Assembly (NCBI RefSeq): GCF_008040165.1
Contig: NZ_VRUR01000002.1
Location: 1,178,001 to 1,242,000 of the forward strand
Length of the DNA: 64,000 nt
Direction: 5' to 3'
Source: Flagellimonas hymeniacidonis
Lineage (GTDB): Bacteria; Bacteroidota; Bacteroidia; Flavobacteriales; Flavobacteriaceae
Every line of letters begins with the position of its first letter. Within the stretch, counting starts at the first letter, position 1. Both the position numbers and the translations under genes were made by a program. This document shows, one piece after another, positions 1 to 64,000 of the stretch. Below the pieces are notes generated by a model. The model saw nothing but the letters and a program-made list of their open reading frames with translations. It had not been told where the DNA came from and made no database searches.

Positions 1-172
1 GTGAACTTAGTCATAGCATGTAAAATTATCAACTTACTAAATGTAATGAAATTATGCACAAAAGATGAACAAGAATAAGCCTCTTGTTGTTTCAATTTGG
101 GATCAGCACAAAAAATATCGGATAAATTGTCTTATTTTACATAAAAATAATGTTGGAAAAAGAAATTGTATT

Positions 173-655
173 ATGAAAATTTTAAAAAAATCTGCACTTT
201 TTGCTTTGCTCTTATTTGCTGTAACTTCTTGTGGTCTTGATGATGGTGTTGAAGGCATTGAACCTCCAAATTTTGATGTTATTGGCTTATGGGACCTAGT
301 AGAAGTAAATGTTAGTCAAGCCCAAGACTTAAATATGGATGAAACATCTTCTACCAATTTATTAAATGAGCTGGACTGTATTTCAGGAACATTATTAATA
401 GATGGGGATTTGGTGTGGACATATGAACAATCGGATATTGCAATAACAGCGATAACCGGAGACCAATTTAATGCGGATTGTTCAGGAACTACTTCTGCTA
501 CTGGGACTTGGTTTGCAGATGAGACAGAGGTAACTTTTACCGGAGATCCTGTTTTGGGTGAACTTAGTATTGTAGGTAATAGACTGGTAAATGAAATTGG
601 TGAAAACCTACCTGGTGTTCTCAGTTTTGTATATGAAAGAAGGATTGTGAACTAG
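173..655 (+). CDS. Small lipoprotein, lipocalin-like
   Basis: This is a 160-residue exported lipoprotein. A short hydrophobic leader ends in the lipobox VTSC with Cys20, so the mature protein should be anchored in a periplasmic or outer membrane. The mature part contains G-L-W-D-L near residue 38 and a series of short beta strands ending in VYERR, which resembles the lipocalin-like domains common in Bacteroidota lipoproteins. An earlier in-frame ATG at 65 would put 36 charged residues before the leader, so I chose the ATG at 173. No catalytic residue is visible and the ligand is unknown. The lipoprotein call is solid; the lipocalin-like fold is inference. Confidence 0.7.
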   Translation: MKILKKSALFALLLFAVTSCGLDDGVEGIEPPNFDVIGLWDLVEVNVSQAQDLNMDETSSTNLLNELDCISGTLLIDGDLVWTYEQSDIAITAITGDQFNADCSGTTSATGTWFADETEVTFTGDPVLGELSIVGNRLVNEIGENLPGVLSFVYERRIVN

Positions 656-707
656 TCACTTTCTGGTAGAATCGATTTATAATACTCATGGGAATCAAGT
701 AAATTCA

Positions 708-1328
708 ATGCATAGACTTTTACTAATTTTTTCTTTTTTAGTATTCAAGCTTAATGCGCAACAAGCCCCTATTAAGATTGTTGAAAAACCACAAAACAAT
801 AGGCTGGCCTTCTTTGCAGTTAATGAAACTTGGACAGATTATGATGTACTCTTTGAGGTTAAAGGGAAAAACTTTAGGCAGAGTGCGGCAAAACCTAGAT
901 TAATTAGGGTGCCGGCAACGTCCAAAGTGCATTTGAAGACCATTATACTCTTCAGGGATAAGAAACCGATTTATACTACGAAGATCACGGTAAATGACAG
1001 TTTGTCCAAAAGGGCCTTAAAAAAGGAATTTGAAATATTGGATATTCCACCACCCAAAATCAAACCAAAAAAACAGATAACTATTTACACTACAAATAAT
1101 TGTACAACTTGCGATAGTATTGTTTCAAAGTTGACTTTTGAAAATTACGTTTTCAGAAATGTTGAACTAAGCAAAAATCCAGATATCAAACAACAGCTTA
1201 GCGGTTTTTTGGCGAAATCAGTTGAAGAAATGGATTCCATTACAAATCCAATAATTAGCTTAGGAGGTCGACTTTATAGCTGGATTACCTCTTACAAGCA
1301 ATTACAAGAGGAATTAAACAAGGAGTAA
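708..1328 (+). CDS. Exported glutaredoxin-like protein
   Basis: The protein has 206 residues, a cleavable-looking signal peptide (residues 1-18, ending LNAQ), an N-terminal region of about 100 residues that I do not recognise, and a C-terminal glutaredoxin/thioredoxin-fold segment from about residue 122. That segment begins with the strand ITIYTT followed by C132-T-T-C135, the position of the redox motif, and later has TNPIISLGGRLY, which matches the cis-Pro region of glutaredoxins. It probably acts as a thiol-disulfide protein in the periplasm. It lies 52 bp after the preceding lipoprotein on the same strand and converges with the methyltransferase gene downstream. The partner and substrate are unknown. 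Confidence 0.65.
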   Translation: MHRLLLIFSFLVFKLNAQQAPIKIVEKPQNNRLAFFAVNETWTDYDVLFEVKGKNFRQSAAKPRLIRVPATSKVHLKTIILFRDKKPIYTTKITVNDSLSKRALKKEFEILDIPPPKIKPKKQITIYTTNNCTTCDSIVSKLTFENYVFRNVELSKNPDIKQQLSGFLAKSVEEMDSITNPIISLGGRLYSWITSYKQLQEELNKE

Positions 1329-1335
1329 GGAAGGT

Positions 1336-1986
1336 TTATTCCGACTTTTGAGCTAGTAGTACCCACATTTGCTTGTCTTCTTCCCTTTCCCATTTTCCAT
1401 GATTTTCTATTTTGGATATAATGGTAAATCCTGCTTGTTCCAATTCTTTTTGAACATAGCTAGGCCCAAGTGAATGGGCGCTAACTTGTTCAGCTCTTGA
1501 TTTATTTTTAACTCTTTTTTTCAGCTTCTCCAAAAGCATCACTTTACCACCGGGTTTTAGTGAACGCTTCACATGTAGCAGCATTTTTTCATGGGACGTT
1601 ATCTCATGATAGGTATCAACAATAAAAATGATGTCCAGCTCACGCTCTGGTAATTTAGGGTCATCATAATCTCCTAGAATGGTAATGATATTTTTGAGAT
1701 TTCTATCGTTCGCATTTTCCCGTAGGGTCTCCAAACGGTCTTCACGCACATCTACGGAATATACCCTTCCATTATCCAAGACTTTTCGGGATAAATGAAT
1801 GCTTAAATAACCCTCATGACATCCAATATCCGCAACCCTATCTCCTTCAGTAACTCCTGCCCACTTTAGCAAAGCTTCCGTTTTCATCCATTCATCTCGC
1901 TCCTTCCAATCTTTCTCAATATATTGGGAAAATACGTCACAAGTTGAAAGCAAACCAATAAAAATAACCGCAAAGAAGTGTTTCAT
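1336..1986 (-). CDS. Exported class I SAM methyltransferase-like protein
   Basis: The protein has 216 residues. Residues 51-60 (VADIGCHEGY) are the SAM-binding motif I of class I methyltransferases, VYSVDVRED is motif II, and LKPGGKVMLLE fits the late motif. The first 20 residues (MKHFFAVIFIGLL...FSQ) form a good signal peptide, which is odd for an enzyme that needs cytoplasmic SAM. It starts 9 bp after the stop of the BNR/VPS10 gene on the same strand, so both may be cotranscribed. The methyl acceptor cannot be deduced. A start downstream of the leader would remove the signal, but no ATG lies before Met34, so the exported form is the straightforward reading. Confidence 0.7.
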   Translation of the reverse strand: MKHFFAVIFIGLLSTCDVFSQYIEKDWKERDEWMKTEALLKWAGVTEGDRVADIGCHEGYLSIHLSRKVLDNGRVYSVDVREDRLETLRENANDRNLKNIITILGDYDDPKLPERELDIIFIVDTYHEITSHEKMLLHVKRSLKPGGKVMLLEKLKKRVKNKSRAEQVSAHSLGPSYVQKELEQAGFTIISKIENHGKWEREEDKQMWVLLAQKSE

Positions 1987-1995
1987 ATATACTTC

Positions 1996-4900
1996 TTAGT
2001 CTTCTATTAGTCCTTGACCTTCAATCCACGGTGCTCCAGCAGATTTTAACGCTGCTTCAAGTGCAGGCAAGGTATTCTTTGATAGAACGCTTAGCTCCTT
2101 TTTTATATCTCTTAGTTGATTTGTTGCACGCAATAAAGCAGCTTTTTGATTTCCTGTAGGCCCATAGGTATTTCCGAGCGATACCAAACCAATAAAACTA
2201 CCATCGGCAGGTGAAGGTGGGGTCTTCTCCCCTACCTCATTCTTGGTAGGGCTACCATCCATTTGTTTTTTGAGCGATAACAAAGATGATTTAGCACTAT
2301 AGATACTCGAAACCAATTCTGCACTAGGTCTCTCGGCTTCATCCATAGCGCGTTTCATCGCATCTATTTTCGAAATGCTTTTGTTCAAAATTGAATTCAC
2401 AGCAGTTAAATCCTGTCTGAAATTTTGATAATCCGCTCTAAAGGCATCTATTTCACTGGTGGGTTTAGCAGGTAGCGCTCCCTTGGCCAGTGGTTTTACC
2501 TCAAATGTCTGGTTACTTGAAAGTTGTTGTAACGACCCATCAACCCTTTGGTACAGTCCCACAGAATATGTTCCTGGTGTTGCTCTAAATGGAGATCCAA
2601 AAAAGTCATCATCATTATCACTTTTAGGATTCTTTAGTTTGATACCTGTTCGGTCCGCGTAAGAAAGATTCCAAGACACTCTATTAAATCCTTTCTTATT
2701 TGTTCCCGCCACGGTATTTACAACTTTCCCTGAACTGTCTTTGACCAAAAGCACAATTTCAGGCTTTTCCTGATTCTTTTCGGTATCCAAAGCATCCCAA
2801 CCAGGAAAAGTAATATTGCTCTTTTGTTTATTAAGTTCTTTCTCTCTTTTTGTTCTAGTGTCTTTAAGGGCCTTTAATTTCTCGGGCAAGAAATAAGTGA
2901 ACGTAGCACCATAAGCCGGATTCTTGGCAGCGTACTGTGAGTTACCTTGGCCATACACAGCGTCTTTTTCAATATACCAATAAGCTGGTTTTACCTTAAA
3001 AAGTGTAGACTGTGACATTTTAGATACATCAAAATCACGCAGGGGACCAATATCGTCCAACACATATATTCCTCGCCCGAAAGAAGCTCCAACTAAGTCA
3101 TCTTCCCTTCTTTGAATGGTGATATCCCTAAAGGAAATAGTAGGTAAACCTCCTTCAAGTTGCATCCAATGAGCACCGCCATTGCTTGAGAAATAAATTC
3201 CATATTCAGTCGCGGCAAACAGTAAACCTCTTTTCTTATGATCTTGTACAATTCTCCAAGTAATTAAATTCTTAGGCAAATTCCCATTGATAAACGTCCA
3301 ACTGTTTCCTTTATCTGAACTTTTTAGCAGGTAAGGCTTGTAATCCCCTTCTTTATGATTATCCAACACCAAATAAACTGTACTTGCGTCATATAAATCT
3401 GCACGTACATCATTTACGAATGCCCTATTTGGAACACCTTTTATATTTCCAAGCATTATTCTTCTCCAGCTGCTGCCGCCATCTTCGGTAACTTGCAAAA
3501 TTCCATCATCTGTTCCAGCATAAATAAGCCCTTCCTGTATTGGTGATTCTGCCAAAGAAGTAATGGTATTATAGTTAGACATTGCACCAACGTCCCATGG
3601 ATTGTCCCAGCTTTGCTGCCTTCCTAAAATGGGCAATGTCAATCTTTCTTCGTTTCTGGTTAAATCTTGCGATATGGCAGTCCAGTCATCCCCTCTATTC
3701 TCTGATTTCCAAACACGATACGACGCAAAATACAAACGCTTGGGGTTATGTGGGCTTACCAAAATTGGAGCGTCCCAGTTAAAACGTTCATGCGGTTCTC
3801 CTGCGGCGGGTTGTGGTTGAATAAAAACAGTTTCACCTGTAGTTTGATCAATTCGCCATAACCATCCTTGTTGAAACTCACCATAGGTGATATCTGGATT
3901 TCCAGGTTCAACAGCAGATTGATGACCATCTGCACCTAAAGTAATCCACCAATCGGAATTTAAGATTCCCGCACTGCTTCGCGTTCTGGATGGCCCACCG
4001 TGTGAACCATTGTCCTGGGTTCCACCATAAATATTGTAAAAAGGTGCTGAGTCATCTACTGCTATTTTATAATATTGGGTAAGTGGAAGGTTTGCAAAAT
4101 AATTCCAAGTTTTGGTTAGGTCATAAGACTCATATAATCCTCCATCAGTGCCAAAAAGCACATAATTTGGGTCAGACTTTTTAAACGCCATAGCATGACT
4201 GTCAACATGCTTTTTGTCTTCGTTCATGAATTCAAAATGCTTTCCATGGTCATCGGATATCTGAACAGTGTTACTCATTAGATATAGCTTTCCTTCTTGA
4301 TGGGGAGACGCATAAAGCTCCTGATAGTAATGTGGTCCAGTACCTCCTGAGACGGCATCAGATTGCTTTGTCCATGATGCCCCTTGGTTATTGGATACAA
4401 ACACACCGCCCTTTTTTCGATCTAACTCAATCGCAGCGTAAAGCGTTTCGTTATTAAATGGAGAAATTGCCAATCCAATTTTCCCAAGATTAGATTTAGG
4501 AATGCCGTTGGTCAATTTTGACCAGGTTTCACCCCCATCGGTACTCTTATGAATTCCTGAACCAGGTCCACCACCCATGTATGCCGCAACGGTCCTATGT
4601 CTATCCCAAGTAGCAGCATACAAAATATCAGGGTTTTTATAATCCATTACAATGTCAGTGACGCCAGTCCATTCACTGTTACCTAGCGTTCTTTTCCATG
4701 TATTACCTCCATCCACAGATTTGTAAAAGCCACGTTCGCCTCCTTTACTCCACAGTGGCCCTTGGGAAGCTACCCAGATAATATTGGAATTTTCTGGATG
4801 TACAATTATTTTGGAAAGATGTTCTGAAGCCGTGAGCCCCATATTTTTCCAGGTTTTCCCTTCGTTATGACTCACATATATTCCATCTCCAAAGCCTACA

Positions 4901-5250
4901 TGTCTACCTCCAACATTTTCTCCACTGCCTACCCAAATGGTACTTGGGTTACTTGGGTCAATTGTAACACAACCAATAGAATAACTGGATTGTTTGTCGA
5001 AGATAGGTTTCCAAGTAGTACCGGCATTTACTGTTTTCCAAACACCACCAGATCCGACGGCAACATACCATGTACTTTCACTTTTTGGATGTATAGCAAT
5101 GTCCGCTATACGTCCTGAGGTCAATGCAGGACCTAAACTTCTGAATTCAAGACCTTTAAAGGTTGTTGAATCCGGGTTTTGGGCAATTAAATTAGTTGTG
5201 AAAAAGAAAAGAACAAGTAAAGAGAAGCAAAAGTTGAAGCCGTGTTTCAT
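1996..5250 (-). CDS. Exported BNR/Asp-box, VPS10-sortilin-like beta-propeller protein
   Basis: This is a 1084-residue exported protein of the glycosyl hydrolase BNR/VPS10 family that is widespread in Bacteroidota. About ten Asp-box motifs of the S-x-D-x-G-x-x-W type are visible, for example SHNEGKTW, SVDGGNTW, STDGGETW, TEDGGSSW and SSDKGNSW, which predict one or two large beta-propellers. A C-terminal region of about 300 residues is helical and rich in charged residues. The start was set at the Met that opens a signal peptide (FSLLVLFFFTTNLIAQ); an upstream in-frame ATG at 5382 lies in the intergenic region. No sialidase Arg triad or catalytic dyad can be assigned, so enzymatic activity is unproven and a binding role is equally possible. 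Confidence 0.8.
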   Translation of the reverse strand: MKHGFNFCFSLLVLFFFTTNLIAQNPDSTTFKGLEFRSLGPALTSGRIADIAIHPKSESTWYVAVGSGGVWKTVNAGTTWKPIFDKQSSYSIGCVTIDPSNPSTIWVGSGENVGGRHVGFGDGIYVSHNEGKTWKNMGLTASEHLSKIIVHPENSNIIWVASQGPLWSKGGERGFYKSVDGGNTWKRTLGNSEWTGVTDIVMDYKNPDILYAATWDRHRTVAAYMGGGPGSGIHKSTDGGETWSKLTNGIPKSNLGKIGLAISPFNNETLYAAIELDRKKGGVFVSNNQGASWTKQSDAVSGGTGPHYYQELYASPHQEGKLYLMSNTVQISDDHGKHFEFMNEDKKHVDSHAMAFKKSDPNYVLFGTDGGLYESYDLTKTWNYFANLPLTQYYKIAVDDSAPFYNIYGGTQDNGSHGGPSRTRSSAGILNSDWWITLGADGHQSAVEPGNPDITYGEFQQGWLWRIDQTTGETVFIQPQPAAGEPHERFNWDAPILVSPHNPKRLYFASYRVWKSENRGDDWTAISQDLTRNEERLTLPILGRQQSWDNPWDVGAMSNYNTITSLAESPIQEGLIYAGTDDGILQVTEDGGSSWRRIMLGNIKGVPNRAFVNDVRADLYDASTVYLVLDNHKEGDYKPYLLKSSDKGNSWTFINGNLPKNLITWRIVQDHKKRGLLFAATEYGIYFSSNGGAHWMQLEGGLPTISFRDITIQRREDDLVGASFGRGIYVLDDIGPLRDFDVSKMSQSTLFKVKPAYWYIEKDAVYGQGNSQYAAKNPAYGATFTYFLPEKLKALKDTRTKREKELNKQKSNITFPGWDALDTEKNQEKPEIVLLVKDSSGKVVNTVAGTNKKGFNRVSWNLSYADRTGIKLKNPKSDNDDDFFGSPFRATPGTYSVGLYQRVDGSLQQLSSNQTFEVKPLAKGALPAKPTSEIDAFRADYQNFRQDLTAVNSILNKSISKIDAMKRAMDEAERPSAELVSSIYSAKSSLLSLKKQMDGSPTKNEVGEKTPPSPADGSFIGLVSLGNTYGPTGNQKAALLRATNQLRDIKKELSVLSKNTLPALEAALKSAGAPWIEGQGLIED

Positions 5251-5353
5251 GTGTAGAATTTTAGGTTGAATTAGCGTTGTAAGATAACCAAAAGCATAAG
5301 CCTTAATTCTAAAAAAAATGTGAAAATTATGACAGGATACTAAAAAATAGAAA

Positions 5354-5767
5354 CTACTTTCTATCCTTGAGGCGATACACAAATTTTAATCCACTCCAAT
5401 CCTTGTCAATGGCAGCTACTTTTACATCTACAATACCTATGGATAGCAAATGTTCGCGAATTGGCTCCCGTTTTAGATCAGTTTTAATCGAGGACGCTCC
5501 TTTAGGCCAGCTTACCCAAAGCAAACCGTCTTTCTTCAGGACGTTTTTGTACCTAATGGCTATTTCAGTTAATGTCATATATGAAGTGCAGAACATGTGG
5601 ATAAAATCCATTTTCTCCTCACCCATTTCTTTATGAAAAGAAAGATTGTTAGGTAAATCTGTGAATAAACCAAGATAATGTTCAGGTTGATTATATAATA
5701 AGATAGAAAAACCTTCTTTGATTCCAAGCTTTTTTCCAAGTGGTGTTCCTGAATATCCTACTGGCAT
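5354..5767 (-). CDS. DUF3052-family protein
   Basis: This cytoplasmic protein of 137 residues resembles the DUF3052 family. It starts with GYSGTPLGKKLGIKEG, the usual opening of that family, and contains LKKDGLLWVSWPKGAS and a C-terminal DWSGLKFVYR, also typical. The length is about that of the family. Its function is not known; some members resemble a methyltransferase-type Rossmann fold without a glycine-rich SAM motif. The gene is separated by about 100 bp from its neighbours on the same strand and shows no sign of an operon. Confidence 0.75.
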   Translation of the reverse strand: MPVGYSGTPLGKKLGIKEGFSILLYNQPEHYLGLFTDLPNNLSFHKEMGEEKMDFIHMFCTSYMTLTEIAIRYKNVLKKDGLLWVSWPKGASSIKTDLKREPIREHLLSIGIVDVKVAAIDKDWSGLKFVYRLKDRK

Positions 5768-5871
5768 AATTTTACGTCTAGTATCTTCAAATATAAAAAA
5801 ATGATTAGCAGGAAATTCTGGGATACCAATACGATAATGAACTTGGAAATCTTGTAGAATTCCAATAGGGT

Positions 5872-6957
5872 TTAGGCATCATTTTTCTTTTCTATAAAGC
5901 TAAACAAGCCTGAAAGGGCATTTTCAATATTTTTCTTAAATACCTTTTTGCCAAATAGAGCCATAAATAATTTCTTAATCGGAGATTTGACTTTCCAATA
6001 CAGTTCCAGCTCTAGTTCACAACTATTTTCAGATATAGGTGTAAATATATAAAACTGGTACATCTCATCTAAAGGTGGTGGGCTCGTGGTGAACTCTCCA
6101 TATATCAAACTTCCAGGTTTTACATCCTTTGTGGCCGTGGTAAAGTTTAAATGTTTTCCGTTGACTACGCAAATATGTTCTGAACCTGCTCGGGTTATTT
6201 CATTTTCGTTGTATTCCAGTCTGTCTATCCCTTCTGTCCAAAAATGCCGATACGAATAATTGGTAACATATTCCATGAGTACCTCGGCTGCAACTGGAAA
6301 TTCCTTTCTCATAGTAATTTGAGGAGGGTTTTCAAAATAAACCTTATTGGGTTTTGCAAATGTTCTTAGTTTAAGCTCACTTGGATCAATTATAGAGTAG
6401 ATGTATTCAATCTCCCTATCATCGTAAGCATCCGAACCATGTCTAAACCTGAAGATTTTACTTGAATAATAAGGCGATAGCATGATATCCAAAGACAATG
6501 TCCTACTAATTAAGGCATAGTTATCACTATCAATAGAATTCTTGAGCAACCTATGGGCCTCTATCACTTGTTCACCAAAAGGCTTTCTATTTCCTTGTAC
6601 TTCTATATGCTGAAGGTTTCCACTGTGGGCAACTATCTTTAATTGAAGGTTGGGAGCTGTTGCACATGCATTACATGGACAGATTCTGTTCTTTTCCAGC
6701 ATTTTCAGATGACTGTAAAAAGCGGTGAACATAGATTCAATTTGCGCCAAAAGGTTCTCTTGCGATGGAATATCATTCTCTTTGTAGAAAAATAGAGCAT
6801 CCCCTTCAATCTCGGCCAATTTTAAATCTTGGGTGTTTGCATTCAGAAGCACTTCCAATAACTCTGAAATCACATGCTGGCTGTGCTCAACCTCGGTGGT
6901 TTGAATAAACTTTGTATACCCAGAGATATCTGGAATAAACAATAAGGATTTTGGCAT
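5872..6957 (-). CDS. DUF2652 protein: class III cyclase-like domain plus SRPBCC domain
   Basis: The protein has 361 residues. The N-terminal half follows class III nucleotide cyclases: FIPDISGYT at residues 7-15 corresponds to the F-x-D-I-x-G-F-T metal-binding strand, and IEGDALFFY at about residues 49-57 corresponds to the second metal-binding Asp in G-D. A Cys-rich loop with CPCNAC follows near residue 95, then a strand ending VAHSG. The C-terminal half (from about residue 200) looks like an SRPBCC/polyketide-cyclase START-like lipid-binding fold. This architecture matches DUF2652. Whether it makes a cyclic nucleotide is unknown. No signal peptide is present, so it should be cytoplasmic. 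It stands alone between DUF3052 and trehalase. Confidence 0.75.
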   Translation of the reverse strand: MPKSLLFIPDISGYTKFIQTTEVEHSQHVISELLEVLLNANTQDLKLAEIEGDALFFYKENDIPSQENLLAQIESMFTAFYSHLKMLEKNRICPCNACATAPNLQLKIVAHSGNLQHIEVQGNRKPFGEQVIEAHRLLKNSIDSDNYALISRTLSLDIMLSPYYSSKIFRFRHGSDAYDDREIEYIYSIIDPSELKLRTFAKPNKVYFENPPQITMRKEFPVAAEVLMEYVTNYSYRHFWTEGIDRLEYNENEITRAGSEHICVVNGKHLNFTTATKDVKPGSLIYGEFTTSPPPLDEMYQFYIFTPISENSCELELELYWKVKSPIKKLFMALFGKKVFKKNIENALSGLFSFIEKKNDA

Positions 6958-7034
6958 TTTTTTGATTGATGGGTTTGTATTGACTTGGTCTTAATTCCAA
7001 TAGCGAACTTACTGTCAGTTAAAGATTAGTTGTT

Positions 7035-8618
7035 TTAATCTTTCTTTTCCATTTCTTCCAATATCTTTTTAAAGCCCAGGGCCACTCCATTGGTCCACCC
7101 AAATCCATCTTGTGTTTCGTATTCTCCTCCCCCAGAGAGTAGGGTAAGATCTTCAACATTGTATTTTTCCATCATTTTGCCAGTGTTTTTATAGACTTTC
7201 TCATTTAGTGCCAACCATCTATTCATAATATCCACGGCTTCTTCTTCATATCCATAGTTCAGAAGTCCCTTTACGGCAACCCATTGCAAAGGTGCCCAAC
7301 CGTTGGGTGCATCCCATTGTTGTCCTGAATGTTCCAATGTGGTGACCAAACCACCATCTTTTAAAAAGGAATCCATAAGCCTGTTCTTAACCTGCTCCGC
7401 TTGTTCTTTGGTGGCTATATTAAAATAAAGCGGAAAAACACCTGCCAGGGTGAGCTCTGCGGTTACAGACTTCGTATTAAAGTTATAATCTTGAAAGAAC
7501 CCGTTTTTGTCGTTCCAAAAATATTGGCTTATGGTTTCTTTTCTTTTGGCAGCTTTTCCCTGAAATTCAAGATGAGCTTCTTCTTCGCCTTTTATCTTAT
7601 TTGCCTTTGCTATGGTTGTTTCTAAAAAAAATATTAGGCAATTTAAATCAATGGGGAGAATGGAGGTCGTTTCGGTTGAATTGAACTCCCCTTTTTTACC
7701 GTACCATCTTGAGCTAAAATCCCACCCTGAAGCGGCGGCAGCCCTTAGGTTTTTGTACAATCCAGATTTAAGCGCCTCTGTGTCCAATTCATGTGCGAGA
7801 TGCAAATCTTCTTTGTAAGCTTCAGGTCTTGGAGTGGTTCCCTTGTCCCAATAGCGATTAAGGAGCGATGGGCCTTGGACATCAACGACATGCTGTACGG
7901 GTTGTGTTGGCGTTGCGTTTTCGCTTCCTTGCATCCAAAATTCATATTCCTTGTTTAGCTCTGGCAAATAATCCAATAGCAGATTTTCATCCTTTCGAGA
8001 CACGGCATCTACCATAAGCACAAAGAAAGGAGGCTGAGATCGTGTCCTATAGTAATCTCTGGTGCCGTTAGGTATAAATCCAAGGGAATCTATTAAAAAA
8101 CTGAAGTTATCCACCATGTCTTTAGCGAGTCCGTCCCGCTTATCCACCAAAAGACCTTCCAATGTAAAATAGCTATCCCAATAATAAATTTCCTGAAAAC
8201 GTCCACCAGGGACCACATATTTTTTTGGCAATGCAATTCTTGATGAGTTTGGAATAACACTATCTGGACCTCTTGTTAGCTTATCCCACATCTGCGTAAT
8301 ATGCTCATACATCGTATTGGTTGTATCCGTTTCAAACTCCAAAGCTTTCATGGATCTATTTTCAAAGCTATCCTCCACAAAAGTTTTAAGATCAAAATCC
8401 TCTTTTTCTCTTTCGAGAAGATATTGTGCTTCAAGAATTGAAGCTCCCTTTTTTGGCACGAGATCAACAAAGGTTTTGGAATCTTTAAAAATAGCCGCCA
8501 GTTGCACATCCTTAAACAATTGGGTCTCATATAAGCTTTCTATTTGAACGACTTCATTTTTCTTACAAGAGAAAATGAACAAAAAGACAATTAGAAGGTG
8601 GGTATAACGGAGCTTCAT
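7035..8618 (-). CDS. treA: Lipoprotein alpha,alpha-trehalase (GH37)
   Basis: This 527-residue enzyme hydrolyses trehalose to two glucoses. Both GH37 signatures are intact: PGGRFQEIYYWDSY at residues 137-150 and QWDAPNGWAP at about 434-443. The general acid is Asp300 in SGWDFSSRW and the base Glu484 in MEKYN; a GGGEYETQDGFGWTNG glycine-rich end is present. The residue just before SGWD is Ala where most trehalases have Glu. A lipobox (FSC, Cys18) makes it an envelope lipoprotein, so it probably acts on external or periplasmic trehalose. A GntR-type regulator is divergently placed 241 bp away, but no copy of that gene's palindrome was seen near this start. Confidence 0.92.
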   Translation of the reverse strand: MKLRYTHLLIVFLFIFSCKKNEVVQIESLYETQLFKDVQLAAIFKDSKTFVDLVPKKGASILEAQYLLEREKEDFDLKTFVEDSFENRSMKALEFETDTTNTMYEHITQMWDKLTRGPDSVIPNSSRIALPKKYVVPGGRFQEIYYWDSYFTLEGLLVDKRDGLAKDMVDNFSFLIDSLGFIPNGTRDYYRTRSQPPFFVLMVDAVSRKDENLLLDYLPELNKEYEFWMQGSENATPTQPVQHVVDVQGPSLLNRYWDKGTTPRPEAYKEDLHLAHELDTEALKSGLYKNLRAAAASGWDFSSRWYGKKGEFNSTETTSILPIDLNCLIFFLETTIAKANKIKGEEEAHLEFQGKAAKRKETISQYFWNDKNGFFQDYNFNTKSVTAELTLAGVFPLYFNIATKEQAEQVKNRLMDSFLKDGGLVTTLEHSGQQWDAPNGWAPLQWVAVKGLLNYGYEEEAVDIMNRWLALNEKVYKNTGKMMEKYNVEDLTLLSGGGEYETQDGFGWTNGVALGFKKILEEMEKKD

Positions 8619-8831
8619 AAAAAGGTGAATGAAAGGGTTGATATTAATCTAGAAAAGTAAGGAATTAATTCAACTTTATATTTGCTTCATTCGTGATTTA
8701 CCTTCATGAAGTTGTATCTGAGGACGATTTCTTTCCCTTAACTTATGTCCAAATAAAATAAGTAGAAAGTCATTGCCAATGATTGATCAGTTAATACACT
8801 AATTTGAAGATATCCCCGTTTTATTTAGTTA

Positions 8832-8845
8832 AATCGTATACGATT
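8832..8845. promoter_or_regulatory. Perfect 14-bp palindrome, candidate GntR operator
   Basis: AATCGTATACGATT is a perfect inverted repeat ending 14 bp before the ATG of the GntR/FCD regulator gene. Its core GT-ATAC half-site pattern fits the usual FadR-type GntR operator, with GT and AC spaced around a short AT centre. Its position over the leader or transcription start suggests autoregulation. This is inferred from position and symmetry only. Confidence 0.55.
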
Positions 8846-8859
8846 CATACCTTTATAGG

Positions 8860-9489
8860 ATGCATAACAATCAGATTTTACGCAATCGGGTAAAAAGCCA
8901 TTTACTTGTTCAAATTCAAAAAGGAGATCTAGTTGTTGGAAAAACCATCAACTTAGCTGCATTATCCAGAAAAATAGGTGTTAGCGTTACCCCTATTCGA
9001 GAGGCCCTTAGCCAGTTGGAACAGGCTAGAATAATAAATGCAGTGCCAAACAGAGGGTTTGTTGTTACACGCTTAAGTAAAAAAGAAGCCAAGAACCTTT
9101 ATGAAACCATTGCCCAGTTAGAGATTATGGCATTGGAAAACTCAGATTTTTCTAAAGAAGATGTTAGTGCACTACAAGTACAGCAATTAAAGCTACAACA
9201 AGCCTATACCCCAGTTAGCCGTTTAAAAGAGCGGTTTGCGTTTCATAATATTTTGGTGAGAAAATGCAACAATGCTGTATTGATGCAAATTTTGGAGACA
9301 TTGTGGGCAAGACTTCTGTTTTATGAGCAAGGTTTTGGGAACGATGCCTCCTTTTATGAGAACGTGGACAACCAGAATGAGGCAATAATTAGGGCGATTG
9401 AAGAAGATAATTTACCCACAGCCGCATTAATACTTAAAATGAATTGGATGGTAGTATTGGAGTATGTAGAAAAACATATTGAGGCTTAA
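8860..9489 (+). CDS. GntR-family regulator, FadR/FCD type
   Basis: The protein has 209 residues. The N-terminal winged helix contains the GntR signature: INLAALSRKIGVSVTPIREALSQLE (about residues 29-53, quoted in part) followed by the wing NRGFVVTRLS. The C-terminal helical domain is FCD-like (from about residue 75). The metal ligands usual in FCD domains seem mostly replaced: His is kept in FAFHN, but the Asp four residues earlier is Arg, and the later two His positions read Asn in QNEAIIRAI and KMNWM. It may therefore sense a ligand without metal, or none. A palindrome just upstream suggests that it controls itself. Target genes are unknown; trehalase is the divergent neighbour. Confidence 0.88.
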   Translation: MHNNQILRNRVKSHLLVQIQKGDLVVGKTINLAALSRKIGVSVTPIREALSQLEQARIINAVPNRGFVVTRLSKKEAKNLYETIAQLEIMALENSDFSKEDVSALQVQQLKLQQAYTPVSRLKERFAFHNILVRKCNNAVLMQILETLWARLLFYEQGFGNDASFYENVDNQNEAIIRAIEEDNLPTAALILKMNWMVVLEYVEKHIEA

Positions 9490-9555
9490 AGGAATTCCAG
9501 CTTCCTTTTCAAAATAAAACCCTACGGATTTCGTTTTTAAGGTAAACCTATTCTT

Positions 9556-9687
9556 ATGCAATTTTTAAATAAGGAAATTGAACTCCTTGCAAAACATAAA
9601 AAGTCCAAATCCTTGGTTAAAAAACCAGTATCATGTGGCATTTTTCAAGAATATGATGTTCAGGAGATCCCCACTGACAAAGAATAG
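9556..9687 (+). CDS. Possible 43-residue small protein
   Basis: An ATG-started frame of 44 codons lies between the GntR and AraC regulators. The peptide begins MQFLNKEIELLAKHKK and is Lys/Glu-rich, with no membrane segment or recognisable motif. The 227-bp gap has no other content that I can name. Without homologues this is only a candidate; the frame could be chance. Confidence 0.25.
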   Translation: MQFLNKEIELLAKHKKSKSLVKKPVSCGIFQEYDVQEIPTDKE

Positions 9688-9716
9688 CTTTTCTGCTTTG
9701 GACACATTGTTTATTT

Positions 9717-10832
9717 TTGGATAAATCCAACTCGTTTGTGAACCAGGCCTTCCCCGATTTAATTTATAATGGAGTAATGCTATGCATCAGCATACAGCTT
9801 CTACTGATTGCACTATTTTATTTTTACAAAAAGCAACTGCGACTTATTGTACTTGGAGTACTCTGTTTTCTTGTGGGTACCATGTTCATCAATAATTTAT
9901 ACTGGAATGTTGTTAAGGAAAGTCTTTTCCTGAGTATACTGCTTGGGGCTGGTAAAAATATTTTCTTTGGCCCTTTGATATATCTTTATGTGTCTACAGC
10001 GGTAATTCCATTAGGAAAGATAAAAAAGCATGTTTTAATACATCTGACCTTTCCATTCATTGTACACCTGATATATCTCGTTTTAAAATTTGGATTTAGT
10101 TCATTTTATGCACAGTATTATTATTGGGTAGTTACTTCATTGGGTTATATAATCCTCCCTTTGAATTTGTTTTATTTGATTTTGGGCATTTTAATGCTAA
10201 AAAGAAATGCCCGTAAGTTTTTGGCACCTAGAGTTCAAAAAAGATATTGGTATTTTGTATCCATAATGTTGGGCTACTATACCTACTCAAGTCTATACAA
10301 TATGTTACCCTATTTGACCGGGTCTCCTTTTTTTGGAAGAAATTTTCTTATGCTGAATCGATATGTTTTTATGCCATTGGGACTATTGATAAACTCTTAT
10401 TTGCTCATTTTTTCGATAACAGAATTTTTTAAGTTTAAATCGCTTTTTGCTCCAAGTTTATTATATAAACAGGAAGCTTTAAACCATGAGGAAAGTTCTT
10501 TAATAGTCCAAAAATTACAACAGGGGTTTGTTGAACAAAGACTCTATACCAAACCCAATTTGAGTATTGATGATTTGGCTAAGGCGTTGGATTTGGGCAA
10601 AGGAAGTTTAAGACACTATTTTAAGCAAAACAACACTAGTTTCAAACGATATTTGAACAGAACAAGGGTTGAAAAATTTAAAGAGTTGTTGACAAATGCG
10701 GAATATCAAAATTACAGCCTTGCCGGGCTATCCACTTTAGTGGGGTTTCAATCCAATGCTACATTTTTTAGAGTATTTAAGGAGCTCGAAGGAATTACTC
10801 CAAGTGAGTTCCAACGAAGCTTGAACACCTAA
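9717..10832 (+). CDS. Membrane-anchored AraC-family regulator
   Basis: The protein has up to 371 residues. The first 240 residues hold about seven hydrophobic helices (for example LCISIQLLLIALFYFY and LIYLYVSTAVIPLG), and the last 110 residues are an AraC DNA-binding domain: LSIDDLAKALDLGKGSLRHYF is the first helix-turn-helix and SLAGLSTLVGFQSNATFFRVFKE the second (parts shown). This class of membrane AraC regulators is common in Bacteroidota and would sense something in or across the inner membrane. The frame opens with TTG at 9717; an ATG at 9777 just before the first membrane helix is an alternative start. The stop overlaps the convergent lipoprotein gene by 4 bp. The signal is unknown. 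Confidence 0.85.
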   Translation: MDKSNSFVNQAFPDLIYNGVMLCISIQLLLIALFYFYKKQLRLIVLGVLCFLVGTMFINNLYWNVVKESLFLSILLGAGKNIFFGPLIYLYVSTAVIPLGKIKKHVLIHLTFPFIVHLIYLVLKFGFSSFYAQYYYWVVTSLGYIILPLNLFYLILGILMLKRNARKFLAPRVQKRYWYFVSIMLGYYTYSSLYNMLPYLTGSPFFGRNFLMLNRYVFMPLGLLINSYLLIFSITEFFKFKSLFAPSLLYKQEALNHEESSLIVQKLQQGFVEQRLYTKPNLSIDDLAKALDLGKGSLRHYFKQNNTSFKRYLNRTRVEKFKELLTNAEYQNYSLAGLSTLVGFQSNATFFRVFKELEGITPSEFQRSLNT

Positions 10833-11344
10833 TTCAATTCACTCACTTTAGTAAGTGTAAATACGGCTGGAGTATTAGCAACATTGCAGTCATCAACATT
10901 CATTTGGGCAACCAATCTATTGGCATTTCCAGTGGTATCCAAAGTTCCTTCACCTGTATATAAACCTGTGCAAGGGGTATTTGGGTCAATATTGAAATCT
11001 ACCCGTATTATGAAATTGGTCAAGGCCATTGTTTCGGGATTGTAATCAAAATTAAACGTACCATCCTGTGGATTGGAACTACAGCATGGCGTAAACCCAT
11101 TGGTTTCAAAGAAATCACCTGCGAATTTATTTGTTGAGGCCATATTGACTATCAACGACATTGGAACGGTGATATCATTTCCATCTATGGTAATTGCAAT
11201 AGAACCTGTATAAAATCCTTCTATGGCGGCATTTTCTGGGCTGTCATCCGAGTCCCCACTATCATCATTGCTGGAACAAGAAAGAATGCATACAAAACAA
11301 ATTAGTGAGAGTAATGGTTTTTTAAGAAATCTTGAATTAGCCAT
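10829..11344 (-). CDS. Hypothetical lipoprotein
   Basis: This lipoprotein has about 171 residues. The leader LLSLICFVCILSC ends in a lipobox and is followed by SSNDDSGDSDD, the acidic stretch typical of exported Bacteroidota lipoproteins. The mature domain is beta-rich with repeated Gly-containing strands (GFYTGSIAIT, GLYTGEGTLD) and two Cys in TPCCSS. I do not recognise the family. The ATG at 11344 was preferred over one at 11371 because it sits directly before the leader. The gene converges on the AraC regulator. Confidence 0.65.
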   Translation of the reverse strand: MANSRFLKKPLLSLICFVCILSCSSNDDSGDSDDSPENAAIEGFYTGSIAITIDGNDITVPMSLIVNMASTNKFAGDFFETNGFTPCCSSNPQDGTFNFDYNPETMALTNFIIRVDFNIDPNTPCTGLYTGEGTLDTTGNANRLVAQMNVDDCNVANTPAVFTLTKVSELN

Positions 11345-11421
11345 TGATAATTTTTTATCAATGTTATGCATTAATGGCTTTCAATTCTTCAAAAAATAGT
11401 ATCAAAATGTTTTATTGATAC

Positions 11422-12501
11422 TTATTTAAATAAGGCACTATCTAAGCCAGGGATAAGGCTGATAGCATTTTTGTAATACACTTTTTGCAAAACTTCATCT
11501 GGTAAATCCAAACCATACATGGCCCAAAATGCATGATATTTTTTGTAGTATGGGAAATACTCGTCCGCTGTTTCCAATACTCTAAAATATGTGGGGAATT
11601 CTTCAGGTTTCCAACTATCTTTTCCAAATAAGATACGGTCTTGATATTTTATAAAAAAAGCTTTTGCCCTTCTAGGCTGCCTCCCTAGCTCCGCAATTAT
11701 AGCTCCAATACCAACGGACATATTAGGAATTTCGTCCATTAACTCCCCTAGCCTATCCAAATTATTGGCATACCAACCCATATGGGCATTAATAAACTTA
11801 GTATTGGGATGCTTTTTAAACATTCGATGTTGTTCATCAATAATTTGTTGCCAAGGTGCAGGGTTGGTAGCAGAACGCTTTCTGCGTGGTCTAGTCTTGA
11901 GCTCTAACCATCGCTCATTACTATTATCCATTGGATCCCAAAACGATTTTGGATCAGCGGCATGAATCAATACAGGAATTCCTAATTCACCACATTTTGC
12001 CCAAATAGGGTCTAATCTAGGATCATCAATCGCTATTCGTTTTCCCTTGGTGTCTTTGTTTCTCAACCCAAGACTTTTATAAATTTTCAATCCTTTGGCA
12101 CCACTTTTTACATCCAGTTCCAATTGTGCTGCTGCCTGTTCTCCCCAGTTAGGGATGCCAACCCCGCTAAAATCCACATTAGCAAAAACAACAAATCTAT
12201 TGGGGTAATGCTCATTAACATTTTTGAGCATTGCTCGTAAACCCTCACCAGAACCACCACTCAAATTAACCATAATGCCCATATTTATCCTGTCCATATC
12301 CTTGATCAGACCTGATAAGTCTTGGGTGGCCATACGAAACTGATGGCTGTGTACATCAATAAAAGTAAACTTCGCTCTTTCTACAGGGTTTTCCGGCACA
12401 ACCAGAGTTGATTTTGGGTTGTATTCTTCAAACCCCATTTCCTGTGCATTGGAAAAATTGAAGCAAAAAATGAAAATTAAAGTAGTTATTAAAGCTTTCA
12501 T
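11422..12501 (-). CDS. Exported amidohydrolase (TIM-barrel metal hydrolase)
   Basis: The protein has 359 residues with a signal peptide (IFCFNFSNAQ). The mature part is an amidohydrolase_2-type TIM barrel: FIDVHSHQF gives the HxH metal motif after strand 1, LIHAADP and NAHMGW give the further His ligands, and LFGKDSW holds the usual Asp after strand 8. It is the last gene of the molybdenum-hydroxylase operon, 2 bp after mocA, so it probably acts on a product or substrate of that exported oxidoreductase, hydrolysing a ring or carboxyl group. The substrate is not predictable from sequence. The metal site looks complete. Co-regulation with the operon is inferred from spacing. Confidence 0.8.
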   Translation of the reverse strand: MKALITTLIFIFCFNFSNAQEMGFEEYNPKSTLVVPENPVERAKFTFIDVHSHQFRMATQDLSGLIKDMDRINMGIMVNLSGGSGEGLRAMLKNVNEHYPNRFVVFANVDFSGVGIPNWGEQAAAQLELDVKSGAKGLKIYKSLGLRNKDTKGKRIAIDDPRLDPIWAKCGELGIPVLIHAADPKSFWDPMDNSNERWLELKTRPRRKRSATNPAPWQQIIDEQHRMFKKHPNTKFINAHMGWYANNLDRLGELMDEIPNMSVGIGAIIAELGRQPRRAKAFFIKYQDRILFGKDSWKPEEFPTYFRVLETADEYFPYYKKYHAFWAMYGLDLPDEVLQKVYYKNAISLIPGLDSALFK

Positions 12502-12503
12502 AT

Positions 12504-13097
12504 TTAAAGGTTCATATTATCAATTAGTTGTTTATACTCTTTCGGGGTGTCCACATCAACTTCTTTCCCTTTAGGGAATACTGTTTTTGTGAAACGCTGA
12601 TATTTTTGAATTATATGTTTTGCCCCATAATTATTATTCAAATTGGATAGTTCTGGCAATATGGAATGATGAAATACAGCAGGGACCCCTAGCCTATTCT
12701 CGTACGCTGTTGCCACAATAAACAGGGAATCTTCCCTGAATGCTTCTTGCAACTCTTTTAGGTATCCCGAATCTATTAAAGGTTGATCTGCTAACATGAT
12801 TAAAAGTCCATCCAAATTTTCGTGTTTATCTAAAACGTATCGAACTCCAACACTAATTGAACTTCCCATGCCAGATTTCCAATTAGGATTATGGATAACA
12901 TTTATTGGAGGTGAAAGAGATTTTTTTATGATGTCCATATTGGACCCCAGAACAACATACACATCATCTGCTACATTGTTTGCCTGCTTCACTGCATTTT
13001 CCAAAAGCGTAACATCTTTCCAAGGCAACAGTTGCTTTATTTTACCTTCCATTCTCTTGGATTCGCCAGCTGCTAATAATAAGATTGGAATGGACAT
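12504..13097 (-). CDS. mocA: MocA-like molybdenum cofactor cytidylyltransferase
   Basis: This nucleotidyltransferase of 197 residues has the opening ILLLAAGESKRMEGKIKQLLPW, the NTP-binding loop of the MocA/MobA family, followed by MLADQPLI with the metal-binding Asp. MocA proteins attach CMP to molybdopterin, giving the cofactor form used by enzymes of the xanthine dehydrogenase family, which agrees with the IorB-type subunit in the same operon. It starts 3 bp after xdhC. A separate MobA homologue lies 4.5 kb upstream in the same operon. The family call is firm; CTP over GTP preference is inferred from context and from the EGKIKQLLP loop. Confidence 0.85.
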   Translation of the reverse strand: MSIPILLLAAGESKRMEGKIKQLLPWKDVTLLENAVKQANNVADDVYVVLGSNMDIIKKSLSPPINVIHNPNWKSGMGSSISVGVRYVLDKHENLDGLLIMLADQPLIDSGYLKELQEAFREDSLFIVATAYENRLGVPAVFHHSILPELSNLNNNYGAKHIIQKYQRFTKTVFPKGKEVDVDTPKEYKQLIDNMNL

Positions 13098-13100
13098 ATG

Positions 13101-14111
13101 CTAACTATGGATCTTTCCCATTTTATTTTTCAAGAGCGAAGGCTCTTTTTTGTTGACGACGGATAGAATTTCTGAAATAATGGAAATGGAAATTTCCTGT
13201 GGTGTCTCTGCCCCTATATCAATTCCTGCTGGGCCATGAATCTGTTCCAAGAATTTTTCAGAGATATCAGGGCATCTCTCCAGTAGCTCATCAAATAGTT
13301 TTTCTCTTCTCTTATAAGGGCCCAAAAGTCCAATATAAGCCCCTCTTTCTTGCTTTAAAGCAATCAGGTATTGTAGATCTTTTACAAAACTGTGTGTCAT
13401 AATAACTACAGCGGTTTGTTGATCTAGTTTTATTTGAAATATCTCAGGGTCTACGTTTAACAATTTGTGAATTCCAAGGAAATCACTTTTAGTTTTTTCC
13501 TCCTTAGGATTAGCAACGACCGTAACCTCCCAACCCATTAAACTTGCGTACTTGCACAACTGTACAGCATCATGCTCTGCACCTACAATAACCAATTGAA
13601 AACATGGGTCCATTTCTTGAGTAAACTGGGCCAATGCGGTATCCGTTTTTGTTTTTTTATTCTCTAAGGAATATGAAATGCCACCTATCGTAAAGAAACT
13701 GCCATATTCTTTATGCTCTCCATATTCCTTTTTGTAAAGTGAGCTTATGGAAAATGGTTTTCGTTCTTCAATGGCCTTCCAAAAGTGTGATAAAAAGTCG
13801 CTATGGGGTTTAAAGGGTTCCAATAAAATGTATAATACACCTTCACAACCCAAACGATATCTTCCATCATAAACCATGACCTTGGCAGTACCATTTTGGA
13901 AAACGGATTGCGCTTGGCGCAGCACTTCTTTTTCTACACACCCTCCACTAACAGCTCCAACCATATCTCCATTTTCAAAAATCAACATTCTAACCCCAGG
14001 TCTACGATAAGACGAGCCATCCAAAGCTACCACAGTTGCCAAAACGGCTGCTTTTACATTGGGCGGCCTTTTTTCATAATGTTGAATTATGGTTTTTAAT
14101 TCGTGTGTCAT
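13101..14111 (-). CDS. xdhC: XdhC/CoxI-family cofactor sulfuration chaperone
   Basis: The protein has 336 residues and two domains typical of XdhC: an N-terminal part with DGSSYRRPGVRMLI and GAVSGGCVEKEV, and a C-terminal Rossmann-like part starting FQLVIVGAEHDAVQLCKYA. XdhC proteins bind the molybdenum cofactor, promote its sulfuration and insert it into xanthine-dehydrogenase-type enzymes. Its place between moeA (1 bp gap) and mocA (3 bp gap) fits that role for the IorAB-like enzyme of this operon. The GGCVE motif contains the Cys that is conserved in the family. No anomalies were noticed. Confidence 0.9.
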   Translation of the reverse strand: MTHELKTIIQHYEKRPPNVKAAVLATVVALDGSSYRRPGVRMLIFENGDMVGAVSGGCVEKEVLRQAQSVFQNGTAKVMVYDGRYRLGCEGVLYILLEPFKPHSDFLSHFWKAIEERKPFSISSLYKKEYGEHKEYGSFFTIGGISYSLENKKTKTDTALAQFTQEMDPCFQLVIVGAEHDAVQLCKYASLMGWEVTVVANPKEEKTKSDFLGIHKLLNVDPEIFQIKLDQQTAVVIMTHSFVKDLQYLIALKQERGAYIGLLGPYKRREKLFDELLERCPDISEKFLEQIHGPAGIDIGAETPQEISISIISEILSVVNKKEPSLLKNKMGKIHS

Positions 14112-14112
14112 C

Positions 14113-15312
14113 TTAAATTATCCTTCTAGTGGGTATAAATGGAACGTTTTGACCACTTTCACTTAACTCTTGTTTGGGTTTTAGTTGAATAAAGCCATCG
14201 ATTTTTGAAAGACTTACTAAATCCCCGGATCCTGTTGTTTTAATAGTTGAAGCATATAGCAACCCATTTTCCATGTGTGTCTTTACACCTACAAAGAGCA
14301 TTAAATCTGTCTTATTAACTATTGGTTCATTTAAAAATACTGTAAAATGTTGGGTGGTGATTCCCAAAGTTTTGTTAAGCCATGGCTTAAAGTATACATG
14401 GTAGTTAACAAATGTTGACACAGGATTTCCGGGAAACGCAAATATGATGGTTTTCTTGGCCTGATGCTCTCCAAACCAAAATGGTTTACCGGGGCGTTGC
14501 AATACTTTATGAAAGATTTTTTCCACTCCCAGAGCCTCAAAAGTTTCAGGTAAAAAGTCATACTTGCCCTTGGATACACCACCGCTCAATACTAGAACAT
14601 CGTACTGGTCACTAAGTATTTCCAATTTTTCTTTTAAAGTGGATGGTTCATCCGGTATGTGATAGGAATCCGAGATGATTTTTTCATCCTGTAATAAAGC
14701 ATTTAAGGTATGGGAATTTGATTTTCGTATTTGATATGGAAGCGGTTTTTCGTTAACCTCTACAAGTTCGTTTCCCGTAGCTACTATTGCTATTTTGGGT
14801 AATTTTTTCACCAAAACTTTTGACTTGCCCACTGAAGCCAAAACCCCTATTTCAGAAGCCGTTATGGGTATGCCGGATTTGAGCAATATTTCATTTTGTT
14901 GCGTATCACTTCCTGCATAGTGAATATTCTGCCCTTTTTTTATGTTTTCAAGAATGCTAACGGTGTCCTTTTCAATAACGGCATGCTCATACATGATTAC
15001 AGTATCCGCATTAGCCGGCACAATGGCCCCTGTCATTACCTCAATACAGCCGGATGGGTCAGTCAAGGTGAGTTGGGGACTACCCGCTTGTGCAATTCCC
15101 AAAACCTTAAATGTTTGCTTTTGTGATTCAAATGATTCAAACTTTATGGCAACCCCGTCCTTGGTAGCTCTGTTAAAAGGTGGAAAATCTCTATCAGCAA
15201 AAATATCCTCATCTAAAATGCGGCCTACGCTTTCATCAAGATTAATCAGTTCCTGCCCATAGTTTTGGGTGCTTTTGAGTACTTCTTGTATTGCATCGAT
15301 AAAAGGAATCAT
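14113..15312 (-). CDS. moeA: Molybdopterin molybdotransferase MoeA
   Basis: This cytoplasmic enzyme of 399 residues inserts molybdate into adenylated molybdopterin. Family landmarks are in order: DRDFPPFNRATKDGVAI near residue 40, VMTGAIVPANADTV, IAIVATGNELVE opening the MogA-like domain, LSGGVSKGKYDFLPE, LQRPGKPFWFG and FAFPGNPVST. Length matches MoeA. The stop of the tauE-like gene and this start overlap by 4 bp, and xdhC begins 1 bp after it, so translation is probably coupled. No mogA homologue is in the window; MoeA alone may suffice or MogA is elsewhere. Confidence 0.93.
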   Translation of the reverse strand: MIPFIDAIQEVLKSTQNYGQELINLDESVGRILDEDIFADRDFPPFNRATKDGVAIKFESFESQKQTFKVLGIAQAGSPQLTLTDPSGCIEVMTGAIVPANADTVIMYEHAVIEKDTVSILENIKKGQNIHYAGSDTQQNEILLKSGIPITASEIGVLASVGKSKVLVKKLPKIAIVATGNELVEVNEKPLPYQIRKSNSHTLNALLQDEKIISDSYHIPDEPSTLKEKLEILSDQYDVLVLSGGVSKGKYDFLPETFEALGVEKIFHKVLQRPGKPFWFGEHQAKKTIIFAFPGNPVSTFVNYHVYFKPWLNKTLGITTQHFTVFLNEPIVNKTDLMLFVGVKTHMENGLLYASTIKTTGSGDLVSLSKIDGFIQLKPKQELSESGQNVPFIPTRRII

Positions 15313-16091
15313 GACATCATACTTAATTGGAATCCGTTTTTAAATAGAACACGTAGCCCCACAAAAAGCACTAAAAATGCTGTGAGCATTCGTATGCGCT
15401 TTGCGGATAATTTACTAATACTTAGCCTTACCCCCAGTTGACCACCGAGCAATACGGCCAATAAAAGTCCAATAGTTTCGGGCCAAAGCACTTCAAAGGA
15501 ATTGCTTGCAAACAAACCACCTATACCCGAAATTGAATTTACAAAAATGAAAAAGCTAGCAAGTGCGGCTATTACAATGGGCTTGTCCCATTTTATGTAG
15601 TTTAGAACAGGTGCGAGAAAAATACCCCCTCCAATTCCTACCAAACCGGATAATAACCCAACAGTACCACCAAGTAGATAGGGAATATATGTTGGATATT
15701 CTTTAAACTCATTGTTTGAGTTTAGCTTCAGTGTTTGATATATCAATGCTATTGCAGAGATGATAAGAGCTAGTGCCAAAAGGATAAAAAAGAATTGTTC
15801 ATCCAACTTAAATGAAGCCCCAAGAAACGCCATGGGGATGCTAGTAATGATAAATGGAACAAACTTTTTAAGGTGCAGGTGACCACTTCTATAAAAGAGG
15901 ATACAACTTCCAGTCACCACAACTAAATTACACAGTAATGCTGTGGTTCTTATGGCAAAGAAACTGGTTAAAACGAGAGTTAATATGGCCAAATAACTAG
16001 ATCCACCACCAAAACCCACCGCAGAATAGAGCATGGCAACAATAAAAAAAGCAAAAAATAATAAAACAAGGTCGCCAGAGGCTAAGGACAT
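15309..16091 (-). CDS. TauE/SafE-family membrane permease
   Basis: The protein has 260 residues and about eight membrane helices. Two halves begin with the paired Gly-rich motifs of the family: YSAVGFGGGSSYLA near residue 25 and LSGLVGIGGGIFLAPVL near residue 145. TauE/SafE proteins move sulfur-containing organic or inorganic anions such as sulfite or sulfonates. Here the gene overlaps both neighbours (moeB by 10 bp and moeA by 4 bp) inside a molybdenum cofactor operon that has no visible molybdate ABC transporter. That makes transport of molybdate, or removal of a sulfur oxyanion from the sulfuration chemistry, an attractive but unproven role. Confidence 0.85.
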   Translation of the reverse strand: MSLASGDLVLLFFAFFIVAMLYSAVGFGGGSSYLAILTLVLTSFFAIRTTALLCNLVVVTGSCILFYRSGHLHLKKFVPFIITSIPMAFLGASFKLDEQFFFILLALALIISAIALIYQTLKLNSNNEFKEYPTYIPYLLGGTVGLLSGLVGIGGGIFLAPVLNYIKWDKPIVIAALASFFIFVNSISGIGGLFASNSFEVLWPETIGLLLAVLLGGQLGVRLSISKLSAKRIRMLTAFLVLFVGLRVLFKNGFQLSMMS

Positions 16092-17149
16092 ACCGTCAAC
16101 ATTTTGTTCATGCCACCTAAAATATGATAAAAAGTCAAGTCGGGATAATCAATCTGCAGTTGTTTTAAGGCCAGTTCACTTCGCTTACCTGATTGACAAA
16201 TAAGATAAATTTTTCTGTCAGCTTTAATTTGAGGATTTGCAAGACTTAAATGGCTCAGCGGAATACTAATCGCCTCTTCTAAATGATGACTTTGGAACTC
16301 TTCTGGGGTTCTCACATCTATTAACGTATGAACTTTTCCTGAATCTCTCAATACTTGAAAATCTTCTGCGTTGATAGAAGGGACTACATCACAATCAGAG
16401 GATTCATAACGCTCCTGTAATTTTTTTATTTTTTTATTTTTTGGATTGGTTTTAAACCTGACTTTATTCGAATATTGGCTAAGTCCGTCATATACCAATA
16501 GTTCTCCTGAAAGCACCTCTCCCACTCCCGTTAAAACCTTAACTGTTTCCAAAGCTTGTAATGTTCCAATGATGCCAGGTATAACACCTAAAACACCATT
16601 CTCATTACAATCTGGGATTTCTTCGAATCCTGGCATTTCAGGATATAGACAGCGATAGGTGGGCCCATCGTTATAGTTAAAGACACTTACATGGCCTTCA
16701 AAACCGTGAAGCGCACCATATACAAAGGGTTTATCCAGAATCACACACGCATCGTTGATTAGGTATCGGGTTGGAAAATTATCTGTGGCATCCACCACAA
16801 CATCATAATCCTCTATGATTTCCAAAGCGTTTTCTTTAGTAAGAAAAGAATCGTATAACCTTAATCTTGTTTGCGAATTTTGAGCAGACAATTTCTCTTG
16901 GGTGACATCCAATTTTAATCTTCCTAAATCCTTTTCAGCATATAAAACCTGTCTTTGAAGGTTGTGCAGGGCAACGATATCTTGATCCATTAGACCTAGA
17001 GTACCTACTCCCATTGCATTCAGATACTGTGCCACGGGAATTCCCAAACCTCCAAGACCTACTATCAAAACACTGGCTGCCCCAAGCTTGGCCTGTCTTT
17101 CAGCGCCAAAACTCTTTAAGCTTGTTTGTCTAATATATCTAGGATTCAT
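16082..17149 (-). CDS. moeB: MoeB-like adenylyltransferase with C-terminal rhodanese domain
   Basis: The protein has 355 residues. The N-terminal 240 residues are a ThiF/MoeB/HesA E1-like domain with VLIVGLGGLGIPVAQYL as the nucleotide loop, DQDIVALHNLQRQVLY and DATDNFPTRYLIND. The C-terminal part (from about residue 258) is a rhodanese with active loop YLICQSGKRSELAL, so the persulfide Cys is present. Together these would adenylate the GG tail of MoaD and hand over sulfur. The ATG at 17149 is preferred over a TTG at 17161. It overlaps mobA by 11 bp upstream and tauE by 10 bp downstream. The MoaD partner is in the same operon. Confidence 0.9.
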   Translation of the reverse strand: MNPRYIRQTSLKSFGAERQAKLGAASVLIVGLGGLGIPVAQYLNAMGVGTLGLMDQDIVALHNLQRQVLYAEKDLGRLKLDVTQEKLSAQNSQTRLRLYDSFLTKENALEIIEDYDVVVDATDNFPTRYLINDACVILDKPFVYGALHGFEGHVSVFNYNDGPTYRCLYPEMPGFEEIPDCNENGVLGVIPGIIGTLQALETVKVLTGVGEVLSGELLVYDGLSQYSNKVRFKTNPKNKKIKKLQERYESSDCDVVPSINAEDFQVLRDSGKVHTLIDVRTPEEFQSHHLEEAISIPLSHLSLANPQIKADRKIYLICQSGKRSELALKQLQIDYPDLTFYHILGGMNKMLTVCP

Positions 17150-17747
17150 TCGTAGTTGCAATTTTGGACTTTACAAATTCATAATCCGAAATGGAATTTG
17201 CATTGTATAAAACTTCATCTTGACTAGGATGTACAAGTTCTGTATCTGAATTAATCAAAAACTTTCTTGGACATGAACTTTCCGTAGTTTTTAGATATGC
17301 AATTGCCTTTTGTAATCCAGAAGGTTCCCAAATGGTAATCAATGGTTCTGGTAATCCTGACATTTTAGAGGCAAAAGAAGTTGCAAGTTTATCGGTATTT
17401 CTAGAATCACTTAGCTGTTTCAAAGCTGCCAAATCTATCATAGGTAAATCACAAGCAAGAACTAACCAAGCTACTTCTGGGTATTCCGAATGTGCACTAA
17501 GAATTCCGTTAAAAGGGCCTTTGTATTCATTTTTATCGATGACGAAATTAAACTCGCTTCCTAGTGCTGCATGTTGTTCATCGCGAACACTTAGAAAGAC
17601 GCTATCGCATACATTTTCTAAAAGCTTATACAAATACTCTTGTTGAGGTATACCATGATAGCTAAGCAACCCTTTGTCGGAGCCCATACGGGTACTTTTA
17701 CCACCAGCTAAAACTAAACCATATATTTTAGGAACCTTTTTATTCAT
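17139..17747 (-). CDS. mobA: Molybdenum cofactor guanylyltransferase MobA
   Basis: The protein has 202 residues and opens with GLVLAGGKSTRMGSDKGLL, the NTP-binding loop of MobA, followed by VLACDLPMID with the metal-binding Asp and ATSFASKMSGLPEPLITIWE, which is characteristic of MobA. It attaches GMP to the cofactor, giving the bis-MGD type used by DMSO-reductase-family enzymes. Its presence next to a MocA homologue in an operon for a xanthine-dehydrogenase-family enzyme is unexpected; it may serve another molybdoenzyme coded elsewhere. It lies 18 bp after moaA. Confidence 0.88.
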   Translation of the reverse strand: MNKKVPKIYGLVLAGGKSTRMGSDKGLLSYHGIPQQEYLYKLLENVCDSVFLSVRDEQHAALGSEFNFVIDKNEYKGPFNGILSAHSEYPEVAWLVLACDLPMIDLAALKQLSDSRNTDKLATSFASKMSGLPEPLITIWEPSGLQKAIAYLKTTESSCPRKFLINSDTELVHPSQDEVLYNANSISDYEFVKSKIATTNES

Positions 17748-17765
17748 GATTTGTATATGGAAAAA

Positions 17766-18752
17766 TTAACCTCCTATTGATGTCATTGAGTTATCGAACA
17801 CTGTATCTGTATGCTCTTTTTGAGCATCAAAACCAGTTTTCGCACGGGTGCCAACAGCTTTTAGAATAGCCTTCTGTATGCCCATTTCTGCAGATTTGTT
17901 ACGTATGATGTCTCTGAGGTTCGCTTTTGGTTTTCCATACAGACATGTAATTACGTCACCTGTGGCAGTAACTCTCAACCTATTACAACTTCCGCAAAAC
18001 GTTCTACTGAAAGATGGAATAATCCCAAATGTACCTTTATGTCCTTTTATGCTATAGTTAATAGAAGTGGATGTAGCAGGTGATTCCAACTTTTCAAAAT
18101 CTGGATATCGTGTTCTAACATGTTCTAGAATTGCTTTGTAATCCCATTTGATGGAAGCAAAGTTTTTGGAACCTCCATTAAACGGCATTTCTTCTAAGAA
18201 TCGTACCGAAACATTATAATGCTTCATTACATCTAGAATGGGTAGAATATCTTGTTCGTTTTGCCCATCTAAAACAATGAAATTAATGCGAACATTGAAT
18301 CCTTCGGTAATTAATCGTATTAAGTTGTTATGGACCGTATCAAACTGTTTACGGCGGGTAATTCGTTCAAAAGTCTCCCTATTGATAGAATCCAGACTAA
18401 CGTTCACATTCTTAATGCCTAATTGCTTTAACTCGTCAATATGGGGACCTATAAGGGTTGCATTCGTGGTTACCGAAATATCGTTTAAGCCATCCATTTG
18501 AGCCAGAGCCCTTAATAAAACCATTAAGTCCTTTCGTACAAAAGGTTCTCCACCTGTAATCCTGATTTTATCTATCCCCTGGTTTACCAGTATCTCACTT
18601 ATCGTTGTAAGCTCTTTTATAGAGAGTAGCTTGTCATTTTTCACAAAATCGATACCTTCAGATGGCATGCAGTAGTTGCAACGTAGGTTACACCTATCCG
18701 TCACTGCAAGTCTTAGATAATTAATTGTTCTACCGTGATTATCTATCAACAT
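17766..18752 (-). CDS. moaA: GTP 3',8-cyclase MoaA (radical SAM)
   Basis: This radical SAM enzyme of 328 residues starts molybdopterin synthesis by rearranging GTP. The N-terminal cluster motif is C21-N-L-R-C25-N-Y-C28, followed by RITGGEPFVRKDL. The C-terminal second cluster motif is visible as CGSCNRLRVT and TCLYGK, and the protein ends in Gly-Gly, as needed for MoaA function. MoaC, the enzyme that normally completes this step, is not in the window. The gene follows moaD by 40 bp and precedes mobA by 18 bp in the same operon. Confidence 0.95.
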   Translation of the reverse strand: MLIDNHGRTINYLRLAVTDRCNLRCNYCMPSEGIDFVKNDKLLSIKELTTISEILVNQGIDKIRITGGEPFVRKDLMVLLRALAQMDGLNDISVTTNATLIGPHIDELKQLGIKNVNVSLDSINRETFERITRRKQFDTVHNNLIRLITEGFNVRINFIVLDGQNEQDILPILDVMKHYNVSVRFLEEMPFNGGSKNFASIKWDYKAILEHVRTRYPDFEKLESPATSTSINYSIKGHKGTFGIIPSFSRTFCGSCNRLRVTATGDVITCLYGKPKANLRDIIRNKSAEMGIQKAILKAVGTRAKTGFDAQKEHTDTVFDNSMTSIGG

Positions 18753-18792
18753 ATATGTTTCAAAGCTATAAAATAAACTGATGTCCTACTCA

Positions 18793-19047
18793 TCACCCCC
18801 CACTTACTGGTGGTATAAGGGCAATCTCATCATAAGAATTAATTTTTTCATTGTCTTCTGCGTAGCTGTTGTTTACAGCTACCGCCAGAGACGACAATTT
18901 GTTCAGCTCTGGATATGATTCACCCAGAAACTGTTTTAATTCTTTTACCGTTTTCGGAATTTTTCTACCAGTAACACTGGATGTAGGGACGGACAAAGTG
19001 GAACTTCCCACAATATCTTTGGTTATCCCAAACAATAATATCGTCAT
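18793..19047 (-). CDS. moaD: Molybdopterin synthase small subunit MoaD
   Basis: This ubiquitin-like sulfur carrier has 84 residues. It starts MTILLFGITKDIVGSS, has TVKELKQFLGESYPEL and AVNNSYAEDN in the middle, and ends PPVSGG; the terminal Gly-Gly is the site of thiocarboxylation. It would be activated by the MoeB-rhodanese protein of the operon and then work with MoaE, which is not coded in this window. It begins 3 bp after the molybdenum-binding oxidoreductase subunit, so the enzyme and the cofactor genes are on one transcript. Confidence 0.9.
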   Translation of the reverse strand: MTILLFGITKDIVGSSTLSVPTSSVTGRKIPKTVKELKQFLGESYPELNKLSSLAVAVNNSYAEDNEKINSYDEIALIPPVSGG

Positions 19048-19050
19048 AAA

Positions 19051-21279
19051 TCAACCTATAATTTCCTTTGCTGGTACTTTTAAAAGTTCTGGTGTTTTGG
19101 TGAATGGTTGTTTATAGAGTCTATTCCCCGTAGCCGCTTTAAACGCATTTGCTACCGCACCTCCTGCTGGTGGCAATGTGGGTTCTCCTAATCCGGTAGG
19201 TGAAAGCTCATTCTGTATAAAATGTGTTTCTACCTCTGGCGCCTCTTTCATTCTGATCATGCGATAGTTATCAAAATTATTTGCAGTCGGTCTCCCATTT
19301 TCAAATTGCAATTCGCCATACATGGAATGCCCAACTCCATCAATAACACCACCTTCTATTTGATTTAACGCCCCCATTGGATTAATCACAATTCCACAAT
19401 CCACAACACAAGTAATTTTTTTGACTACTGGTTCTCCATTTTCAATTTCAACATCCGCAACTTCTGCCACATGGGTATTATGGCAATAATAGTTTACAAA
19501 GCCTTGATGAATATGTTTAGGCTTGGTTCCCCAGCCAGACTTTTCAACAGCAACTTTAATAACTTCTTTCATTCGCTCTGGAGAATATTGAATGCGCTCA
19601 TCCTCTTCTGGCTTCACCTTGTCCAAGAGATCTAATCGCATTTGTATTTTATCTAATTCCATCATCTCAGCTAATTCATCAAAGAAACTCTGTTCTGCAT
19701 AAGCCAAGAAATTGGTGTACGGAGCTCTCCAAGCCCCGGTGGTAATATTGCTTTCATAATTGGCAGTATCCACCTGATAGTTCTCAATGGCTCCGGCAGG
19801 AAAGAAATTGGGAATCAACCCATACATATTTGAATTTACCGCAGCCTCTTTAAGGTGGTACGCCGTTATTTTCCCATCCTTTACGCCTGCTTTAATTCTG
19901 TATTTAATGGCCATTCTATAAATGCCATCTTCCATATCATCTTCGCGAGAATAAACAACCTTGACTGGTTTTTTTATGGCATCTGAAATTTCTGCAGCTT
20001 CCAATACGAAATCTCCATATAGTCTTCTACCAAAACCGCCTCCCATTCGAGTCATTTCTAAATGGATGTCCTTTTCTTCCCTTCCAAGCATTTTGGCCAC
20101 AAGGCCAGCTTTCCAAGCTGGGGTTTGTATCGGTCCAGCTAAATTTACTTTTTCTCCGGTTACATTTGCGAAGAAATTCATTGGCTCCATACAATTGTGC
20201 GGTAAAAATGGGGATTCATACGTACGCTCTAAAATTTCATCTGCTTCTGCGAATGCTTTCTTTATATCACCATCCGAACGTTCCGTTTTAAAAGTAGTGC
20301 CATCCAATAAATCCGTAAGTATTTTATCGTGTTCTTCGGTACTTTCCATTGTGGTTTCTTCTTCCCATTCCACTTTTATAGCTTCTTTTGCCTTCATAGC
20401 TTGCCAAGTAGACTCAGCAATTACCACCACTTTATCGCTCGCAGATATTTTACTTGAAAAACTTGGGTCTTCTGCCAAGAGCCCTCTTACTTTTTCTCCG
20501 ATTTTGATAACATCCAAGACACCAGGCATCGCTTTTGCGGCTGTATCATCGTAGGAAACCAATTTATGTCCAAATGCTGGCGGACGTACCACGGCAGCAT
20601 AAACCATCCCGTCAACTTTATAATCCAATCCAAATAATGGTTTTCCTGTCGCGATTTTAGTAATATCTACATTGCCGGCATCCTTGCCAATAATCTTATA
20701 GTCCTTTGGTTCTTTTAGCGCAACGTCCTCAGGCACTTCTAATAGAGCAGCTTCTTTAACTACATCCCCAAAACCTAACGTTTCTCCAGCTGCATTTGTA
20801 ATAACGCCATCGCTCACTGTACATTCTGAAGCATCAACACCCCATCTAGCTGCTGCTGCGTTTACCAACATCTGTTTTGCAGTAGCTCCTGTTTGTCTAA
20901 GAGCATCCCATCCATGACGAATAGACTGGCTACCCCCTGCTACTTGCCTAGTATAATTTTCGGTATCGAGGATTCCTTGTTCAACATAAACATCTTTCCA
21001 TGCCACGTCAAGCTCTTCGGCAATAATCATAGGCATAGCTGTTTTTACACCTTGCCCAATTTCTGGGTTTGGAGAAAAAATGGTTACCGTCCCATTGTCT
21101 GCAATTTTGATAAATGCATTGAAATCATTGTAATTTAATAATGATAGGTCTACCGGCGGAGCGGCCTTAGGTTTGCACGCCTGGAATAAGTTAAAACCAA
21201 TCAGCATTCCGCCTCCTGCGAGTGACGAGGTTCGCATAAAAGCTCTTCTACTGAATGTTATATTTGATTTTGTTGACAT
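19051..21279 (-). CDS. Tat-exported molybdenum hydroxylase large subunit, IorB-like
   Basis: The protein has 742 residues and belongs to the xanthine dehydrogenase family, nearest to isoquinoline 1-oxidoreductase beta-type subunits. SRRAFMRTSS at residues 10-19 is a twin-arginine signal, so the folded holoenzyme is exported. MTRMGGGFGRR and GAWRAPYTNF are cofactor-binding stretches, and TGLGEPTLPPAGGAVANAF near residue 697 holds the catalytic Glu (about 699). It hydroxylates a heterocycle or aldehyde with water as oxygen donor; the substrate is unknown. It pairs with the 2Fe-2S subunit just upstream (36 bp) and lacks FAD and haem domains, so an external electron acceptor such as a cytochrome is required. 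Confidence 0.9.
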   Translation of the reverse strand: MSTKSNITFSRRAFMRTSSLAGGGMLIGFNLFQACKPKAAPPVDLSLLNYNDFNAFIKIADNGTVTIFSPNPEIGQGVKTAMPMIIAEELDVAWKDVYVEQGILDTENYTRQVAGGSQSIRHGWDALRQTGATAKQMLVNAAAARWGVDASECTVSDGVITNAAGETLGFGDVVKEAALLEVPEDVALKEPKDYKIIGKDAGNVDITKIATGKPLFGLDYKVDGMVYAAVVRPPAFGHKLVSYDDTAAKAMPGVLDVIKIGEKVRGLLAEDPSFSSKISASDKVVVIAESTWQAMKAKEAIKVEWEEETTMESTEEHDKILTDLLDGTTFKTERSDGDIKKAFAEADEILERTYESPFLPHNCMEPMNFFANVTGEKVNLAGPIQTPAWKAGLVAKMLGREEKDIHLEMTRMGGGFGRRLYGDFVLEAAEISDAIKKPVKVVYSREDDMEDGIYRMAIKYRIKAGVKDGKITAYHLKEAAVNSNMYGLIPNFFPAGAIENYQVDTANYESNITTGAWRAPYTNFLAYAEQSFFDELAEMMELDKIQMRLDLLDKVKPEEDERIQYSPERMKEVIKVAVEKSGWGTKPKHIHQGFVNYYCHNTHVAEVADVEIENGEPVVKKITCVVDCGIVINPMGALNQIEGGVIDGVGHSMYGELQFENGRPTANNFDNYRMIRMKEAPEVETHFIQNELSPTGLGEPTLPPAGGAVANAFKAATGNRLYKQPFTKTPELLKVPAKEIIG

Positions 21280-21315
21280 TGTTGTTGTTTTTGAAGTAAA
21301 AAATTGGTCTTGAAA

Positions 21316-21777
21316 TTAATCCATGTTTTCAGCTGCAATCATTACAGCCTGACGGATTCGTGAATAAGAGGCACATCTGCAAATATTACCGTGCATAGCA
21401 TTCTTTACATCTTCTTCTGAGGGATTTGGATTATTCTCCAAAAATGCTGAGGCGGTCATAATTTGTCCTGCTTGACAATATCCGCACTGTGGAACGTCAA
21501 CCTCTTTCCATGCTTCCTGCACCGGATGCGTACCGTGTTCTGAAAGACCTTCAATAGTAGTTATGGATTTCCCGTCGATTTGATCCAATGTAAGGGAGCA
21601 ACTTCGCATTGCGGTACCATCAACATGTATAGTGCATGCACCACACTGTCCAATTCCACAACCGTATTTGGTGCCCACCAAATCTAAATGATCTCTTAGC
21701 ACCCACAAAACAGGAGTATCCTCAGTTACATCAACTGTCTTGGAAGCTCCATTTACTTTAATCTGATACGTTGGCAT
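21316..21777 (-). CDS. 2Fe-2S subunit of the molybdenum hydroxylase, IorA-like
   Basis: The protein has 153 residues and binds two 2Fe-2S clusters. The plant-ferredoxin-type cluster uses Cys40, Cys45, Cys48 and Cys60 (YGCGIGQCGACTIHVDG region), and the second, helical cluster uses Cys98, Cys101, Cys133 and Cys135 (QCGYCQAGQIM and NICRCASY). This is the small subunit that carries electrons from the molybdenum centre of the next gene product. It has no Tat signal of its own and probably leaves the cell bound to the large subunit. It is the first gene of the 10.4-kb operon. Confidence 0.93.
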   Translation of the reverse strand: MPTYQIKVNGASKTVDVTEDTPVLWVLRDHLDLVGTKYGCGIGQCGACTIHVDGTAMRSCSLTLDQIDGKSITTIEGLSEHGTHPVQEAWKEVDVPQCGYCQAGQIMTASAFLENNPNPSEEDVKNAMHGNICRCASYSRIRQAVMIAAENMD

Positions 21778-21901
21778 AGTTTTTTGATTAGATTGAGTTT
21801 CAAAAAGTTTTCATGTTGAAGTTACCAAAATTTGGTTTGATTGCTTTTTTTTTAACAGGACGCCTCTTTTTTTAACTTTTCTTTAAATCTATTGTTGGTC
21901 T

Positions 21902-21909
21902 CAAAGGTA
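21902..21909 (-). promoter_or_regulatory. Candidate -7 element of the molybdenum operon
   Basis: On the minus strand this reads TACCTTTG, an exact match to the Bacteroidota -7 consensus TAnnTTTG, about 125 bases before the first gene of the operon. No TTG lies at the expected 19-21 base spacing upstream, so support is partial. A transcription start here would leave a leader of about 115 bases, long enough for regulation. Confidence 0.3.
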
Positions 21910-21959
21910 ATTTTCCAACAAATCGTGCGTTTTGCAAAAAGAACTTCAACTATTACAAA

Positions 21960-23048
21960 ATGAAAAATGTATTGCGATATACGCTGATATCCCTATTTGC
22001 TATCTTTTTATTTTCATGTGGTAACGCGGATGATGATGTTAATTTTGATCTCAATCAAAGAGAATTGGGTCAAGGTAAGGATCCTGATGATTGCTTGGGC
22101 TTTGAAGACAATGAGCTGCTATTATCCATTCAAGATCAGTTTACAACCTTACCAGGCAAAGTTTCCATTCTTTTTAAAGTATCTGATTTGTTGGGCAATC
22201 CAATTTCTGGATTAGTTGCGAATCAATTCACTATATATGAGCAGGGCAGAAATGACGATTGTTTTAATACAATTTCCGCGTCTGAATCTCAAGCCAGAAT
22301 TTCTCCAAACTCGCAGGTTTTCAATAACAATGCGCTGTTGGTTTTAGATTTGAGTAATAGTGTTTTGCAGAGTAGCCTTGAAGAATTGAAAACCGCATCA
22401 ACCAGTTTTATTAACAATGTGATTCCATCTCCCGAGACAGATTCATTTAAGATGGCAATTTATTGGTTCGATGGGGAAGACGAACTCCATCTCTTAAACG
22501 AGCTTACATCGTCCGCTGCCGAGCTTACCGCTGCAGTTGAGGGCATTACACCAGACATTAGCAGTGACCCATCCACAGATTTATATGGTGCTGTGATTAA
22601 ATCGACCAATATTGCTGAGGGATTAATCAACGCTAACAATAATGCATCTATAATAGGAGCAGCTTCTATAGTCTTGTTTACGGATGGAACAGACCAAGCC
22701 TCTCGATTTACTGAAGATGCTGCCTTGCGTGCCGTAAATGAGGCAGACCGAAACATTTCATTCTTTACTATTGGTCTGGGAGCCGAAATAGACACCGAAG
22801 TATTGACCGACATAGGTAAAACAGCAAGCGTTTTTGCAGGGAACAAAGAAGAATTGGAAGCGACGTTCACGCAAATTTCTCAACGAGTTTCTGAACAGGC
22901 CAACAGTTTCTACCTATTTGAATATTGCACACCAAAACGAGATGGAAGCGGTGATAATAATTTGGTGATTCAGTTGACCAATGGCAATCTTCAAGGTGCT
23001 GTCCAAACCAAGTTTAGCGCAAATGGATTTACTGGGGGATGTGAGTGA
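21960..23048 (+). CDS. VWA-domain lipoprotein
   Basis: The protein has 362 residues. The leader ends FLFSC (lipobox Cys20) and is followed by an acidic stretch. From about residue 120 a von Willebrand factor A domain can be followed: LLVLDLSNSV gives the DxSxS metal-ion site, DLYGAVI supplies the Thr/Asp loop region, and VLFTDGTDQAS supplies the third loop. The N-terminal 100 residues may form a small beta domain (VSILFKVSDLLGNPISGL). It probably binds a protein or surface ligand with a bound metal ion. It is transcribed away from the molybdenum operon and shares its 182-bp intergenic region. Function unknown. Confidence 0.78.
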   Translation: MKNVLRYTLISLFAIFLFSCGNADDDVNFDLNQRELGQGKDPDDCLGFEDNELLLSIQDQFTTLPGKVSILFKVSDLLGNPISGLVANQFTIYEQGRNDDCFNTISASESQARISPNSQVFNNNALLVLDLSNSVLQSSLEELKTASTSFINNVIPSPETDSFKMAIYWFDGEDELHLLNELTSSAAELTAAVEGITPDISSDPSTDLYGAVIKSTNIAEGLINANNNASIIGAASIVLFTDGTDQASRFTEDAALRAVNEADRNISFFTIGLGAEIDTEVLTDIGKTASVFAGNKEELEATFTQISQRVSEQANSFYLFEYCTPKRDGSGDNNLVIQLTNGNLQGAVQTKFSANGFTGGCE

Positions 23049-23081
23049 TTCCCATTCCTTCGTATTTTAAAGTTGATTGGT

Positions 23082-23684
23082 TTACTGAATAGGCTTTATG
23101 GTAATGTTTCTCCATCGGACCTTAATTCCCCCGCCATCATGTATTTGAAGAGCAATGGAGCCTTTCCCCTCACCTATCTTTTCATCTTCAATAGCCACCA
23201 TTTCAACACCGTTTAGCCATGTCGAGATTTTAGGTCCGATGGCGCGTACTTTCATGGTGTTCCATTCGCCCATTTTTAAGGCCTTATCTTTTTCGGGGTC
23301 TGGTTTTATCAACCAACCACGCCCGTAAGATTCGTAAATACCGCCTGAATCATAGCCTGGAGGTGCTACCTCTACCTGCCACCCAGTAACTTTGGTGCCT
23401 TCAAAAGTAGATCTAAAGAAAACCCCACTATTTCCATTGTTTTCTTGCTTAAACTCAAGAGTCAGTTCAAAGTCATCATAATGCTCTTTAGTGCTCAAAT
23501 ACCCATAGGCAGCATCGGGTCCACTCTCACAGATAAGTTCCCCATTTTCAACATACCATTTCTCGGTTCCATGATTTGTCCAACCATCTAAATTTTCACC
23601 ATTGAATAAATTTATTGTGGATTCTTGTGCAGTACCAAGTTGAAATAACAATACGGATAAAAGTATTATAAGTGTGTTTTTCAT
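23082..23684 (-). CDS. Exported DUF1080 (3-keto-disaccharide hydrolase-like) protein
   Basis: This exported protein has 200 residues with a signal peptide (IILLSVLLFQLGTAQ). The mature domain is a DUF1080 concanavalin-like beta sandwich: INLFNGENLDGWTNHG at the start, DFELTLEFKQENNGNSGVFFRS, GGIYESYGRGWL and ending ALQIHDGGGIKVRWRNI (parts). Members of this family act on 3-keto sugars or bind glycans. The ATG at 23684 was chosen because it starts the signal peptide; an upstream one at 23771 does not. The glycan target is unknown. Confidence 0.82.
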   Translation of the reverse strand: MKNTLIILLSVLLFQLGTAQESTINLFNGENLDGWTNHGTEKWYVENGELICESGPDAAYGYLSTKEHYDDFELTLEFKQENNGNSGVFFRSTFEGTKVTGWQVEVAPPGYDSGGIYESYGRGWLIKPDPEKDKALKMGEWNTMKVRAIGPKISTWLNGVEMVAIEDEKIGEGKGSIALQIHDGGGIKVRWRNITIKPIQ

Positions 23685-23832
23685 ATTCAAAATGTCTTGT
23701 TTTAGGCTTTGAAAATACTGATTCTTTGAAGTTATAAGTAGGGTTTTTAGACCAACAGTTGTTTTAAACATATAGACAACAACTAATTACATCCCAATAA
23801 ACTATTCAAAAGTTTAACTCAAAATAAAAGCT

Positions 23833-24000
23833 ATGGATGTAGTAAAAGAGATTATTCAAAACAGCGCCCTTGGTCCTTTTTCAAACGGATTTAAAGGCTT
23901 AATACTATCCTTGTTCGCTTCAATTGTTGGAGTACTCCTAACTATGCTGGTGGTATTGATTACCTACGGCCCTGAAATGAGTATTCGATATGGATACTAA
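23833..24000 (+). CDS. Small single-span membrane protein
   Basis: This frame of 56 codons codes for 55 residues: a polar N-terminal part (MDVVKEIIQNSALGPFSNG), one long hydrophobic helix from about residue 22 to 44, and a polar tail ending RYGY. It fills an otherwise empty gap and its stop overlaps the convergent peptidase stop by 4 bp, which is common among real gene pairs here. The helix is clear; whether the peptide is made is not known. No family is recognised. Confidence 0.5.
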   Translation: MDVVKEIIQNSALGPFSNGFKGLILSLFASIVGVLLTMLVVLITYGPEMSIRYGY

Positions 24001-25463
24001 CGGTAAATAAGCCCATTTCCAAAGTTCTGCTTTTCTATGGGTTTTGATAAATCGATAAGAAAACCATTGATAACGGCATGAGTTAATTTACCATCTTTTT
24101 CCAGAAAGAACGTTGGATTTACACCTGGTTGAAGCTTGAACTCTGGTATTTTATAAGATTCTGACACAAAATGACCTGGTAATTCGGTATAAGCAATTGG
24201 TGGCAAAAAGTCTGATGTAAAATACCCATAGCCAGATTTAAAAGGGCTGTTTTCGGCATTCCACATTGCTCTGGTATTTGTATTTATTGCTCTAGGATAG
24301 CGTTTTGCAGGAACTATCTTATACCTTGTGGCATCAAATGTTTCATAACCATAGAAAGTGGACAAATCTCCTTGATCTACGACAATACTTTTGTGATAAA
24401 AAGATTCATGTTTCTCATCATCTACTTCTTGTCGTTGAATACCCAAATCCAATATATACTCCTTTCCTAAAAGCTCATAGGTCACATGTTCCAGCTTTAA
24501 ATCGAAAAGTTTACGATCGTTATGTGGTATTTTTTCGTAGTCCTCAATGGGAATATCTTGATAGCTGTTTTTTGCTATGGTGTATAGTGCGGAAAGGATG
24601 GAAACATAGTTTAGCTTTCGTATTTCCTGTTTTTCTGTATCATTTGCATACCCGCCAGATTCAATTAAAATAAGGCTTGTCCCCCATTTTGCTATATTGT
24701 CACCAAATGCCCGAGGTTCAAAATCATCATTGTATCTCCCTACCTGTCCTGGTGCATATTTCTGAATGATATTGTTCATGTAGACAATGACCTTCATAGC
24801 ATTTGAACGTACATCATTAATATCTTTTTCATAGTTAAACGCAGTGGCTAAATAAGAAATGGTCGCTGGTTTATTGGTCAATTCTGCATTGTAATACGTG
24901 CTTTGATCATGAAGGTTAAATCCAAATTTGGCATCCAAGCTATCGCGAAGCCTTTTAAGTGTCCGACCTTCAGGGGATTGCAAGCGCAGTGCGTCCCTGT
25001 TGATATCGATTCCCAGCGCATTTCTTCTTTGATACACCTCTGCCCCATCCGGATTGAGCATAGGTAAGAAATGAAGTTTCAGCTTTGAAAGAATCTCATT
25101 TTTTTCCTCTTTAAAATCCGGAGCATCCAGGAAATTGAGAATATCAAAAATAGCTTGGGTGGCTGTTGGTTCATCTCCATGCATTTGGGACCACAAAAAG
25201 ATGTTGGTTTCTCCAGAACCAATGCTAATTAAACTCAAATCACGCCCCTCTATCGATTTTCCCACCTTTTGTACCTCAAACTTAGGGTTTGCCGCAAACC
25301 GATTGATTAAAGGCTGTAGTTGTTGATGCTTTATCCTTCTTTTATTCAGTGATGGCTCTTTAAACTCTTCATAGGTTTCATAGAGTTTTGATGTTATCTC
25401 TTCCTGGGAATATATGGTTAGGCTAAAACAACCTATAAGGAATACTACTATCTTTTTCTGCAT
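23997..25463 (-). CDS. Exported M14 zinc carboxypeptidase
   Basis: The protein has 488 residues with a signal peptide (VVFLIGCFSLTIYSQ). Zinc ligands of the M14 family are visible as H95-G-D-E98 in WSQMHGDEPT and H185 in FNLHDQS; substrate-binding NPDGAEVYQRRNALGIDINRD follows the family order, and ILIESGGY supplies the catalytic Glu near residue 268. A C-terminal region of about 170 residues is beta-rich. It would cleave C-terminal residues from peptides, possibly cell-wall peptides. It is the last gene of a four-gene operon with an amidase (4 bp gap), a 3D-domain protein and a haem-motif protein. Confidence 0.88.
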   Translation of the reverse strand: MQKKIVVFLIGCFSLTIYSQEEITSKLYETYEEFKEPSLNKRRIKHQQLQPLINRFAANPKFEVQKVGKSIEGRDLSLISIGSGETNIFLWSQMHGDEPTATQAIFDILNFLDAPDFKEEKNEILSKLKLHFLPMLNPDGAEVYQRRNALGIDINRDALRLQSPEGRTLKRLRDSLDAKFGFNLHDQSTYYNAELTNKPATISYLATAFNYEKDINDVRSNAMKVIVYMNNIIQKYAPGQVGRYNDDFEPRAFGDNIAKWGTSLILIESGGYANDTEKQEIRKLNYVSILSALYTIAKNSYQDIPIEDYEKIPHNDRKLFDLKLEHVTYELLGKEYILDLGIQRQEVDDEKHESFYHKSIVVDQGDLSTFYGYETFDATRYKIVPAKRYPRAINTNTRAMWNAENSPFKSGYGYFTSDFLPPIAYTELPGHFVSESYKIPEFKLQPGVNPTFFLEKDGKLTHAVINGFLIDLSKPIEKQNFGNGLIYR

Positions 25464-25467
25464 GCTT

Positions 25468-26127
25468 TTATTTTGATGGAACTGGTTTAAAATTAAATCT
25501 TTTTGTTGCTTTTCGCACTTTTTTCATGAAATCCATTCCAGGGTCTGTCTTTTCGGTTCGGTATCCATCATCCACTTCCAGCCATAGTGAATGCCCTTCA
25601 AATTGGGTATATTCTTGATGCCCAATAACATATTCGATATGGTACTTGGTCGCTAAGTATTCAACTAAGAAAATATTGGCTTTTAATTGTTTTCGGGTCA
25701 ACGGAGTTTCTTTGGTGCCTCCAACATTTTCAATTCCTATTGCGCAATGGTTTAATCCAATTACATGCCTTGCCATAGTAGTTTCTGGCATCAATTGATA
25801 AATAGTGCCATCTTGATCTACTAAAAATTGGGAAGAAACGTTTAGACCGCTTACGCTTTCAATATCTGGTCTCCAATTTGGCAAAGTTGAATTCTCAAAA
25901 GCTTCAAAGGATTTTTTTAAGGTCGGAATTGCCGTCCAATGCAATACAATCATCTTAGGAACTATATCTGCAGTTTCTTGTTCCAAATTGTAGCGCTGCA
26001 TTAAATATTCCTTTGTGAGTGCAATGCGTTCCTCATCAAAAATAATGGGCTTGTCCACAATGGTTTTTTGAACATTGCATGACCATAGCATGCTTAATAT
26101 CAATATAATCAATCCAATTTTTTTCAC
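25468..26127 (-). CDS. N-acetylmuramoyl-L-alanine amidase, lipoprotein (Amidase_2)
   Basis: The protein has 219 residues. A short leader ends MLWSC (Cys17), making it a lipoprotein. The Amidase_2 zinc site is formed by His in MIVLHWTA, His in GLNHCAIGIENVGG, and Asp in EKTDPGMDF near the end. YVIGHQEYTQFEGH is also typical. It should cut the amide between muramic acid and L-alanine in peptidoglycan or its fragments. It sits between the 3D-domain gene (6 bp gap) and the M14 peptidase (4 bp gap), suggesting a joint role in wall turnover. Confidence 0.88.
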   Translation of the reverse strand: MKKIGLIILILSMLWSCNVQKTIVDKPIIFDEERIALTKEYLMQRYNLEQETADIVPKMIVLHWTAIPTLKKSFEAFENSTLPNWRPDIESVSGLNVSSQFLVDQDGTIYQLMPETTMARHVIGLNHCAIGIENVGGTKETPLTRKQLKANIFLVEYLATKYHIEYVIGHQEYTQFEGHSLWLEVDDGYRTEKTDPGMDFMKKVRKATKRFNFKPVPSK

Positions 26128-26133
26128 ACAGAC

Positions 26134-26568
26134 TTATTTAGATGACGTTAAAGTATCGATAGGGATAGCGTAACAAATATTGAGTTTTCGCTTTCCCCAG
26201 GCTCTTGCTTTTTTTATATCCTTGCCCATATAAATATCAATTCTATTTTTCCATCTTCTATTCATTTTATCTTTTACATAAAAGGTGTCCGGAAAGGTGT
26301 CAATCATTACCATGGTATTATGTTTTAACCCTATATGCAGTAAATCCCTAGAAACAGCAATACATTTCATTCCAGGCTTTAAGGTATCTCCCCAAGCCGC
26401 GATGGATGGGTCTCCTTGTGTTTGCCACGAAACAGAATTGTATGCTGAAACTATTACTTCGTGACCATACCAGTGATGAATTTCCGCATTTTGCGATGTC
26501 TCTGCGGCAGTATTGCATCCCGCAGAAAAAAAACATATTGTAACCGATATGCTAAAAAATCTTTTCAA
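26134..26568 (-). CDS. Exported 3D-domain (double-psi barrel) protein
   Basis: This exported protein of 144 residues has a leader ending SAGC, probably a lipoprotein. The mature part matches the 3D domain: VIVSAYNSVSWQT, GDTLKPGMKCIAVSRDLL, VMIDTFPDTFYVKDKMN and NRIDIYMG with the conserved Asp residues. 3D domains are related to the double-psi beta-barrel of MltA and RlpA and are linked to peptidoglycan cleavage or binding. The start overlaps the preceding gene by 4 bp, so translation is coupled. Enzyme activity is inferred from family only. Confidence 0.78.
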   Translation of the reverse strand: MKRFFSISVTICFFSAGCNTAAETSQNAEIHHWYGHEVIVSAYNSVSWQTQGDPSIAAWGDTLKPGMKCIAVSRDLLHIGLKHNTMVMIDTFPDTFYVKDKMNRRWKNRIDIYMGKDIKKARAWGKRKLNICYAIPIDTLTSSK

Positions 26569-28049
26569 CGCAACTTATTTTCCAAAACCAAGATATCGAC
26601 ATTATCCTCCGACCACTGTTTCGACAAGGAATCTGGCACAGGGGTAAAAACATAGTTGAACGCACTGAGCACGATATCTTCATCACCATCTTTATCAATA
26701 TCCGCAGCATCCATGAGAAACCATCTACCAGCATTAGGGTTTTTGAGTACTTTGCTTTCAAACACAAAATCTTCAGCATTTACATTTTCCAAGTATACAA
26801 ATGACAATTCTGGTGAAGTATCATAATCTGGAAAAGTACTAATCAAGCCAAAATCCACATCACCATCCTCATCAAAATCCCTGGCCAATACCCTAGTGGC
26901 ACCATACAATGGATAAAAATAGGCTTCGTTAAAGGTATTATCACCATTGTTTAAATGTATGCGCATACCGTGATATGGCTTGTGCACATATGATTCATCT
27001 GCATTGTCCCCATTAACCGTTATGATGTCGTCATGACCGTCTCCATTATAGTCTATAAGTTCAAACCAGCTACTGCCGTATACCGGACTAAATTCCAACA
27101 CTTTTTCTGCCTTAAATTCTAATTCTTCTTTTTGATATAAAATAGTAATGCTTTCATTTCCCTGAGATGTTACGGCAATTAAATCGGTCTTTCCATCATG
27201 ATTCATGTCCTTGGCAAGTGTTCGGATGCAACCAGGGAGATTTAGCAGGATGGTTTTATCATATTGATTAGTGTTGGATTGGGTCAATAACGATAGTCTC
27301 CCTGTCTCATCACCAAATTCACTCACTACAAGTTCTTTTTTACCATCACTGTTTAAGTCCTCAAAAAGCGTATGGACAGGTCTATAGAATATGTTTTGCA
27401 ATGCAGTAGTATCCTCATCTTTTTTTATCATTAGTTTCCCTTGTTCCAATTCTGAAGGGTCTAGAATACCCACCTCGGTGAAAATTTCAATACTGTCTTT
27501 TCGATTATACCAGGTTATCGGTGTTCTTCCTTGATATAAATTTTCTGCACTTCCATTTTCAAAGTTATAAGAGCTGAGATTTCCGGTTATATCACCATAA
27601 TAAAGTTTAGAGCTGTTGTCTTTAAATTCTAAATATGTTATGAGCGCGCCATTTTGACTGTCAAGCGCCATTTCTTTTGGTTCAAAAAGCTCCAACGGCT
27701 CAGATTCTGGAAATTTTATTGCTTCTAATTTTTCTGGAGCCAATTGTACAATGTAATGCTGAAGGTCAAGCCAATCTTTCAATTTTATTTTTGGCCTAAA
27801 ACCAGGTTTAATATCGTTGGGGTCTTGATACATTTCCTCAATTTCCATACGGGAAGCCATATCAGGCAAAACATGATCTTTCCAAATGTCTTTGGGTAAT
27901 TCATCAATTTTCGGAGCCAAATGGCAGCTAGTACAATAGGTGTTAAAGAGCTCCGCTTCTCTAGGCGGTTTTTCTGGAGCACAAGAATTCAAAAAGAAAA
28001 TAAAAACGAATGCTGTTGATACGAACAGCTTTTGGAAGGTTACGGTCAT
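26565..28049 (-). CDS. FG-GAP/VCBS-repeat lipoprotein with one haem c motif
   Basis: The protein has 494 residues. Leader and lipobox end FLNSC (Cys23); C39-T-S-C42-H43 is a haem c attachment site in a short cytochrome-like segment of about 80 residues. The rest holds five FG-GAP-like repeats with calcium-type loops: DLNSDGKKE, DMNHDGKTD, DYNGDGHDD, DFDEDGDVD and DIDKDGDED, predicting a beta-propeller. It is the first gene of the envelope operon and overlaps the 3D-domain gene by 4 bp. Such haem-propeller lipoproteins recur in Bacteroidota, but their function is not known to me. Surface location is likely. Confidence 0.82.
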   Translation of the reverse strand: MTVTFQKLFVSTAFVFIFFLNSCAPEKPPREAELFNTYCTSCHLAPKIDELPKDIWKDHVLPDMASRMEIEEMYQDPNDIKPGFRPKIKLKDWLDLQHYIVQLAPEKLEAIKFPESEPLELFEPKEMALDSQNGALITYLEFKDNSSKLYYGDITGNLSSYNFENGSAENLYQGRTPITWYNRKDSIEIFTEVGILDPSELEQGKLMIKKDEDTTALQNIFYRPVHTLFEDLNSDGKKELVVSEFGDETGRLSLLTQSNTNQYDKTILLNLPGCIRTLAKDMNHDGKTDLIAVTSQGNESITILYQKEELEFKAEKVLEFSPVYGSSWFELIDYNGDGHDDIITVNGDNADESYVHKPYHGMRIHLNNGDNTFNEAYFYPLYGATRVLARDFDEDGDVDFGLISTFPDYDTSPELSFVYLENVNAEDFVFESKVLKNPNAGRWFLMDAADIDKDGDEDIVLSAFNYVFTPVPDSLSKQWSEDNVDILVLENKLR

Positions 28050-28094
28050 TAAAGGATCTTTGATTACTAAGTAATCATTTTTTTGATAAAGAAC

Positions 28095-28967
28095 CTAATC
28101 TGGCAGAGGAACATACGTTTTATCGTGTTTCATCATGGGAAAGGTCTTGTTCTTCCATTCTCCTTTGGCTTGTTCTATTTTCTCCTTACTCGAAGAAACA
28201 AAATTCCAATAGATATGTCGTTCCTCCGCAAGCGGTTCTCCTCCAAACAAAAGCAGATGGGAATTGGGCTTCAGGATAATTTTGCACGTATCTTCAACTT
28301 TAGATACCAATATGTTACCTTTTCCAATAGTTTCTTCACATGCTTCTATTCCACCTTCAACAATGCAAATCCCTATTTCACCTTTAAGGTTTCCATGAAC
28401 ATTAAGCTCATAAATGAATGTATTTTTTACTTCCACCATAAAAAGTGGGGAATAGGTTGGCACCGGGGATTTTTTACCATAGCCTTCGCCAGCAACCAAA
28501 GTGAAGGATGTATCACCATCTTTCCAGGTTGGTAAATCTTTCCCTTTAATATGATGGAATTCAGGGTCCATATCCTCCAATTCTTTTGGAAGCGCTACCC
28601 AAATCTGATAGCCATGAGCCATAAACACTTTACCGTTGCGCATATCCTTTGGGGTTCTTTCGGAATGTGAAACCCCTTTGCCAGCAGTCATCCAATTTAC
28701 CGAGCCGGGGCTTATTCGCTGTGTTGTGCCTATACTATCTTCATGCATTATTTCACCCTCTAGCATAAATGTCAAGGTAGAAAGTCCTATGTGTGGATGC
28801 TGGTTCACATCCATATACTTTGATGGCCCAAGCTGAGTTGGTCCCATATGGTCTATAAAAATAAAAGGACCAATCATTCTTTTCTTTCTGAAAGGAATTA
28901 GCCTGCCAACCAAAAAATCTCCAATATCCCGGCTTCTTTCTTCTATAATCAAACCCAAATTAGACAT
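28095..28967 (-). CDS. Pirin family protein
   Basis: The protein has 290 residues and two cupin barrels. The N-terminal metal site follows the pirin pattern: FIFIDHMGPTQLGP, then HPHIGLSTLTFMLEGEIMHEDSIG and MTAGKGVSHSERTP (parts), which carry the three His and one Glu. The C-terminal cupin has less clear ligands. Pirins are cytoplasmic and include quercetinase-like enzymes and stress-related proteins. The gene lies 45 bp upstream of the haem-propeller operon on the same strand and may be its first member, but the gap is larger than the others there. Confidence 0.88.
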   Translation of the reverse strand: MSNLGLIIEERSRDIGDFLVGRLIPFRKKRMIGPFIFIDHMGPTQLGPSKYMDVNQHPHIGLSTLTFMLEGEIMHEDSIGTTQRISPGSVNWMTAGKGVSHSERTPKDMRNGKVFMAHGYQIWVALPKELEDMDPEFHHIKGKDLPTWKDGDTSFTLVAGEGYGKKSPVPTYSPLFMVEVKNTFIYELNVHGNLKGEIGICIVEGGIEACEETIGKGNILVSKVEDTCKIILKPNSHLLLFGGEPLAEERHIYWNFVSSSKEKIEQAKGEWKNKTFPMMKHDKTYVPLPD

Positions 28968-29016
28968 GAGCTAAATGTTTATATTAGTCCCAGAAAGTTA
29001 CAACAAATCTTAATCT

Positions 29017-30351
29017 ATGAAACTACTTAAACGAGTATTAATCCTACTACTTATTGTTATTGCAGTTGTAGTGTACTTTAACTACACCAAGCTAAATATC
29101 ATCTCTGGGTATGCATCTAAAAATATGGCCTCAAGCGTTTTTGTTGCTGGCAGGTCTACAGAATCGATTACACAATACGATAACAACGTTCCACTCATCA
29201 AACTGGCTGAGACTGAGGTTGATAATTCAATTAAACAAGCTTCCTCATCCGTTTATGGATTTATGGAGCGGCAATCGGTCTACAGGGAAGGACTAGGTAC
29301 CGTCCTTATTAATAATGATTACGACCCAAATAAATTCACATTAAAACCAAATCGGAATAAGGTATCCGATACTATTCCATATCCCTATGGACAGGCGAAT
29401 CCAAGGGATACCGTTTTTCCAGAAATTGATATAGATCAGTTGAATAAAGCAGTGGCAATCGCTTTTTCCAATCCTGAAGTACAAAAAACCAGGACCGTTT
29501 TAATCCTTTATAAAGGACACTTGGTTACAGAGAACTATATAGATGGATTTACGAAGGACACTCCTGTTTTAGGCTGGTCTATGGCTAAAAGTGTATTGGC
29601 AACCTGTTATGGAATCTTAGAACATCAAGGGAAATTGGGAATGGATTGGCCTGCCCCCATTGCGGAATGGAAACAGGATGAACGAAAAGACATCACCTTA
29701 AATCATTTATTGCGTATGCAAAGTGGCTTGGAATGGGAAGAGGATTATACTAAAATCTCCGACGTTACGAAAATGTTGTTTTTGGATAGTGATATGACAA
29801 AAGCACAAAAAGGGAAAAAAGCTGTAGCAAAGCCTACAGAAATTTGGAACTATTCCTCCGGCACTACAAATCTGCTTTCTGGAATCTTGAGACAGCAATT
29901 TAGATCGCACCAAGAATACTTGGATTTTCCCTATTCTGCCTTGATTGATAAAATAGGCATGTATTCCATGGTTATGGAGGCAGATATTGCGGGGAACTAC
30001 GTTGGGTCTGCTTATGCATGGGCAAGCACTCGGGACTGGGCACGTTTTGGTCAGTTATATTTAGATAAGGGTTTATGGAATGGAGAACAACTTTTTAATA
30101 CCGCTTGGGTAGAGTACATTACAGAGCCGACACCTCATTCTGATGGCACATACGGCGCACATTTCTGGTTAAATGCCGAAGGTAGATATCCCGATGTCCC
30201 TAAAGATTTGTTTTCATGTAATGGGCATGAAGGCCAATATGTGTTTGTAATTCCATCTAAAGAGTTGGTCATTGTACGCACAGGATTGGCGCAAGACCCT
30301 CTTTTTGATGTAAATACGTTTTTGTCAGAGGTCGTTAAATCTGTGCAGTAA
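29017..30351 (+). CDS. Membrane-anchored serine hydrolase (beta-lactamase/PBP4-like class C fold)
   Basis: The protein has 444 residues. Residues 5-22 form one hydrophobic anchor. The serine hydrolase motifs are S-M-A-K in GWSMAKSVLAT (nucleophile Ser), Y-S-S in WNYSSGTTNLLS, and H-E-G in CNGHEGQYVF, the place of the KTG/HxG motif. The family includes class C beta-lactamases, esterases and D-aminopeptidases; the substrate cannot be told. It is divergent from pirin (49 bp between starts) and is followed by a region with two terminator-like hairpins. Confidence 0.85.
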   Translation: MKLLKRVLILLLIVIAVVVYFNYTKLNIISGYASKNMASSVFVAGRSTESITQYDNNVPLIKLAETEVDNSIKQASSSVYGFMERQSVYREGLGTVLINNDYDPNKFTLKPNRNKVSDTIPYPYGQANPRDTVFPEIDIDQLNKAVAIAFSNPEVQKTRTVLILYKGHLVTENYIDGFTKDTPVLGWSMAKSVLATCYGILEHQGKLGMDWPAPIAEWKQDERKDITLNHLLRMQSGLEWEEDYTKISDVTKMLFLDSDMTKAQKGKKAVAKPTEIWNYSSGTTNLLSGILRQQFRSHQEYLDFPYSALIDKIGMYSMVMEADIAGNYVGSAYAWASTRDWARFGQLYLDKGLWNGEQLFNTAWVEYITEPTPHSDGTYGAHFWLNAEGRYPDVPKDLFSCNGHEGQYVFVIPSKELVIVRTGLAQDPLFDVNTFLSEVVKSVQ

Positions 30352-30417
30352 ATCGATAATTTATATTAAAATTTAGCGTAAACCACAACAAAACGGCCCT
30401 TCACAACAATAATTTCA

Positions 30418-30500
30418 TTTACGGGAACACTGGTACTACATTTACAAAGTAATAATAACAAAAAATAAATTTTTTCATTTTCATATAGTGTTCTCGTAAA
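30418..30500. repeat. Long-range inverted repeat in a convergent gap
   Basis: TTTACGGGAACACT (30418-30431) and AGTGTTCTCGTAAA (30487-30500) are complementary over 14 positions with one G-U pair. They enclose 55 AT-rich bases. The right arm runs into the terminator hairpin, so the two structures would compete. Meaning unknown. Confidence 0.5.
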
Positions 30501-30533
30501 AGAGTCTTGACCATAACGGCAAGGCTCTTTTTG
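30498..30533. terminator. Terminator hairpin after serine hydrolase
   Basis: AAAAGAGTCTTG and CAAGGCTCTTTTT form a stem with one G-U pair and a 10-base loop, followed by a T-run on the plus strand; the A-run on the left makes it able to work for the minus-strand menB transcript as well. Confidence 0.7.
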
Positions 30534-30537
30534 GTTT

Positions 30538-30560
30538 GACCCATTGGGTCTTTTGTTTTT
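30538..30560 (+). terminator. Second short terminator-like hairpin
   Basis: GACCC-ATT-GGGTC forms a five-pair stem followed by TTTTGTTTTTT. It lies 38 bp before the menB stop codon on the convergent strand and may back up the first hairpin for transcripts coming from the serine hydrolase. Confidence 0.5.
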
Positions 30561-30597
30561 TATACTCCTATATAAAACATTTTACGGCAAAGCTTGC

Positions 30598-31443
30598 TCA
30601 GGGCAACCATTTGTTTTCTCCAAATTCAGGCTTCCGCTTCTCCAAAAACGCATTTCTTCCCTCTTTTGCTTCATCGGTCATATAGGCCAAACGCGTGGCT
30701 TCACCTGCAAATACCTGTTGCCCCACCATACCATCATCAGTAAGGTTCATAGCAAATTTCAACATCTTAATAGAAGTTGGGGATTTTTCCAATACCTCTT
30801 GTGCCCATTGGTAAGCAGTGTCTTCTAATGCAGCATGAGGCACAACAGCATTCACCATTCCCATTTCAAAGGCCTCTTGAGCTGAATAATTTCTTCCTAA
30901 AAAGAAAATCTCTCGAGCTTTTTTCTGTCCAACCATCTTTGCTAGGTAGGCGGAACCATATCCCCCATCAAAACTAGTAACATCCGCATCAGTTTGTTTA
31001 AAAATGGCATGTTCTTTACTCGCTAAGGTCATATCGCAGACTACATGCAGGCTATGCCCACCACCCACGGCCCATCCTGGCACGACAGCAATCACCACTT
31101 TGGGCATAAACCGAATCATGCGCTGTACTTCCAAGATATTTAATCTATGTTGCCCATCTTGGCCCACATAACCTTGGTGTCCCCTAGCCTTTTGGTCTCC
31201 TCCGCTACAAAATGACCAAATTCCATCTTTGGATGAAGGTCCTTCAGCTGAAAGCAATACCACTCCAATGGAAGTATCCTCCTGGGCGTCATAAAAAGCC
31301 TTTATCAATTCGGTGGTGGTATTTGGCCTAAATGCATTGCGGACATTGGGCCTGTTAAAGGCAATACGAGCAACGCCTTCACATTTTTTATAGGTGATAT
31401 CTTCAAATTCGATGGCCGTCTGCCAATTGGGTGTCTTTGTCAT
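30598..31443 (-). CDS. menB: 1,4-dihydroxy-2-naphthoyl-CoA synthase MenB
   Basis: This crotonase-fold enzyme of 281 residues closes the naphthoquinone ring in menaquinone synthesis. Typical stretches are ARIAFNRPNVRNAFRP at the start, SFCSGGDQKARG, GWAVGGGHSLHVVCDMTLAS with the oxyanion-hole Gly residues, and DADVTSFDGGYGSAYLAK with the catalytic Asp. The ending KRKPEFGENKWLP is also MenB-like. No other men gene is in the window. The gene stands alone, between a terminator region and a divergent lipoprotein gene. Confidence 0.95.
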   Translation of the reverse strand: MTKTPNWQTAIEFEDITYKKCEGVARIAFNRPNVRNAFRPNTTTELIKAFYDAQEDTSIGVVLLSAEGPSSKDGIWSFCSGGDQKARGHQGYVGQDGQHRLNILEVQRMIRFMPKVVIAVVPGWAVGGGHSLHVVCDMTLASKEHAIFKQTDADVTSFDGGYGSAYLAKMVGQKKAREIFFLGRNYSAQEAFEMGMVNAVVPHAALEDTAYQWAQEVLEKSPTSIKMLKFAMNLTDDGMVGQQVFAGEATRLAYMTDEAKEGRNAFLEKRKPEFGENKWLP

Positions 31444-31597
31444 TCAAAAAGTGTTTGCTCAAAGATAAATAGATTGTCTAAACTCGAAACCCTGTTTTGA
31501 AAATGCCAAGAAACATAGAGTTGCACTTCATCGAGATCCCTCTCCAATTTAAAATATGTTTTGTTGATATGCGTTCATCCTATTAAACAAGAACGCT

Positions 31598-32716
31598 ATG
31601 CATAACCTCAAATCTTGTATTCATCTATTTTCATTTCTTTTCCTTTCCATCCTAGTTCTGTCCTGTAGCAAAGAGGAAGATGTCATCGATGATTCATCTC
31701 AGGATGATACCGACATGACAGACCCCAATGATCAAACACCAGATAACCCAGATAACCCAGATAACACCAATCCTCCCGAAACATTAGTACTTGAAACTGG
31801 CTTCACTATAGATGAGGAACGAGCATTCACTAATCTTGTCCTTTCTGAGAGTGAATACAATAAATTCCTTATAGATGAGGGAGACATGCAGATGGTCTCT
31901 AATAAGGTTTATGAACATTTTAATGATGAGTTTGATTTTATTATCATTCTAAATGTGGAGGATTCCCAGCCGGATGGTCTTTACTTTGGATTGTCTACTC
32001 CCGCCCAAAGTGATATACAGGGCTTGGGAAGAAACATTTGGGACAATACGAATGCTTTTGGTTCTGCCGGAAAACTTAAAACCGTCATTCATATGCCTCG
32101 GGCAGAATATATACGAAACGGCCCCTTTTTACATGAAATACAACATTACTGGAGTAACCATGGTCTTATCCCAACCACTGCTGGTGGTCATTGGGGGTAC
32201 TCAAGTGCAGGCGGACAACTAGGTGGTTTTGATGAAGTGGAAGATTTAGGGGGTAATACCTATCGCGGTTTAGTAGATGGTGAAGTTGGTTTTGGTACCG
32301 TGGCAAATGGTGGTAATTCCGTACCATATTCAAATCTGGAACTTTATGCCATGGGACTCATTGATGCTAGTGATTTGGAAGCGGTAACGGTTGCTGAAAA
32401 TCCTAGTTCAACATCAGAATTTGGAGTTTTTACGGCTGATGGACTCACCGTTTTAACGCCAGAAGATATCATTAACGAAAATGGACCTCGAGTTCCTTCT
32501 TCGGAAAATGCCCAGACTGCATTTAAGGCATTAGTAGTTGTACTTTCTACAGGTGATGTCCCACAAGATAAAATTGATGCCCTAAATTCCAATCTTGAAA
32601 ATTTTGCTGCACAAGGTGATCCCGATAACTCATGGGGAAATCTCTTCAATTTTTGGAAAGCAACATTAGGCAAGGCTACTTTTGATTTCGAAATAGCCAA
32701 TGAATATTTGAAATAG
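31598..32716 (+). CDS. Lipoprotein with HExxH motif, putative metallopeptidase
   Basis: The protein has 372 residues. The leader ends ILVLSC (Cys23), followed by about 40 residues of Asp/Pro/Asn-rich linker including three PDN repeats. The mature domain contains FLHEIQHYWSNHG with H179, E180 and H183, a zincin-type HExxH motif, preceded by TVIHMPRAEY and followed by a Gly-rich section (GGHWGYSSAGGQLGG). A later Glu/Asp in YALGL-type context, NLELYAMGLI, may provide the third ligand (Glu at about residue 247). I do not recognise a named family. It is probably a surface protease. It converges with the large plug/VWA gene. Confidence 0.7.
   Translation: MHNLKSCIHLFSFLFLSILVLSCSKEEDVIDDSSQDDTDMTDPNDQTPDNPDNPDNTNPPETLVLETGFTIDEERAFTNLVLSESEYNKFLIDEGDMQMVSNKVYEHFNDEFDFIIILNVEDSQPDGLYFGLSTPAQSDIQGLGRNIWDNTNAFGSAGKLKTVIHMPRAEYIRNGPFLHEIQHYWSNHGLIPTTAGGHWGYSSAGGQLGGFDEVEDLGGNTYRGLVDGEVGFGTVANGGNSVPYSNLELYAMGLIDASDLEAVTVAENPSSTSEFGVFTADGLTVLTPEDIINENGPRVPSSENAQTAFKALVVVLSTGDVPQDKIDALNSNLENFAAQGDPDNSWGNLFNFWKATLGKATFDFEIANEYLK
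31739..31765 (+). repeat. Three 9-bp tandem repeats in the lipoprotein linker
   Basis: CCAGATAAC occurs three times in a row and codes for the PDN repeats of the linker. The unit length is a multiple of three, so changes in copy number would keep the frame. Confidence 0.85.
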
Positions 32717-32724
32717 AGATTGGG

Positions 32725-35700
32725 TTAATAAGGCAACATCCCTTGGTTGGATATATCCATCACCTTATATTTTACATTACGCTGTCTTAAGGTAATTACT
32801 TGGGTGTCCTCATCCCCTGTTTGATTGTTCCTAAGTGTGAATTTTAGATAGGTAGGCAGATTAACTTGATTGCCCAAATAGGTCATATTGACCAACCATT
32901 GTCCCTCTTGCATTTCATCTATATTGAAGGTGGTGGACAAAATTCCGTTTACACGATCTTCATTGGAAATTTCCGTTGCATTGTTCCAATTGTAAAAACG
33001 TTTATCTGGCCCAACAAACTGCAATTCAAATTGGGTGTTAGGATCGTTCCATTCAACAACCAAAGTAAAGTCCCCACGATTCTCTAAAGGAAAATTGGAT
33101 GGATTCAACCCTAATTCGGCAGCGTGGTTCTGCACCAAGGTCAACATTTCATCGCGTACCATTTTATCCAACCCATTATCTTGAAGAACAGTTCGATTGC
33201 CAATATATCCTTTATATACATTCCATGCACTTTTATACTCCCCCATCTTCACATACATATTGGCCAAATCGCGTTTAGCTTGCGGGCTACCTTTGAGTTT
33301 ATATATGCGTTTGTAGATATGCAATGCCTCATCCAAAGTTCCAGTTGCTTCATAGGCATAGGCAAGAATTTTAAGTGCGTCTATTTGTTCCGGAAACAAT
33401 TCCAAAATACTTGATTTTATTTCCTCAGCTTTTTGCTTATCATTCCAGTGTTCGTCAAAAATTACACTGGATTCCTTATAAAAACTTGGGGTATTTCCAT
33501 AATACTTCCTCTCCTCTAAATACTGAAGGTATGCCCTATCCACTGTTTCCGCGTTGGCTATCTTTTGAATGTATATGGGGTTGCTGGTTAATCCATTTGC
33601 CAATTCCACAGCATCGTAGGAATATCTATTTTGGGCATCTTTCTTACGCTCTGCAGCCTCCAAATCATCAAAAGTATTACTGATGGTACGTACAATAATA
33701 ATGCCTCCTGGTGCCATTAGTCCATATTTTGCAGCAGCCCATGCTGGAGGCATTAGTGTGATGTCTTTTACATTATGCATATTGATGTGAAGTGGAGGGT
33801 TCGTTGGAGGGTATACATGCCCATCAACATCCCAAGACATCCAGTGTATTTTTAACTGCCCTCTTAGCCTAACTACTTCATAATCTTCAGGATATAATCT
33901 TACCACTTCAACTCCTGGGAATTTGCCTTCGATAGCATCCATAAGTGTCTGTGCGGAGGGACTAATCTCAGAACCCTCCATTTGTTTTGCAGAGAAGCCA
34001 ATTTTGTTCATGTCTATAGTACCAAACTTGGTACTAATGTTTTTATTCAGTGGTTTATGAAGTTCTTTTAATCTTAGATTTTCTTCCAATACCACTTCAT
34101 CCAAGGCCGTAATCCCTTGGGGCATAATAATCTTCAGCATTCTGGAGGAAGTATTAACCACCGTAGCTGCCGGTTCTCTGCTTGGATATGAAAAATCCAA
34201 AATCTCCCCATTGGAAGCTTTTATGGAAAAATCTCCATTAGTGTCTGTTCGTGTTTCTCTGTCCGTATCCCTTACTTTCACCAAAACATTGGCCAATGGG
34301 TAATCTAAATCTCCCACACTACCCTTTACTTCGGAGAGTTTACTCGTTTGCTGTCTTGTGGTATATTCCAAGTTGTCCACAATACGTTGTTTGGTAAAAT
34401 TTACAGCCAAGGCCATATTGTCTAACTTCTCTAGATTAATATAGTTTCCACCATGATCCTCTGCAATTTCTTTGAGCAACTTGTGATTAGCAGTCGCATT
34501 TCCGTTTATAGTAAAAAGGGTTCCATCCCAATCTTTTGTGGCATCTGCCGGGAAATGTTTCCCATCTGTAAAAAGTAAGGTGTGTTGATATGGTTTTAGC
34601 AGTTTCCAAAGCTTGTTTCCTACCGCACCATCATAAGTGGAGGATTTCAAGACTTGTTTTAAAGCTTCCCAATTGCCGTTTTCAATCTGAAAGGACTTCT
34701 TTTTTCCAAGATGGTATGCAAAAGGTTGAAACACTACTTCGATATCCCTCCAAGTATTAAAGTAATTATCCAAAAATCGGAGTTCTTTCTCCAAATCCCT
34801 TTGTTTCATGGACAGCGAAGTGTCCCAAAGCAGCATTACCGAATTCGGTTTGTCTCTTAATTCCAATGGTGTTTCGGCAATCAACGCTTCCTTCTCAATC
34901 TCGGACGTATTTAGGTTGAAAGCAATGGTAAAGCCTTTTCGCATTCTTTTCCAACGGTCCTGACTAAGCAATCTCGTATATGACCTTGAACCATCATTAA
35001 AAGCAGAAATACCAATACCAACCCTGCCTCCATAAATCTTTAAAAGCTCTAAACTGATAACAAAGTGGGAATCCACCACAATGTTGTAGGGAGACAAATC
35101 AATAGCAATGGTTCCTTGGCGCTGTCTTATGGTATACAAAATGTTCCCATTGGAGATATTTTTACCGGGAAGTCCTTTGTCAAACTCATACACATTGACT
35201 CTTACCAATAAACTATCAGAAATGTTGGCGATAATATTAAAGGAAACATCTTCAAGTTTTAATGGTCCCTTCCTAACCAAAATTTTGGAAGCATGCTCTC
35301 CGCCAAGCGCAAGGCTATCGTTCCAAAAGCCAAAAAGCCGTTTAGAACTACTCTGGTAACCCACCTTTCTTTTATCGGCATCACTGCTTTTTACCGTAAC
35401 TCCTTCCAATTGATATGGCACGGGCTCAAGGACAATAGTGGGCTGGGTTTTTAACACCTTCATGAAGTTTTGTGTAGAGAACTTCAAGGTCTTATACCCT
35501 ATTCTAGAAATTTGGAGCGTATCTTTTTGGTTGATTTCAACTTCATCCAACTCAAACTTAAACGTGCCATCAAAATCTGAAACGGTCCCTTTAGCCCTAT
35601 CTACAACTCCAATATTGGCAAAATCAACAGCTTTGCCAGTTTCAAATTCAGTGATAATGCCTTGAACGGTAATTTGCGCAAATGAAGCATTGCATACAGT

Positions 35701-35739
35701 GAAAATCAGAATAACTAAAGCAGGGATTGGATTTTTCAT
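32725..35739 (-). CDS. Exported fusion: carboxypeptidase-regulatory, VWA, TonB-plug and TPR segments
   Basis: The protein has 1004 residues with a signal peptide (LVILIFTVCNASFAQ). Order of parts: a carboxypeptidase-regulatory beta domain at about residues 24-105 (ITVQGIITEFETGKAVDFANIGV), an unassigned beta region, a VWA-like segment from about 298 (LLWDTSLSMKQ, DxSxS at 306, and TLLFTDGKHFP), a second regulatory domain near 470-540 (TDTNGDFSIKAS), a TonB-plug-like stretch near 590-690 (LMDAIEGKFPGVEVVRL), and TPR-like helices near 770-860. No 22-strand barrel follows the plug. The start was set at the Met opening the signal peptide. Function is unknown; a periplasmic or surface scaffold is plausible. 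Confidence 0.72.
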   Translation of the reverse strand: MKNPIPALVILIFTVCNASFAQITVQGIITEFETGKAVDFANIGVVDRAKGTVSDFDGTFKFELDEVEINQKDTLQISRIGYKTLKFSTQNFMKVLKTQPTIVLEPVPYQLEGVTVKSSDADKRKVGYQSSSKRLFGFWNDSLALGGEHASKILVRKGPLKLEDVSFNIIANISDSLLVRVNVYEFDKGLPGKNISNGNILYTIRQRQGTIAIDLSPYNIVVDSHFVISLELLKIYGGRVGIGISAFNDGSRSYTRLLSQDRWKRMRKGFTIAFNLNTSEIEKEALIAETPLELRDKPNSVMLLWDTSLSMKQRDLEKELRFLDNYFNTWRDIEVVFQPFAYHLGKKKSFQIENGNWEALKQVLKSSTYDGAVGNKLWKLLKPYQHTLLFTDGKHFPADATKDWDGTLFTINGNATANHKLLKEIAEDHGGNYINLEKLDNMALAVNFTKQRIVDNLEYTTRQQTSKLSEVKGSVGDLDYPLANVLVKVRDTDRETRTDTNGDFSIKASNGEILDFSYPSREPAATVVNTSSRMLKIIMPQGITALDEVVLEENLRLKELHKPLNKNISTKFGTIDMNKIGFSAKQMEGSEISPSAQTLMDAIEGKFPGVEVVRLYPEDYEVVRLRGQLKIHWMSWDVDGHVYPPTNPPLHINMHNVKDITLMPPAWAAAKYGLMAPGGIIIVRTISNTFDDLEAAERKKDAQNRYSYDAVELANGLTSNPIYIQKIANAETVDRAYLQYLEERKYYGNTPSFYKESSVIFDEHWNDKQKAEEIKSSILELFPEQIDALKILAYAYEATGTLDEALHIYKRIYKLKGSPQAKRDLANMYVKMGEYKSAWNVYKGYIGNRTVLQDNGLDKMVRDEMLTLVQNHAAELGLNPSNFPLENRGDFTLVVEWNDPNTQFELQFVGPDKRFYNWNNATEISNEDRVNGILSTTFNIDEMQEGQWLVNMTYLGNQVNLPTYLKFTLRNNQTGDEDTQVITLRQRNVKYKVMDISNQGMLPY

Positions 35740-35867
35740 AGGGCAAAATATAGCATAAGGTACAAAACTTATATTTTTTTGTTTTGTATACATTTTCATA
35801 TATCTATAAAGCGATAAAAATGATTCCTGACTGTAGAAACTCCCTTTTTCTATATTTTAGTTGAATA

Positions 35868-36806
35868 ATGAACGACGAAAATTATTTTTCCCATTTATAT
35901 GAAATAGCGAGTCATCTCAATAAGGAGTTTTCTCTGCAGTCTGCTCTCCGTATATCATTGAAGAAGACTGTTGAAGTCCTAAATATTGAAACGGGCTGGT
36001 TTTGGCTTACTGAACCAGATAACAAATCCGTATATCTAGCAGCTTCGCATAATTTACCTCCAGCACTAAGCAATTATCCTGAGCGGTTATCTGGTTGGTG
36101 CTATTGCATAAAGCAATACTTGTCAGATGATATGGACGAGGCAATGAACATTAGTGAGATTGCTTGCTCACGGTTGAAGGACATCAGCGCCGGTACAAAG
36201 AACCTCAAATTTCATGCAACCATTCCTATTACCATCAATGAAGAAAAGGTAGGGCTCATGAACTTGTTGAGCAAAGAGACGAGGCAACTGGACGAAAGGG
36301 AACTGGCCTTTCTTAATACGGTGAGCGAATTGGTGGGAACTGCTATTCAGCGCACCAGATTGCGAAAATCATATGGTAGCGATACCATCAATGCAGATGC
36401 AAACGTCCATAATGTGCTAGAGCGGGTTTTCCAACCACAAATGGAAGCTATAATTTCATGTCTTGATGACGCAAAGGATAATAAGCATAAAGTGAATGAA
36501 GCCTTAAACAAGGCAAAAGGGCTTCAGAAACAGTTATCCCTGCTGAGCAAAGAGACAGAGGAGCGTGAGGAGGAAAAGTCAGCGAAAAAAGAGTTTCACT
36601 ATCCTGGGTTACCGCTTACAAAACGTGAACTGGAAGTATTGACCTTGATAAAGAAGGGCCTCACCAACGGCCAGATTGGCAAACAACTCTTTATAGCTGA
36701 GCGCACTGTTAAATTTCATGTTACGGCAATCCTATCCAAGCTCAATGCAGATACTCGAACGGAAGCGGTAGATATCAGCTTGAAGAGAGGGTTACTCAGC
36801 ATCTGA
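35868..36806 (+). CDS. GAF-domain LuxR-type transcription regulator
   Basis: The protein has 312 residues. A GAF domain covers about residues 15-165 (ALRISLKKTVEVLN..., ATIPITINEEKVGLMNLLS, FLNTVSELVGTAIQRTR), a charged helical linker follows (about 190-240), and the C-terminus is a LuxR helix-turn-helix: LPLTKRELEVLTLIKKG, TNGQIGKQLFIAERTVKFHV. There is no receiver domain, so the signal is probably a small molecule bound by the GAF domain or a partner protein. It is divergent from the large plug/VWA gene with 128 bp between starts, and a terminator-like hairpin follows it. Confidence 0.88.
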   Translation: MNDENYFSHLYEIASHLNKEFSLQSALRISLKKTVEVLNIETGWFWLTEPDNKSVYLAASHNLPPALSNYPERLSGWCYCIKQYLSDDMDEAMNISEIACSRLKDISAGTKNLKFHATIPITINEEKVGLMNLLSKETRQLDERELAFLNTVSELVGTAIQRTRLRKSYGSDTINADANVHNVLERVFQPQMEAIISCLDDAKDNKHKVNEALNKAKGLQKQLSLLSKETEEREEEKSAKKEFHYPGLPLTKRELEVLTLIKKGLTNGQIGKQLFIAERTVKFHVTAILSKLNADTRTEAVDISLKRGLLSI

Positions 36807-36826
36807 TCTAAAACACTGCCTTACCT

Positions 36827-36848
36827 GAACCTTGGTACAGGTTCTTTT
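36827..36848 (+). terminator. Terminator-like hairpin after GAF-LuxR gene
   Basis: GAACCT-TGGTAC-AGGTTC forms a six-pair stem, 20 bp after the stop codon, followed by TTTTC. The T-run is short, so efficiency is uncertain. Confidence 0.45.
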
Positions 36849-36911
36849 CTGTACTTAAGTCCGTTTTATGGGTTGTGCACTCTTATGATATTTGCACCAA
36901 AACAAAGTATT

Positions 36912-37334
36912 ATGAGAACACAAGGTATCTATTTAGAACATGCCAATATTACAGTAAACGACTTGCAGGAGGCAATCAGATTTTTTCAAACTGCTTTTCC
37001 ACATTTTAAGGTAAGAGGAGGTGGCACTGATATGAGAGAATGGGTTCATCTAGGTGATGATGACACCTATATAGCCATTAATCAAGCTAAGCAAAATGAT
37101 TTAAAACCTGATAAAAACTATGACACTGTTGGAATAAACCACTTAGGTTTTGTAGTTCATGATGTTGAGGAGATTGCCAATAATTTATTAGCCAATGGGT
37201 ACAAACGGGATTATCCAAAACAAGAAGAGCAATTCAGAATAAGGGATTATTTTGCTGATGCTGACGGAAACCAATATGAGTTTGTACAGTATCTTAGCGA
37301 AATCGTAGAAGAAAAAAACAGCTACAATAACTAA
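36912..37334 (+). CDS. VOC-family (glyoxalase/bleomycin-resistance fold) protein
   Basis: This protein of 140 residues has two beta-alpha-beta-beta-beta units. LEHANITVNDLQEAIRFFQTAF opens the first (part) and GINHLGFVVHDVEEIANNLLANG the second; metal-ligand positions include His in LEHAN, His in INHLGF and Glu in QYEFVQYL. It could be a glyoxalase, dioxygenase or binding protein. The ATG at 36912 is preferred because the longer frame from 36873 adds 13 residues lacking family similarity. It sits 19 bp before the GH16 gene. Confidence 0.8.
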   Translation: MRTQGIYLEHANITVNDLQEAIRFFQTAFPHFKVRGGGTDMREWVHLGDDDTYIAINQAKQNDLKPDKNYDTVGINHLGFVVHDVEEIANNLLANGYKRDYPKQEEQFRIRDYFADADGNQYEFVQYLSEIVEEKNSYNN

Positions 37335-37353
37335 ACCAACAAGTATTAAAAGT

Positions 37354-38244
37354 ATGAGAATATCCATTTTACTAGTATCCATAATAGTGATTGTAAGTTG
37401 TAAACGGCAGCAAAAAGAAATCTCCAATGCAGAAAATGTATCGGAGATACTTGTAAAAAAAGAACACTCAGATGTGTTGGCCCATAGCAAACCTTCTGAA
37501 TTCAACACTTTGGTATGGTCAGATGAATTTGATGGCGAAGGTGCTATTGATTCTGCTAAATGGTTCCATCAAACACAGCTGCCGCCGGGCGGAAGTTGGT
37601 TTGGAGGGTTGATTCAGCATTATACCGATGAAGTAACTAATTCGTTCTTGCAAAATGGTCATTTGAACCTGGTTGCTAAAAAAGAAAAGTATATAGATCA
37701 GGGTGAAACCAAAGCATATACATCCGCGAGATTAAATTCAAAATTTGCATTTACCCATGGTCGGTTAGAAATAAGAGCAAAACTGCCGAAGGGTGTTGGT
37801 ACCTGGCCTGCGATTTGGATGCTGAACAAGAATATTGATGAGGATGGTGCCTATTGGGACAACCAAGGTTTTGGAACAACGAAATGGCCACATTGCGGTG
37901 AGATTGACATTTTGGAACATTGGGGCAAGAATCAAGATTATGTGTCGAGTGCGGTACATAATTCATCCAGCTATGGGGATAATGTTATCAATCTTGGGGG
38001 GCAAAAACTGGTGGAAGCATCGGAACAATTTCATATCTATACCCTAGATTGGTCAAAGGAAAAAATGGTTTTTAGTGTTGATGATGTGGAACATTATGTA
38101 TATAATCCTCCAATTAAAAATACGGAGACATGGCCCTATGATGCGGATCATTACATTCTACTGAACATCGCTATTGAACCTGATATTGACCCAAAGTTTA
38201 CTAAAAGTGCCATGGTAATAGATTATATACGGGTTTTTCAATAA
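37354..38244 (+). CDS. GH16-family lipoprotein endo-glycanase
   Basis: The protein has 296 residues; the leader ends IVIVSC (Cys16), so it is an envelope lipoprotein. The GH16 active site is E183-I-D185-I-L-E188 in HCGEIDILEHWG, with nucleophile Glu183 and acid/base Glu188 in the laminarinase/lichenase-type spacing ExDxxE. ARLNSKFAFTHGRLEIRAKLPKG and GTWPAIWML are typical family stretches. It probably cleaves a beta-1,3- or mixed-linkage glucan such as laminarin. No SusC/D pair is in the window, so it is not part of an obvious polysaccharide locus here. Confidence 0.92.
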   Translation: MRISILLVSIIVIVSCKRQQKEISNAENVSEILVKKEHSDVLAHSKPSEFNTLVWSDEFDGEGAIDSAKWFHQTQLPPGGSWFGGLIQHYTDEVTNSFLQNGHLNLVAKKEKYIDQGETKAYTSARLNSKFAFTHGRLEIRAKLPKGVGTWPAIWMLNKNIDEDGAYWDNQGFGTTKWPHCGEIDILEHWGKNQDYVSSAVHNSSSYGDNVINLGGQKLVEASEQFHIYTLDWSKEKMVFSVDDVEHYVYNPPIKNTETWPYDADHYILLNIAIEPDIDPKFTKSAMVIDYIRVFQ

Positions 38245-38415
38245 GAACTGACAGTTTAGTGATTACATGACAAGGGGAATGCATCCAACAGAGCCACTAT
38301 TGATTTTGATATATAAATGACCTTTTTCAATTGACCAGTAATTGGCTTTTGATGTGAAAATTGGCGAACTTCGTTATCGGTTGATATAGCTCATTAAAAC
38401 GAGACCATATCTTTT

Positions 38416-38426
38416 ACGTTGTATGC
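38416..38426. repeat. Left edge of a cassette-like inverted repeat
   Basis: ACGTTGTATGC lies 12 bp before the start of the DUF6843-like gene. Nine bases (GTTGTATGC) are the exact reverse complement of GCATACAAC right after the gene. The pair frames a single gene in the manner of a mobile cassette. Confidence 0.4.
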
Positions 38427-38438
38427 CATTTGAGAAAA

Positions 38439-39383
38439 ATGCGAAAACCAATCAAATTATTTAGCGGATTAATTCACATTGTCACTGGAATTGCGACAGC
38501 ATTAATCGTACTGTTTTCACAAAATTGGTTTGGAGATGGCGATATATGGTCATACTTATTTTGGACTATTCCACTCGCAATTGGAATTTCGGTAATCGGT
38601 AACAACCTTTTAGGACTAATTCCAACCGAAAACAAATTATGGCGTGTAATCGGAATTGTAACAATTTCTGGAATTTTCTCTTATGCTTGGGTTTGGGTCC
38701 TTTATTTAATAATTGGACCATGGATTAATGCCTTTAGTATTCCGATTTTCTATTTATGGACTATTGGAATGTTATTCCAACTTCTATACCTTGATTGGAA
38801 ATTGCCAAAGGATGAAAAGAGAAAACCAATTAAGAAAAATCTAATTAGGTTACTTCTATTTCCACTTATCGCATTCGGCTCAATAGTTGCAATTTTTGGA
38901 TTTTCACACTTACAATCCTATCTGACAAAACCAGAGGCAGAAACTTACCTAATTCCTGAAAACTTCAGCGGACAATTTAAAATCGTTTATGGAGAAGAAT
39001 GTGGTATAATGCCAAAGACTGAAAATGACAGACGAATTTTGGAGATTCCTCAAAACGGAGTTCTGATTATCAACCCAGAATTTAAAGCTGGAATAATTGA
39101 CCATGAATACTATCTCGTGGACAGTAACGGAAATCGAAAAAAGATTGAACAATACGACAACTATGTAGCAGGAGTAAAAAATGTTCCTGGAGTTAGACTT
39201 GGTGGCTCTGGAAATTACGCTGGAAAAACTGAAACTGGATTTTCTTCAGATTCACCATTTACAATAAGATATACGGATTTTGAGGTCTATAAAGACACTA
39301 TAACCGAATTTGAATATAAGGACAGAATTAAAATGGATTCCTTAACTCGAAAATTAGTTGAGGAATGTAGAAATGGAAAATAA
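38439..39383 (+). CDS. Membrane protein with C-terminal DUF6843-like domain
   Basis: The protein has 314 residues. The first 170 residues hold about five membrane helices (for example IHIVTGIATALIVLF and LIRLLLFPLIAFGSIVAIFGF). The soluble C-terminal part starts YLIPENFSGQFKIVYGEECG and has ILEIPQNGVLIINPEF, which resembles DUF6843. The ATG at 39 bases into the open frame region (38439) is preferred over a TTG at 38430. The gene is framed by an inverted repeat and followed by a hairpin, and its GGAATT-rich codon use looks a little unlike its neighbours, which suggests a transferred cassette. Function unknown. Confidence 0.7.
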   Translation: MRKPIKLFSGLIHIVTGIATALIVLFSQNWFGDGDIWSYLFWTIPLAIGISVIGNNLLGLIPTENKLWRVIGIVTISGIFSYAWVWVLYLIIGPWINAFSIPIFYLWTIGMLFQLLYLDWKLPKDEKRKPIKKNLIRLLLFPLIAFGSIVAIFGFSHLQSYLTKPEAETYLIPENFSGQFKIVYGEECGIMPKTENDRRILEIPQNGVLIINPEFKAGIIDHEYYLVDSNGNRKKIEQYDNYVAGVKNVPGVRLGGSGNYAGKTETGFSSDSPFTIRYTDFEVYKDTITEFEYKDRIKMDSLTRKLVEECRNGK

Positions 39384-39389
39384 AAAATA

Positions 39390-39403
39390 GCATACAACAA
39401 CGG
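39390..39403. repeat. Right edge of a cassette-like inverted repeat
   Basis: GCATACAACAACGG begins 7 bp after the stop of the DUF6843-like gene. Its first nine bases are the reverse complement of the left edge at 38418-38426. Together with the following hairpin it could be a recombination or transcription boundary. Confidence 0.4.
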
Positions 39404-39420
39404 CTATAGTTCTTTACGGC

Positions 39421-39444
39421 GGAATGATACTCGCGTACCATTCC
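39421..39444. terminator. Hairpin between DUF6843-like gene and glycosyltransferase
   Basis: GGAATGATAC-TCGC-GTACCATTCC pairs over ten positions with one mismatch; flanking TTAC and GTAA extend it across a three-base bulge. There is no T-run on either side, so it is either a weak terminator or a structural site of the cassette-like edge. Confidence 0.4.
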
Positions 39445-39458
39445 GTAACGAAACCCTC

Positions 39459-40694
39459 CTATCCCCTATTCTTTTCTTCAATCCATTTGGCCATATACTT
39501 GGTGCTTGCCACTATTTGGTGTTGTAGCAGTCTTCCCATAAAATTATTACTACGATGTGTTTCTAAGTTTTGCTGTAGTTGTTCTAATTGGTTAAATAAG
39601 GAAGTTTTTAGTACTTCTCTATTATACATTGTATTGATTATGGTAATGCCATTGGCTTGTGCAGTTTGCCACTTTCTTTTGTTTTTATATTGTTCCACAG
39701 CCGCTTTTGCAAAAGCTTCCCAATCGTTAGATATCGTGCCATTCCATGGCAACTCCCCATGCATGCCTTCGGCACCTATACCCGTGGTGATACTTGGCGT
39801 TCCGTTTTGCATGGAGGCAATCAGTTTGCCTTTTATTCCAGCACCAAATTGTAAAGGAGCCAAACTTAGTCGGGCATTTTGTAATACAGGTCCCAAATCT
39901 TCAGCCCAACCTTTTATATGGAATCCAGATGCTGGGTGGTGCATTTCTAAAATGTGTTGCGGAAGGTATGCACCATAGATAAATAGGTTTGCCTTGGGGA
40001 GTTCCTTTCTAATTAGAGGCCAAATGGTCTTCTTTAAGGTGATAATGGAACCTATATTTGGGGCGTGTTTGCCATTACCAATACAAACAAAGTCCCTTCG
40101 TTCTTCAAACGGGGGCCATTTGGACATTGCCTCTTCTGAAAGGTTTTCTAATAGAAAAGGCAGATGCATCAACAGATTTTTGGGTATTTCTACTTCAGTT
40201 TGGAGCAACTTCATTTCATAGGAAGAAATCAGTAAAGAAATATCAGAACGATAAATGCTTGCCACCTCCCGAAGCGTCATTTCATGCTCCTTCCACCTTT
40301 GGGGAGAAAACGGTTCATTTTTTTTATGGCACGCTTCTCTTGCTTTGCGTAGTGAATGTAAATCCTCAGTATTTAGTACTCGAAGTGCATTTGGTGCATG
40401 CTCGGCGACACGCCAGCCGTATTGTTCTTCAATCATAAACCGGTCAAAAACCACTATATCTGGATTCGCCTCTTTTATAAAAGCATCAAAACTAGGGTGG
40501 TTTAATTGGATGGATGTTGTCCGCACGTCCATTGCTTCCAAAGCTATACTGTATTCAGATTTTACCGCTGCTGAACAAAAGGTGATTTGATATCCGAAAT
40601 CCTTAAAGGCATGTATTAATTGCATCATACGATGACCAGCTGCCGTAGTACTTGGCTCTGGCCACACATAACCGATGATGAGTACTTTTTTCAT
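39459..40694 (-). CDS. Glycosyltransferase, GT4-like (GT-B fold)
   Basis: This protein of 411 residues has the GT-B layout. It opens KKVLIIGYVWPEPSTTAAGHRMMQ, with the N-terminal Rossmann loop, and the C-terminal half has FIYGAYLPQ, GFHIKGWAEDLGPVLQNARLSLAPLQFGAGIKGKLIASM (in part), which is the donor-sugar site of GT4-type enzymes. The start was moved to the ATG at 40694, six bases below the stop of the helicase gene; the longer frame reads back into that gene. Acceptor and sugar are unknown. Cotranscription with the helicase is likely from the spacing, though no functional link is obvious. Confidence 0.85.
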   Translation of the reverse strand: MKKVLIIGYVWPEPSTTAAGHRMMQLIHAFKDFGYQITFCSAAVKSEYSIALEAMDVRTTSIQLNHPSFDAFIKEANPDIVVFDRFMIEEQYGWRVAEHAPNALRVLNTEDLHSLRKAREACHKKNEPFSPQRWKEHEMTLREVASIYRSDISLLISSYEMKLLQTEVEIPKNLLMHLPFLLENLSEEAMSKWPPFEERRDFVCIGNGKHAPNIGSIITLKKTIWPLIRKELPKANLFIYGAYLPQHILEMHHPASGFHIKGWAEDLGPVLQNARLSLAPLQFGAGIKGKLIASMQNGTPSITTGIGAEGMHGELPWNGTISNDWEAFAKAAVEQYKNKRKWQTAQANGITIINTMYNREVLKTSLFNQLEQLQQNLETHRSNNFMGRLLQHQIVASTKYMAKWIEEKNRG

Positions 40695-40699
40695 GCTGG

Positions 40700-42211
40700 C
40701 TACATTAGCGCCGCAAACTTTTTGGAAATACTGGAGCGCAATTTTCGTTCGTAGTCCTCCTCTAGCCACTCCTTGTAGTTTTTGGTGTTGTTCATAATAC
40801 AATAGGAATACTGGCGGACCCGATAAGCAATTTCTTCTTTTAGCTCTTTGGCTAGAATTCGTGCGTCAAAAACATCCTCGCTATTTTCCACACAGATTTG
40901 GGCATGTTGTTCGATGCTCATTTCCAGCACCAATTTTGATTTTTGTCCTTTTGCAAATACTTTCTTGTACTCCTCTTTTATATCAAAAGAGATGTTATCG
41001 GACTTGCTGAATTTAGCTTTGAGATTATCCGGCATTTCATAGATGAACTCGCGCTCAATCTCTTCATCATTTTTAATGTTTTCCAAATAAAAGTCAGGGA
41101 AAAGGAAGATTTCTTGCCAATCTAAGGGAGCTTCCCAAGGACCAAACCTTGCAATATTGTTTCCCATGTCTATTACTGAAAACTCATCTTTGTTCTCTAA
41201 TACCCGTGACCCTCTACCTATCATTTGAAAATATAGCGTGAGCGATCTTGTCGCCCTGTTAAGGATAATGGACTGTACGCTGGGCTCATCAAAACCAGTG
41301 GTTAAAATACTTACTGAGGTAAGAATGGCATCTGGAGTGTTGGCAAACCAATCTAGTATGTCCCTACGTTCCGAAGCGGTATTCTTATTATCTAAATGCC
41401 TAATGGGATACCCTGCTTTTTTAAAGGTTTCATACACATAAAGCGAGGTGCTTATTCCATTGTTGAAAATTAAAGTTTTGGTACCCTTCGCGATTTCTTC
41501 ATAGGCCGTTAATAGTTTGCCCAACATGCTATGGTTCCCATAAAACTCATCTGAGGATTTTACGGTATAATCCCCATGTATTCCGAGTTTCAGCGTTTTA
41601 AGGCTTACATCGTAGTTGTATAAATTCGCCTTGGCCAAAAAGCGTTTTTCAATCAAAGATTTTATGGACTCCCCTATGATCAAATGCTTGTAATTGTCCT
41701 TCATGGGAAGTTTTATGTTGGAACTTAAAGGGGTTGCCGTAACGCCCAAAATGGTAGAATTCTCAAAATATTTGAATAATTTTCTGAAGGAGTTATAGTG
41801 TGCCTCATCTATAATAACAAGCCCAATATTGTTAATGCTCACCTTTTCTTCCTGCAATCTGTTGTTCAAGGTTTCCACCATGGCAACAAAACAGGTGTAC
41901 TCATCCTGATCATTTAGCTCTTTGACCTCACTGTTGATAATTTTATTGGCCACGCCAAACCCATGAAGCATCTTTGATGTCTGCCTACTTAATTCAATCC
42001 TATGGGTGAGAACGATAACTTTTTTCCCAGTTTCTTGAATATACTTTCGGGTGATTTCAGAAAAAACCACCGTTTTTCCACCTCCAGTAGGTAACTGGTA
42101 TAAAATATTGGTGCCAGCGGGTAGCTCGTTAATGTGCTTGAAAATCTTTTTTAGGTCTTCGCGCTGATAATCGTATAATGTTTTTTTGCTTACTGCTTTT
42201 TCTACCTCCAA
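40700..42211 (-). CDS. DEAD/DEAH-box helicase (SSL2/RadD-like, superfamily 2)
   Basis: The protein has 503 residues. Motif I is LPTGGGKTVVF near residue 41, motif II IIDEAHYN near residue 135, motif III GVTATPL, and the C-terminal lobe has LTTGFDEPSVQSIILNRATRS and QMIGRGSR (motif VI). The Q-like start YDYQREDLKKI matches SSL2/RadD helicases. A C-terminal region of about 130 residues is helical and charged. It probably acts on DNA in repair, but no partner genes are near apart from the glycosyltransferase 5 bp downstream. Start and length look normal. Confidence 0.9.
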   Translation of the reverse strand: MEVEKAVSKKTLYDYQREDLKKIFKHINELPAGTNILYQLPTGGGKTVVFSEITRKYIQETGKKVIVLTHRIELSRQTSKMLHGFGVANKIINSEVKELNDQDEYTCFVAMVETLNNRLQEEKVSINNIGLVIIDEAHYNSFRKLFKYFENSTILGVTATPLSSNIKLPMKDNYKHLIIGESIKSLIEKRFLAKANLYNYDVSLKTLKLGIHGDYTVKSSDEFYGNHSMLGKLLTAYEEIAKGTKTLIFNNGISTSLYVYETFKKAGYPIRHLDNKNTASERRDILDWFANTPDAILTSVSILTTGFDEPSVQSIILNRATRSLTLYFQMIGRGSRVLENKDEFSVIDMGNNIARFGPWEAPLDWQEIFLFPDFYLENIKNDEEIEREFIYEMPDNLKAKFSKSDNISFDIKEEYKKVFAKGQKSKLVLEMSIEQHAQICVENSEDVFDARILAKELKEEIAYRVRQYSYCIMNNTKNYKEWLEEDYERKLRSSISKKFAALM

Positions 42212-42392
42212 AGGAATAATGGATTAAATGTTCCAAAATATCAAACCTTACAAAATTAGGAGTTTTTTGGCCTACTGCTAAACATTATTTTGCCATTTCT
42301 TTTAAGATACTATCAACAATTGTGTTAGGGGTCGGTTTTGGCTATTCTTTTTGCATTTGCTCATAACATTTTGATAACAATAACAACTGCCG

Positions 42393-42424
42393 TTTGGAAA
42401 ATAGCCTTTTATGGTGTATTATGT
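42393..42424 (+). promoter_or_regulatory. Candidate rpoD promoter
   Basis: TTTG at 42393-42396 and TATTATGT at 42417-42424 are separated by 20 bases, which is the usual Bacteroidota spacing; the -7 element fits the TAnnTTTG consensus only partly. It ends 32 bases before the start codon. Confidence 0.35.
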
Positions 42425-42456
42425 AAGCTATATTCACTTAGAAACCAATTTTATAC

Positions 42457-43320
42457 ATGAGGCAGCTAAAAATTATCAAGCAGGTTACCAATCGAGAATC
42501 CAAATCACTTGACAAATACCTCCAAGATATTAGCAAAATTGATTTAATCACTGCCCAAGAGGAAGTAGAATTGGCGCAACGAATTAGAGATGGCGATCAG
42601 GCGGCTCTTGAGAAGCTAACCAATGCCAACCTAAGGTTTGTGGTATCGGTGGCCAAACAATATCAGAATCAGGGATTAAAACTTCCTGATCTTATTAACG
42701 AAGGCAATGTTGGATTAGTAAAGGCAGCTAAGCGTTTTGATGAGACTAGAGGATTTAAGTTTATTTCCTATGCTGTCTGGTGGATTAGACAATCTATTCT
42801 ACAGGCACTGGCAGAACAATCCAGAGTGGTTCGGCTTCCTTTGAACAAAATTGGCTCCATTAATAAAATTAAAAAAACCTTTTCTTATCTGGAACAAGCG
42901 CATGAAAGGCCACCTTCGCCTGAGGAAATTGCCAAGGAATTGGACATGACGGTAACCGAAGTAAAACAATCGCTTAAAAATACTGGCCGACATGTATCTA
43001 TGGACGCTCCATTAAAGGAGGGGGAAACTTCTAGTTTGTATGATGTGCTAAATTCCGGGGAATCTCCCAATCCAGATAAGGCGCTGATGCATCAGTCATT
43101 AAATACAGAAATCAATAGGGCCCTTGAAACCCTTTCTCCTCGAGAAGCCGATGTAGTACGTTTATACTATGGCATTGGTGACCAACAATCCATGACTTTG
43201 GAGGAAATTGGAAGTACTTTTGATTTAACGCGGGAACGGGTTAGACAGATTAGAGAAAAAGCCATTAGAAAACTGCGACATACTTCTAAAAGCAAAATTT
43301 TAAAATCCTATTTAGGTTAG
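42457..43320 (+). CDS. rpoD: Primary sigma factor RpoD (Bacteroidota type)
   Basis: The protein has 287 residues, the short length typical for the primary sigma factor of Bacteroidota, which lacks the long region 1.1. [24 protein letters not shown] is region 1.2, [16 protein letters not shown] and [18 protein letters not shown] region 2, [10 protein letters not shown] region 2.4, and [28 protein letters not shown] (part) the region 4 helix-turn-helix. It directs RNA polymerase to the TTTG/TAnnTTTG promoters of this phylum. It is a single gene with a strong terminator 20 bp after the stop. Confidence 0.97.
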
Positions 43321-43334
43321 TAGGGTGCAGAAAT

Positions 43335-43366
43335 AAAAAAGGGGATGCGAACAGCATCCCCTTTTT
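43335..43366. terminator. Strong bidirectional terminator
   Basis: AAAAAA is followed by GGGGATGC-GAACA-GCATCCCC and TTTTT. The eight-pair GC-rich stem has a T-run on both strands, so it can end rpoD from the left and a minus-strand transcript from the right. The minus-strand unit that would end here contains the two micropeptide frames. Confidence 0.9.
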
Positions 43367-43388
43367 CATGATATACACTTTAAAACTA

Positions 43389-43490
43389 TCATGGACGACT
43401 CAACTGACTTATATTAACATCAGTGAGCATATCATTTAAATCCTGTATAAAATTCAAATATGCTGTATTTTCTTGGTTTTGATTTTTCAT
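43389..43490 (-). CDS. Micropeptide A, 33 residues, tandem paralogue
   Basis: This frame of 34 codons on the minus strand runs ATG to TGA and ends 23 bases before the bidirectional terminator. The core AYLNFIQDLNDML matches EYLAFLQELNEIL of the next frame upstream at eight of thirteen positions, with mostly conservative changes at the rest. The N-terminus is NQ-rich (MKNQNQENT) and the tail reads ISQLSRP. It has no Cys, no leader and no membrane helix; the core would form an amphipathic helix. No known family is recognised. The resemblance between two neighbouring frames and the terminator argue that it is expressed. Confidence 0.55.
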   Translation of the reverse strand: MKNQNQENTAYLNFIQDLNDMLTDVNISQLSRP

Positions 43491-43514
43491 GAGATAACGT
43501 TTTGGGGTGGTTTT

Positions 43515-43613
43515 CTATAAATAATCCAATTCTGCAAGTTCATTAATGCTTAAAATCTCGTTGAGTTCTTGAAGAAACGCCAAGTACTCTTCTCCGTAGG
43601 TATCGTACAACAT
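43515..43613 (-). CDS. Micropeptide B, 32 residues, tandem paralogue
   Basis: This frame of 33 codons on the minus strand runs ATG to TAG and lies 24 bases before micropeptide A. The sequence starts MLYDTYGE, has the core EYLAFLQELNEIL and ends ELAELDYL. It is acidic overall. Upstream are about 190 bases without any gene up to the 118-residue gene at 43802; I see no clear promoter there, although several partial TAnnTTT matches exist. Function unknown. It may be a signalling or regulatory peptide, or part of a larger family scattered in the genome. Confidence 0.55.
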   Translation of the reverse strand: MLYDTYGEEYLAFLQELNEILSINELAELDYL

Positions 43614-43801
43614 AATTATTTAGTCTTTGGGTTGTAGTTATAACGTAAACCTATTGGAAAGATTATGGAAGTACAATAAATTGTGGTGAAATTCTAAGAA
43701 TATGTTGTGAAAATGTAGTGAAAACTATAAACTGAAAACTGCATCTTTCATCAAGGATCGTATAAGGATGAGATAGGTGATATGTATAGCTGAAAAAATC
43801 C

Positions 43802-44158
43802 CTATTCTTCTTCAAAAATCTCTAGGGTTACATCAAAGTTCATGTTGAGCCCCTCCGTTTTTGCTGGTTTTATGCTGAACTCATCATACAAAAAACAAAG
43901 ATTCATGGGAAGTCGTTTACTTTCTTTTGAGGCAGGCCTCCCAAGTTTGTCCAATAAAGCGGTTTTAACCTCGGTTGCCAGTTTACTAATGGGAGTTTCT
44001 TCGTTCCTTTCAAGCTCTTCAAGAAATGGAATCTCCTTGGCATCTCCGACCTCTAAAATTTGCTCCAAGAGTATTATTTTGCATCCAAGATCTTTTGCAT
44101 GTTTAAATAATGGATGAAAGATACTTCTATAGTATTCGGGGAGGTTATCATCCTTCAT
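43802..44158 (-). CDS. Unrecognised 118-residue protein
   Basis: This soluble, charged protein of 118 residues starts MKDDNLPEYYRSIFHPLF and ends DVTLEIFEEE. I do not recognise the family. It has no signal peptide and no membrane helix; DPGY-type catalytic motifs are absent. It follows the degenerate-Hpt gene by 17 bp on the same strand and is probably cotranscribed. Base composition is like its neighbours. The stop lies 188 bases before micropeptide B. Confidence 0.55.
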   Translation of the reverse strand: MKDDNLPEYYRSIFHPLFKHAKDLGCKIILLEQILEVGDAKEIPFLEELERNEETPISKLATEVKTALLDKLGRPASKESKRLPMNLCFLYDEFSIKPAKTEGLNMNFDVTLEIFEEE

Positions 44159-44175
44159 AGGGTATGGGTTTGTTT

Positions 44176-44970
44176 CTACATATTGCGCAGTACATCAATT
44201 TCAAAGTCCACCAATTCTTCCACTTTTGGGTATTCTACAAGAAACTGATTATATAGAAAGTTTAAGTATTTAATGTCGTTATCCGTTTTGCAAACGGTAA
44301 TCATTTGGTTTGTTATTTCCAATAAGCTCACCGTTTTCATCATCCTAAGGCATGGCTGTATCTTTTGGCAAGCAAAGTCTATTCCTCTAAAATTCTTGGC
44401 TTGCAACTGGACCTTTAAACTTCCAATAAACTCCAAGATATTCTGCTTATAAAGCCTTACCAACTCCTCCAAAAGCTCCATCTGTCCCATACATTCCGTT
44501 AGCACAGGTTTTAGGTTCACCTTATGGGTAGAAAGAAAAGATTCCAAGTTTTTTTCTATTAAAAGTGTATTTGAACTCATAGGTTGATTTTCTTTTTCAG
44601 TTTCAGTTAAGCGCTTTTTATTGCTCATGTATTCATGCCTTGCAGTAGTTTTAAGCTCCTTTACAATATTTTTTTGTTTTTCGGTCAATTCGGTCTTCTC
44701 CAATAATTCAATTAGGGAAGTAAACAATTGCGAGTCATTATGTTCCTCTTTTATTTCTTTCGGTGGGCTTTGTATCCCGACATCTTCATAAATCACTTCA
44801 AGTTGTTCCATTTGTGGAACACCAAAAACTTGATCTTCCAGTCCCGTTTTAAAATCATCAAAAGACCTCTTCAATTTTCCCGCTTCAACAGTGCCCAATT
44901 CCTCATACGAAAAACTGCTTAGTCCTATTTCCAATTTTTCCAAATACGTTAGTAGTTCTCTAGTGCCCAA
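44176..44970 (-). CDS. Protein with degenerate Hpt-like C-terminal domain
   Basis: The protein has 264 residues. The N-terminal half is charged and helical. Residues 150-262 resemble a histidine phosphotransfer (Hpt) helical bundle: LTECMGQMELLEELVRLYKQ and CQKIQPCLRMM fit the family pattern in which A-H-x-I-K-P-S-x-x-M is usual, but the phospho-accepting His position is Gln202. It would thus not carry phosphate and may be a docking or regulatory protein. The frame opens with TTG at 44970; the next ATG is only at Met54, so the N-terminus is uncertain. It is paired with the 118-residue gene. Confidence 0.6.
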   Translation of the reverse strand: MGTRELLTYLEKLEIGLSSFSYEELGTVEAGKLKRSFDDFKTGLEDQVFGVPQMEQLEVIYEDVGIQSPPKEIKEEHNDSQLFTSLIELLEKTELTEKQKNIVKELKTTARHEYMSNKKRLTETEKENQPMSSNTLLIEKNLESFLSTHKVNLKPVLTECMGQMELLEELVRLYKQNILEFIGSLKVQLQAKNFRGIDFACQKIQPCLRMMKTVSLLEITNQMITVCKTDNDIKYLNFLYNQFLVEYPKVEELVDFEIDVLRNM

Positions 44971-45097
44971 ACTTTTCCTAATTAATGGTTTTTATACTTT
45001 TAAAAATGTGGAATTAACCATGGGAATACAACTTATTGTTATATAGTGCAGACATTTTGTTGTCAAATTGCTTTATTTGTATGTGTAAAAAAAAACC

Positions 45098-46381
45098 ATG
45101 AGATATTTCTATTTACTGTGCAGCATTACCTTGTTAATTTCTTGTGCTGAAAAGAATTCTAAAAAAACCGAAACTTTGGAAGAAAAAGCGAAACGAATAC
45201 ATCAAAAAGTAATTACTATTGATACTCATGATGATATTAATGTTAAGAACTTTACGGACAGTATTAACTACACCCAAAATTTAAACACGCAGGTAAATCT
45301 GCCAAAAATGATAGAAGGCGGTTTAGATGTTGCTTGGCTTATCGTTTATACAGGTCAAGATTCATTAAACGCTGATGGTTATGCTAAAGCATCTGAAAAT
45401 GCTATTTCCAAATTTGAAGCAATACACAGGCTTTGTGATACCTATGCCCCAGACAAAATAGAGCTGGCACTCACTTCAGAGGATGTTAGACGTATCAGCG
45501 CTTCGGGAAAAAAAGCAGCTATGATAGGGGTTGAAAATGCTTATCCCATTGGAGAGGACCTGTCTAAATTTGAAGAATATCAAAAGCGCGGAGCACGTTA
45601 TATTTCCTTATCACATAATGGGCACAGTCAGTTTTGTGATTCCAACACCGGCGAAAAAGATAGTATTTGGCTACATAATGGTTTAAGTGATTTAGGTAAA
45701 AGTGCTGTAAAAGAAATGAATAGATTGGGAATGATGATAGATATTTCGCACCCATCCAAGGAGTCCATGAAACAGATGGTTGCATTATCCAAGGCCCCAA
45801 TAATAGCCTCTCATTCTTCTGCAAGAGCGTTGTGTGATCATAGTAGAAATTTAGACGATGAACAACTTTTACTGTTAAAAGAAAATGGCGGCGTGGTACA
45901 AACGGTAGCATTTAGTTCCTATTTAAATACCGAAAAACATGAAGCAAGAGCGGCTTATTTAAAGGAAATCCATTCGCAAATTGCTGATTCCCTTAAAGTA
46001 AATTGGTATGAACGTTCCCAATTCTCTACACTTACGGATCAAGAGTTGATAGAGTTTATGGAAAACCGTTTAAAAATCATAAAATTGGCCAATGCCGAAG
46101 CAGCAAAGGATAGTACAGCTCCCCCTGCAGTAAATGTATCAGACTTTGTTGATCATATTGATTATATGGTGAAACTCATTGGCATTGACCATGTTGGTAT
46201 TAGTTCTGATTTTGATGGCGGAGGTGGCATTGAGGGCTGGTCCGATGCTTCTGAGACCTTTAACGTTACACAGGAATTGGTAAAAAGAGGATACACCGAG
46301 GAGGAAATAGCTAAACTTTGGGGTGAGAATCTACTACGTGTTTTAGATGAGGTACAGGCCGTTGCAGCTACGTTAAACTAA
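45098..46381 (+). CDS. Lipoprotein membrane dipeptidase (M19)
   Basis: The protein has 427 residues; leader and lipobox end LLISC (Cys16). The M19 zinc site is visible: IDTHDDIN with the HxD ligands, GVENAYPIG with the bridging Glu, MMIDISHPS and IASHSSARAL with the two His, and GISSDFDGGGG with Asp. It cleaves dipeptides, including D-residue or dehydro-type, in the periplasm. It stands alone; the gene after it converges with 2 bp between the stops. Confidence 0.92.
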   Translation: MRYFYLLCSITLLISCAEKNSKKTETLEEKAKRIHQKVITIDTHDDINVKNFTDSINYTQNLNTQVNLPKMIEGGLDVAWLIVYTGQDSLNADGYAKASENAISKFEAIHRLCDTYAPDKIELALTSEDVRRISASGKKAAMIGVENAYPIGEDLSKFEEYQKRGARYISLSHNGHSQFCDSNTGEKDSIWLHNGLSDLGKSAVKEMNRLGMMIDISHPSKESMKQMVALSKAPIIASHSSARALCDHSRNLDDEQLLLLKENGGVVQTVAFSSYLNTEKHEARAAYLKEIHSQIADSLKVNWYERSQFSTLTDQELIEFMENRLKIIKLANAEAAKDSTAPPAVNVSDFVDHIDYMVKLIGIDHVGISSDFDGGGGIEGWSDASETFNVTQELVKRGYTEEEIAKLWGENLLRVLDEVQAVAATLN

Positions 46382-46383
46382 GA

Positions 46384-46785
46384 CTATTCTTTTTCCTGCT
46401 TAGCTAGGCGATCTTTAACAAACTCCACTTTTGTTTTCCCATGCGGTTTTGGGTTTCCCTTGTCGTCTAGGTTTACCATGATAATATTGTCTACGGTGAC
46501 AATACTTTCATGGTTCATTTTGTTTCTCACTTCGCAATTGAGGGAGATAGACGTGGTTCCAAATTTGATAACCTCAATTCCTATTTCTACAATATCTCCT
46601 TTAACCGCAGTGCTCATAAAGTTGATTTCCGACATGTACTTGGTGACAACTTTTTTACTTTCCAACTGAACAATACTATACAAAGCGGCCTCTTCATCAA
46701 TCCAAGCCAATAGCTTACCCCCAAACAAAGTTCCATTGGCATTTAAATCTTCGGGCTTTACCCATTTTCTTGTATGAAATCGCAT
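46384..46785 (-). CDS. Acyl-CoA thioesterase (hotdog fold, YciA/BFIT type)
   Basis: The protein has 133 residues with LNANGTLFGGKLLAWIDEEAAL (in part), the usual active-site region of this hotdog family with the catalytic Asp/Glu pair, then INFMSTAVKGDIVEIGIEV. It probably hydrolyses acyl-CoA esters in the cytoplasm. Chain-length preference is unknown. An inverted repeat of 27 bases lies 18 bp before the start codon. Confidence 0.88.
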   Translation of the reverse strand: MRFHTRKWVKPEDLNANGTLFGGKLLAWIDEEAALYSIVQLESKKVVTKYMSEINFMSTAVKGDIVEIGIEVIKFGTTSISLNCEVRNKMNHESIVTVDNIIMVNLDDKGNPKPHGKTKVEFVKDRLAKQEKE

Positions 46786-46802
46786 TTTATTGCTGTTTAA
46801 TT

Positions 46803-46829
46803 AAGACCATTTTATATAAAATTAGTCTT
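46803..46829. promoter_or_regulatory. Inverted repeat upstream of thioesterase
   Basis: AAGAC at 46803-46807 and GTCTT at 46825-46829 flank the perfect palindrome ATTTTATATAAAAT (46809-46822). The whole block is a dyad with one- and two-base bulges. It could be an operator or a leader hairpin of the thioesterase gene; the AT-rich centre makes chance symmetry possible. Confidence 0.35.
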
Positions 46830-46888
46830 TTGAATGCCATAATATAGAAGCTTCCAAGTTTTAACAAAAAGATTCATTTTTTATAAAG

Positions 46889-46923
46889 TTTGTTAATCTT
46901 AAAATAAACTTTTCTTAATTCTG
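46889..46923 (+). promoter_or_regulatory. Candidate promoter of the decarboxylase gene
   Basis: TTTG at 46889-46892 and TAATTCTG at 46916-46923 (one mismatch to TAnnTTTG) are separated by 23 bases and lie about 60 bases before the start codon. The spacing is at the long end for Bacteroidota promoters. Confidence 0.35.
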
Positions 46924-46981
46924 TGGCATAAAAACTGAAATAAAAATAAATTCATACATCAATCAAAACTAACAAACTCAA

Positions 46982-47833
46982 ATGAACGCTACTTCGGATT
47001 ATTATTCGGACCCCAGCTTTACTATTTTCAAATTACCTACATGGCGCGCCCATTTTTACAAATTTCTTTCCGTTGATATCTGGGGGAATCTCCCTGGCAA
47101 CATTCAACGTAAAATTTCTGCTTGGTATAGCTCTTTTTATAACAAACCTGCTTCTAAAAAGATCATTAAGCCCTATTTAAGAATAAATTATTCAGATGAA
47201 AACTACCTAGATAAGTTTAAGCCTCCACATGGAAAAACCGAGTTTGAAAGTTTTCAAGATTTTTTTATTCGAGAATTTAAGGTCTTACCCAAAAATGAGA
47301 GTCCTTATGTATGGCCATGTGAAGGCTTACTTTGTGATGCAGATAAGGTGTGTGACTTAAATCTTGTTCAGGTTAAATCTGACACTCGTTACATAGCGAC
47401 TGTTTTCGGATTAAAAGAAGGACAAATACCAAAGGACTATACCTTCACCAATGTGTTTTTGCACAATAAAAATTACCATCGAATTCATGCTCCCATACAT
47501 GGAACGATATCTAGAATACAACATGTTCCTGGTGATCTTGTGGTACTTAGGCCTTGGATCTATAAAGAGAGTCCTTCCCTACCCGCCTTTAGAAATGAGC
47601 GTTATAACATAGACATTCTAGACGAACATGGCAGAACCTGGTACGTTTCCATTATCGGAGGTCCAGCTGTGGGCACCATAAAACTTTCCAAAGACATTTG
47701 TGTTGGAAATGCCGTAGATAGATTGCAAGAATTATCATTGTTCTATTTAGGGTCAACATGTTGTATGGCCAGCCCTATCGCACCCAGATATCACACCAAA
47801 AACACCTTTGTGGAGGTAGGAGTCCCCTATTAA
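46982..47833 (+). CDS. Phosphatidylserine decarboxylase-like proenzyme
   Basis: The protein has 283 residues. Family motifs are in order: FESFQDFFIREFK near residue 90, NYHRIHAP with His166 near the active site, FRNERYNI, and YLGSTCCM with LGST at 256-259, where self-cleavage before Ser258 would form the pyruvoyl group. The first triad position, normally Asp in P-x-D-G, reads Glu114 in WPCEGLLCDAD. Either Glu replaces Asp, or the nearby Asp119/Asp121 takes over, or the protein is a variant with another substrate. It would act at the inner membrane in phosphatidylethanolamine synthesis. It stands alone and is divergent from the thioesterase. Confidence 0.82.
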   Translation: MNATSDYYSDPSFTIFKLPTWRAHFYKFLSVDIWGNLPGNIQRKISAWYSSFYNKPASKKIIKPYLRINYSDENYLDKFKPPHGKTEFESFQDFFIREFKVLPKNESPYVWPCEGLLCDADKVCDLNLVQVKSDTRYIATVFGLKEGQIPKDYTFTNVFLHNKNYHRIHAPIHGTISRIQHVPGDLVVLRPWIYKESPSLPAFRNERYNIDILDEHGRTWYVSIIGGPAVGTIKLSKDICVGNAVDRLQELSLFYLGSTCCMASPIAPRYHTKNTFVEVGVPY

Positions 47834-48729
47834 AACAGCGTGTTCGGTTTGGTTTTCACCAAAGTACTTGGAATGGTCAAATTACATCCCATCTGTTCAT
47901 TCAGTTTTTTGATAAAATGAGCTGACAATAACGGAGATTCCAATTCTAAATTTTGATGTACAAAAAAATGGATATTCTCCAACCCCATTTGCTTCCATGC
48001 TAACAATCGGGTAATCCAATCCTCTAACCTAGGGTAATCAGAAGCATGGTTTGCTCCAACATACCGTATAAATGCCTCATTATTGGTCAATCGCATGTGC
48101 ATTAAATCCCTTCTCCCAGCTGTATCCACCAAGACGTTGGCAATTCCATTTTCTTCCAACAAATGATACAGTTCTTGGGACACTTTCTCATCAGTGAACC
48201 AATCTGTATGTCTAAACTCCATCGCCAATGGAAATTCTTTGGGCCAATATTCCACAAATTGCACTACCCTATCCCAGTTCTTCGGATTAAAATTGTTGTG
48301 CATCTGTAAAAAAATGGTGCCCAACTTTTCTTTTAGCAACGAAGTCACTTCTAGGTAGCGATCAGCTATCTCATAAACCTTGTCATTGAGTCTTCGCAAA
48401 TGACTTACTTCGTTGGTCATTTTTGGAAAGAATTTAAATCCTTCTGGAGTCTTATCGTACCATTTTTGATATTGCTCTGCAGGAAAAATTCTGTAAAAAG
48501 TGGCATTCAACTCAATACTATTAAATTGGGATGAATAATAGACCAATTCATCTTTTGTGCCTCTTGGATAAAAGTTTTTAAGGTCTTGTCTGTTCCACTT
48601 TGCACAACCAACATAAACATTGGTTTTCTTATTTTTTGGTCTTCCAGACAACAATATCTGTGTATCTGGATGGTCTTTAGGTATTGTAAAATCTATTAGT
48701 TCTGGGTGGTCTACCTTTCCAAACTTCAT
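47830..48729 (-). CDS. DUF72-family TIM-barrel protein
   Basis: The protein has 299 residues and matches DUF72 (YecE-like): VYVGCAKWNRQDLKNFYP, YYSSQFNSIELNATFYR, FKFFPKMTNEVSHLRRL, LGTIFLQMHNNFNP and FPLAMEFRHTDWF. The family folds as a TIM barrel of unknown function. No signal peptide is present. It overlaps the convergent decarboxylase gene by 4 bp. Confidence 0.88.
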   Translation of the reverse strand: MKFGKVDHPELIDFTIPKDHPDTQILLSGRPKNKKTNVYVGCAKWNRQDLKNFYPRGTKDELVYYSSQFNSIELNATFYRIFPAEQYQKWYDKTPEGFKFFPKMTNEVSHLRRLNDKVYEIADRYLEVTSLLKEKLGTIFLQMHNNFNPKNWDRVVQFVEYWPKEFPLAMEFRHTDWFTDEKVSQELYHLLEENGIANVLVDTAGRRDLMHMRLTNNEAFIRYVGANHASDYPRLEDWITRLLAWKQMGLENIHFFVHQNLELESPLLSAHFIKKLNEQMGCNLTIPSTLVKTKPNTLF

Positions 48730-48854
48730 GAGTTACGTTTTAACAAAAGCCTAAGTTATGAATAAAAGAACCCTGTTCATAACATCGTTAAAAACTATTG
48801 ACCCTGCCAAATTTGAGCTGATATTGATTACGTAATTTTAATAAAAACTACCAC

Positions 48855-49262
48855 ATGGATTCAAGATCCAAAAATCTTTTGGGTATTCGCCCAGAGATTA
48901 GTCAAGCTCAGTTGCACGAAAACATGGGCTCCGATGAGCGCTTTCAAAACCAAACTTTGCGTCCGGTAATCAAGCTTCAGAACTTTTTGTTGGTTGAAGC
49001 TTTTAAGAACTACATCCATAAACATAAAGGGGCCTTTTACGATTTACCCTTAGAAAAAAGATTGGGATATATAGAAAGGGCCATTCAAAAAGATATCAAA
49101 TTCAGGAATTCTTTAAAAGGTATGATTATCGGTCAGTTTACCATTGAGGAATACCAGGTTTATACCATGAACTCTTCTGCTTTGAACAAAAGAATGATGA
49201 ATATGGTTATTGAGCGTTTAAAAGACCAAGTTCAGTTATTGGAAAATGAACTGTTAGTCTAA
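48855..49262 (+). CDS. Conserved-looking 135-residue protein, family unclear
   Basis: This soluble helical protein of 135 residues starts MDSRSKNLLGIRPEIS and contains TLRPVIKLQNFLLVEAFKNYI and EKRLGYIERAIQKDIKFRN (parts). I recall no defined function. It shows none of the metal ligands expected of glyoxalases. It overlaps the convergent DUF2461 gene by 9 bp. Coding status is supported by an ATG start, even codon use and the tight packing. Confidence 0.65.
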   Translation: MDSRSKNLLGIRPEISQAQLHENMGSDERFQNQTLRPVIKLQNFLLVEAFKNYIHKHKGAFYDLPLEKRLGYIERAIQKDIKFRNSLKGMIIGQFTIEEYQVYTMNSSALNKRMMNMVIERLKDQVQLLENELLV

Positions 49263-49982
49263 AATTGACTCGCCGTTTAGATTGGTGGTCAAAATATCGC
49301 TCATCAAATCAAAAAAGGGTCTAATAGCTTTATAAGAATTATCCACTTCTTCAATAAAATTACTTGACAAGACCTCTTTATCCGTAAAATTCCTTACAAA
49401 GATGAACTGCTTTTTTTTGATTAAGTCAATATTTTGATGCTCTTTATCAAACCCTTTTGGTGCCGTTTTAACACCGTCACCTTCCAATTCACCCCAGATT
49501 TCTTTAAATGATTTTTTATTAATTACTGTACGAAAGTCAGATGCATCCATCTCCAATTCTTTACGTATTCGGAATAAATCTTCCTTGTTGGGCTCCCAGA
49601 AACCTACGGCAACAAAAGTCTCGCCAGGTTTTATTCTAAGGTAATACCCTCCTCTTAAACGTGCTCCCATTCGCGAGAAAGACCCTGCAAAATGGGTCTT
49701 ATAAGGGGTTTTGTCTTTTGAGAAGCGAACATCCCTATATATCCTAAACATTTTCATTTTTTCAATTTCGTCATGTACATTCAATCGCTCTTGAATGTTT
49801 TCATAAAAGGATTTCACATCAGCTTCATGCGCTTTAAAAGTGGTTTTGTTTTCTTGGAACCATTCTTTGTTGTTGTTCTTTGCTAAAGTTTTTAGGAAAT
49901 TGAAAGCGTCTTTTGTAATTGTTGAATTATTCACGGAACTAAGGCGTTGTGTTATTTTTAAGCTAAAGTTAGCCATTTCCAT
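49254..49982 (-). CDS. DUF2461-family protein
   Basis: The protein has 242 residues. FNFLKTLAKNNNKEWFQENK, FRIYRDVRFSKDKTPYKTHFAGSFS (part), and GGYYLRIKPGETFVAVGFWEP match DUF2461. The family is cytoplasmic and of unknown function. The first 25 residues precede the domain; a second Met two residues in is an equal start. It is divergent from epsC with 46 bp between starts. Confidence 0.85.
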   Translation of the reverse strand: MEMANFSLKITQRLSSVNNSTITKDAFNFLKTLAKNNNKEWFQENKTTFKAHEADVKSFYENIQERLNVHDEIEKMKMFRIYRDVRFSKDKTPYKTHFAGSFSRMGARLRGGYYLRIKPGETFVAVGFWEPNKEDLFRIRKELEMDASDFRTVINKKSFKEIWGELEGDGVKTAPKGFDKEHQNIDLIKKKQFIFVRNFTDKEVLSSNFIEEVDNSYKAIRPFFDLMSDILTTNLNGESILD

Positions 49983-50028
49983 TACGGAGTGGTAATGATT
50001 TAGCTATTTTTAAGCTTTATTTTTTAAC

Positions 50029-50820
50029 ATGGATAAGGAAAGAATCATCGAAAAATTAAATAGGCATAAAAAACAACCCTATTTAGACTATAGATTAAAA
50101 GAAGAAACAGAAAGTTTCACCAACATCCTTTTTTATACACTTTTTGATGTAAACACTCCCGTAGCGAAAAATTTGGATGTTCTAGCTGAGAAGTTTAATC
50201 ATCTTGTGGATTTAGCATGTTGGGATTTGGAAAGACCATGCAACAAGGTTTGGGACAATTATGTTTCCAGTTTGCCAACCGTTTTGGAGAAATTGAATTT
50301 AGATGCTGAAGCCATACTTAATTGTGATCCAGCTTCCCTATCAATTCAAGAAATCTATATGGCATATCCTGGTTTTTATGCCATTGCTATTTATCGATTG
50401 GCCCATGAACTCTATGCACAAGGCTTCCCTCTTGTACCTCGATTAATGACCGAATATGCCCATAGACAAACAGGAGTGGATATTAACCCTGGAGCACAAA
50501 TAGGTGACTCGTTCTTTATAGATCATGCCACGGGTGTGGTTATTGGCGAAACTGCGGTAATACATGATAATGTAAAGCTATACCAAGGAGTTACGTTAGG
50601 AGCCTTGTATGTGGCCAAAAATCTTCAGAAAACAAAAAGACACCCTACCATAATGTCCAATGTTACCATTTATGCCAATGCCACTATTCTTGGCGGAGAC
50701 ACCGTTATTGGCGAAAATTCTGTTATCGGTGGTAACGCTTGGTTAACTGCATCCGTGCCAGCGAATTCAACAGTATTTCATACTCCTGAAATAAAAATAA
50801 AAACGGTTTCCAATGTCTAA
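50029..50820 (+). CDS. epsC: Serine O-acetyltransferase EpsC/CysE
   Basis: The protein has 263 residues. The N-terminal 100 residues are helical; the C-terminal part is a left-handed beta helix with hexapeptide repeats: GAQIGDSFFIDHATGVVIGETAVIHDNVKLYQGVTLG (parts), TIYANATILGGDTVIGENSVIGG. The catalytic His/Asp pair is in FIDHATG. It makes O-acetylserine from serine and acetyl-CoA. It overlaps cysM by 8 bp, so the two steps of cysteine synthesis are coupled. Confidence 0.93.
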   Translation: MDKERIIEKLNRHKKQPYLDYRLKEETESFTNILFYTLFDVNTPVAKNLDVLAEKFNHLVDLACWDLERPCNKVWDNYVSSLPTVLEKLNLDAEAILNCDPASLSIQEIYMAYPGFYAIAIYRLAHELYAQGFPLVPRLMTEYAHRQTGVDINPGAQIGDSFFIDHATGVVIGETAVIHDNVKLYQGVTLGALYVAKNLQKTKRHPTIMSNVTIYANATILGGDTVIGENSVIGGNAWLTASVPANSTVFHTPEIKIKTVSNV

Positions 50821-51697
50821 AACTGTACTTGACTTAATTGGCAATACTCCTTTGGTAGCATCTAAAGTTTTAAATTCCAATCCTAATGTAAAGCTGCTCT
50901 TTAAATTGGAGGGGCATAATCCTGGAGGAAGTGTCAAGGATCGTCCAGCGCTTAATATGATCAGGAGTGGATTGGAGCGTGGGGAGATTAACAAGGCTTC
51001 AAAACTTATAGAAGCCACTAGTGGAAATACAGGTATTGCACTGGCCATGATAGCAGGTATTTATGGGTTGGATATAGAACTTGTTATGCCAGAGAATTCT
51101 ACTAAAGAACGTGTGCAAACGATGCGGGCATATGGGGCTAAAGTTACCTTAACGTCATCTGATGTTGGTATAGAAGGTGCTCGGGATTATGCCGAGGCAA
51201 AAGTTAAGGAGGAAGGCTACCAAATGTTGAACCAATTTGCCAACAATGACAATTGGATGGCGCATTATAAAACCACTGGCCCTGAGATTTGGAAAGATAC
51301 GGATGGAGGTATTACTCATTTTGTTTCGAGCATGGGTACCACCGGAACCATTATGGGTACTTCTACTTTTTTGAAAGAACAGGATCCAGCTATTCAAATC
51401 GTTGGGGTTCAGCCAACAGATAATTCCAGAATTCCTGGGATTAGAAAATGGCCTGAAGCCTACTTACCAAAGATTTTTAATCCAGAAAAAGTGGATACAA
51501 TCATGGAAGTAAGCCAAGAAGAAGCACATGAAATGGCCAAAAGATTGGCAAAAGATGAAGGAATCTTTTCTGGAATGAGTAGCGGTGGCGCGGCAACAGT
51601 TGCTTTGCGACTAGCAGAGAACTTGGAAAGTGGCACTATAGTATCAATAGTATGTGACAGGGGAGATAGATACCTTTCGTCAGATTTGTTCGATTAA
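50813..51697 (+). CDS. cysM: O-acetylserine sulfhydrylase, CysM type
   Basis: This PLP enzyme of 294 residues makes cysteine from O-acetylserine. PLP-Lys lies in GGSVKDRPA (about residue 43), the substrate loop is EATSGNTGIALA, and the phosphate loop SSMGTTGTIMG. C-terminal GIFSGMSSGGAA is typical. The short length and the P-x-x-S-K-E-R motif (MPENSTKERV) favour CysM over CysK. Its start lies inside the end of epsC. Confidence 0.93.
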   Translation: MSKTVLDLIGNTPLVASKVLNSNPNVKLLFKLEGHNPGGSVKDRPALNMIRSGLERGEINKASKLIEATSGNTGIALAMIAGIYGLDIELVMPENSTKERVQTMRAYGAKVTLTSSDVGIEGARDYAEAKVKEEGYQMLNQFANNDNWMAHYKTTGPEIWKDTDGGITHFVSSMGTTGTIMGTSTFLKEQDPAIQIVGVQPTDNSRIPGIRKWPEAYLPKIFNPEKVDTIMEVSQEEAHEMAKRLAKDEGIFSGMSSGGAATVALRLAENLESGTIVSIVCDRGDRYLSSDLFD

Positions 51698-51700
51698 GAA

Positions 51701-52498
51701 TTATTCCAGCTCTATCCGAATACCTTTCTGGTACGCCTCAAAATCATTTAAATCATTATGATTTCCATTTTCGATAGTATACAGTTTTTTGTCTTTGTTT
51801 GAAATAACATCAAAGAGTTTTTTCCCAGACTCATAAGCAACAATATTATCATCCGTACCATGAAAAATACGAATGGGGGATTTTACATTTTGAATGTATT
51901 CAAAGGAGTTCAATTTGTATTTTAAAACATGCTTCACAGGTAAAAATGGAAAGCGGTCTTGGGCCACATCCAACAAATTGTAAAATGGAGTTTCCAATAT
52001 AAGTTTTGCAGGTGTATTGTTTGAAGCTAAATGGGTTGCAATACTTGCTCCCAAAGAGCGACCATAAATTATGATGCTTTCCTCAGCATATAAGTTCACA
52101 ACATACTCATAAAACAATTGGGCATCTTTAAAAAGTGCTACTTCGCTTAATTTCCCCGTACTCTTTCCATATGTACGGTAATCCATAACGAGTATATCAT
52201 ATCCCAATTCAACAAATGAAGAAGTAATTTCCCCCCATCTGGACAAATCTCCTGCATTGCCATGAAAATATAAAATCAATCCTTTTGGGTTTTCTCTTTT
52301 AAAGTGAATGGCATTAAGCCGAGCTCCATCTGGACTATTTAGAAAAATTTCCTCAAAATTATGGGTAAAGGAATATTCGTAATTGTCGGGTAATTGTGTA
52401 GGTAAAAAAATTAGTTTTTCCTGAAGGGTATATAACATAAGTAGTGATAGAGATAATAAAACCAAAAGAGAAAGACCAAATTGCTTAAGCTTTTGCAT
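51701..52498 (-). CDS. Membrane-anchored alpha/beta hydrolase (first of tandem pair)
   Basis: The protein has 265 residues: one N-terminal membrane helix (LSLLVLLSLSLLMLYTL), then an alpha/beta hydrolase with GLILYFHGNAGDLSRWG as the oxyanion region, YGRSLGASIA as the nucleophile elbow (Ser), and a C-terminal Asp and His in HGTDDNIVAYE and NGNHNDL. It is about the same size and shape as the gene just upstream, and the two overlap by 14 bp, which indicates an old duplication. The substrate is unknown; lipid or ester hydrolysis at the membrane is plausible. Confidence 0.85.
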   Translation of the reverse strand: MQKLKQFGLSLLVLLSLSLLMLYTLQEKLIFLPTQLPDNYEYSFTHNFEEIFLNSPDGARLNAIHFKRENPKGLILYFHGNAGDLSRWGEITSSFVELGYDILVMDYRTYGKSTGKLSEVALFKDAQLFYEYVVNLYAEESIIIYGRSLGASIATHLASNNTPAKLILETPFYNLLDVAQDRFPFLPVKHVLKYKLNSFEYIQNVKSPIRIFHGTDDNIVAYESGKKLFDVISNKDKKLYTIENGNHNDLNDFEAYQKGIRIELE

Positions 52499-53360
52499 TG
52501 GCTCGTTTTGATGAATGTTTTACATTAATACTTGAGCCTTCCAAATTGACCTTTTTAGGACGGGTAGTGATGATTTCGGTCAACATTTTATGGTAGGATT
52601 CAAAAGTATTTAAATTCTTGTGCCCTCCTCCTATTACCGTATAGAGCTTTGTGAGCTCTGGTTTTATTTTTGAAAGTTTCACGCTTGTTTTATATGGAAT
52701 TAACCTATCATCCGTTCCATGAATGATATGAATTGGACAATTTACATATTTCAACCATTTGTATGTTGGCATTGGAAATTTTATCAGTAAAGACAAAGGC
52801 ATAAAAGGAATATATTTTTTGGCTACTTTGCTTAAACTATAATAAGGCGCATCTAGTATCAACATCCTAGGATTGTTCATAGAAGCAAGCTTTGCCGCAA
52901 AACCAGAACCCATAGATCTTCCATACAAAATGATGTATTTTTCAGAGACTTTCTCTTTTAGCTTGTTATAAATCACTTGCATGTCTCGTTTTACCGCTTT
53001 TTGCGTTCTTCTGCCAGTACTTTTTCCAAATCCTCTATAATCTACCATGATGACATCATAACCATGCCTGGTAAAATCGACAGCAAACTTCCCCCACCCT
53101 TTAATACTCTTTGAATTTCCTTTTAAATAAAATACAATTCCTTTAGGATTATCTGCTTTAAACCGTAATCCATTTATGGTTGCACCATCCCTGGTTTCAA
53201 TATTATATTCTTCAATTTCTTGATTATTATAATAAAATTGAAAATCCTTAGAGAGCTTTTCTGGCTTAAAAAGAAAGTAATCTTGTAGAAAGTAAAGCAA
53301 AACGCTTATGACAATATACGCTACAAGTACAGTAAGTAAAATGTAAAGCCAATTTTGCAT
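52485..53360 (-). CDS. Membrane-anchored alpha/beta hydrolase (second of tandem pair)
   Basis: The protein has 291 residues with an N-terminal membrane helix (YILLTVLVAYIVISVLLYFL, in part) and the same fold as its neighbour: GIVFYLKGNSKSIKGWG, where the usual HG is replaced by KG, nucleophile elbow YGRSMGSGFA, HGTDDRLIPYK and GGGHKNL. The first-motif change may alter the oxyanion hole. The C-terminal tail of 25 residues is basic and Ser-rich. It is the upstream gene of the pair and is divergent from the DUF418 gene by 135 bp. Confidence 0.84.
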   Translation of the reverse strand: MQNWLYILLTVLVAYIVISVLLYFLQDYFLFKPEKLSKDFQFYYNNQEIEEYNIETRDGATINGLRFKADNPKGIVFYLKGNSKSIKGWGKFAVDFTRHGYDVIMVDYRGFGKSTGRRTQKAVKRDMQVIYNKLKEKVSEKYIILYGRSMGSGFAAKLASMNNPRMLILDAPYYSLSKVAKKYIPFMPLSLLIKFPMPTYKWLKYVNCPIHIIHGTDDRLIPYKTSVKLSKIKPELTKLYTVIGGGHKNLNTFESYHKMLTEIITTRPKKVNLEGSSINVKHSSKRANAKA

Positions 53361-53495
53361 TTCAAAGTGTTTTTCCCAAAATACGAAAAAATCTCATTAG
53401 GCTTCTTTATGGATTTATCGTTCATTTAATCCATTTAAACTGTAACAGTTAACACAAAATGTAGTCTTATTTCTATCATCCATCAAAAAACCATC

Positions 53496-54716
53496 ATGAA
53501 AACAGCCAACAAAATCAACACATCACCTCAAAGGATTGAAATTGTAGATGCCCTACGTGGCTTTTCACTCGCTGGAATCGTCATCGTACATATGGTAGAA
53601 AATTATATTGCCGCCCCTCCACCACCGGTGTTATTAGACGCTATGCACCAAGGTATTGGGGATAATATCGTAGATGGATTTATTGGATTCTTGCTACGAG
53701 GAAAGTTCTTTGCATTGTTTTCATTCCTCTTTGGTTTAAGCTTTTTCATACAAATGGATAATGTATCGCAAAAAGGAGGATATTTTGGCGGGCGCTTTTT
53801 GTGGAGACTTATTTTGTTACTAGGTATAGGATATGCGCATAGTCTATTTTATGCAGGTGACATTTTAACCGTTTATGCAATGCTCGGGATTTTATTAGTT
53901 CCATTTTATAAAATCAATAGTAAATGGATTATACTGTTTATTGCAGTCCTCTTTTTAGGCATTGGTAGATATTTGGTATTTGTGTTTACTGGCGGTGAAA
54001 ACTTGTTTGGAAAAATGGATTTTAATCCAGAAAGCCCTTCTCTTCTTGCATACTACAATACCCTAAAAAATGGTTCTTTACTCGAAGTTTTTAGCACAAA
54101 TGCTTATGATGGTCATATGAACAAGCTCAATTTTCAGCTTGGAGTTTTTGGTAGAGCCTACATCACCTTTGGTTTCTTCCTTTTAGGTATGTTGGTTGGC
54201 AAAATTGGCTTTTTTAAGGATTATGAAGCTCGGAAAAAATTGGTGAAACGAACTTGGATATGGTCATTGGTTTTGTTTCTTGTTTCTGGAGCGCTTATGG
54301 CTGTAACCTTTGGTAGTCTTGGAGAAAATGTCACTTTTGACAATTGGGTGGCAATGTTGGGCCTTACAGCTTATGATTTGAACAATGTTTCAATGACGTT
54401 GATCTTAATAGCTGTGTTTGTCATCTTATATAAAAAATCTAAACCACAAAAATGGCTTTCTAAGTTTGCCCCGTATGGCAGAATGGCCCTAACCAACTAT
54501 TTTTTTCAAAGCATTGTAGGCACTTTCATTTTGTTTGGATGGGGTCTTGGATTTTTAGGAGAATTGAGAAATGTTTACACCTTCATAATTGCACTTTTCA
54601 TGATTCTCGTACAAATGCTATTGAGCAAATGGTGGCTTAAAAACTTCAGATATGGCCCCCTTGAATGGTTATGGAGAAGCTTAACTTTTTTAAGAGTTTT
54701 CCCATTAAAAAAGTAA
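53496..54716 (+). CDS. DUF418 multi-pass membrane protein
   Basis: The protein has 406 residues and about nine membrane helices. RIEIVDALRGFSLAGIVIVHM at the start and YGRMALTNYFFQSIVGTFIL near residue 335 are DUF418 markers; the first resembles the acyltransferase-3 opening. The family is related to membrane acyltransferases and its role is unclear. It is a single gene; 105 bp separate it from the next one on the same strand. Confidence 0.88.
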   Translation: MKTANKINTSPQRIEIVDALRGFSLAGIVIVHMVENYIAAPPPPVLLDAMHQGIGDNIVDGFIGFLLRGKFFALFSFLFGLSFFIQMDNVSQKGGYFGGRFLWRLILLLGIGYAHSLFYAGDILTVYAMLGILLVPFYKINSKWIILFIAVLFLGIGRYLVFVFTGGENLFGKMDFNPESPSLLAYYNTLKNGSLLEVFSTNAYDGHMNKLNFQLGVFGRAYITFGFFLLGMLVGKIGFFKDYEARKKLVKRTWIWSLVLFLVSGALMAVTFGSLGENVTFDNWVAMLGLTAYDLNNVSMTLILIAVFVILYKKSKPQKWLSKFAPYGRMALTNYFFQSIVGTFILFGWGLGFLGELRNVYTFIIALFMILVQMLLSKWWLKNFRYGPLEWLWRSLTFLRVFPLKK

Positions 54717-54845
54717 TTTAATCATTAACGAATAGTGGTTTTCTCGGATTAACTAAAATTACTGGCTGTTTAACGAATTGTTTAAAATAACCTGTCTGAA
54801 AAATCGTTCTTTACCTATATTTTGAGTTCCAAATCTCAACCAGTT

Positions 54846-55328
54846 ATGAACCTATTTTTTAGAATATTTACTTGGAAAAGAAACAATATTATCTCTCTTG
54901 CAATATTGTTTATTCTTGTTGTTCTAAATTTTTATGGGCTATACACCAACAGGTTTTATTTTCTTAAGCCTGACAATTACATTTTCCCTTTATTAAGCAC
55001 AATACATTTCCTTTACCTATATGTGATATGGTTCAAGATAACACAAGGCGAAATGCCCGACCCAAAAATGCGGAATCTAGAGTATGCGCTCTATGCGCTA
55101 TTAGTTGTCTATTTGTTTAAAATATATGACTCAGCGCTAATCTTAGGTTCTTTTTCAGAGTATGAAGAACATGTAATTCCAGCTACATTCAAACCTATCG
55201 GGATTCTAACCTTAGTTTTATATTGCTCATTGCCTTTGTTTACCTTGATTTCTTTCATCCATAGAAAACGGTATATAGGCCAATATAATTTTGAAAATTA
55301 CAATGACAATCTAAACATCTGGCAGTAA
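54846..55328 (+). CDS. Small integral membrane protein
   Basis: This protein of about 160 residues has four hydrophobic helices (ISLAILFILVVLNFYGLY, YIFPLLSTIHFLYLYVIWF, LEYALYALLVVYLFKIY, IGILTLVLYCSLPLFTLISF). I recognise no family. The ATG at 54846 was chosen over a TTG at 54822 because Met starts just before a basic stretch and the first helix. It converges with the AAA+ gene, 7 bp between stops. Confidence 0.65.
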   Translation: MNLFFRIFTWKRNNIISLAILFILVVLNFYGLYTNRFYFLKPDNYIFPLLSTIHFLYLYVIWFKITQGEMPDPKMRNLEYALYALLVVYLFKIYDSALILGSFSEYEEHVIPATFKPIGILTLVLYCSLPLFTLISFIHRKRYIGQYNFENYNDNLNIWQ

Positions 55329-55335
55329 TTTTGAA

Positions 55336-56805
55336 TTACAAGCCTCTAATGTAGCTTCCATACAAGTCTTTAAACTCATAGCCCTTTGTGAATCGTTGTT
55401 TGCCCAATTTTTTATGGGCAACCAATCCCCAAAGCAGTAATTCCTTCATAAAATAGGAGTCTTCTTTTAAGACCTCTGGTTGATGTTCGACTAGTAAATC
55501 ATTCAATGGAGCTACTGCATCTAATTTTGCGCAATACGCTTTGTCTGAATCTTCATCCAATAATTCAAAGCCTTCTCCATCAAAAAACCAATGGATTAAA
55601 TCGTCATAAGCAGTTTCAGCATCTTTGCGTTCCAGTTTTGAAATCTCGGGAAAATAGTTTGGAAATAGCGATTTTATAGCATCTTCTATTAATATTTCGG
55701 CAACAGAGCCAGCACCTTCTTGTTCACCTTCGTAAACCAGCTCCACTTTTCCGGTTATCGATGGAATCACGCCCATGAAGTCAATCAAGCGAATGCCCGT
55801 ATTCTTTTCTCCAGATTTTATCATCCGTCTTTCCGCAGTGCTTAATAAATTTTCAAATGCAGTTATACTCATTCTTGCACTTACACCACTCTTGGCATCT
55901 ACATATTCACTTTTACGCGCTTCAAAGCTAATTTGCTCCAAAACATCCATAGCTACTTCTGGTACATGAATGTTATCTAACTGCCTACTATCCAATTGGG
56001 CTTCTTGTTTGGTTATCTTCTTTGCGATGTCTATACTTTCTGGATAATGGGTAAGTATTTGTGAACCAATCCTATCTTTCAATGGAGTTACAATACTACC
56101 TCTGTTGGTATAATCTTCTGGGTTTGCTGTAAACACAAATTGTAAATCTAAAGCAAGTCTTAGTTTGAATCCTCTAATCTGTATATCCCCTTCTTGTAAT
56201 ATATTAAATAATGCTACTTGAATTCTTGCTTGAAGGTCTGGAAGTTCATTAATAACAAAAATGCAGCGGTTTGCTCTTGGTATCATTCCAAAATGAATCA
56301 CCCTATCATCCGCATACGAAAGCTTCAGGTTTGCCGCCTTTATAGGATCTATGTCTCCTATTAAATCAGCAACGGTAACATCTGGTGTGGCCAATTTTTC
56401 ATAGAATCGTTCGTCTCTATGAATCCAACTGATGGGAGTGTCGTCACCTTTTTCCTTAATGATCTCCGTAGCAAATCTAGAAATGGGCTGGAACGGATCG
56501 TCATGAACTTCGGAACCTTCCACAACAGGAATCCATTCATCCAATAACTGAACCATTAGCCTGGCCAGCCTTGTTTTAGCTTGACCTCGAAGACCCAGTA
56601 GGTTGATGTTATGTCTAGATAAAATGGCTCGCTCCAGCTCCGGTATTACTGAGTTTTCATAACCCCAAACACCATGAAAAGTCTCTTCTCCACTAGCGAT
56701 TTTCTCTAATAGATTTTCTCGCAATTCATCCTTAATGCTCTTGCTTTCATACCCTGAAGCTTTTAATTGCCCAAGGGTTTTTATTTTATTGTGATCTAGC
56801 TTCAT
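55336..56805 (-). CDS. AAA+ ATPase, Mg-chelatase I/MoxR-like
   Basis: The protein has 489 residues. The AAA+ core covers about residues 40-330: NINLLGLRGQAKTRLARL is the P-loop (A in the last Gly place), CIFVINELPDLQARIQVALFNILQEGDIQIRG the Walker B region (Asn in place of the usual Asp before Glu), and FTANPEDYTNRGS sensor 1. A helical tail of about 150 residues follows. It is 12 bp after the VWA gene on the same strand; such AAA+/VWA pairs insert metals or remodel complexes. Substrate unknown. Confidence 0.85.
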   Translation of the reverse strand: MKLDHNKIKTLGQLKASGYESKSIKDELRENLLEKIASGEETFHGVWGYENSVIPELERAILSRHNINLLGLRGQAKTRLARLMVQLLDEWIPVVEGSEVHDDPFQPISRFATEIIKEKGDDTPISWIHRDERFYEKLATPDVTVADLIGDIDPIKAANLKLSYADDRVIHFGMIPRANRCIFVINELPDLQARIQVALFNILQEGDIQIRGFKLRLALDLQFVFTANPEDYTNRGSIVTPLKDRIGSQILTHYPESIDIAKKITKQEAQLDSRQLDNIHVPEVAMDVLEQISFEARKSEYVDAKSGVSARMSITAFENLLSTAERRMIKSGEKNTGIRLIDFMGVIPSITGKVELVYEGEQEGAGSVAEILIEDAIKSLFPNYFPEISKLERKDAETAYDDLIHWFFDGEGFELLDEDSDKAYCAKLDAVAPLNDLLVEHQPEVLKEDSYFMKELLLWGLVAHKKLGKQRFTKGYEFKDLYGSYIRGL

Positions 56806-56817
56806 CGTGTATAAGTG

Positions 56818-57969
56818 CTATCCTTTAATTCTTTTTCTTCTATTTTGTTCGTAATCCTCAAAAATCATTTCACCAAGTCCCTTCAATCCAGTGTAAAACG
56901 CTTTCCCTTTATTGGCTTGGGTAAATTCCCTTACAAATTGCATGAGGTAAGGGTCTTGAGCAATCATAAAAGTAGTTATGGGAATGTGCAGCTTTCTGGC
57001 CTGTTGGGCCATGGCATAACACTTCTCCACTATATAATCATCGAGTCCAACACTATTTTTATAATAATCACCATTAGGAAGCCTCAAACAAGAAGGTTTT
57101 CCATCAGTAATCATAAAAATTTGCTTATTGGTGTTTCGCTTTCTCCTTAGCATGTCCATTGCCAATTGAAGACCAGCAACCGTATTGGTATGGTATGGAC
57201 CAACCTTTAAATACGGTAAATCTTTTATGGGTATAGGCCAAGCATCATTGCCAAAAACCAAAATATCCAATGTATCCTTAGGATATCGGGTTGTGATTAA
57301 TTCAGCAAGTGCCATAGCCACTTTTTTAGCTGGGGTGATGCGGTCTTCACCATATAGAATCATACTATGGCTGATATCTATCATTAACACAGTACTCATT
57401 TGAGCCTTGTACTGAGTGTCCTCCACTACCAAATCTTCTTCGCTCAGTGCAAAGCTATCTAAACCATGGTTAATTTGGGCGTTTTTTAAACTTTCCGTCA
57501 TGGAAATATGCTCCAAAGCATCTCCAAAACGATATTCCCTAAATTCTCCCGTATGCTCATCCCCCCTGCCCGACTTGCCCGTTTTATGATTACCAGAACC
57601 ACTTCTTTTCAACTTTCCGAAAATCTGCTCTAAAGCCCTTTTTCGTAAGGCACGTTCCAATTTGGCGGTTATGGATAAACTTCCACCACCGTCGCCCTCT
57701 TCTCCATCTCCTTGCTCTCCATCTGTATCAAATTCTTCCAGGATAAAACCTTTGGCCTTTAAATCTTCAATAAAATCATCAATAGTATAATCCTCATCGG
57801 TGAGCTCATATTCCTTATCCAACTCGCGAAGCCAATCCAAGGCCTCTTCCACATCTCCAGAAGTATGCGTAACAAGTTCTTGAAAAATCTCAAAAAGTTT
57901 TTCGAACGGAGTTTGATCAGGGGCTTCGTAAGTAGTAAATCGAAATCCCTTTCTTGTATTCATAGCCAT
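56818..57969 (-). CDS. VWA protein, partner of the AAA+ ATPase
   Basis: The protein has 383 residues with no signal peptide. The VWA domain covers about residues 190-375: MIDISHSMIL gives the DxSxS metal site, YHTNTVAGLQLAM the Thr, and FMITDGKPS the Asp. The N-terminal half is charged and includes an acidic Gly-rich stretch (DGEQGDGEEGDGGGS). With the ATPase it forms a cytoplasmic AAA+/VWA pair similar to ChlI/ChlD or MoxR systems. It is the first gene of the pair and is divergent from the DUF1853 gene by 65 bp. Confidence 0.86.
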   Translation of the reverse strand: MAMNTRKGFRFTTYEAPDQTPFEKLFEIFQELVTHTSGDVEEALDWLRELDKEYELTDEDYTIDDFIEDLKAKGFILEEFDTDGEQGDGEEGDGGGSLSITAKLERALRKRALEQIFGKLKRSGSGNHKTGKSGRGDEHTGEFREYRFGDALEHISMTESLKNAQINHGLDSFALSEEDLVVEDTQYKAQMSTVLMIDISHSMILYGEDRITPAKKVAMALAELITTRYPKDTLDILVFGNDAWPIPIKDLPYLKVGPYHTNTVAGLQLAMDMLRRKRNTNKQIFMITDGKPSCLRLPNGDYYKNSVGLDDYIVEKCYAMAQQARKLHIPITTFMIAQDPYLMQFVREFTQANKGKAFYTGLKGLGEMIFEDYEQNRRKRIKG

Positions 57970-58034
57970 TATATAAAATTAACACATTCTGCTTTTACCA
58001 TCATGGCTTTAAAGAAAACTTAACGCTTCTGTTT

Positions 58035-58853
58035 ATGTTTGTAACCATGGACAAGCAATTGTGTTTTGGTTTTTATAATACTTTTCCCCTTTGGATAAAT
58101 GAACAATTTGGAATACAGCAATTTGAATTCCCTAATCTTCCAATGTCAAATTTTAAACCGAAGCCCATTAATGACCGTTTGCGACTTGGCCATCAAATGG
58201 AATATGTGTTTGAACAATTGATTTCATATTCTAAACATTGGAAAATCATAGCAAAAAATGTATTAGTAGATGAGGGGAAAAATAGAATTGGCGAAATCGA
58301 TTTTATCATTAGAAATAGGACAACCGCACAGATTTACCATGTAGAATTGGCTTATAAGTTCTACATCGTCAATCCAGAAATATCTGAACCTATTCACCGT
58401 TTAATGGGACCCAATAAAAAAGACATGTTCTTTACCAAATTGGATAAATTGAAAGAAAAGCAATTTCCATTGTTGTATGCTGCAGAGCTAAAAGATAAAC
58501 TTCAAAAATTACAGGTAAACCCAGAGGCTGTTAAACAACAAGTGTGCTTTAAAACGCAGCTTTTCGCCCCCTATTCTGATGCTCCTATTTCAATACGTCC
58601 CTTAAACAAGAACTGTATTCAGGGTAAGTGGATTCGGTTTGATGATTTCAACTCAGAAGCGTTTAAAACATTCGAATACTATATGCCATTTAAAAGGGAA
58701 TGGGTAATAGCACCTAGTCTAAATAGAGCGTATGCCACGCATTATGCGACACTTCTAGAAATTAACTTGAGGATGTTAAAAGAAAATGCGCCCATGCTTT
58801 GGCTTAAAAAACCAGATGGTACCATTGAAAAACTGTTTGTGGTTTGGTGGTAA
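58035..58853 (+). CDS. DUF1853-family protein, nuclease-like core
   Basis: The protein has 272 residues and fits DUF1853: LRLGHQMEYVFEQLISY, then GEIDFIIRN and YHVELAYKFYI, which together form a PD-(D/E)xK-type signature (Asp in EID, Glu and Lys in ELAYK), and LMGPNKKDMFFTKLDKL. The C-terminus ends KPDGTIEKLFVVWW. An alternative ATG lies 12 bases later. Function is unknown; the nuclease likeness is inference. Confidence 0.8.
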   Translation: MFVTMDKQLCFGFYNTFPLWINEQFGIQQFEFPNLPMSNFKPKPINDRLRLGHQMEYVFEQLISYSKHWKIIAKNVLVDEGKNRIGEIDFIIRNRTTAQIYHVELAYKFYIVNPEISEPIHRLMGPNKKDMFFTKLDKLKEKQFPLLYAAELKDKLQKLQVNPEAVKQQVCFKTQLFAPYSDAPISIRPLNKNCIQGKWIRFDDFNSEAFKTFEYYMPFKREWVIAPSLNRAYATHYATLLEINLRMLKENAPMLWLKKPDGTIEKLFVVWW

Positions 58854-58944
58854 GCTTGTATTATTTGATAAAATTTTTAAACTAATTTAATCTATATGCA
58901 ACCTTTCACAATTTGACTTGTCTTTAGATTATAATTAAAAATTT

Positions 58945-59628
58945 ATGCTAAAGAACTTTACTCAATTTGTTTTACTTCTAGTATTGCTATGCTGTAGTTC
59001 ACAATTAAAAGCTCAGGAAGAGGAACCTAAAGATTATATTGAATTTAATGACCGTAAAAATGTAGTTCATGGGGTTTATTTGGGACTTACTGCTCACTAT
59101 GGGGAATTGAAAAGTATACCCACCTATGGCTTTGGTTTTAAAATGGCCTATGTTGCCAATCAACAGTTTGAAGTTGGTATAGCGGCTACCGTTCTACAGT
59201 CAGACCAAGAGTTCATTACCGTTCAAGATGTTGATAATAAGCTTATTGGAGCATATGTAGGAGCACACTTGGAACCTATTTTCTTTAGTAAAAAAAGGGT
59301 CAACTTATCTTTCCCTTTGTTCGTTGGAGTAGGCGGAATTGGTTACACAACCCCAGGAGAAGACGATTTTGATGATGAGTTTATAGAAGACGAGTTTGAA
59401 AATGTAAATACCATTTTTGTTGTTGAACCGGGAGTAAGTGCACTTTTCAACATATCCAGATACGTACAATTAGAGGCAGGTGTCAAATATCGTTTTACAA
59501 ATAAAATAGATCTTGCTACTAGTCCTATTAAGAGATTAAATGGATTTTCTACTGGTATTGGAGTAAAAGTTGGCGTCTTTAATATGGGAAGAAACCGTTA
59601 CAAGAAGAATATTTCGGAAAAAGAATAA
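58945..59628 (+). CDS. Exported outer-membrane beta-barrel-like protein
   Basis: The protein has 227 residues with a signal peptide (LLVLLCCSSQLKAQ). The mature part alternates hydrophobic strands with polar turns (VVHGVYLGLTAHYGELK, GFGFKMAYVANQQFEVGIAATVL, QLEAGVKYRFTN), consistent with a small barrel, and contains an acidic loop (EDDFDDEFIEDEFE) that may bind cations. No family name. It converges with hisIE, 8 bp between stops. Confidence 0.7.
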   Translation: MLKNFTQFVLLLVLLCCSSQLKAQEEEPKDYIEFNDRKNVVHGVYLGLTAHYGELKSIPTYGFGFKMAYVANQQFEVGIAATVLQSDQEFITVQDVDNKLIGAYVGAHLEPIFFSKKRVNLSFPLFVGVGGIGYTTPGEDDFDDEFIEDEFENVNTIFVVEPGVSALFNISRYVQLEAGVKYRFTNKIDLATSPIKRLNGFSTGIGVKVGVFNMGRNRYKKNISEKE

Positions 59629-59636
59629 CACTCTAC

Positions 59637-60236
59637 CTATTTATGCCGCTCCATCAGCACCTTTTCAATATCATTCAATTGATATCCTTTGGCCTGTAAC
59701 AATATTAGGTAGTGAAACAGTAGATCGGCACTCTCACTCAGAAAAAGTTCATCATTGTTATCCTTTGCCTCAATTACGGTTTCCACTGCCTCTTCTCCTA
59801 CCTTTTGTGCTATTTTGTTTATTCCCTTTCTAAAAAGTGATGCTACATAGCTATCAGGGTTTTCAGCGTCATCTTTGCGTGATGTAATAATTTCTTCCAA
59901 AGTGGAAAGGAACCCATACTCTTGGATATTTTCTTCTGCCCAGCAGGTATCCGTCCCTTTATGGCACGTTGGGCCTTCTGGATTAACGGTTACGAGCAAA
60001 GCATCATGATCACAATCGTTTTTTATGCTTACAAGTCCTAAGAAGTTTCCACTCTCCTCGCCTTTTGTCCAAAGTCGATTTTTACTTCGGCTAAAGAAGG
60101 TCACTTTTTTGGTCTCTTGGGTTACGGTTAGTGCTTCTTGATTCATGTATCCCAACATTAAAACGTTCTTTGTTTGAGCATCTTGAACAATTACTGGAAC
60201 CAATCCGTCTGTATTTTTAGTGAAGTCTATTTTCAT
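59637..60236 (-). CDS. hisIE: Bifunctional HisIE
   Basis: The protein has 199 residues. Residues 1-105 are phosphoribosyl-AMP cyclohydrolase: VLMLGYMNQEAL, FFSRSKNRLWTKGEESGN, and the zinc site NDCDHDALL and TCHKGTDTCW. Residues 110-199 are phosphoribosyl-ATP diphosphatase with KVGEEAVETVIEAKDNN. Both reactions are early steps of histidine synthesis. It is the last gene of the his operon, 2 bp after hisF. Confidence 0.95.
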   Translation of the reverse strand: MKIDFTKNTDGLVPVIVQDAQTKNVLMLGYMNQEALTVTQETKKVTFFSRSKNRLWTKGEESGNFLGLVSIKNDCDHDALLVTVNPEGPTCHKGTDTCWAEENIQEYGFLSTLEEIITSRKDDAENPDSYVASLFRKGINKIAQKVGEEAVETVIEAKDNNDELFLSESADLLFHYLILLQAKGYQLNDIEKVLMERHK

Positions 60237-60238
60237 AT

Positions 60239-60994
60239 CTATAATCTAACGGGGATTCCCTCTTTCTTAAGTTCTTTTTTTAAATCTTTTATTTCAATTT
60301 CCTTAAAATGAAAAATACTTGCCGCCAAGGCAGCGTCGGCTTTTCCATCGATAAAGGTATCTGTAAAATGCGAAACAGCTCCTGCTCCACCTGAAGCAAT
60401 TACCGGAATGTTGACAAGGGTAGACAATTTAGCCAAAGCCTTGTTCGCAAATCCGTTTTTTGTACCATCGTGATCCATGGAAGTAAACAGAATTTCTCCT
60501 GCTCCACGTTCCTCAACTTCTTTGGCCCATTCAAACAAATCAATTTCCGTAGGTACTTTTCCGCCTACCAAATGTACCTTCCAGTTTCCATCAATCTGTT
60601 TTGCATCGATTGCTACTACAATACATTGTGAGCCAAATTTAGCCACAAGTTCGTCAATCAATTCTGGTCTTTTTACCGCTGAAGAATTAATAGAAACTTT
60701 GTCCGCTCCGTTTTGAAGCAAAACATCGACATCCTCGACTGATGATATTCCGCCGCCAACAGTAAATGGTATATTGACCTTCTCGGCTACATGATACACT
60801 AAATCTGCCAAAGTCTTTCTTCGTTCTTCGGTAGCTGAAATATCTAAGAATACCAGTTCATCCGCTCCTTCTTGGGCATAAATTTCTGCAAGTTCCACAG
60901 GGTCACCAGCATCCCTTAAATCAACAAAGTTGATTCCCTTTACGGTACGTCCGTTTTTAATATCCAAGCAAGGGATTATTCTTTTCGTTAGCAT
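60239..60994 (-). CDS. hisF: Imidazole glycerol phosphate synthase cyclase subunit HisF
   Basis: The protein has 251 residues and a TIM barrel with the HisF motifs [19 protein letters not shown] with catalytic Asp, [26 protein letters not shown] with the second Asp, and [14 protein letters not shown]. It receives ammonia from HisH. The gene follows the DinB-family gene without a gap. Confidence 0.96.
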
Positions 60995-61507
60995 TTAATC
61001 TTCATTTTTTACCGTGAGGTCTACTCCATCATAAAATCCCAGATCTCTATTATTCAATATCTTGGTCCACAATGCTATTTGCCCTGTATGATAAGACAAA
61101 TGCTCAACTACATGAACAATGTTTCCAACACCAGAAAACTCAAAACCCTGGACCGATCTTTTCTTTAATAACTCTTCAATAGTAACTTCTGAAATGGCTT
61201 TTTTTGCGTCTTCAACTGTAGAGACCAACTTCTGAAAAAGTTCGTTTTTGGTATATCCTGACAATACTGAAAACTCTTCATCACGATTTCGATTGTCCTC
61301 TATACCTTGAAGTGAAGCAATTCCGTATTGGGTAATGTTACCGCATAAGTGCAAGATTAAATTTCCAATACTATTGGTCGCTTCATTTGGCTTCTGCCAA
61401 ATTACTTCTTCAGACAACTTGTCTAAGCAAATTTTTATCATTCTTAGACTTTCGTCCATTCGATAATTTGCATTGAGCACAAATTCCTCTTGTATCTGAT
61501 TATCCAT
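60995..61507 (-). CDS. DinB-family protein within the his operon
   Basis: The protein has 170 residues and a four-helix DinB-type bundle. Three His suitable for a metal site lie in LILHLCGN and [13 protein letters not shown]. It overlaps hisA by 8 bp and abuts hisF, so it is embedded in the operon. DinB proteins include thiol-dependent enzymes; no link with histidine is known to me. A role is not predicted. Confidence 0.85.
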
Positions 61508-62279
61508 TTTCCAAAATATAATTTTCCAACTGTTTCAAACTAATTCTGTTTTCATAGATGGCTTTACCTATAATAGTTCCTTCACAACCAATTTCTGCTA
61601 GTTTCGGCAATTCTTCAAAACTGGAAATGCCACCACTGGCAATCAAGTTTATGCCAACAACTTCTGTATCCTCTACCCCACTCCCAGTCACCAAAGTTTC
61701 ATTTTTCATAGTCTTGGACAAAATCTTTTTATAAAGATCAAATGATGGGCCTTCCAGCATTCCATCTTTACTGATATCCGTACAAATGATGTATTTAACT
61801 CCTTTTTTCTGATACGATTGAATAAAAGGGATTAACTCCTTATCAGAGTCTTCCAACCATCCGGAAATTGATACTTTTTCATCTTTGGCGTCAGCACCCA
61901 AAATGATTTTTGTTGAGCCGTATTTTTGTAGCCACCCTAAGAAGGTTTCTTTATCCTTTACTGCAATACTCCCTCCTGTTATTTGACTTGCGCCGCACTC
62001 AAAAGCGATATGTAAGTCCTCATCCGCCTTTAAACCGCCTCCAAAATCAATTTTTAAACTGGTCTTGGTCGCGATACTTTCCAACACTTTATGGTTGACA
62101 ATATGCTTTGACTTGGCACCATCTAAATCCACCAAATGCAAATGCTCTATTCCATGAGCCTCAAATTGCATGGCAACTTCCAATGGATTTTCATTGTATA
62201 CCTTTTTGGTGTCATAATCGCCTTTGGATAATCTGACACACTTACCGTCGATAATATCTATAGCTGGAATTATTCGCAT
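61500..62279 (-). CDS. hisA: Phosphoribosylformimino-5-aminoimidazole carboxamide ribotide isomerase HisA
   Basis: The protein has 259 residues and a TIM barrel. [22 protein letters not shown] with catalytic Asp, [25 protein letters not shown] with the second Asp, and [14 protein letters not shown] are HisA landmarks. It is about 15 residues longer than many HisA proteins, with a small insertion near residue 205 ([19 protein letters not shown]). It overlaps the DinB-family gene by 8 bp and starts right after the GNAT gene. Confidence 0.94.
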
Positions 62280-62696
62280 TTAGTTCTTCTTTTTAAACAT
62301 CCATGTTTCAGGATTGGGAATGGATTCAAAACCATAAGTCGTATAAAGTGAGTGGGCATCATTGGTGCGTAATCCCATTCCTTTTACATTTTGTAATTCC
62401 GGGTAATTAAAAATATAGTCCAAAAGCATTTTTCCGATTCCTTTTCCTTGATGTTTTTCTACAACAAAAACATCCATTAACCACGCGAAAACCACAAAAT
62501 CCGTAACAATTCTGGCAAAGGCAATTTGTTCTCCATCTTTGGCGAAAACACCAAAACATAATGCATTCTCCATCGATTTAACCACCAACTCCTCACTTCT
62601 TCCTTTCGCCCAATAGGATTCTTCAGAAAGGTATTTATGAATCAATGGGACATCCATTTTTGATTTCTCAGTCGATATATAAAAATCAGCACTCAT
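62280..62696 (-). CDS. GNAT-family acetyltransferase within the his operon
   Basis: The protein has 138 residues. MDVFVVEKHQGKGIGKMLLDYIF contains the acetyl-CoA loop Q-x-x-G-x-G/A of GNAT enzymes, and LRTNDAHSLYTTYGFESI the C-terminal part. It starts in the stop codon of hisH (1-base overlap) and ends just before hisA, so it is cotranslated with both. Acceptor unknown. Confidence 0.88.
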   Translation of the reverse strand: MSADFYISTEKSKMDVPLIHKYLSEESYWAKGRSEELVVKSMENALCFGVFAKDGEQIAFARIVTDFVVFAWLMDVFVVEKHQGKGIGKMLLDYIFNYPELQNVKGMGLRTNDAHSLYTTYGFESIPNPETWMFKKKN

Positions 62697-63277
62697 TATA
62701 GTTCTAAAAAGTTTTTCAAAATCTGTGCTCCTACGTCACTACTTTTTTCAGGGTGAAATTGTGTTCCATAAAAATTATCTTTCTGCAATGCCGCGCTATA
62801 TCCCAGGGCATATTCTGATTCTGCTATAGTTCCATCACCAAGTGGCGCATAATAACTGTGCACCAAATAAATATGGGATTTTTCTGGAATGGTTTTGAAT
62901 AAATCTGATTTTAACTCACTGATTTCATTCCACCCTATTTGAGGCACTTTTACAGATTTTGGAAACTTCACCACATCTAAATCAAAAATTCCAAGCCCAT
63001 CAGTATTTCCTTCTTCGGAAAAATTACACATCAACTGCATTCCTAAACAAATACCCAAAACAGGCTGGTTTAAATTAGGGATTATCTTATCCAAACCACT
63101 TGTTCTTAACTTGGTCATTGCAGAGCTTGCTTCGCCTACCCCAGGAAATATCACTTTATCCGCATTTTGGATCTCCGCTACATTATCACTCAAAATAGCT
63201 TCGTACCCTAATCGCTGTATTGCAAATTTGATGCTTTGTATGTTTCCAGCTCCGTAATTTATTATTACAATTTTCAT
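62696..63277 (-). CDS. hisH: Imidazole glycerol phosphate synthase glutaminase subunit HisH
   Basis: The protein has 193 residues and is a class I glutamine amidotransferase. The nucleophile Cys is in PVLGICLGMQLM, and the His/Glu pair in GTQFHPEKSSD; IVIINYGAGNIQSIK is the usual start. It produces ammonia for HisF. It begins 1 base after the hisB stop. Confidence 0.95.
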   Translation of the reverse strand: MKIVIINYGAGNIQSIKFAIQRLGYEAILSDNVAEIQNADKVIFPGVGEASSAMTKLRTSGLDKIIPNLNQPVLGICLGMQLMCNFSEEGNTDGLGIFDLDVVKFPKSVKVPQIGWNEISELKSDLFKTIPEKSHIYLVHSYYAPLGDGTIAESEYALGYSAALQKDNFYGTQFHPEKSSDVGAQILKNFLEL

Positions 63278-64000
63278 CTACAGCATTCCTTTTGTAGATG
63301 GCAACACCATCTTTTCAACATCTCTTTTCACCGCCATTTTAATTGATTTTGCAAATGCTTTAAAAATTGCTTCGATTTTATGGTGCTCATTTGTTCCTTC
63401 AGCTTTCACGTTCAAGTTGGCCTTTGCGCCATCAGTAAAGGATTTAAAAAAGTGATGAAACATCTCTGTTGGCATATCACCAACTTTTTCACGATTAAAA
63501 TCTGCATCCCAAACCAACCAATTACGACCACCAAAATCAATTGCTACTTGTGCCAAGCAGTCATCCATGGGTAAACAGAAGCCATAACGTTCTATGCCTA
63601 GTTTATTCCCTAGAGCCTTAGAAAACACCTCTCCTAATGCAATGGCTGTATCTTCAATGGTATGGTGTTCATCCACTTCTAAATCACCGTTTACCTTTAT
63701 TTCCAAATCCATTTGCCCATGTCTGGCAAGTTGGTCCAACATATGATCAAAAAAAGCCAGCCCGGTATTGATGTTGCTTTTTCCAGTCCCATCTAGATTT
63801 AGTTTAATTTGGATATCCGTTTCATTGGTCTTTCTTGAAATCTCTGAAACCCGGTTTTCCAACTTTAAAAATTCATAGATCTTTTCCCAATCATTGCTCT
63901 CTAAAACGATATGATCGTCAAGTTCTTCTCGCTTTACCGTAATCTCCCCAGTTCCTAGATTAGTTTCATCATTAATGAAAATTCCTTTTGCACCTAAGTT
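63278..64000 (-). CDS. hisB: Bifunctional HisB, partial (runs off right edge)
   Basis: The frame stays open to base 64000, so the N-terminus is outside the window. The visible 240 residues contain the end of a HAD-type histidinol-phosphatase domain ([14 protein letters not shown] is the last conserved part) joined to a complete imidazoleglycerol-phosphate dehydratase: [33 protein letters not shown] and [16 protein letters not shown] carry the manganese-binding His/Glu residues. An internal ATG at 63862 would give only the dehydratase, but the upstream sequence continues the bifunctional protein. It is the first visible gene of the his operon; hisG, hisD and hisC are probably beyond the edge. 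Confidence 0.94.

Follow-up and report, generated by a model that had tools for sequence, protein, structure and literature searches.

The A-B locus

Within the window, the whole 64,000-nucleotide stretch of Flagellimonas hymeniacidonis DNA that was analysed, two micropeptide genes lie in tandem on the minus strand, ORF-A (32 residues) upstream of ORF-B (33 residues), with 24 nt between them (43491-43514), as the first-pass annotation had described (Table 1). The same annotation placed them in a region without other genes, which is partly right: the end of rpoD lies 68 bp downstream of the pair and a 118-aa gene 188 bp upstream. The hairpin with T-runs on both strands that had been seen past the frames does fold on both strands and is the predicted terminator common to the A-B unit and rpoD; a simple consensus terminator scan reported no terminator at this position. 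As read from the sequence, the A-B pair is its own transcription unit, a predicted bicistronic operon with its own promoter. No regulated same-strand gene lies directly downstream, as a leader peptide or attenuator would have it, and this reading was dropped because only the hairpin and the convergent rpoD follow B.

Upstream, the 118-aa gene (43802-44158, minus strand) resembles part of a 306-aa protein at locus L113 (31%). Beyond it, a 264-aa gene (44176-44970, minus strand) corresponds to the two ends, N- and C-terminal, of a hybrid kinase at L113 and lacks its core and receiver, yet versions of this truncated-kinase gene recur in the genus loci read.

Table 1. Features of the A-B locus (window coordinates).
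Feature	Position	Strand	Evidence
ORF-A, 32-aa micropeptide MLYDTYGEEYLAFLQELNEILSINELAELDYL	43515..43613	-	intact in 59/59 genus genomes holding the DNA (60 searched)
ORF-B, 33-aa paralogous micropeptide MKNQNQENTAYLNFIQDLNDMLTDVNISQLSRP	43389..43490	-	intact in the same 59 genomes; homologous to A
CCCAAA leader motif before ORF-A	43626..43631	-	72/121 distinct A leaders vs 15/568 long ORFs
CCCAAA leader motif before ORF-B	43501..43506	-	67/116 distinct B leaders vs 15/568 long ORFs
-7-like element TAGGTTTACG	43644..43653	-	conserved columns 37-46 of upstream profile
-33 TTG, 20 nt before the -7-like element	43674..43676	-	conserved in upstream profile; coordinates from sequence
Operator TTCACAACA-N12-TTCACCACA, a pair of direct 9-nt repeats at a distance of 21 bp, predicted to be the site of a LytTR response regulator	43682..43711	-	upstream profile
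Third repeat TTTTCACTACA, this strain	43714..43724	-	sequence; not conserved in upstream profile
Hairpin with A/T runs, predicted terminator common to the A-B unit and rpoD	43335-43366	both	folding of 43325-43375: minus -23.8 kcal/mol, z -6.8; plus -21.4 kcal/mol, z -5.8

Coding selection and homology of A and B

Of the 60 congeneric genomes (Flagellimonas/Allomuricauda) searched, 59 gave DNA corresponding to A-B, among them all 54 of good quality; the sole genome without it, G037, is 79% complete. Both frames are intact and begin with ATG in every genome that holds the DNA, in 22 A types and 47 B types. Among 14 hand-picked of the 22 genus types of A, 25/32 columns are invariant. Codon statistics, which left out B rows of other than exactly 33 codons and A rows that were not MLYD-initial or not of 32 codons, gave for A a mean pN of 0.080 and pS of 0.860 (pN/pS 0.09; 126 distinct DNA sequences) and for B a mean pN of 0.208 and pS of 0.813 (pN/pS 0.26; 86 distinct 33-codon sequences). 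Variation at codon positions 1, 2 and 3 is 0.13, 0.03 and 0.37 in A, and 0.17, 0.12 and 0.40 in B. Both checks proposed on first reading, a conserved frame in relatives and a comparison of synonymous with nonsynonymous changes, came out in favour of coding, with the frames intact and the substitutions overwhelmingly synonymous.

The likeness between the two peptides had also been judged to exceed chance, and profile-profile alignment bears this out (hhalign probability 96%, E 4.6e-9). Furthermore, the A profile gives a weak match to the neighbouring B in many genomes, and the two have in common the core YLxFLxxLNEILxxxxIxxL. Judging from the codon and profile data, it is nearly certain that A and B are conserved, related, protein-coding micropeptides. 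In favour of the idea that the transcript instead works as RNA, its frames being incidental, the unit is short, has a strong terminal hairpin and as a whole folds better than its shuffles (z -4.1). That idea is extremely improbable in the face of the third-position variation, compared with that at the second, and of both pN/pS values, and an RNA-only function was rejected on these codon statistics of A and B.

Distribution, history and neighbourhood

A wider A profile finds 75/397 Flavobacteriaceae genomes, in 44/237 genera, at E < 1e-15. The edge of this set is sharp: the search was cut at E 0.01, and the only further matches listed, those of G131 and G987 (E values 0.008 and 0.009, in no stated order), were both judged spurious, which takes the count from 77 to 75. 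An order-level sample of 296 genomes gave 10 strong A matches, all in the same family, and in a class-level sample of 295 genomes our own genome is the only strong match; nothing convincing for A was found outside Flavobacteriaceae in these two samples. Locus L214 (a 27-aa frame, E 4.9e-4 per genome, 295 genomes) and other weak out-of-clade matches were judged chance. Among the best 80 of 241, named relatives include Flagellimonas, Croceitalea, Croceivirga, Maribacter and Kriegella, and divergent copies reach down to 41% identity in g22.

B is present beside A in the loci read, except at L171-L175, the five A-only genomes of g78, g22 and g58; in one further genome (L071/L148/L187), A lies inside a longer frame next to B. 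Given the A-only genomes, the simplest history is a tandem duplication once A existed, in which B would have arisen from A as a module of CCCAAA leader plus ORF. In the A-only copy at L171 (g78), the stop codon region looks by eye like part of a terminator hairpin.

The first-pass annotation had considered that the peptides might act on the products of neighbouring genes, and this finds no support: the genes upstream of A-B vary by genus, from the shrunken kinase and 118-aa gene of Flagellimonas to GDPD-like, TPR and other genes elsewhere, and at the divergent loci L171-L175 the 3 kb or so around A contain no rpoD. A link to the upstream degenerate kinase genes was rejected because this neighbour varies among loci. 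The earlier picture of real, related and conserved coding micropeptides that belong to no family in the libraries searched stands, without its tie to the surrounding genes. A-B usually lies opposite the gene of the primary sigma factor, and the peptides might bind that factor or RNA polymerase; this alternative draws on the convergent arrangement of A-B and rpoD in the main-clade loci read, and a strongly conserved A would suit so slowly evolving a partner. A convergent neighbourhood is weak evidence, however, and it is the neighbourhood that the divergent loci lack; such binding is quite improbable.

Promoter, operator and leader

The profile of A upstream regions places a TTG just downstream of an anchor repeat and TAnnTTTAcG 20 nt further. 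The -7-like element of A-B, TAGGTTTACG, we take to represent the Bacteroidota-type TAnnTTTG consensus, and the strict promoter pattern TTG-N17..22-TAnnTTT occurs in 69/122 upstreams. Directly upstream of the predicted -33 box lies the operator, with the consensus TTYACMACA-N12-TTYACMACA. Its anchor repeat, TTCACCACA, is found with at most one mismatch in 125/132 distinct A upstreams, and the second repeat, TTCACAAC, starts 21 bp upstream of the anchor in 124 alignable upstreams. The seven upstreams without a good anchor repeat are L119, L151 and L171-L175.

A Pho box was the first reading of the repeats, from their phasing in this strain and the GDPD neighbours in some genera. It was dropped because no phosphate-like genes were seen by eye beside the own-genome sites printed, and because an exact match pointed to a LytTR pair.

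In addition to the leaders of A and B, the CCCAAA motif precedes 15/17 ORFs of a third micropeptide type, C, described below (own locus counted more than once), compared with 15/568 long ORFs. It is also kept in three of the five A-only loci that have no operator (L171, L172 and L175, not L173 and L174), which suggests that the leader has a separate post-transcriptional role.

The regulator-kinase pair and its predicted regulon

Two exact matches to the starting pattern occur in our own genome, one upstream of A-B and one in the gap between the genes of a response regulator and a kinase. The regulator (251 aa) carries both a receiver domain (Pfam Response_reg, 3e-20) and a LytTR domain (1.3e-17), and the 665-aa protein beside it is a TPR/HisKA_2 sensor kinase. 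LytTR sites have been described as two 9-11 nt repeats with spacers of 11-13 nt and no common consensus (PMC4847170, in the text available). The A-B operator, with 9-nt repeats and a 12-nt spacer adjoining the -33 box, agrees with this geometry and with the expected position near a promoter. No published consensus is known to tie LytTR proteins to TTYACMACA.

Scanned at two mismatches, our own genome is near background (29 matches vs 25 control). One two-mismatch operator-like site in the window (30379-30408, plus strand) is intergenic, with no long same-strand ORF close downstream. The refined pattern TWYACMACA-N12-TWYACMACA gave 73 matches vs 2 reversed-control across 20 genus genomes. An operator lies within 450 nt after the regulator gene in 22 of 24 regulator loci (21 exact, one with one mismatch; L353 and L368 have none nearby), and a kinase match accompanies the regulator in 20/24.

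Part of the sites listed from the 20 genus genomes were read for their neighbourhoods, and three classes recur: the regulator-kinase gap, micropeptide C and a non-coding RNA after hflX. In 17 genomes an operator follows a CoA-transferase gene; 16 of these encode C, a micropeptide of 34-35 aa, and in the 17th the contig breaks off there. Read from the C side, 13/20 loci have an operator at no more than one mismatch. C is a stand-alone micropeptide that mostly ends in KKLFML, and an operator, a CCCAAA-like leader and a terminator often accompany it; the own copy lies at about G000:C1:1009858-1009965 (L268), with relatives at L374-L393. The candidate small RNA is a conserved stretch of about 120-130 nt in nine genomes read, with a terminator and no conserved frame, and has no Rfam match in the loci tested. 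Its DNA is found in 56/60 genus genomes, weakly or partially in some, and the own copy (G000:C1:968427-968492, L270; further loci L394-L423) has a two-mismatch operator at 968318. Other operator-adjoining genes encode a subtilase that is secreted and bears a Por sorting tail, an LRR protein and, as judged by eye, a collagen-like surface protein. A 124-aa family with no Pfam match above cut-off also lies just downstream of an operator in five genera (L322, L325, L339, L345 and L346; own version L248). Overall, a common operator likely joins A-B, the LytTR-kinase pair, C and the small RNA.

Co-occurrence across 45 genomes

The panel comprised 45 hand-chosen genomes: 20 with A and B (B frames of G077 and G134 read separately), five with A only (two of g78, one of g58 and two of g22) and 20 A-negative. 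All 20 A+B genomes contain 3-9 operators (127 in total vs 2 controls) and one regulator ortholog of 86-96% identity. C is present in 19 of them and in 0/25 of the others, with weak matches in G115 (E 4.6e-4) and G194 (E 1.5e-6). The A-only genomes of g78 and g58 have a regulator at 75-79%, with 5, 10 and 8 operators and no C; their A lacks a recognisable operator, although regulator and operators exist elsewhere in the genome. The two g22 genomes have no regulator, no operator and no C. Among the A-negative genomes, 4/20 hold 1-2 operators (5 in total vs 3 controls), and one of these four, G089, has a regulator at 72% with an operator site beside its gene. The 21 panel genomes without the regulator gave 3 operator matches vs 3 controls.

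Operator, regulator and peptides thus largely co-occur in this panel, whose independence is limited because it is hand-chosen and follows one clade; shared descent could inflate the co-occurrence. A is not solely an output of the LytTR system, since it occurs in g22 without regulator or operator and in g78 and g58 without an operator of its own.

The operator could belong to some other transcription factor, for which the LytTR gene region would merely be one target. Direct repeats in helical phase would also be compatible with factors of the OmpR/PhoB type. The lack of a common consensus among LytTR sites leaves room for this as well (PMC4847170, in the text available), but the operator stands beside the regulator gene in nearly all regulator loci, and the two appear and vanish together across the panel, G089 included, which makes another factor unlikely.

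Properties and proposed role of the peptides

Structure models predict helices at residues 2-6 and 8-23 in A (pLDDT 89) and a single helix at 2-30 in B (pLDDT 82). A is acidic, with a net charge of -8, and B mildly so (-2); both are without signal peptide, cysteine or membrane span. No described family had been recognised on first reading, and the searches agree: A, B and C have no Pfam or NCBIfam match above cut-off (very short families may escape these), no PHROGs or PADLOC match was found at E 0.1, and there was no significant PDB match (single sequences of A and B; profiles of A and C). The negative PADLOC and PHROGs results give no sign of a phage or defence system, nor is there one of a toxin-antitoxin system as far as Pfam and NCBIfam models cover these. 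Phage origin was rejected, with none of 26 pattern stretches in IMG/VR confirmed and no PHROGs match. Among the titles and abstracts that the literature searches listed, most subscription papers and supplements lying outside their reach, none dealt with the peptides or with their regulon.

The evidence points to membership of A-B in a LytTR two-component regulon. The LytTR regulator, encoded elsewhere beside the TPR kinase, would bind the two direct repeats upstream of the -33 box and thereby activate A-B, its own kinase gene, the unrelated micropeptide C, the non-coding small RNA and a handful of proteins that are secreted or lie at the surface, and we infer periplasmic sensing by the kinase. 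That A is so strongly conserved implies that its partner is conserved too. The helical A and B are most likely cytosolic, where they would pair together, bind a conserved protein and serve as small effectors or feedback modulators of an envelope or surface response. To this reading as a whole, an operon switched on by the LytTR regulator together with the kinase gene, C, small RNA and surface proteins, and peptides that are cytosolic effectors, we assign a probability of roughly 0.55.

Alternatively, A, B and C might be exported without a leader and act outside the cell, as signals or through surface activity, which would make them the Bacteroidota equivalent of the LytTR-controlled phenol-soluble modulins (PSMs), with the small RNA in RNAIII's place. 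The predicted regulon does contain helical micropeptides arranged in tandem, along with a small RNA and a secreted protease, and in Staphylococcus aureus AgrA directly activates psm-alpha and psm-beta, and the repeats that it binds lie ahead of the agr promoters P2 and P3 (PMC4227749, in the text available). Export is nevertheless improbable: the strong conservation of A in the main clade fits interaction with a fixed partner more readily than surface activity after secretion, the peptide carries a charge of -8, no exporter gene stood out among the loci read, and A persists in g22 without the regulator. None of A, B and C matches the known peptide family models by which a PSM would be recognised. 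A bolder and rather doubtful version is that marine Flavobacteriaceae carry an agr-like circuit built from unrelated parts, in which the TPR kinase and LytTR regulator would drive their own kinase gene, the small RNA and two mutually unrelated leaderless families, A/B and C, as cell-to-cell signals or envelope-active effectors, the common CCCAAA leader being read by one post-transcriptional factor.

Two short frames that began as possible ORFs now count as conserved proteins for which a promoter, an operator and a regulator are predicted, and they are joined by a third micropeptide family and a small RNA that seem to be under the same control. If the proposed cytosolic role and regulon are correct, a Bacteroidota two-component system spends much of its output on tiny products, and, its operator being defined, the regulon could be tested in whichever members of the clade can be cultured.

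Comparison with known systems

The best reading by analogy is that the peptides are intracellular effectors of a LytTR regulon whose organisation resembles that of S. aureus agr, with no relation to it in sequence. PSM genes of S. aureus are in tandem arrangement. In both systems a LytTR regulator, AgrA in S. aureus, acts through two direct repeats just upstream of a promoter (predicted here), and in agr the direct targets of AgrA include psm genes and RNAIII is an RNA of the system (PMC4227749, in the text available). In contrast to agr, the present system showed no sign of an AgrD/AgrB-like module at the A-B, C and regulator loci read, its kinase is of the TPR/HisKA_2 type, none of its peptides fits a family model, A is strongly conserved, and the phylum is another one. 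YpdA/YpdB of Escherichia coli likewise comprises a kinase and a LytTR regulator that uses paired repeats with an 11-13 nt spacer, but has a single published target gene, and the text available (PMC4847170) speaks of neither a micropeptide nor a small RNA. Lastly, A and B are of the same class as the unannotated short frames collected in the GMSC small-protein catalogue and may be included there (PMC11364881).
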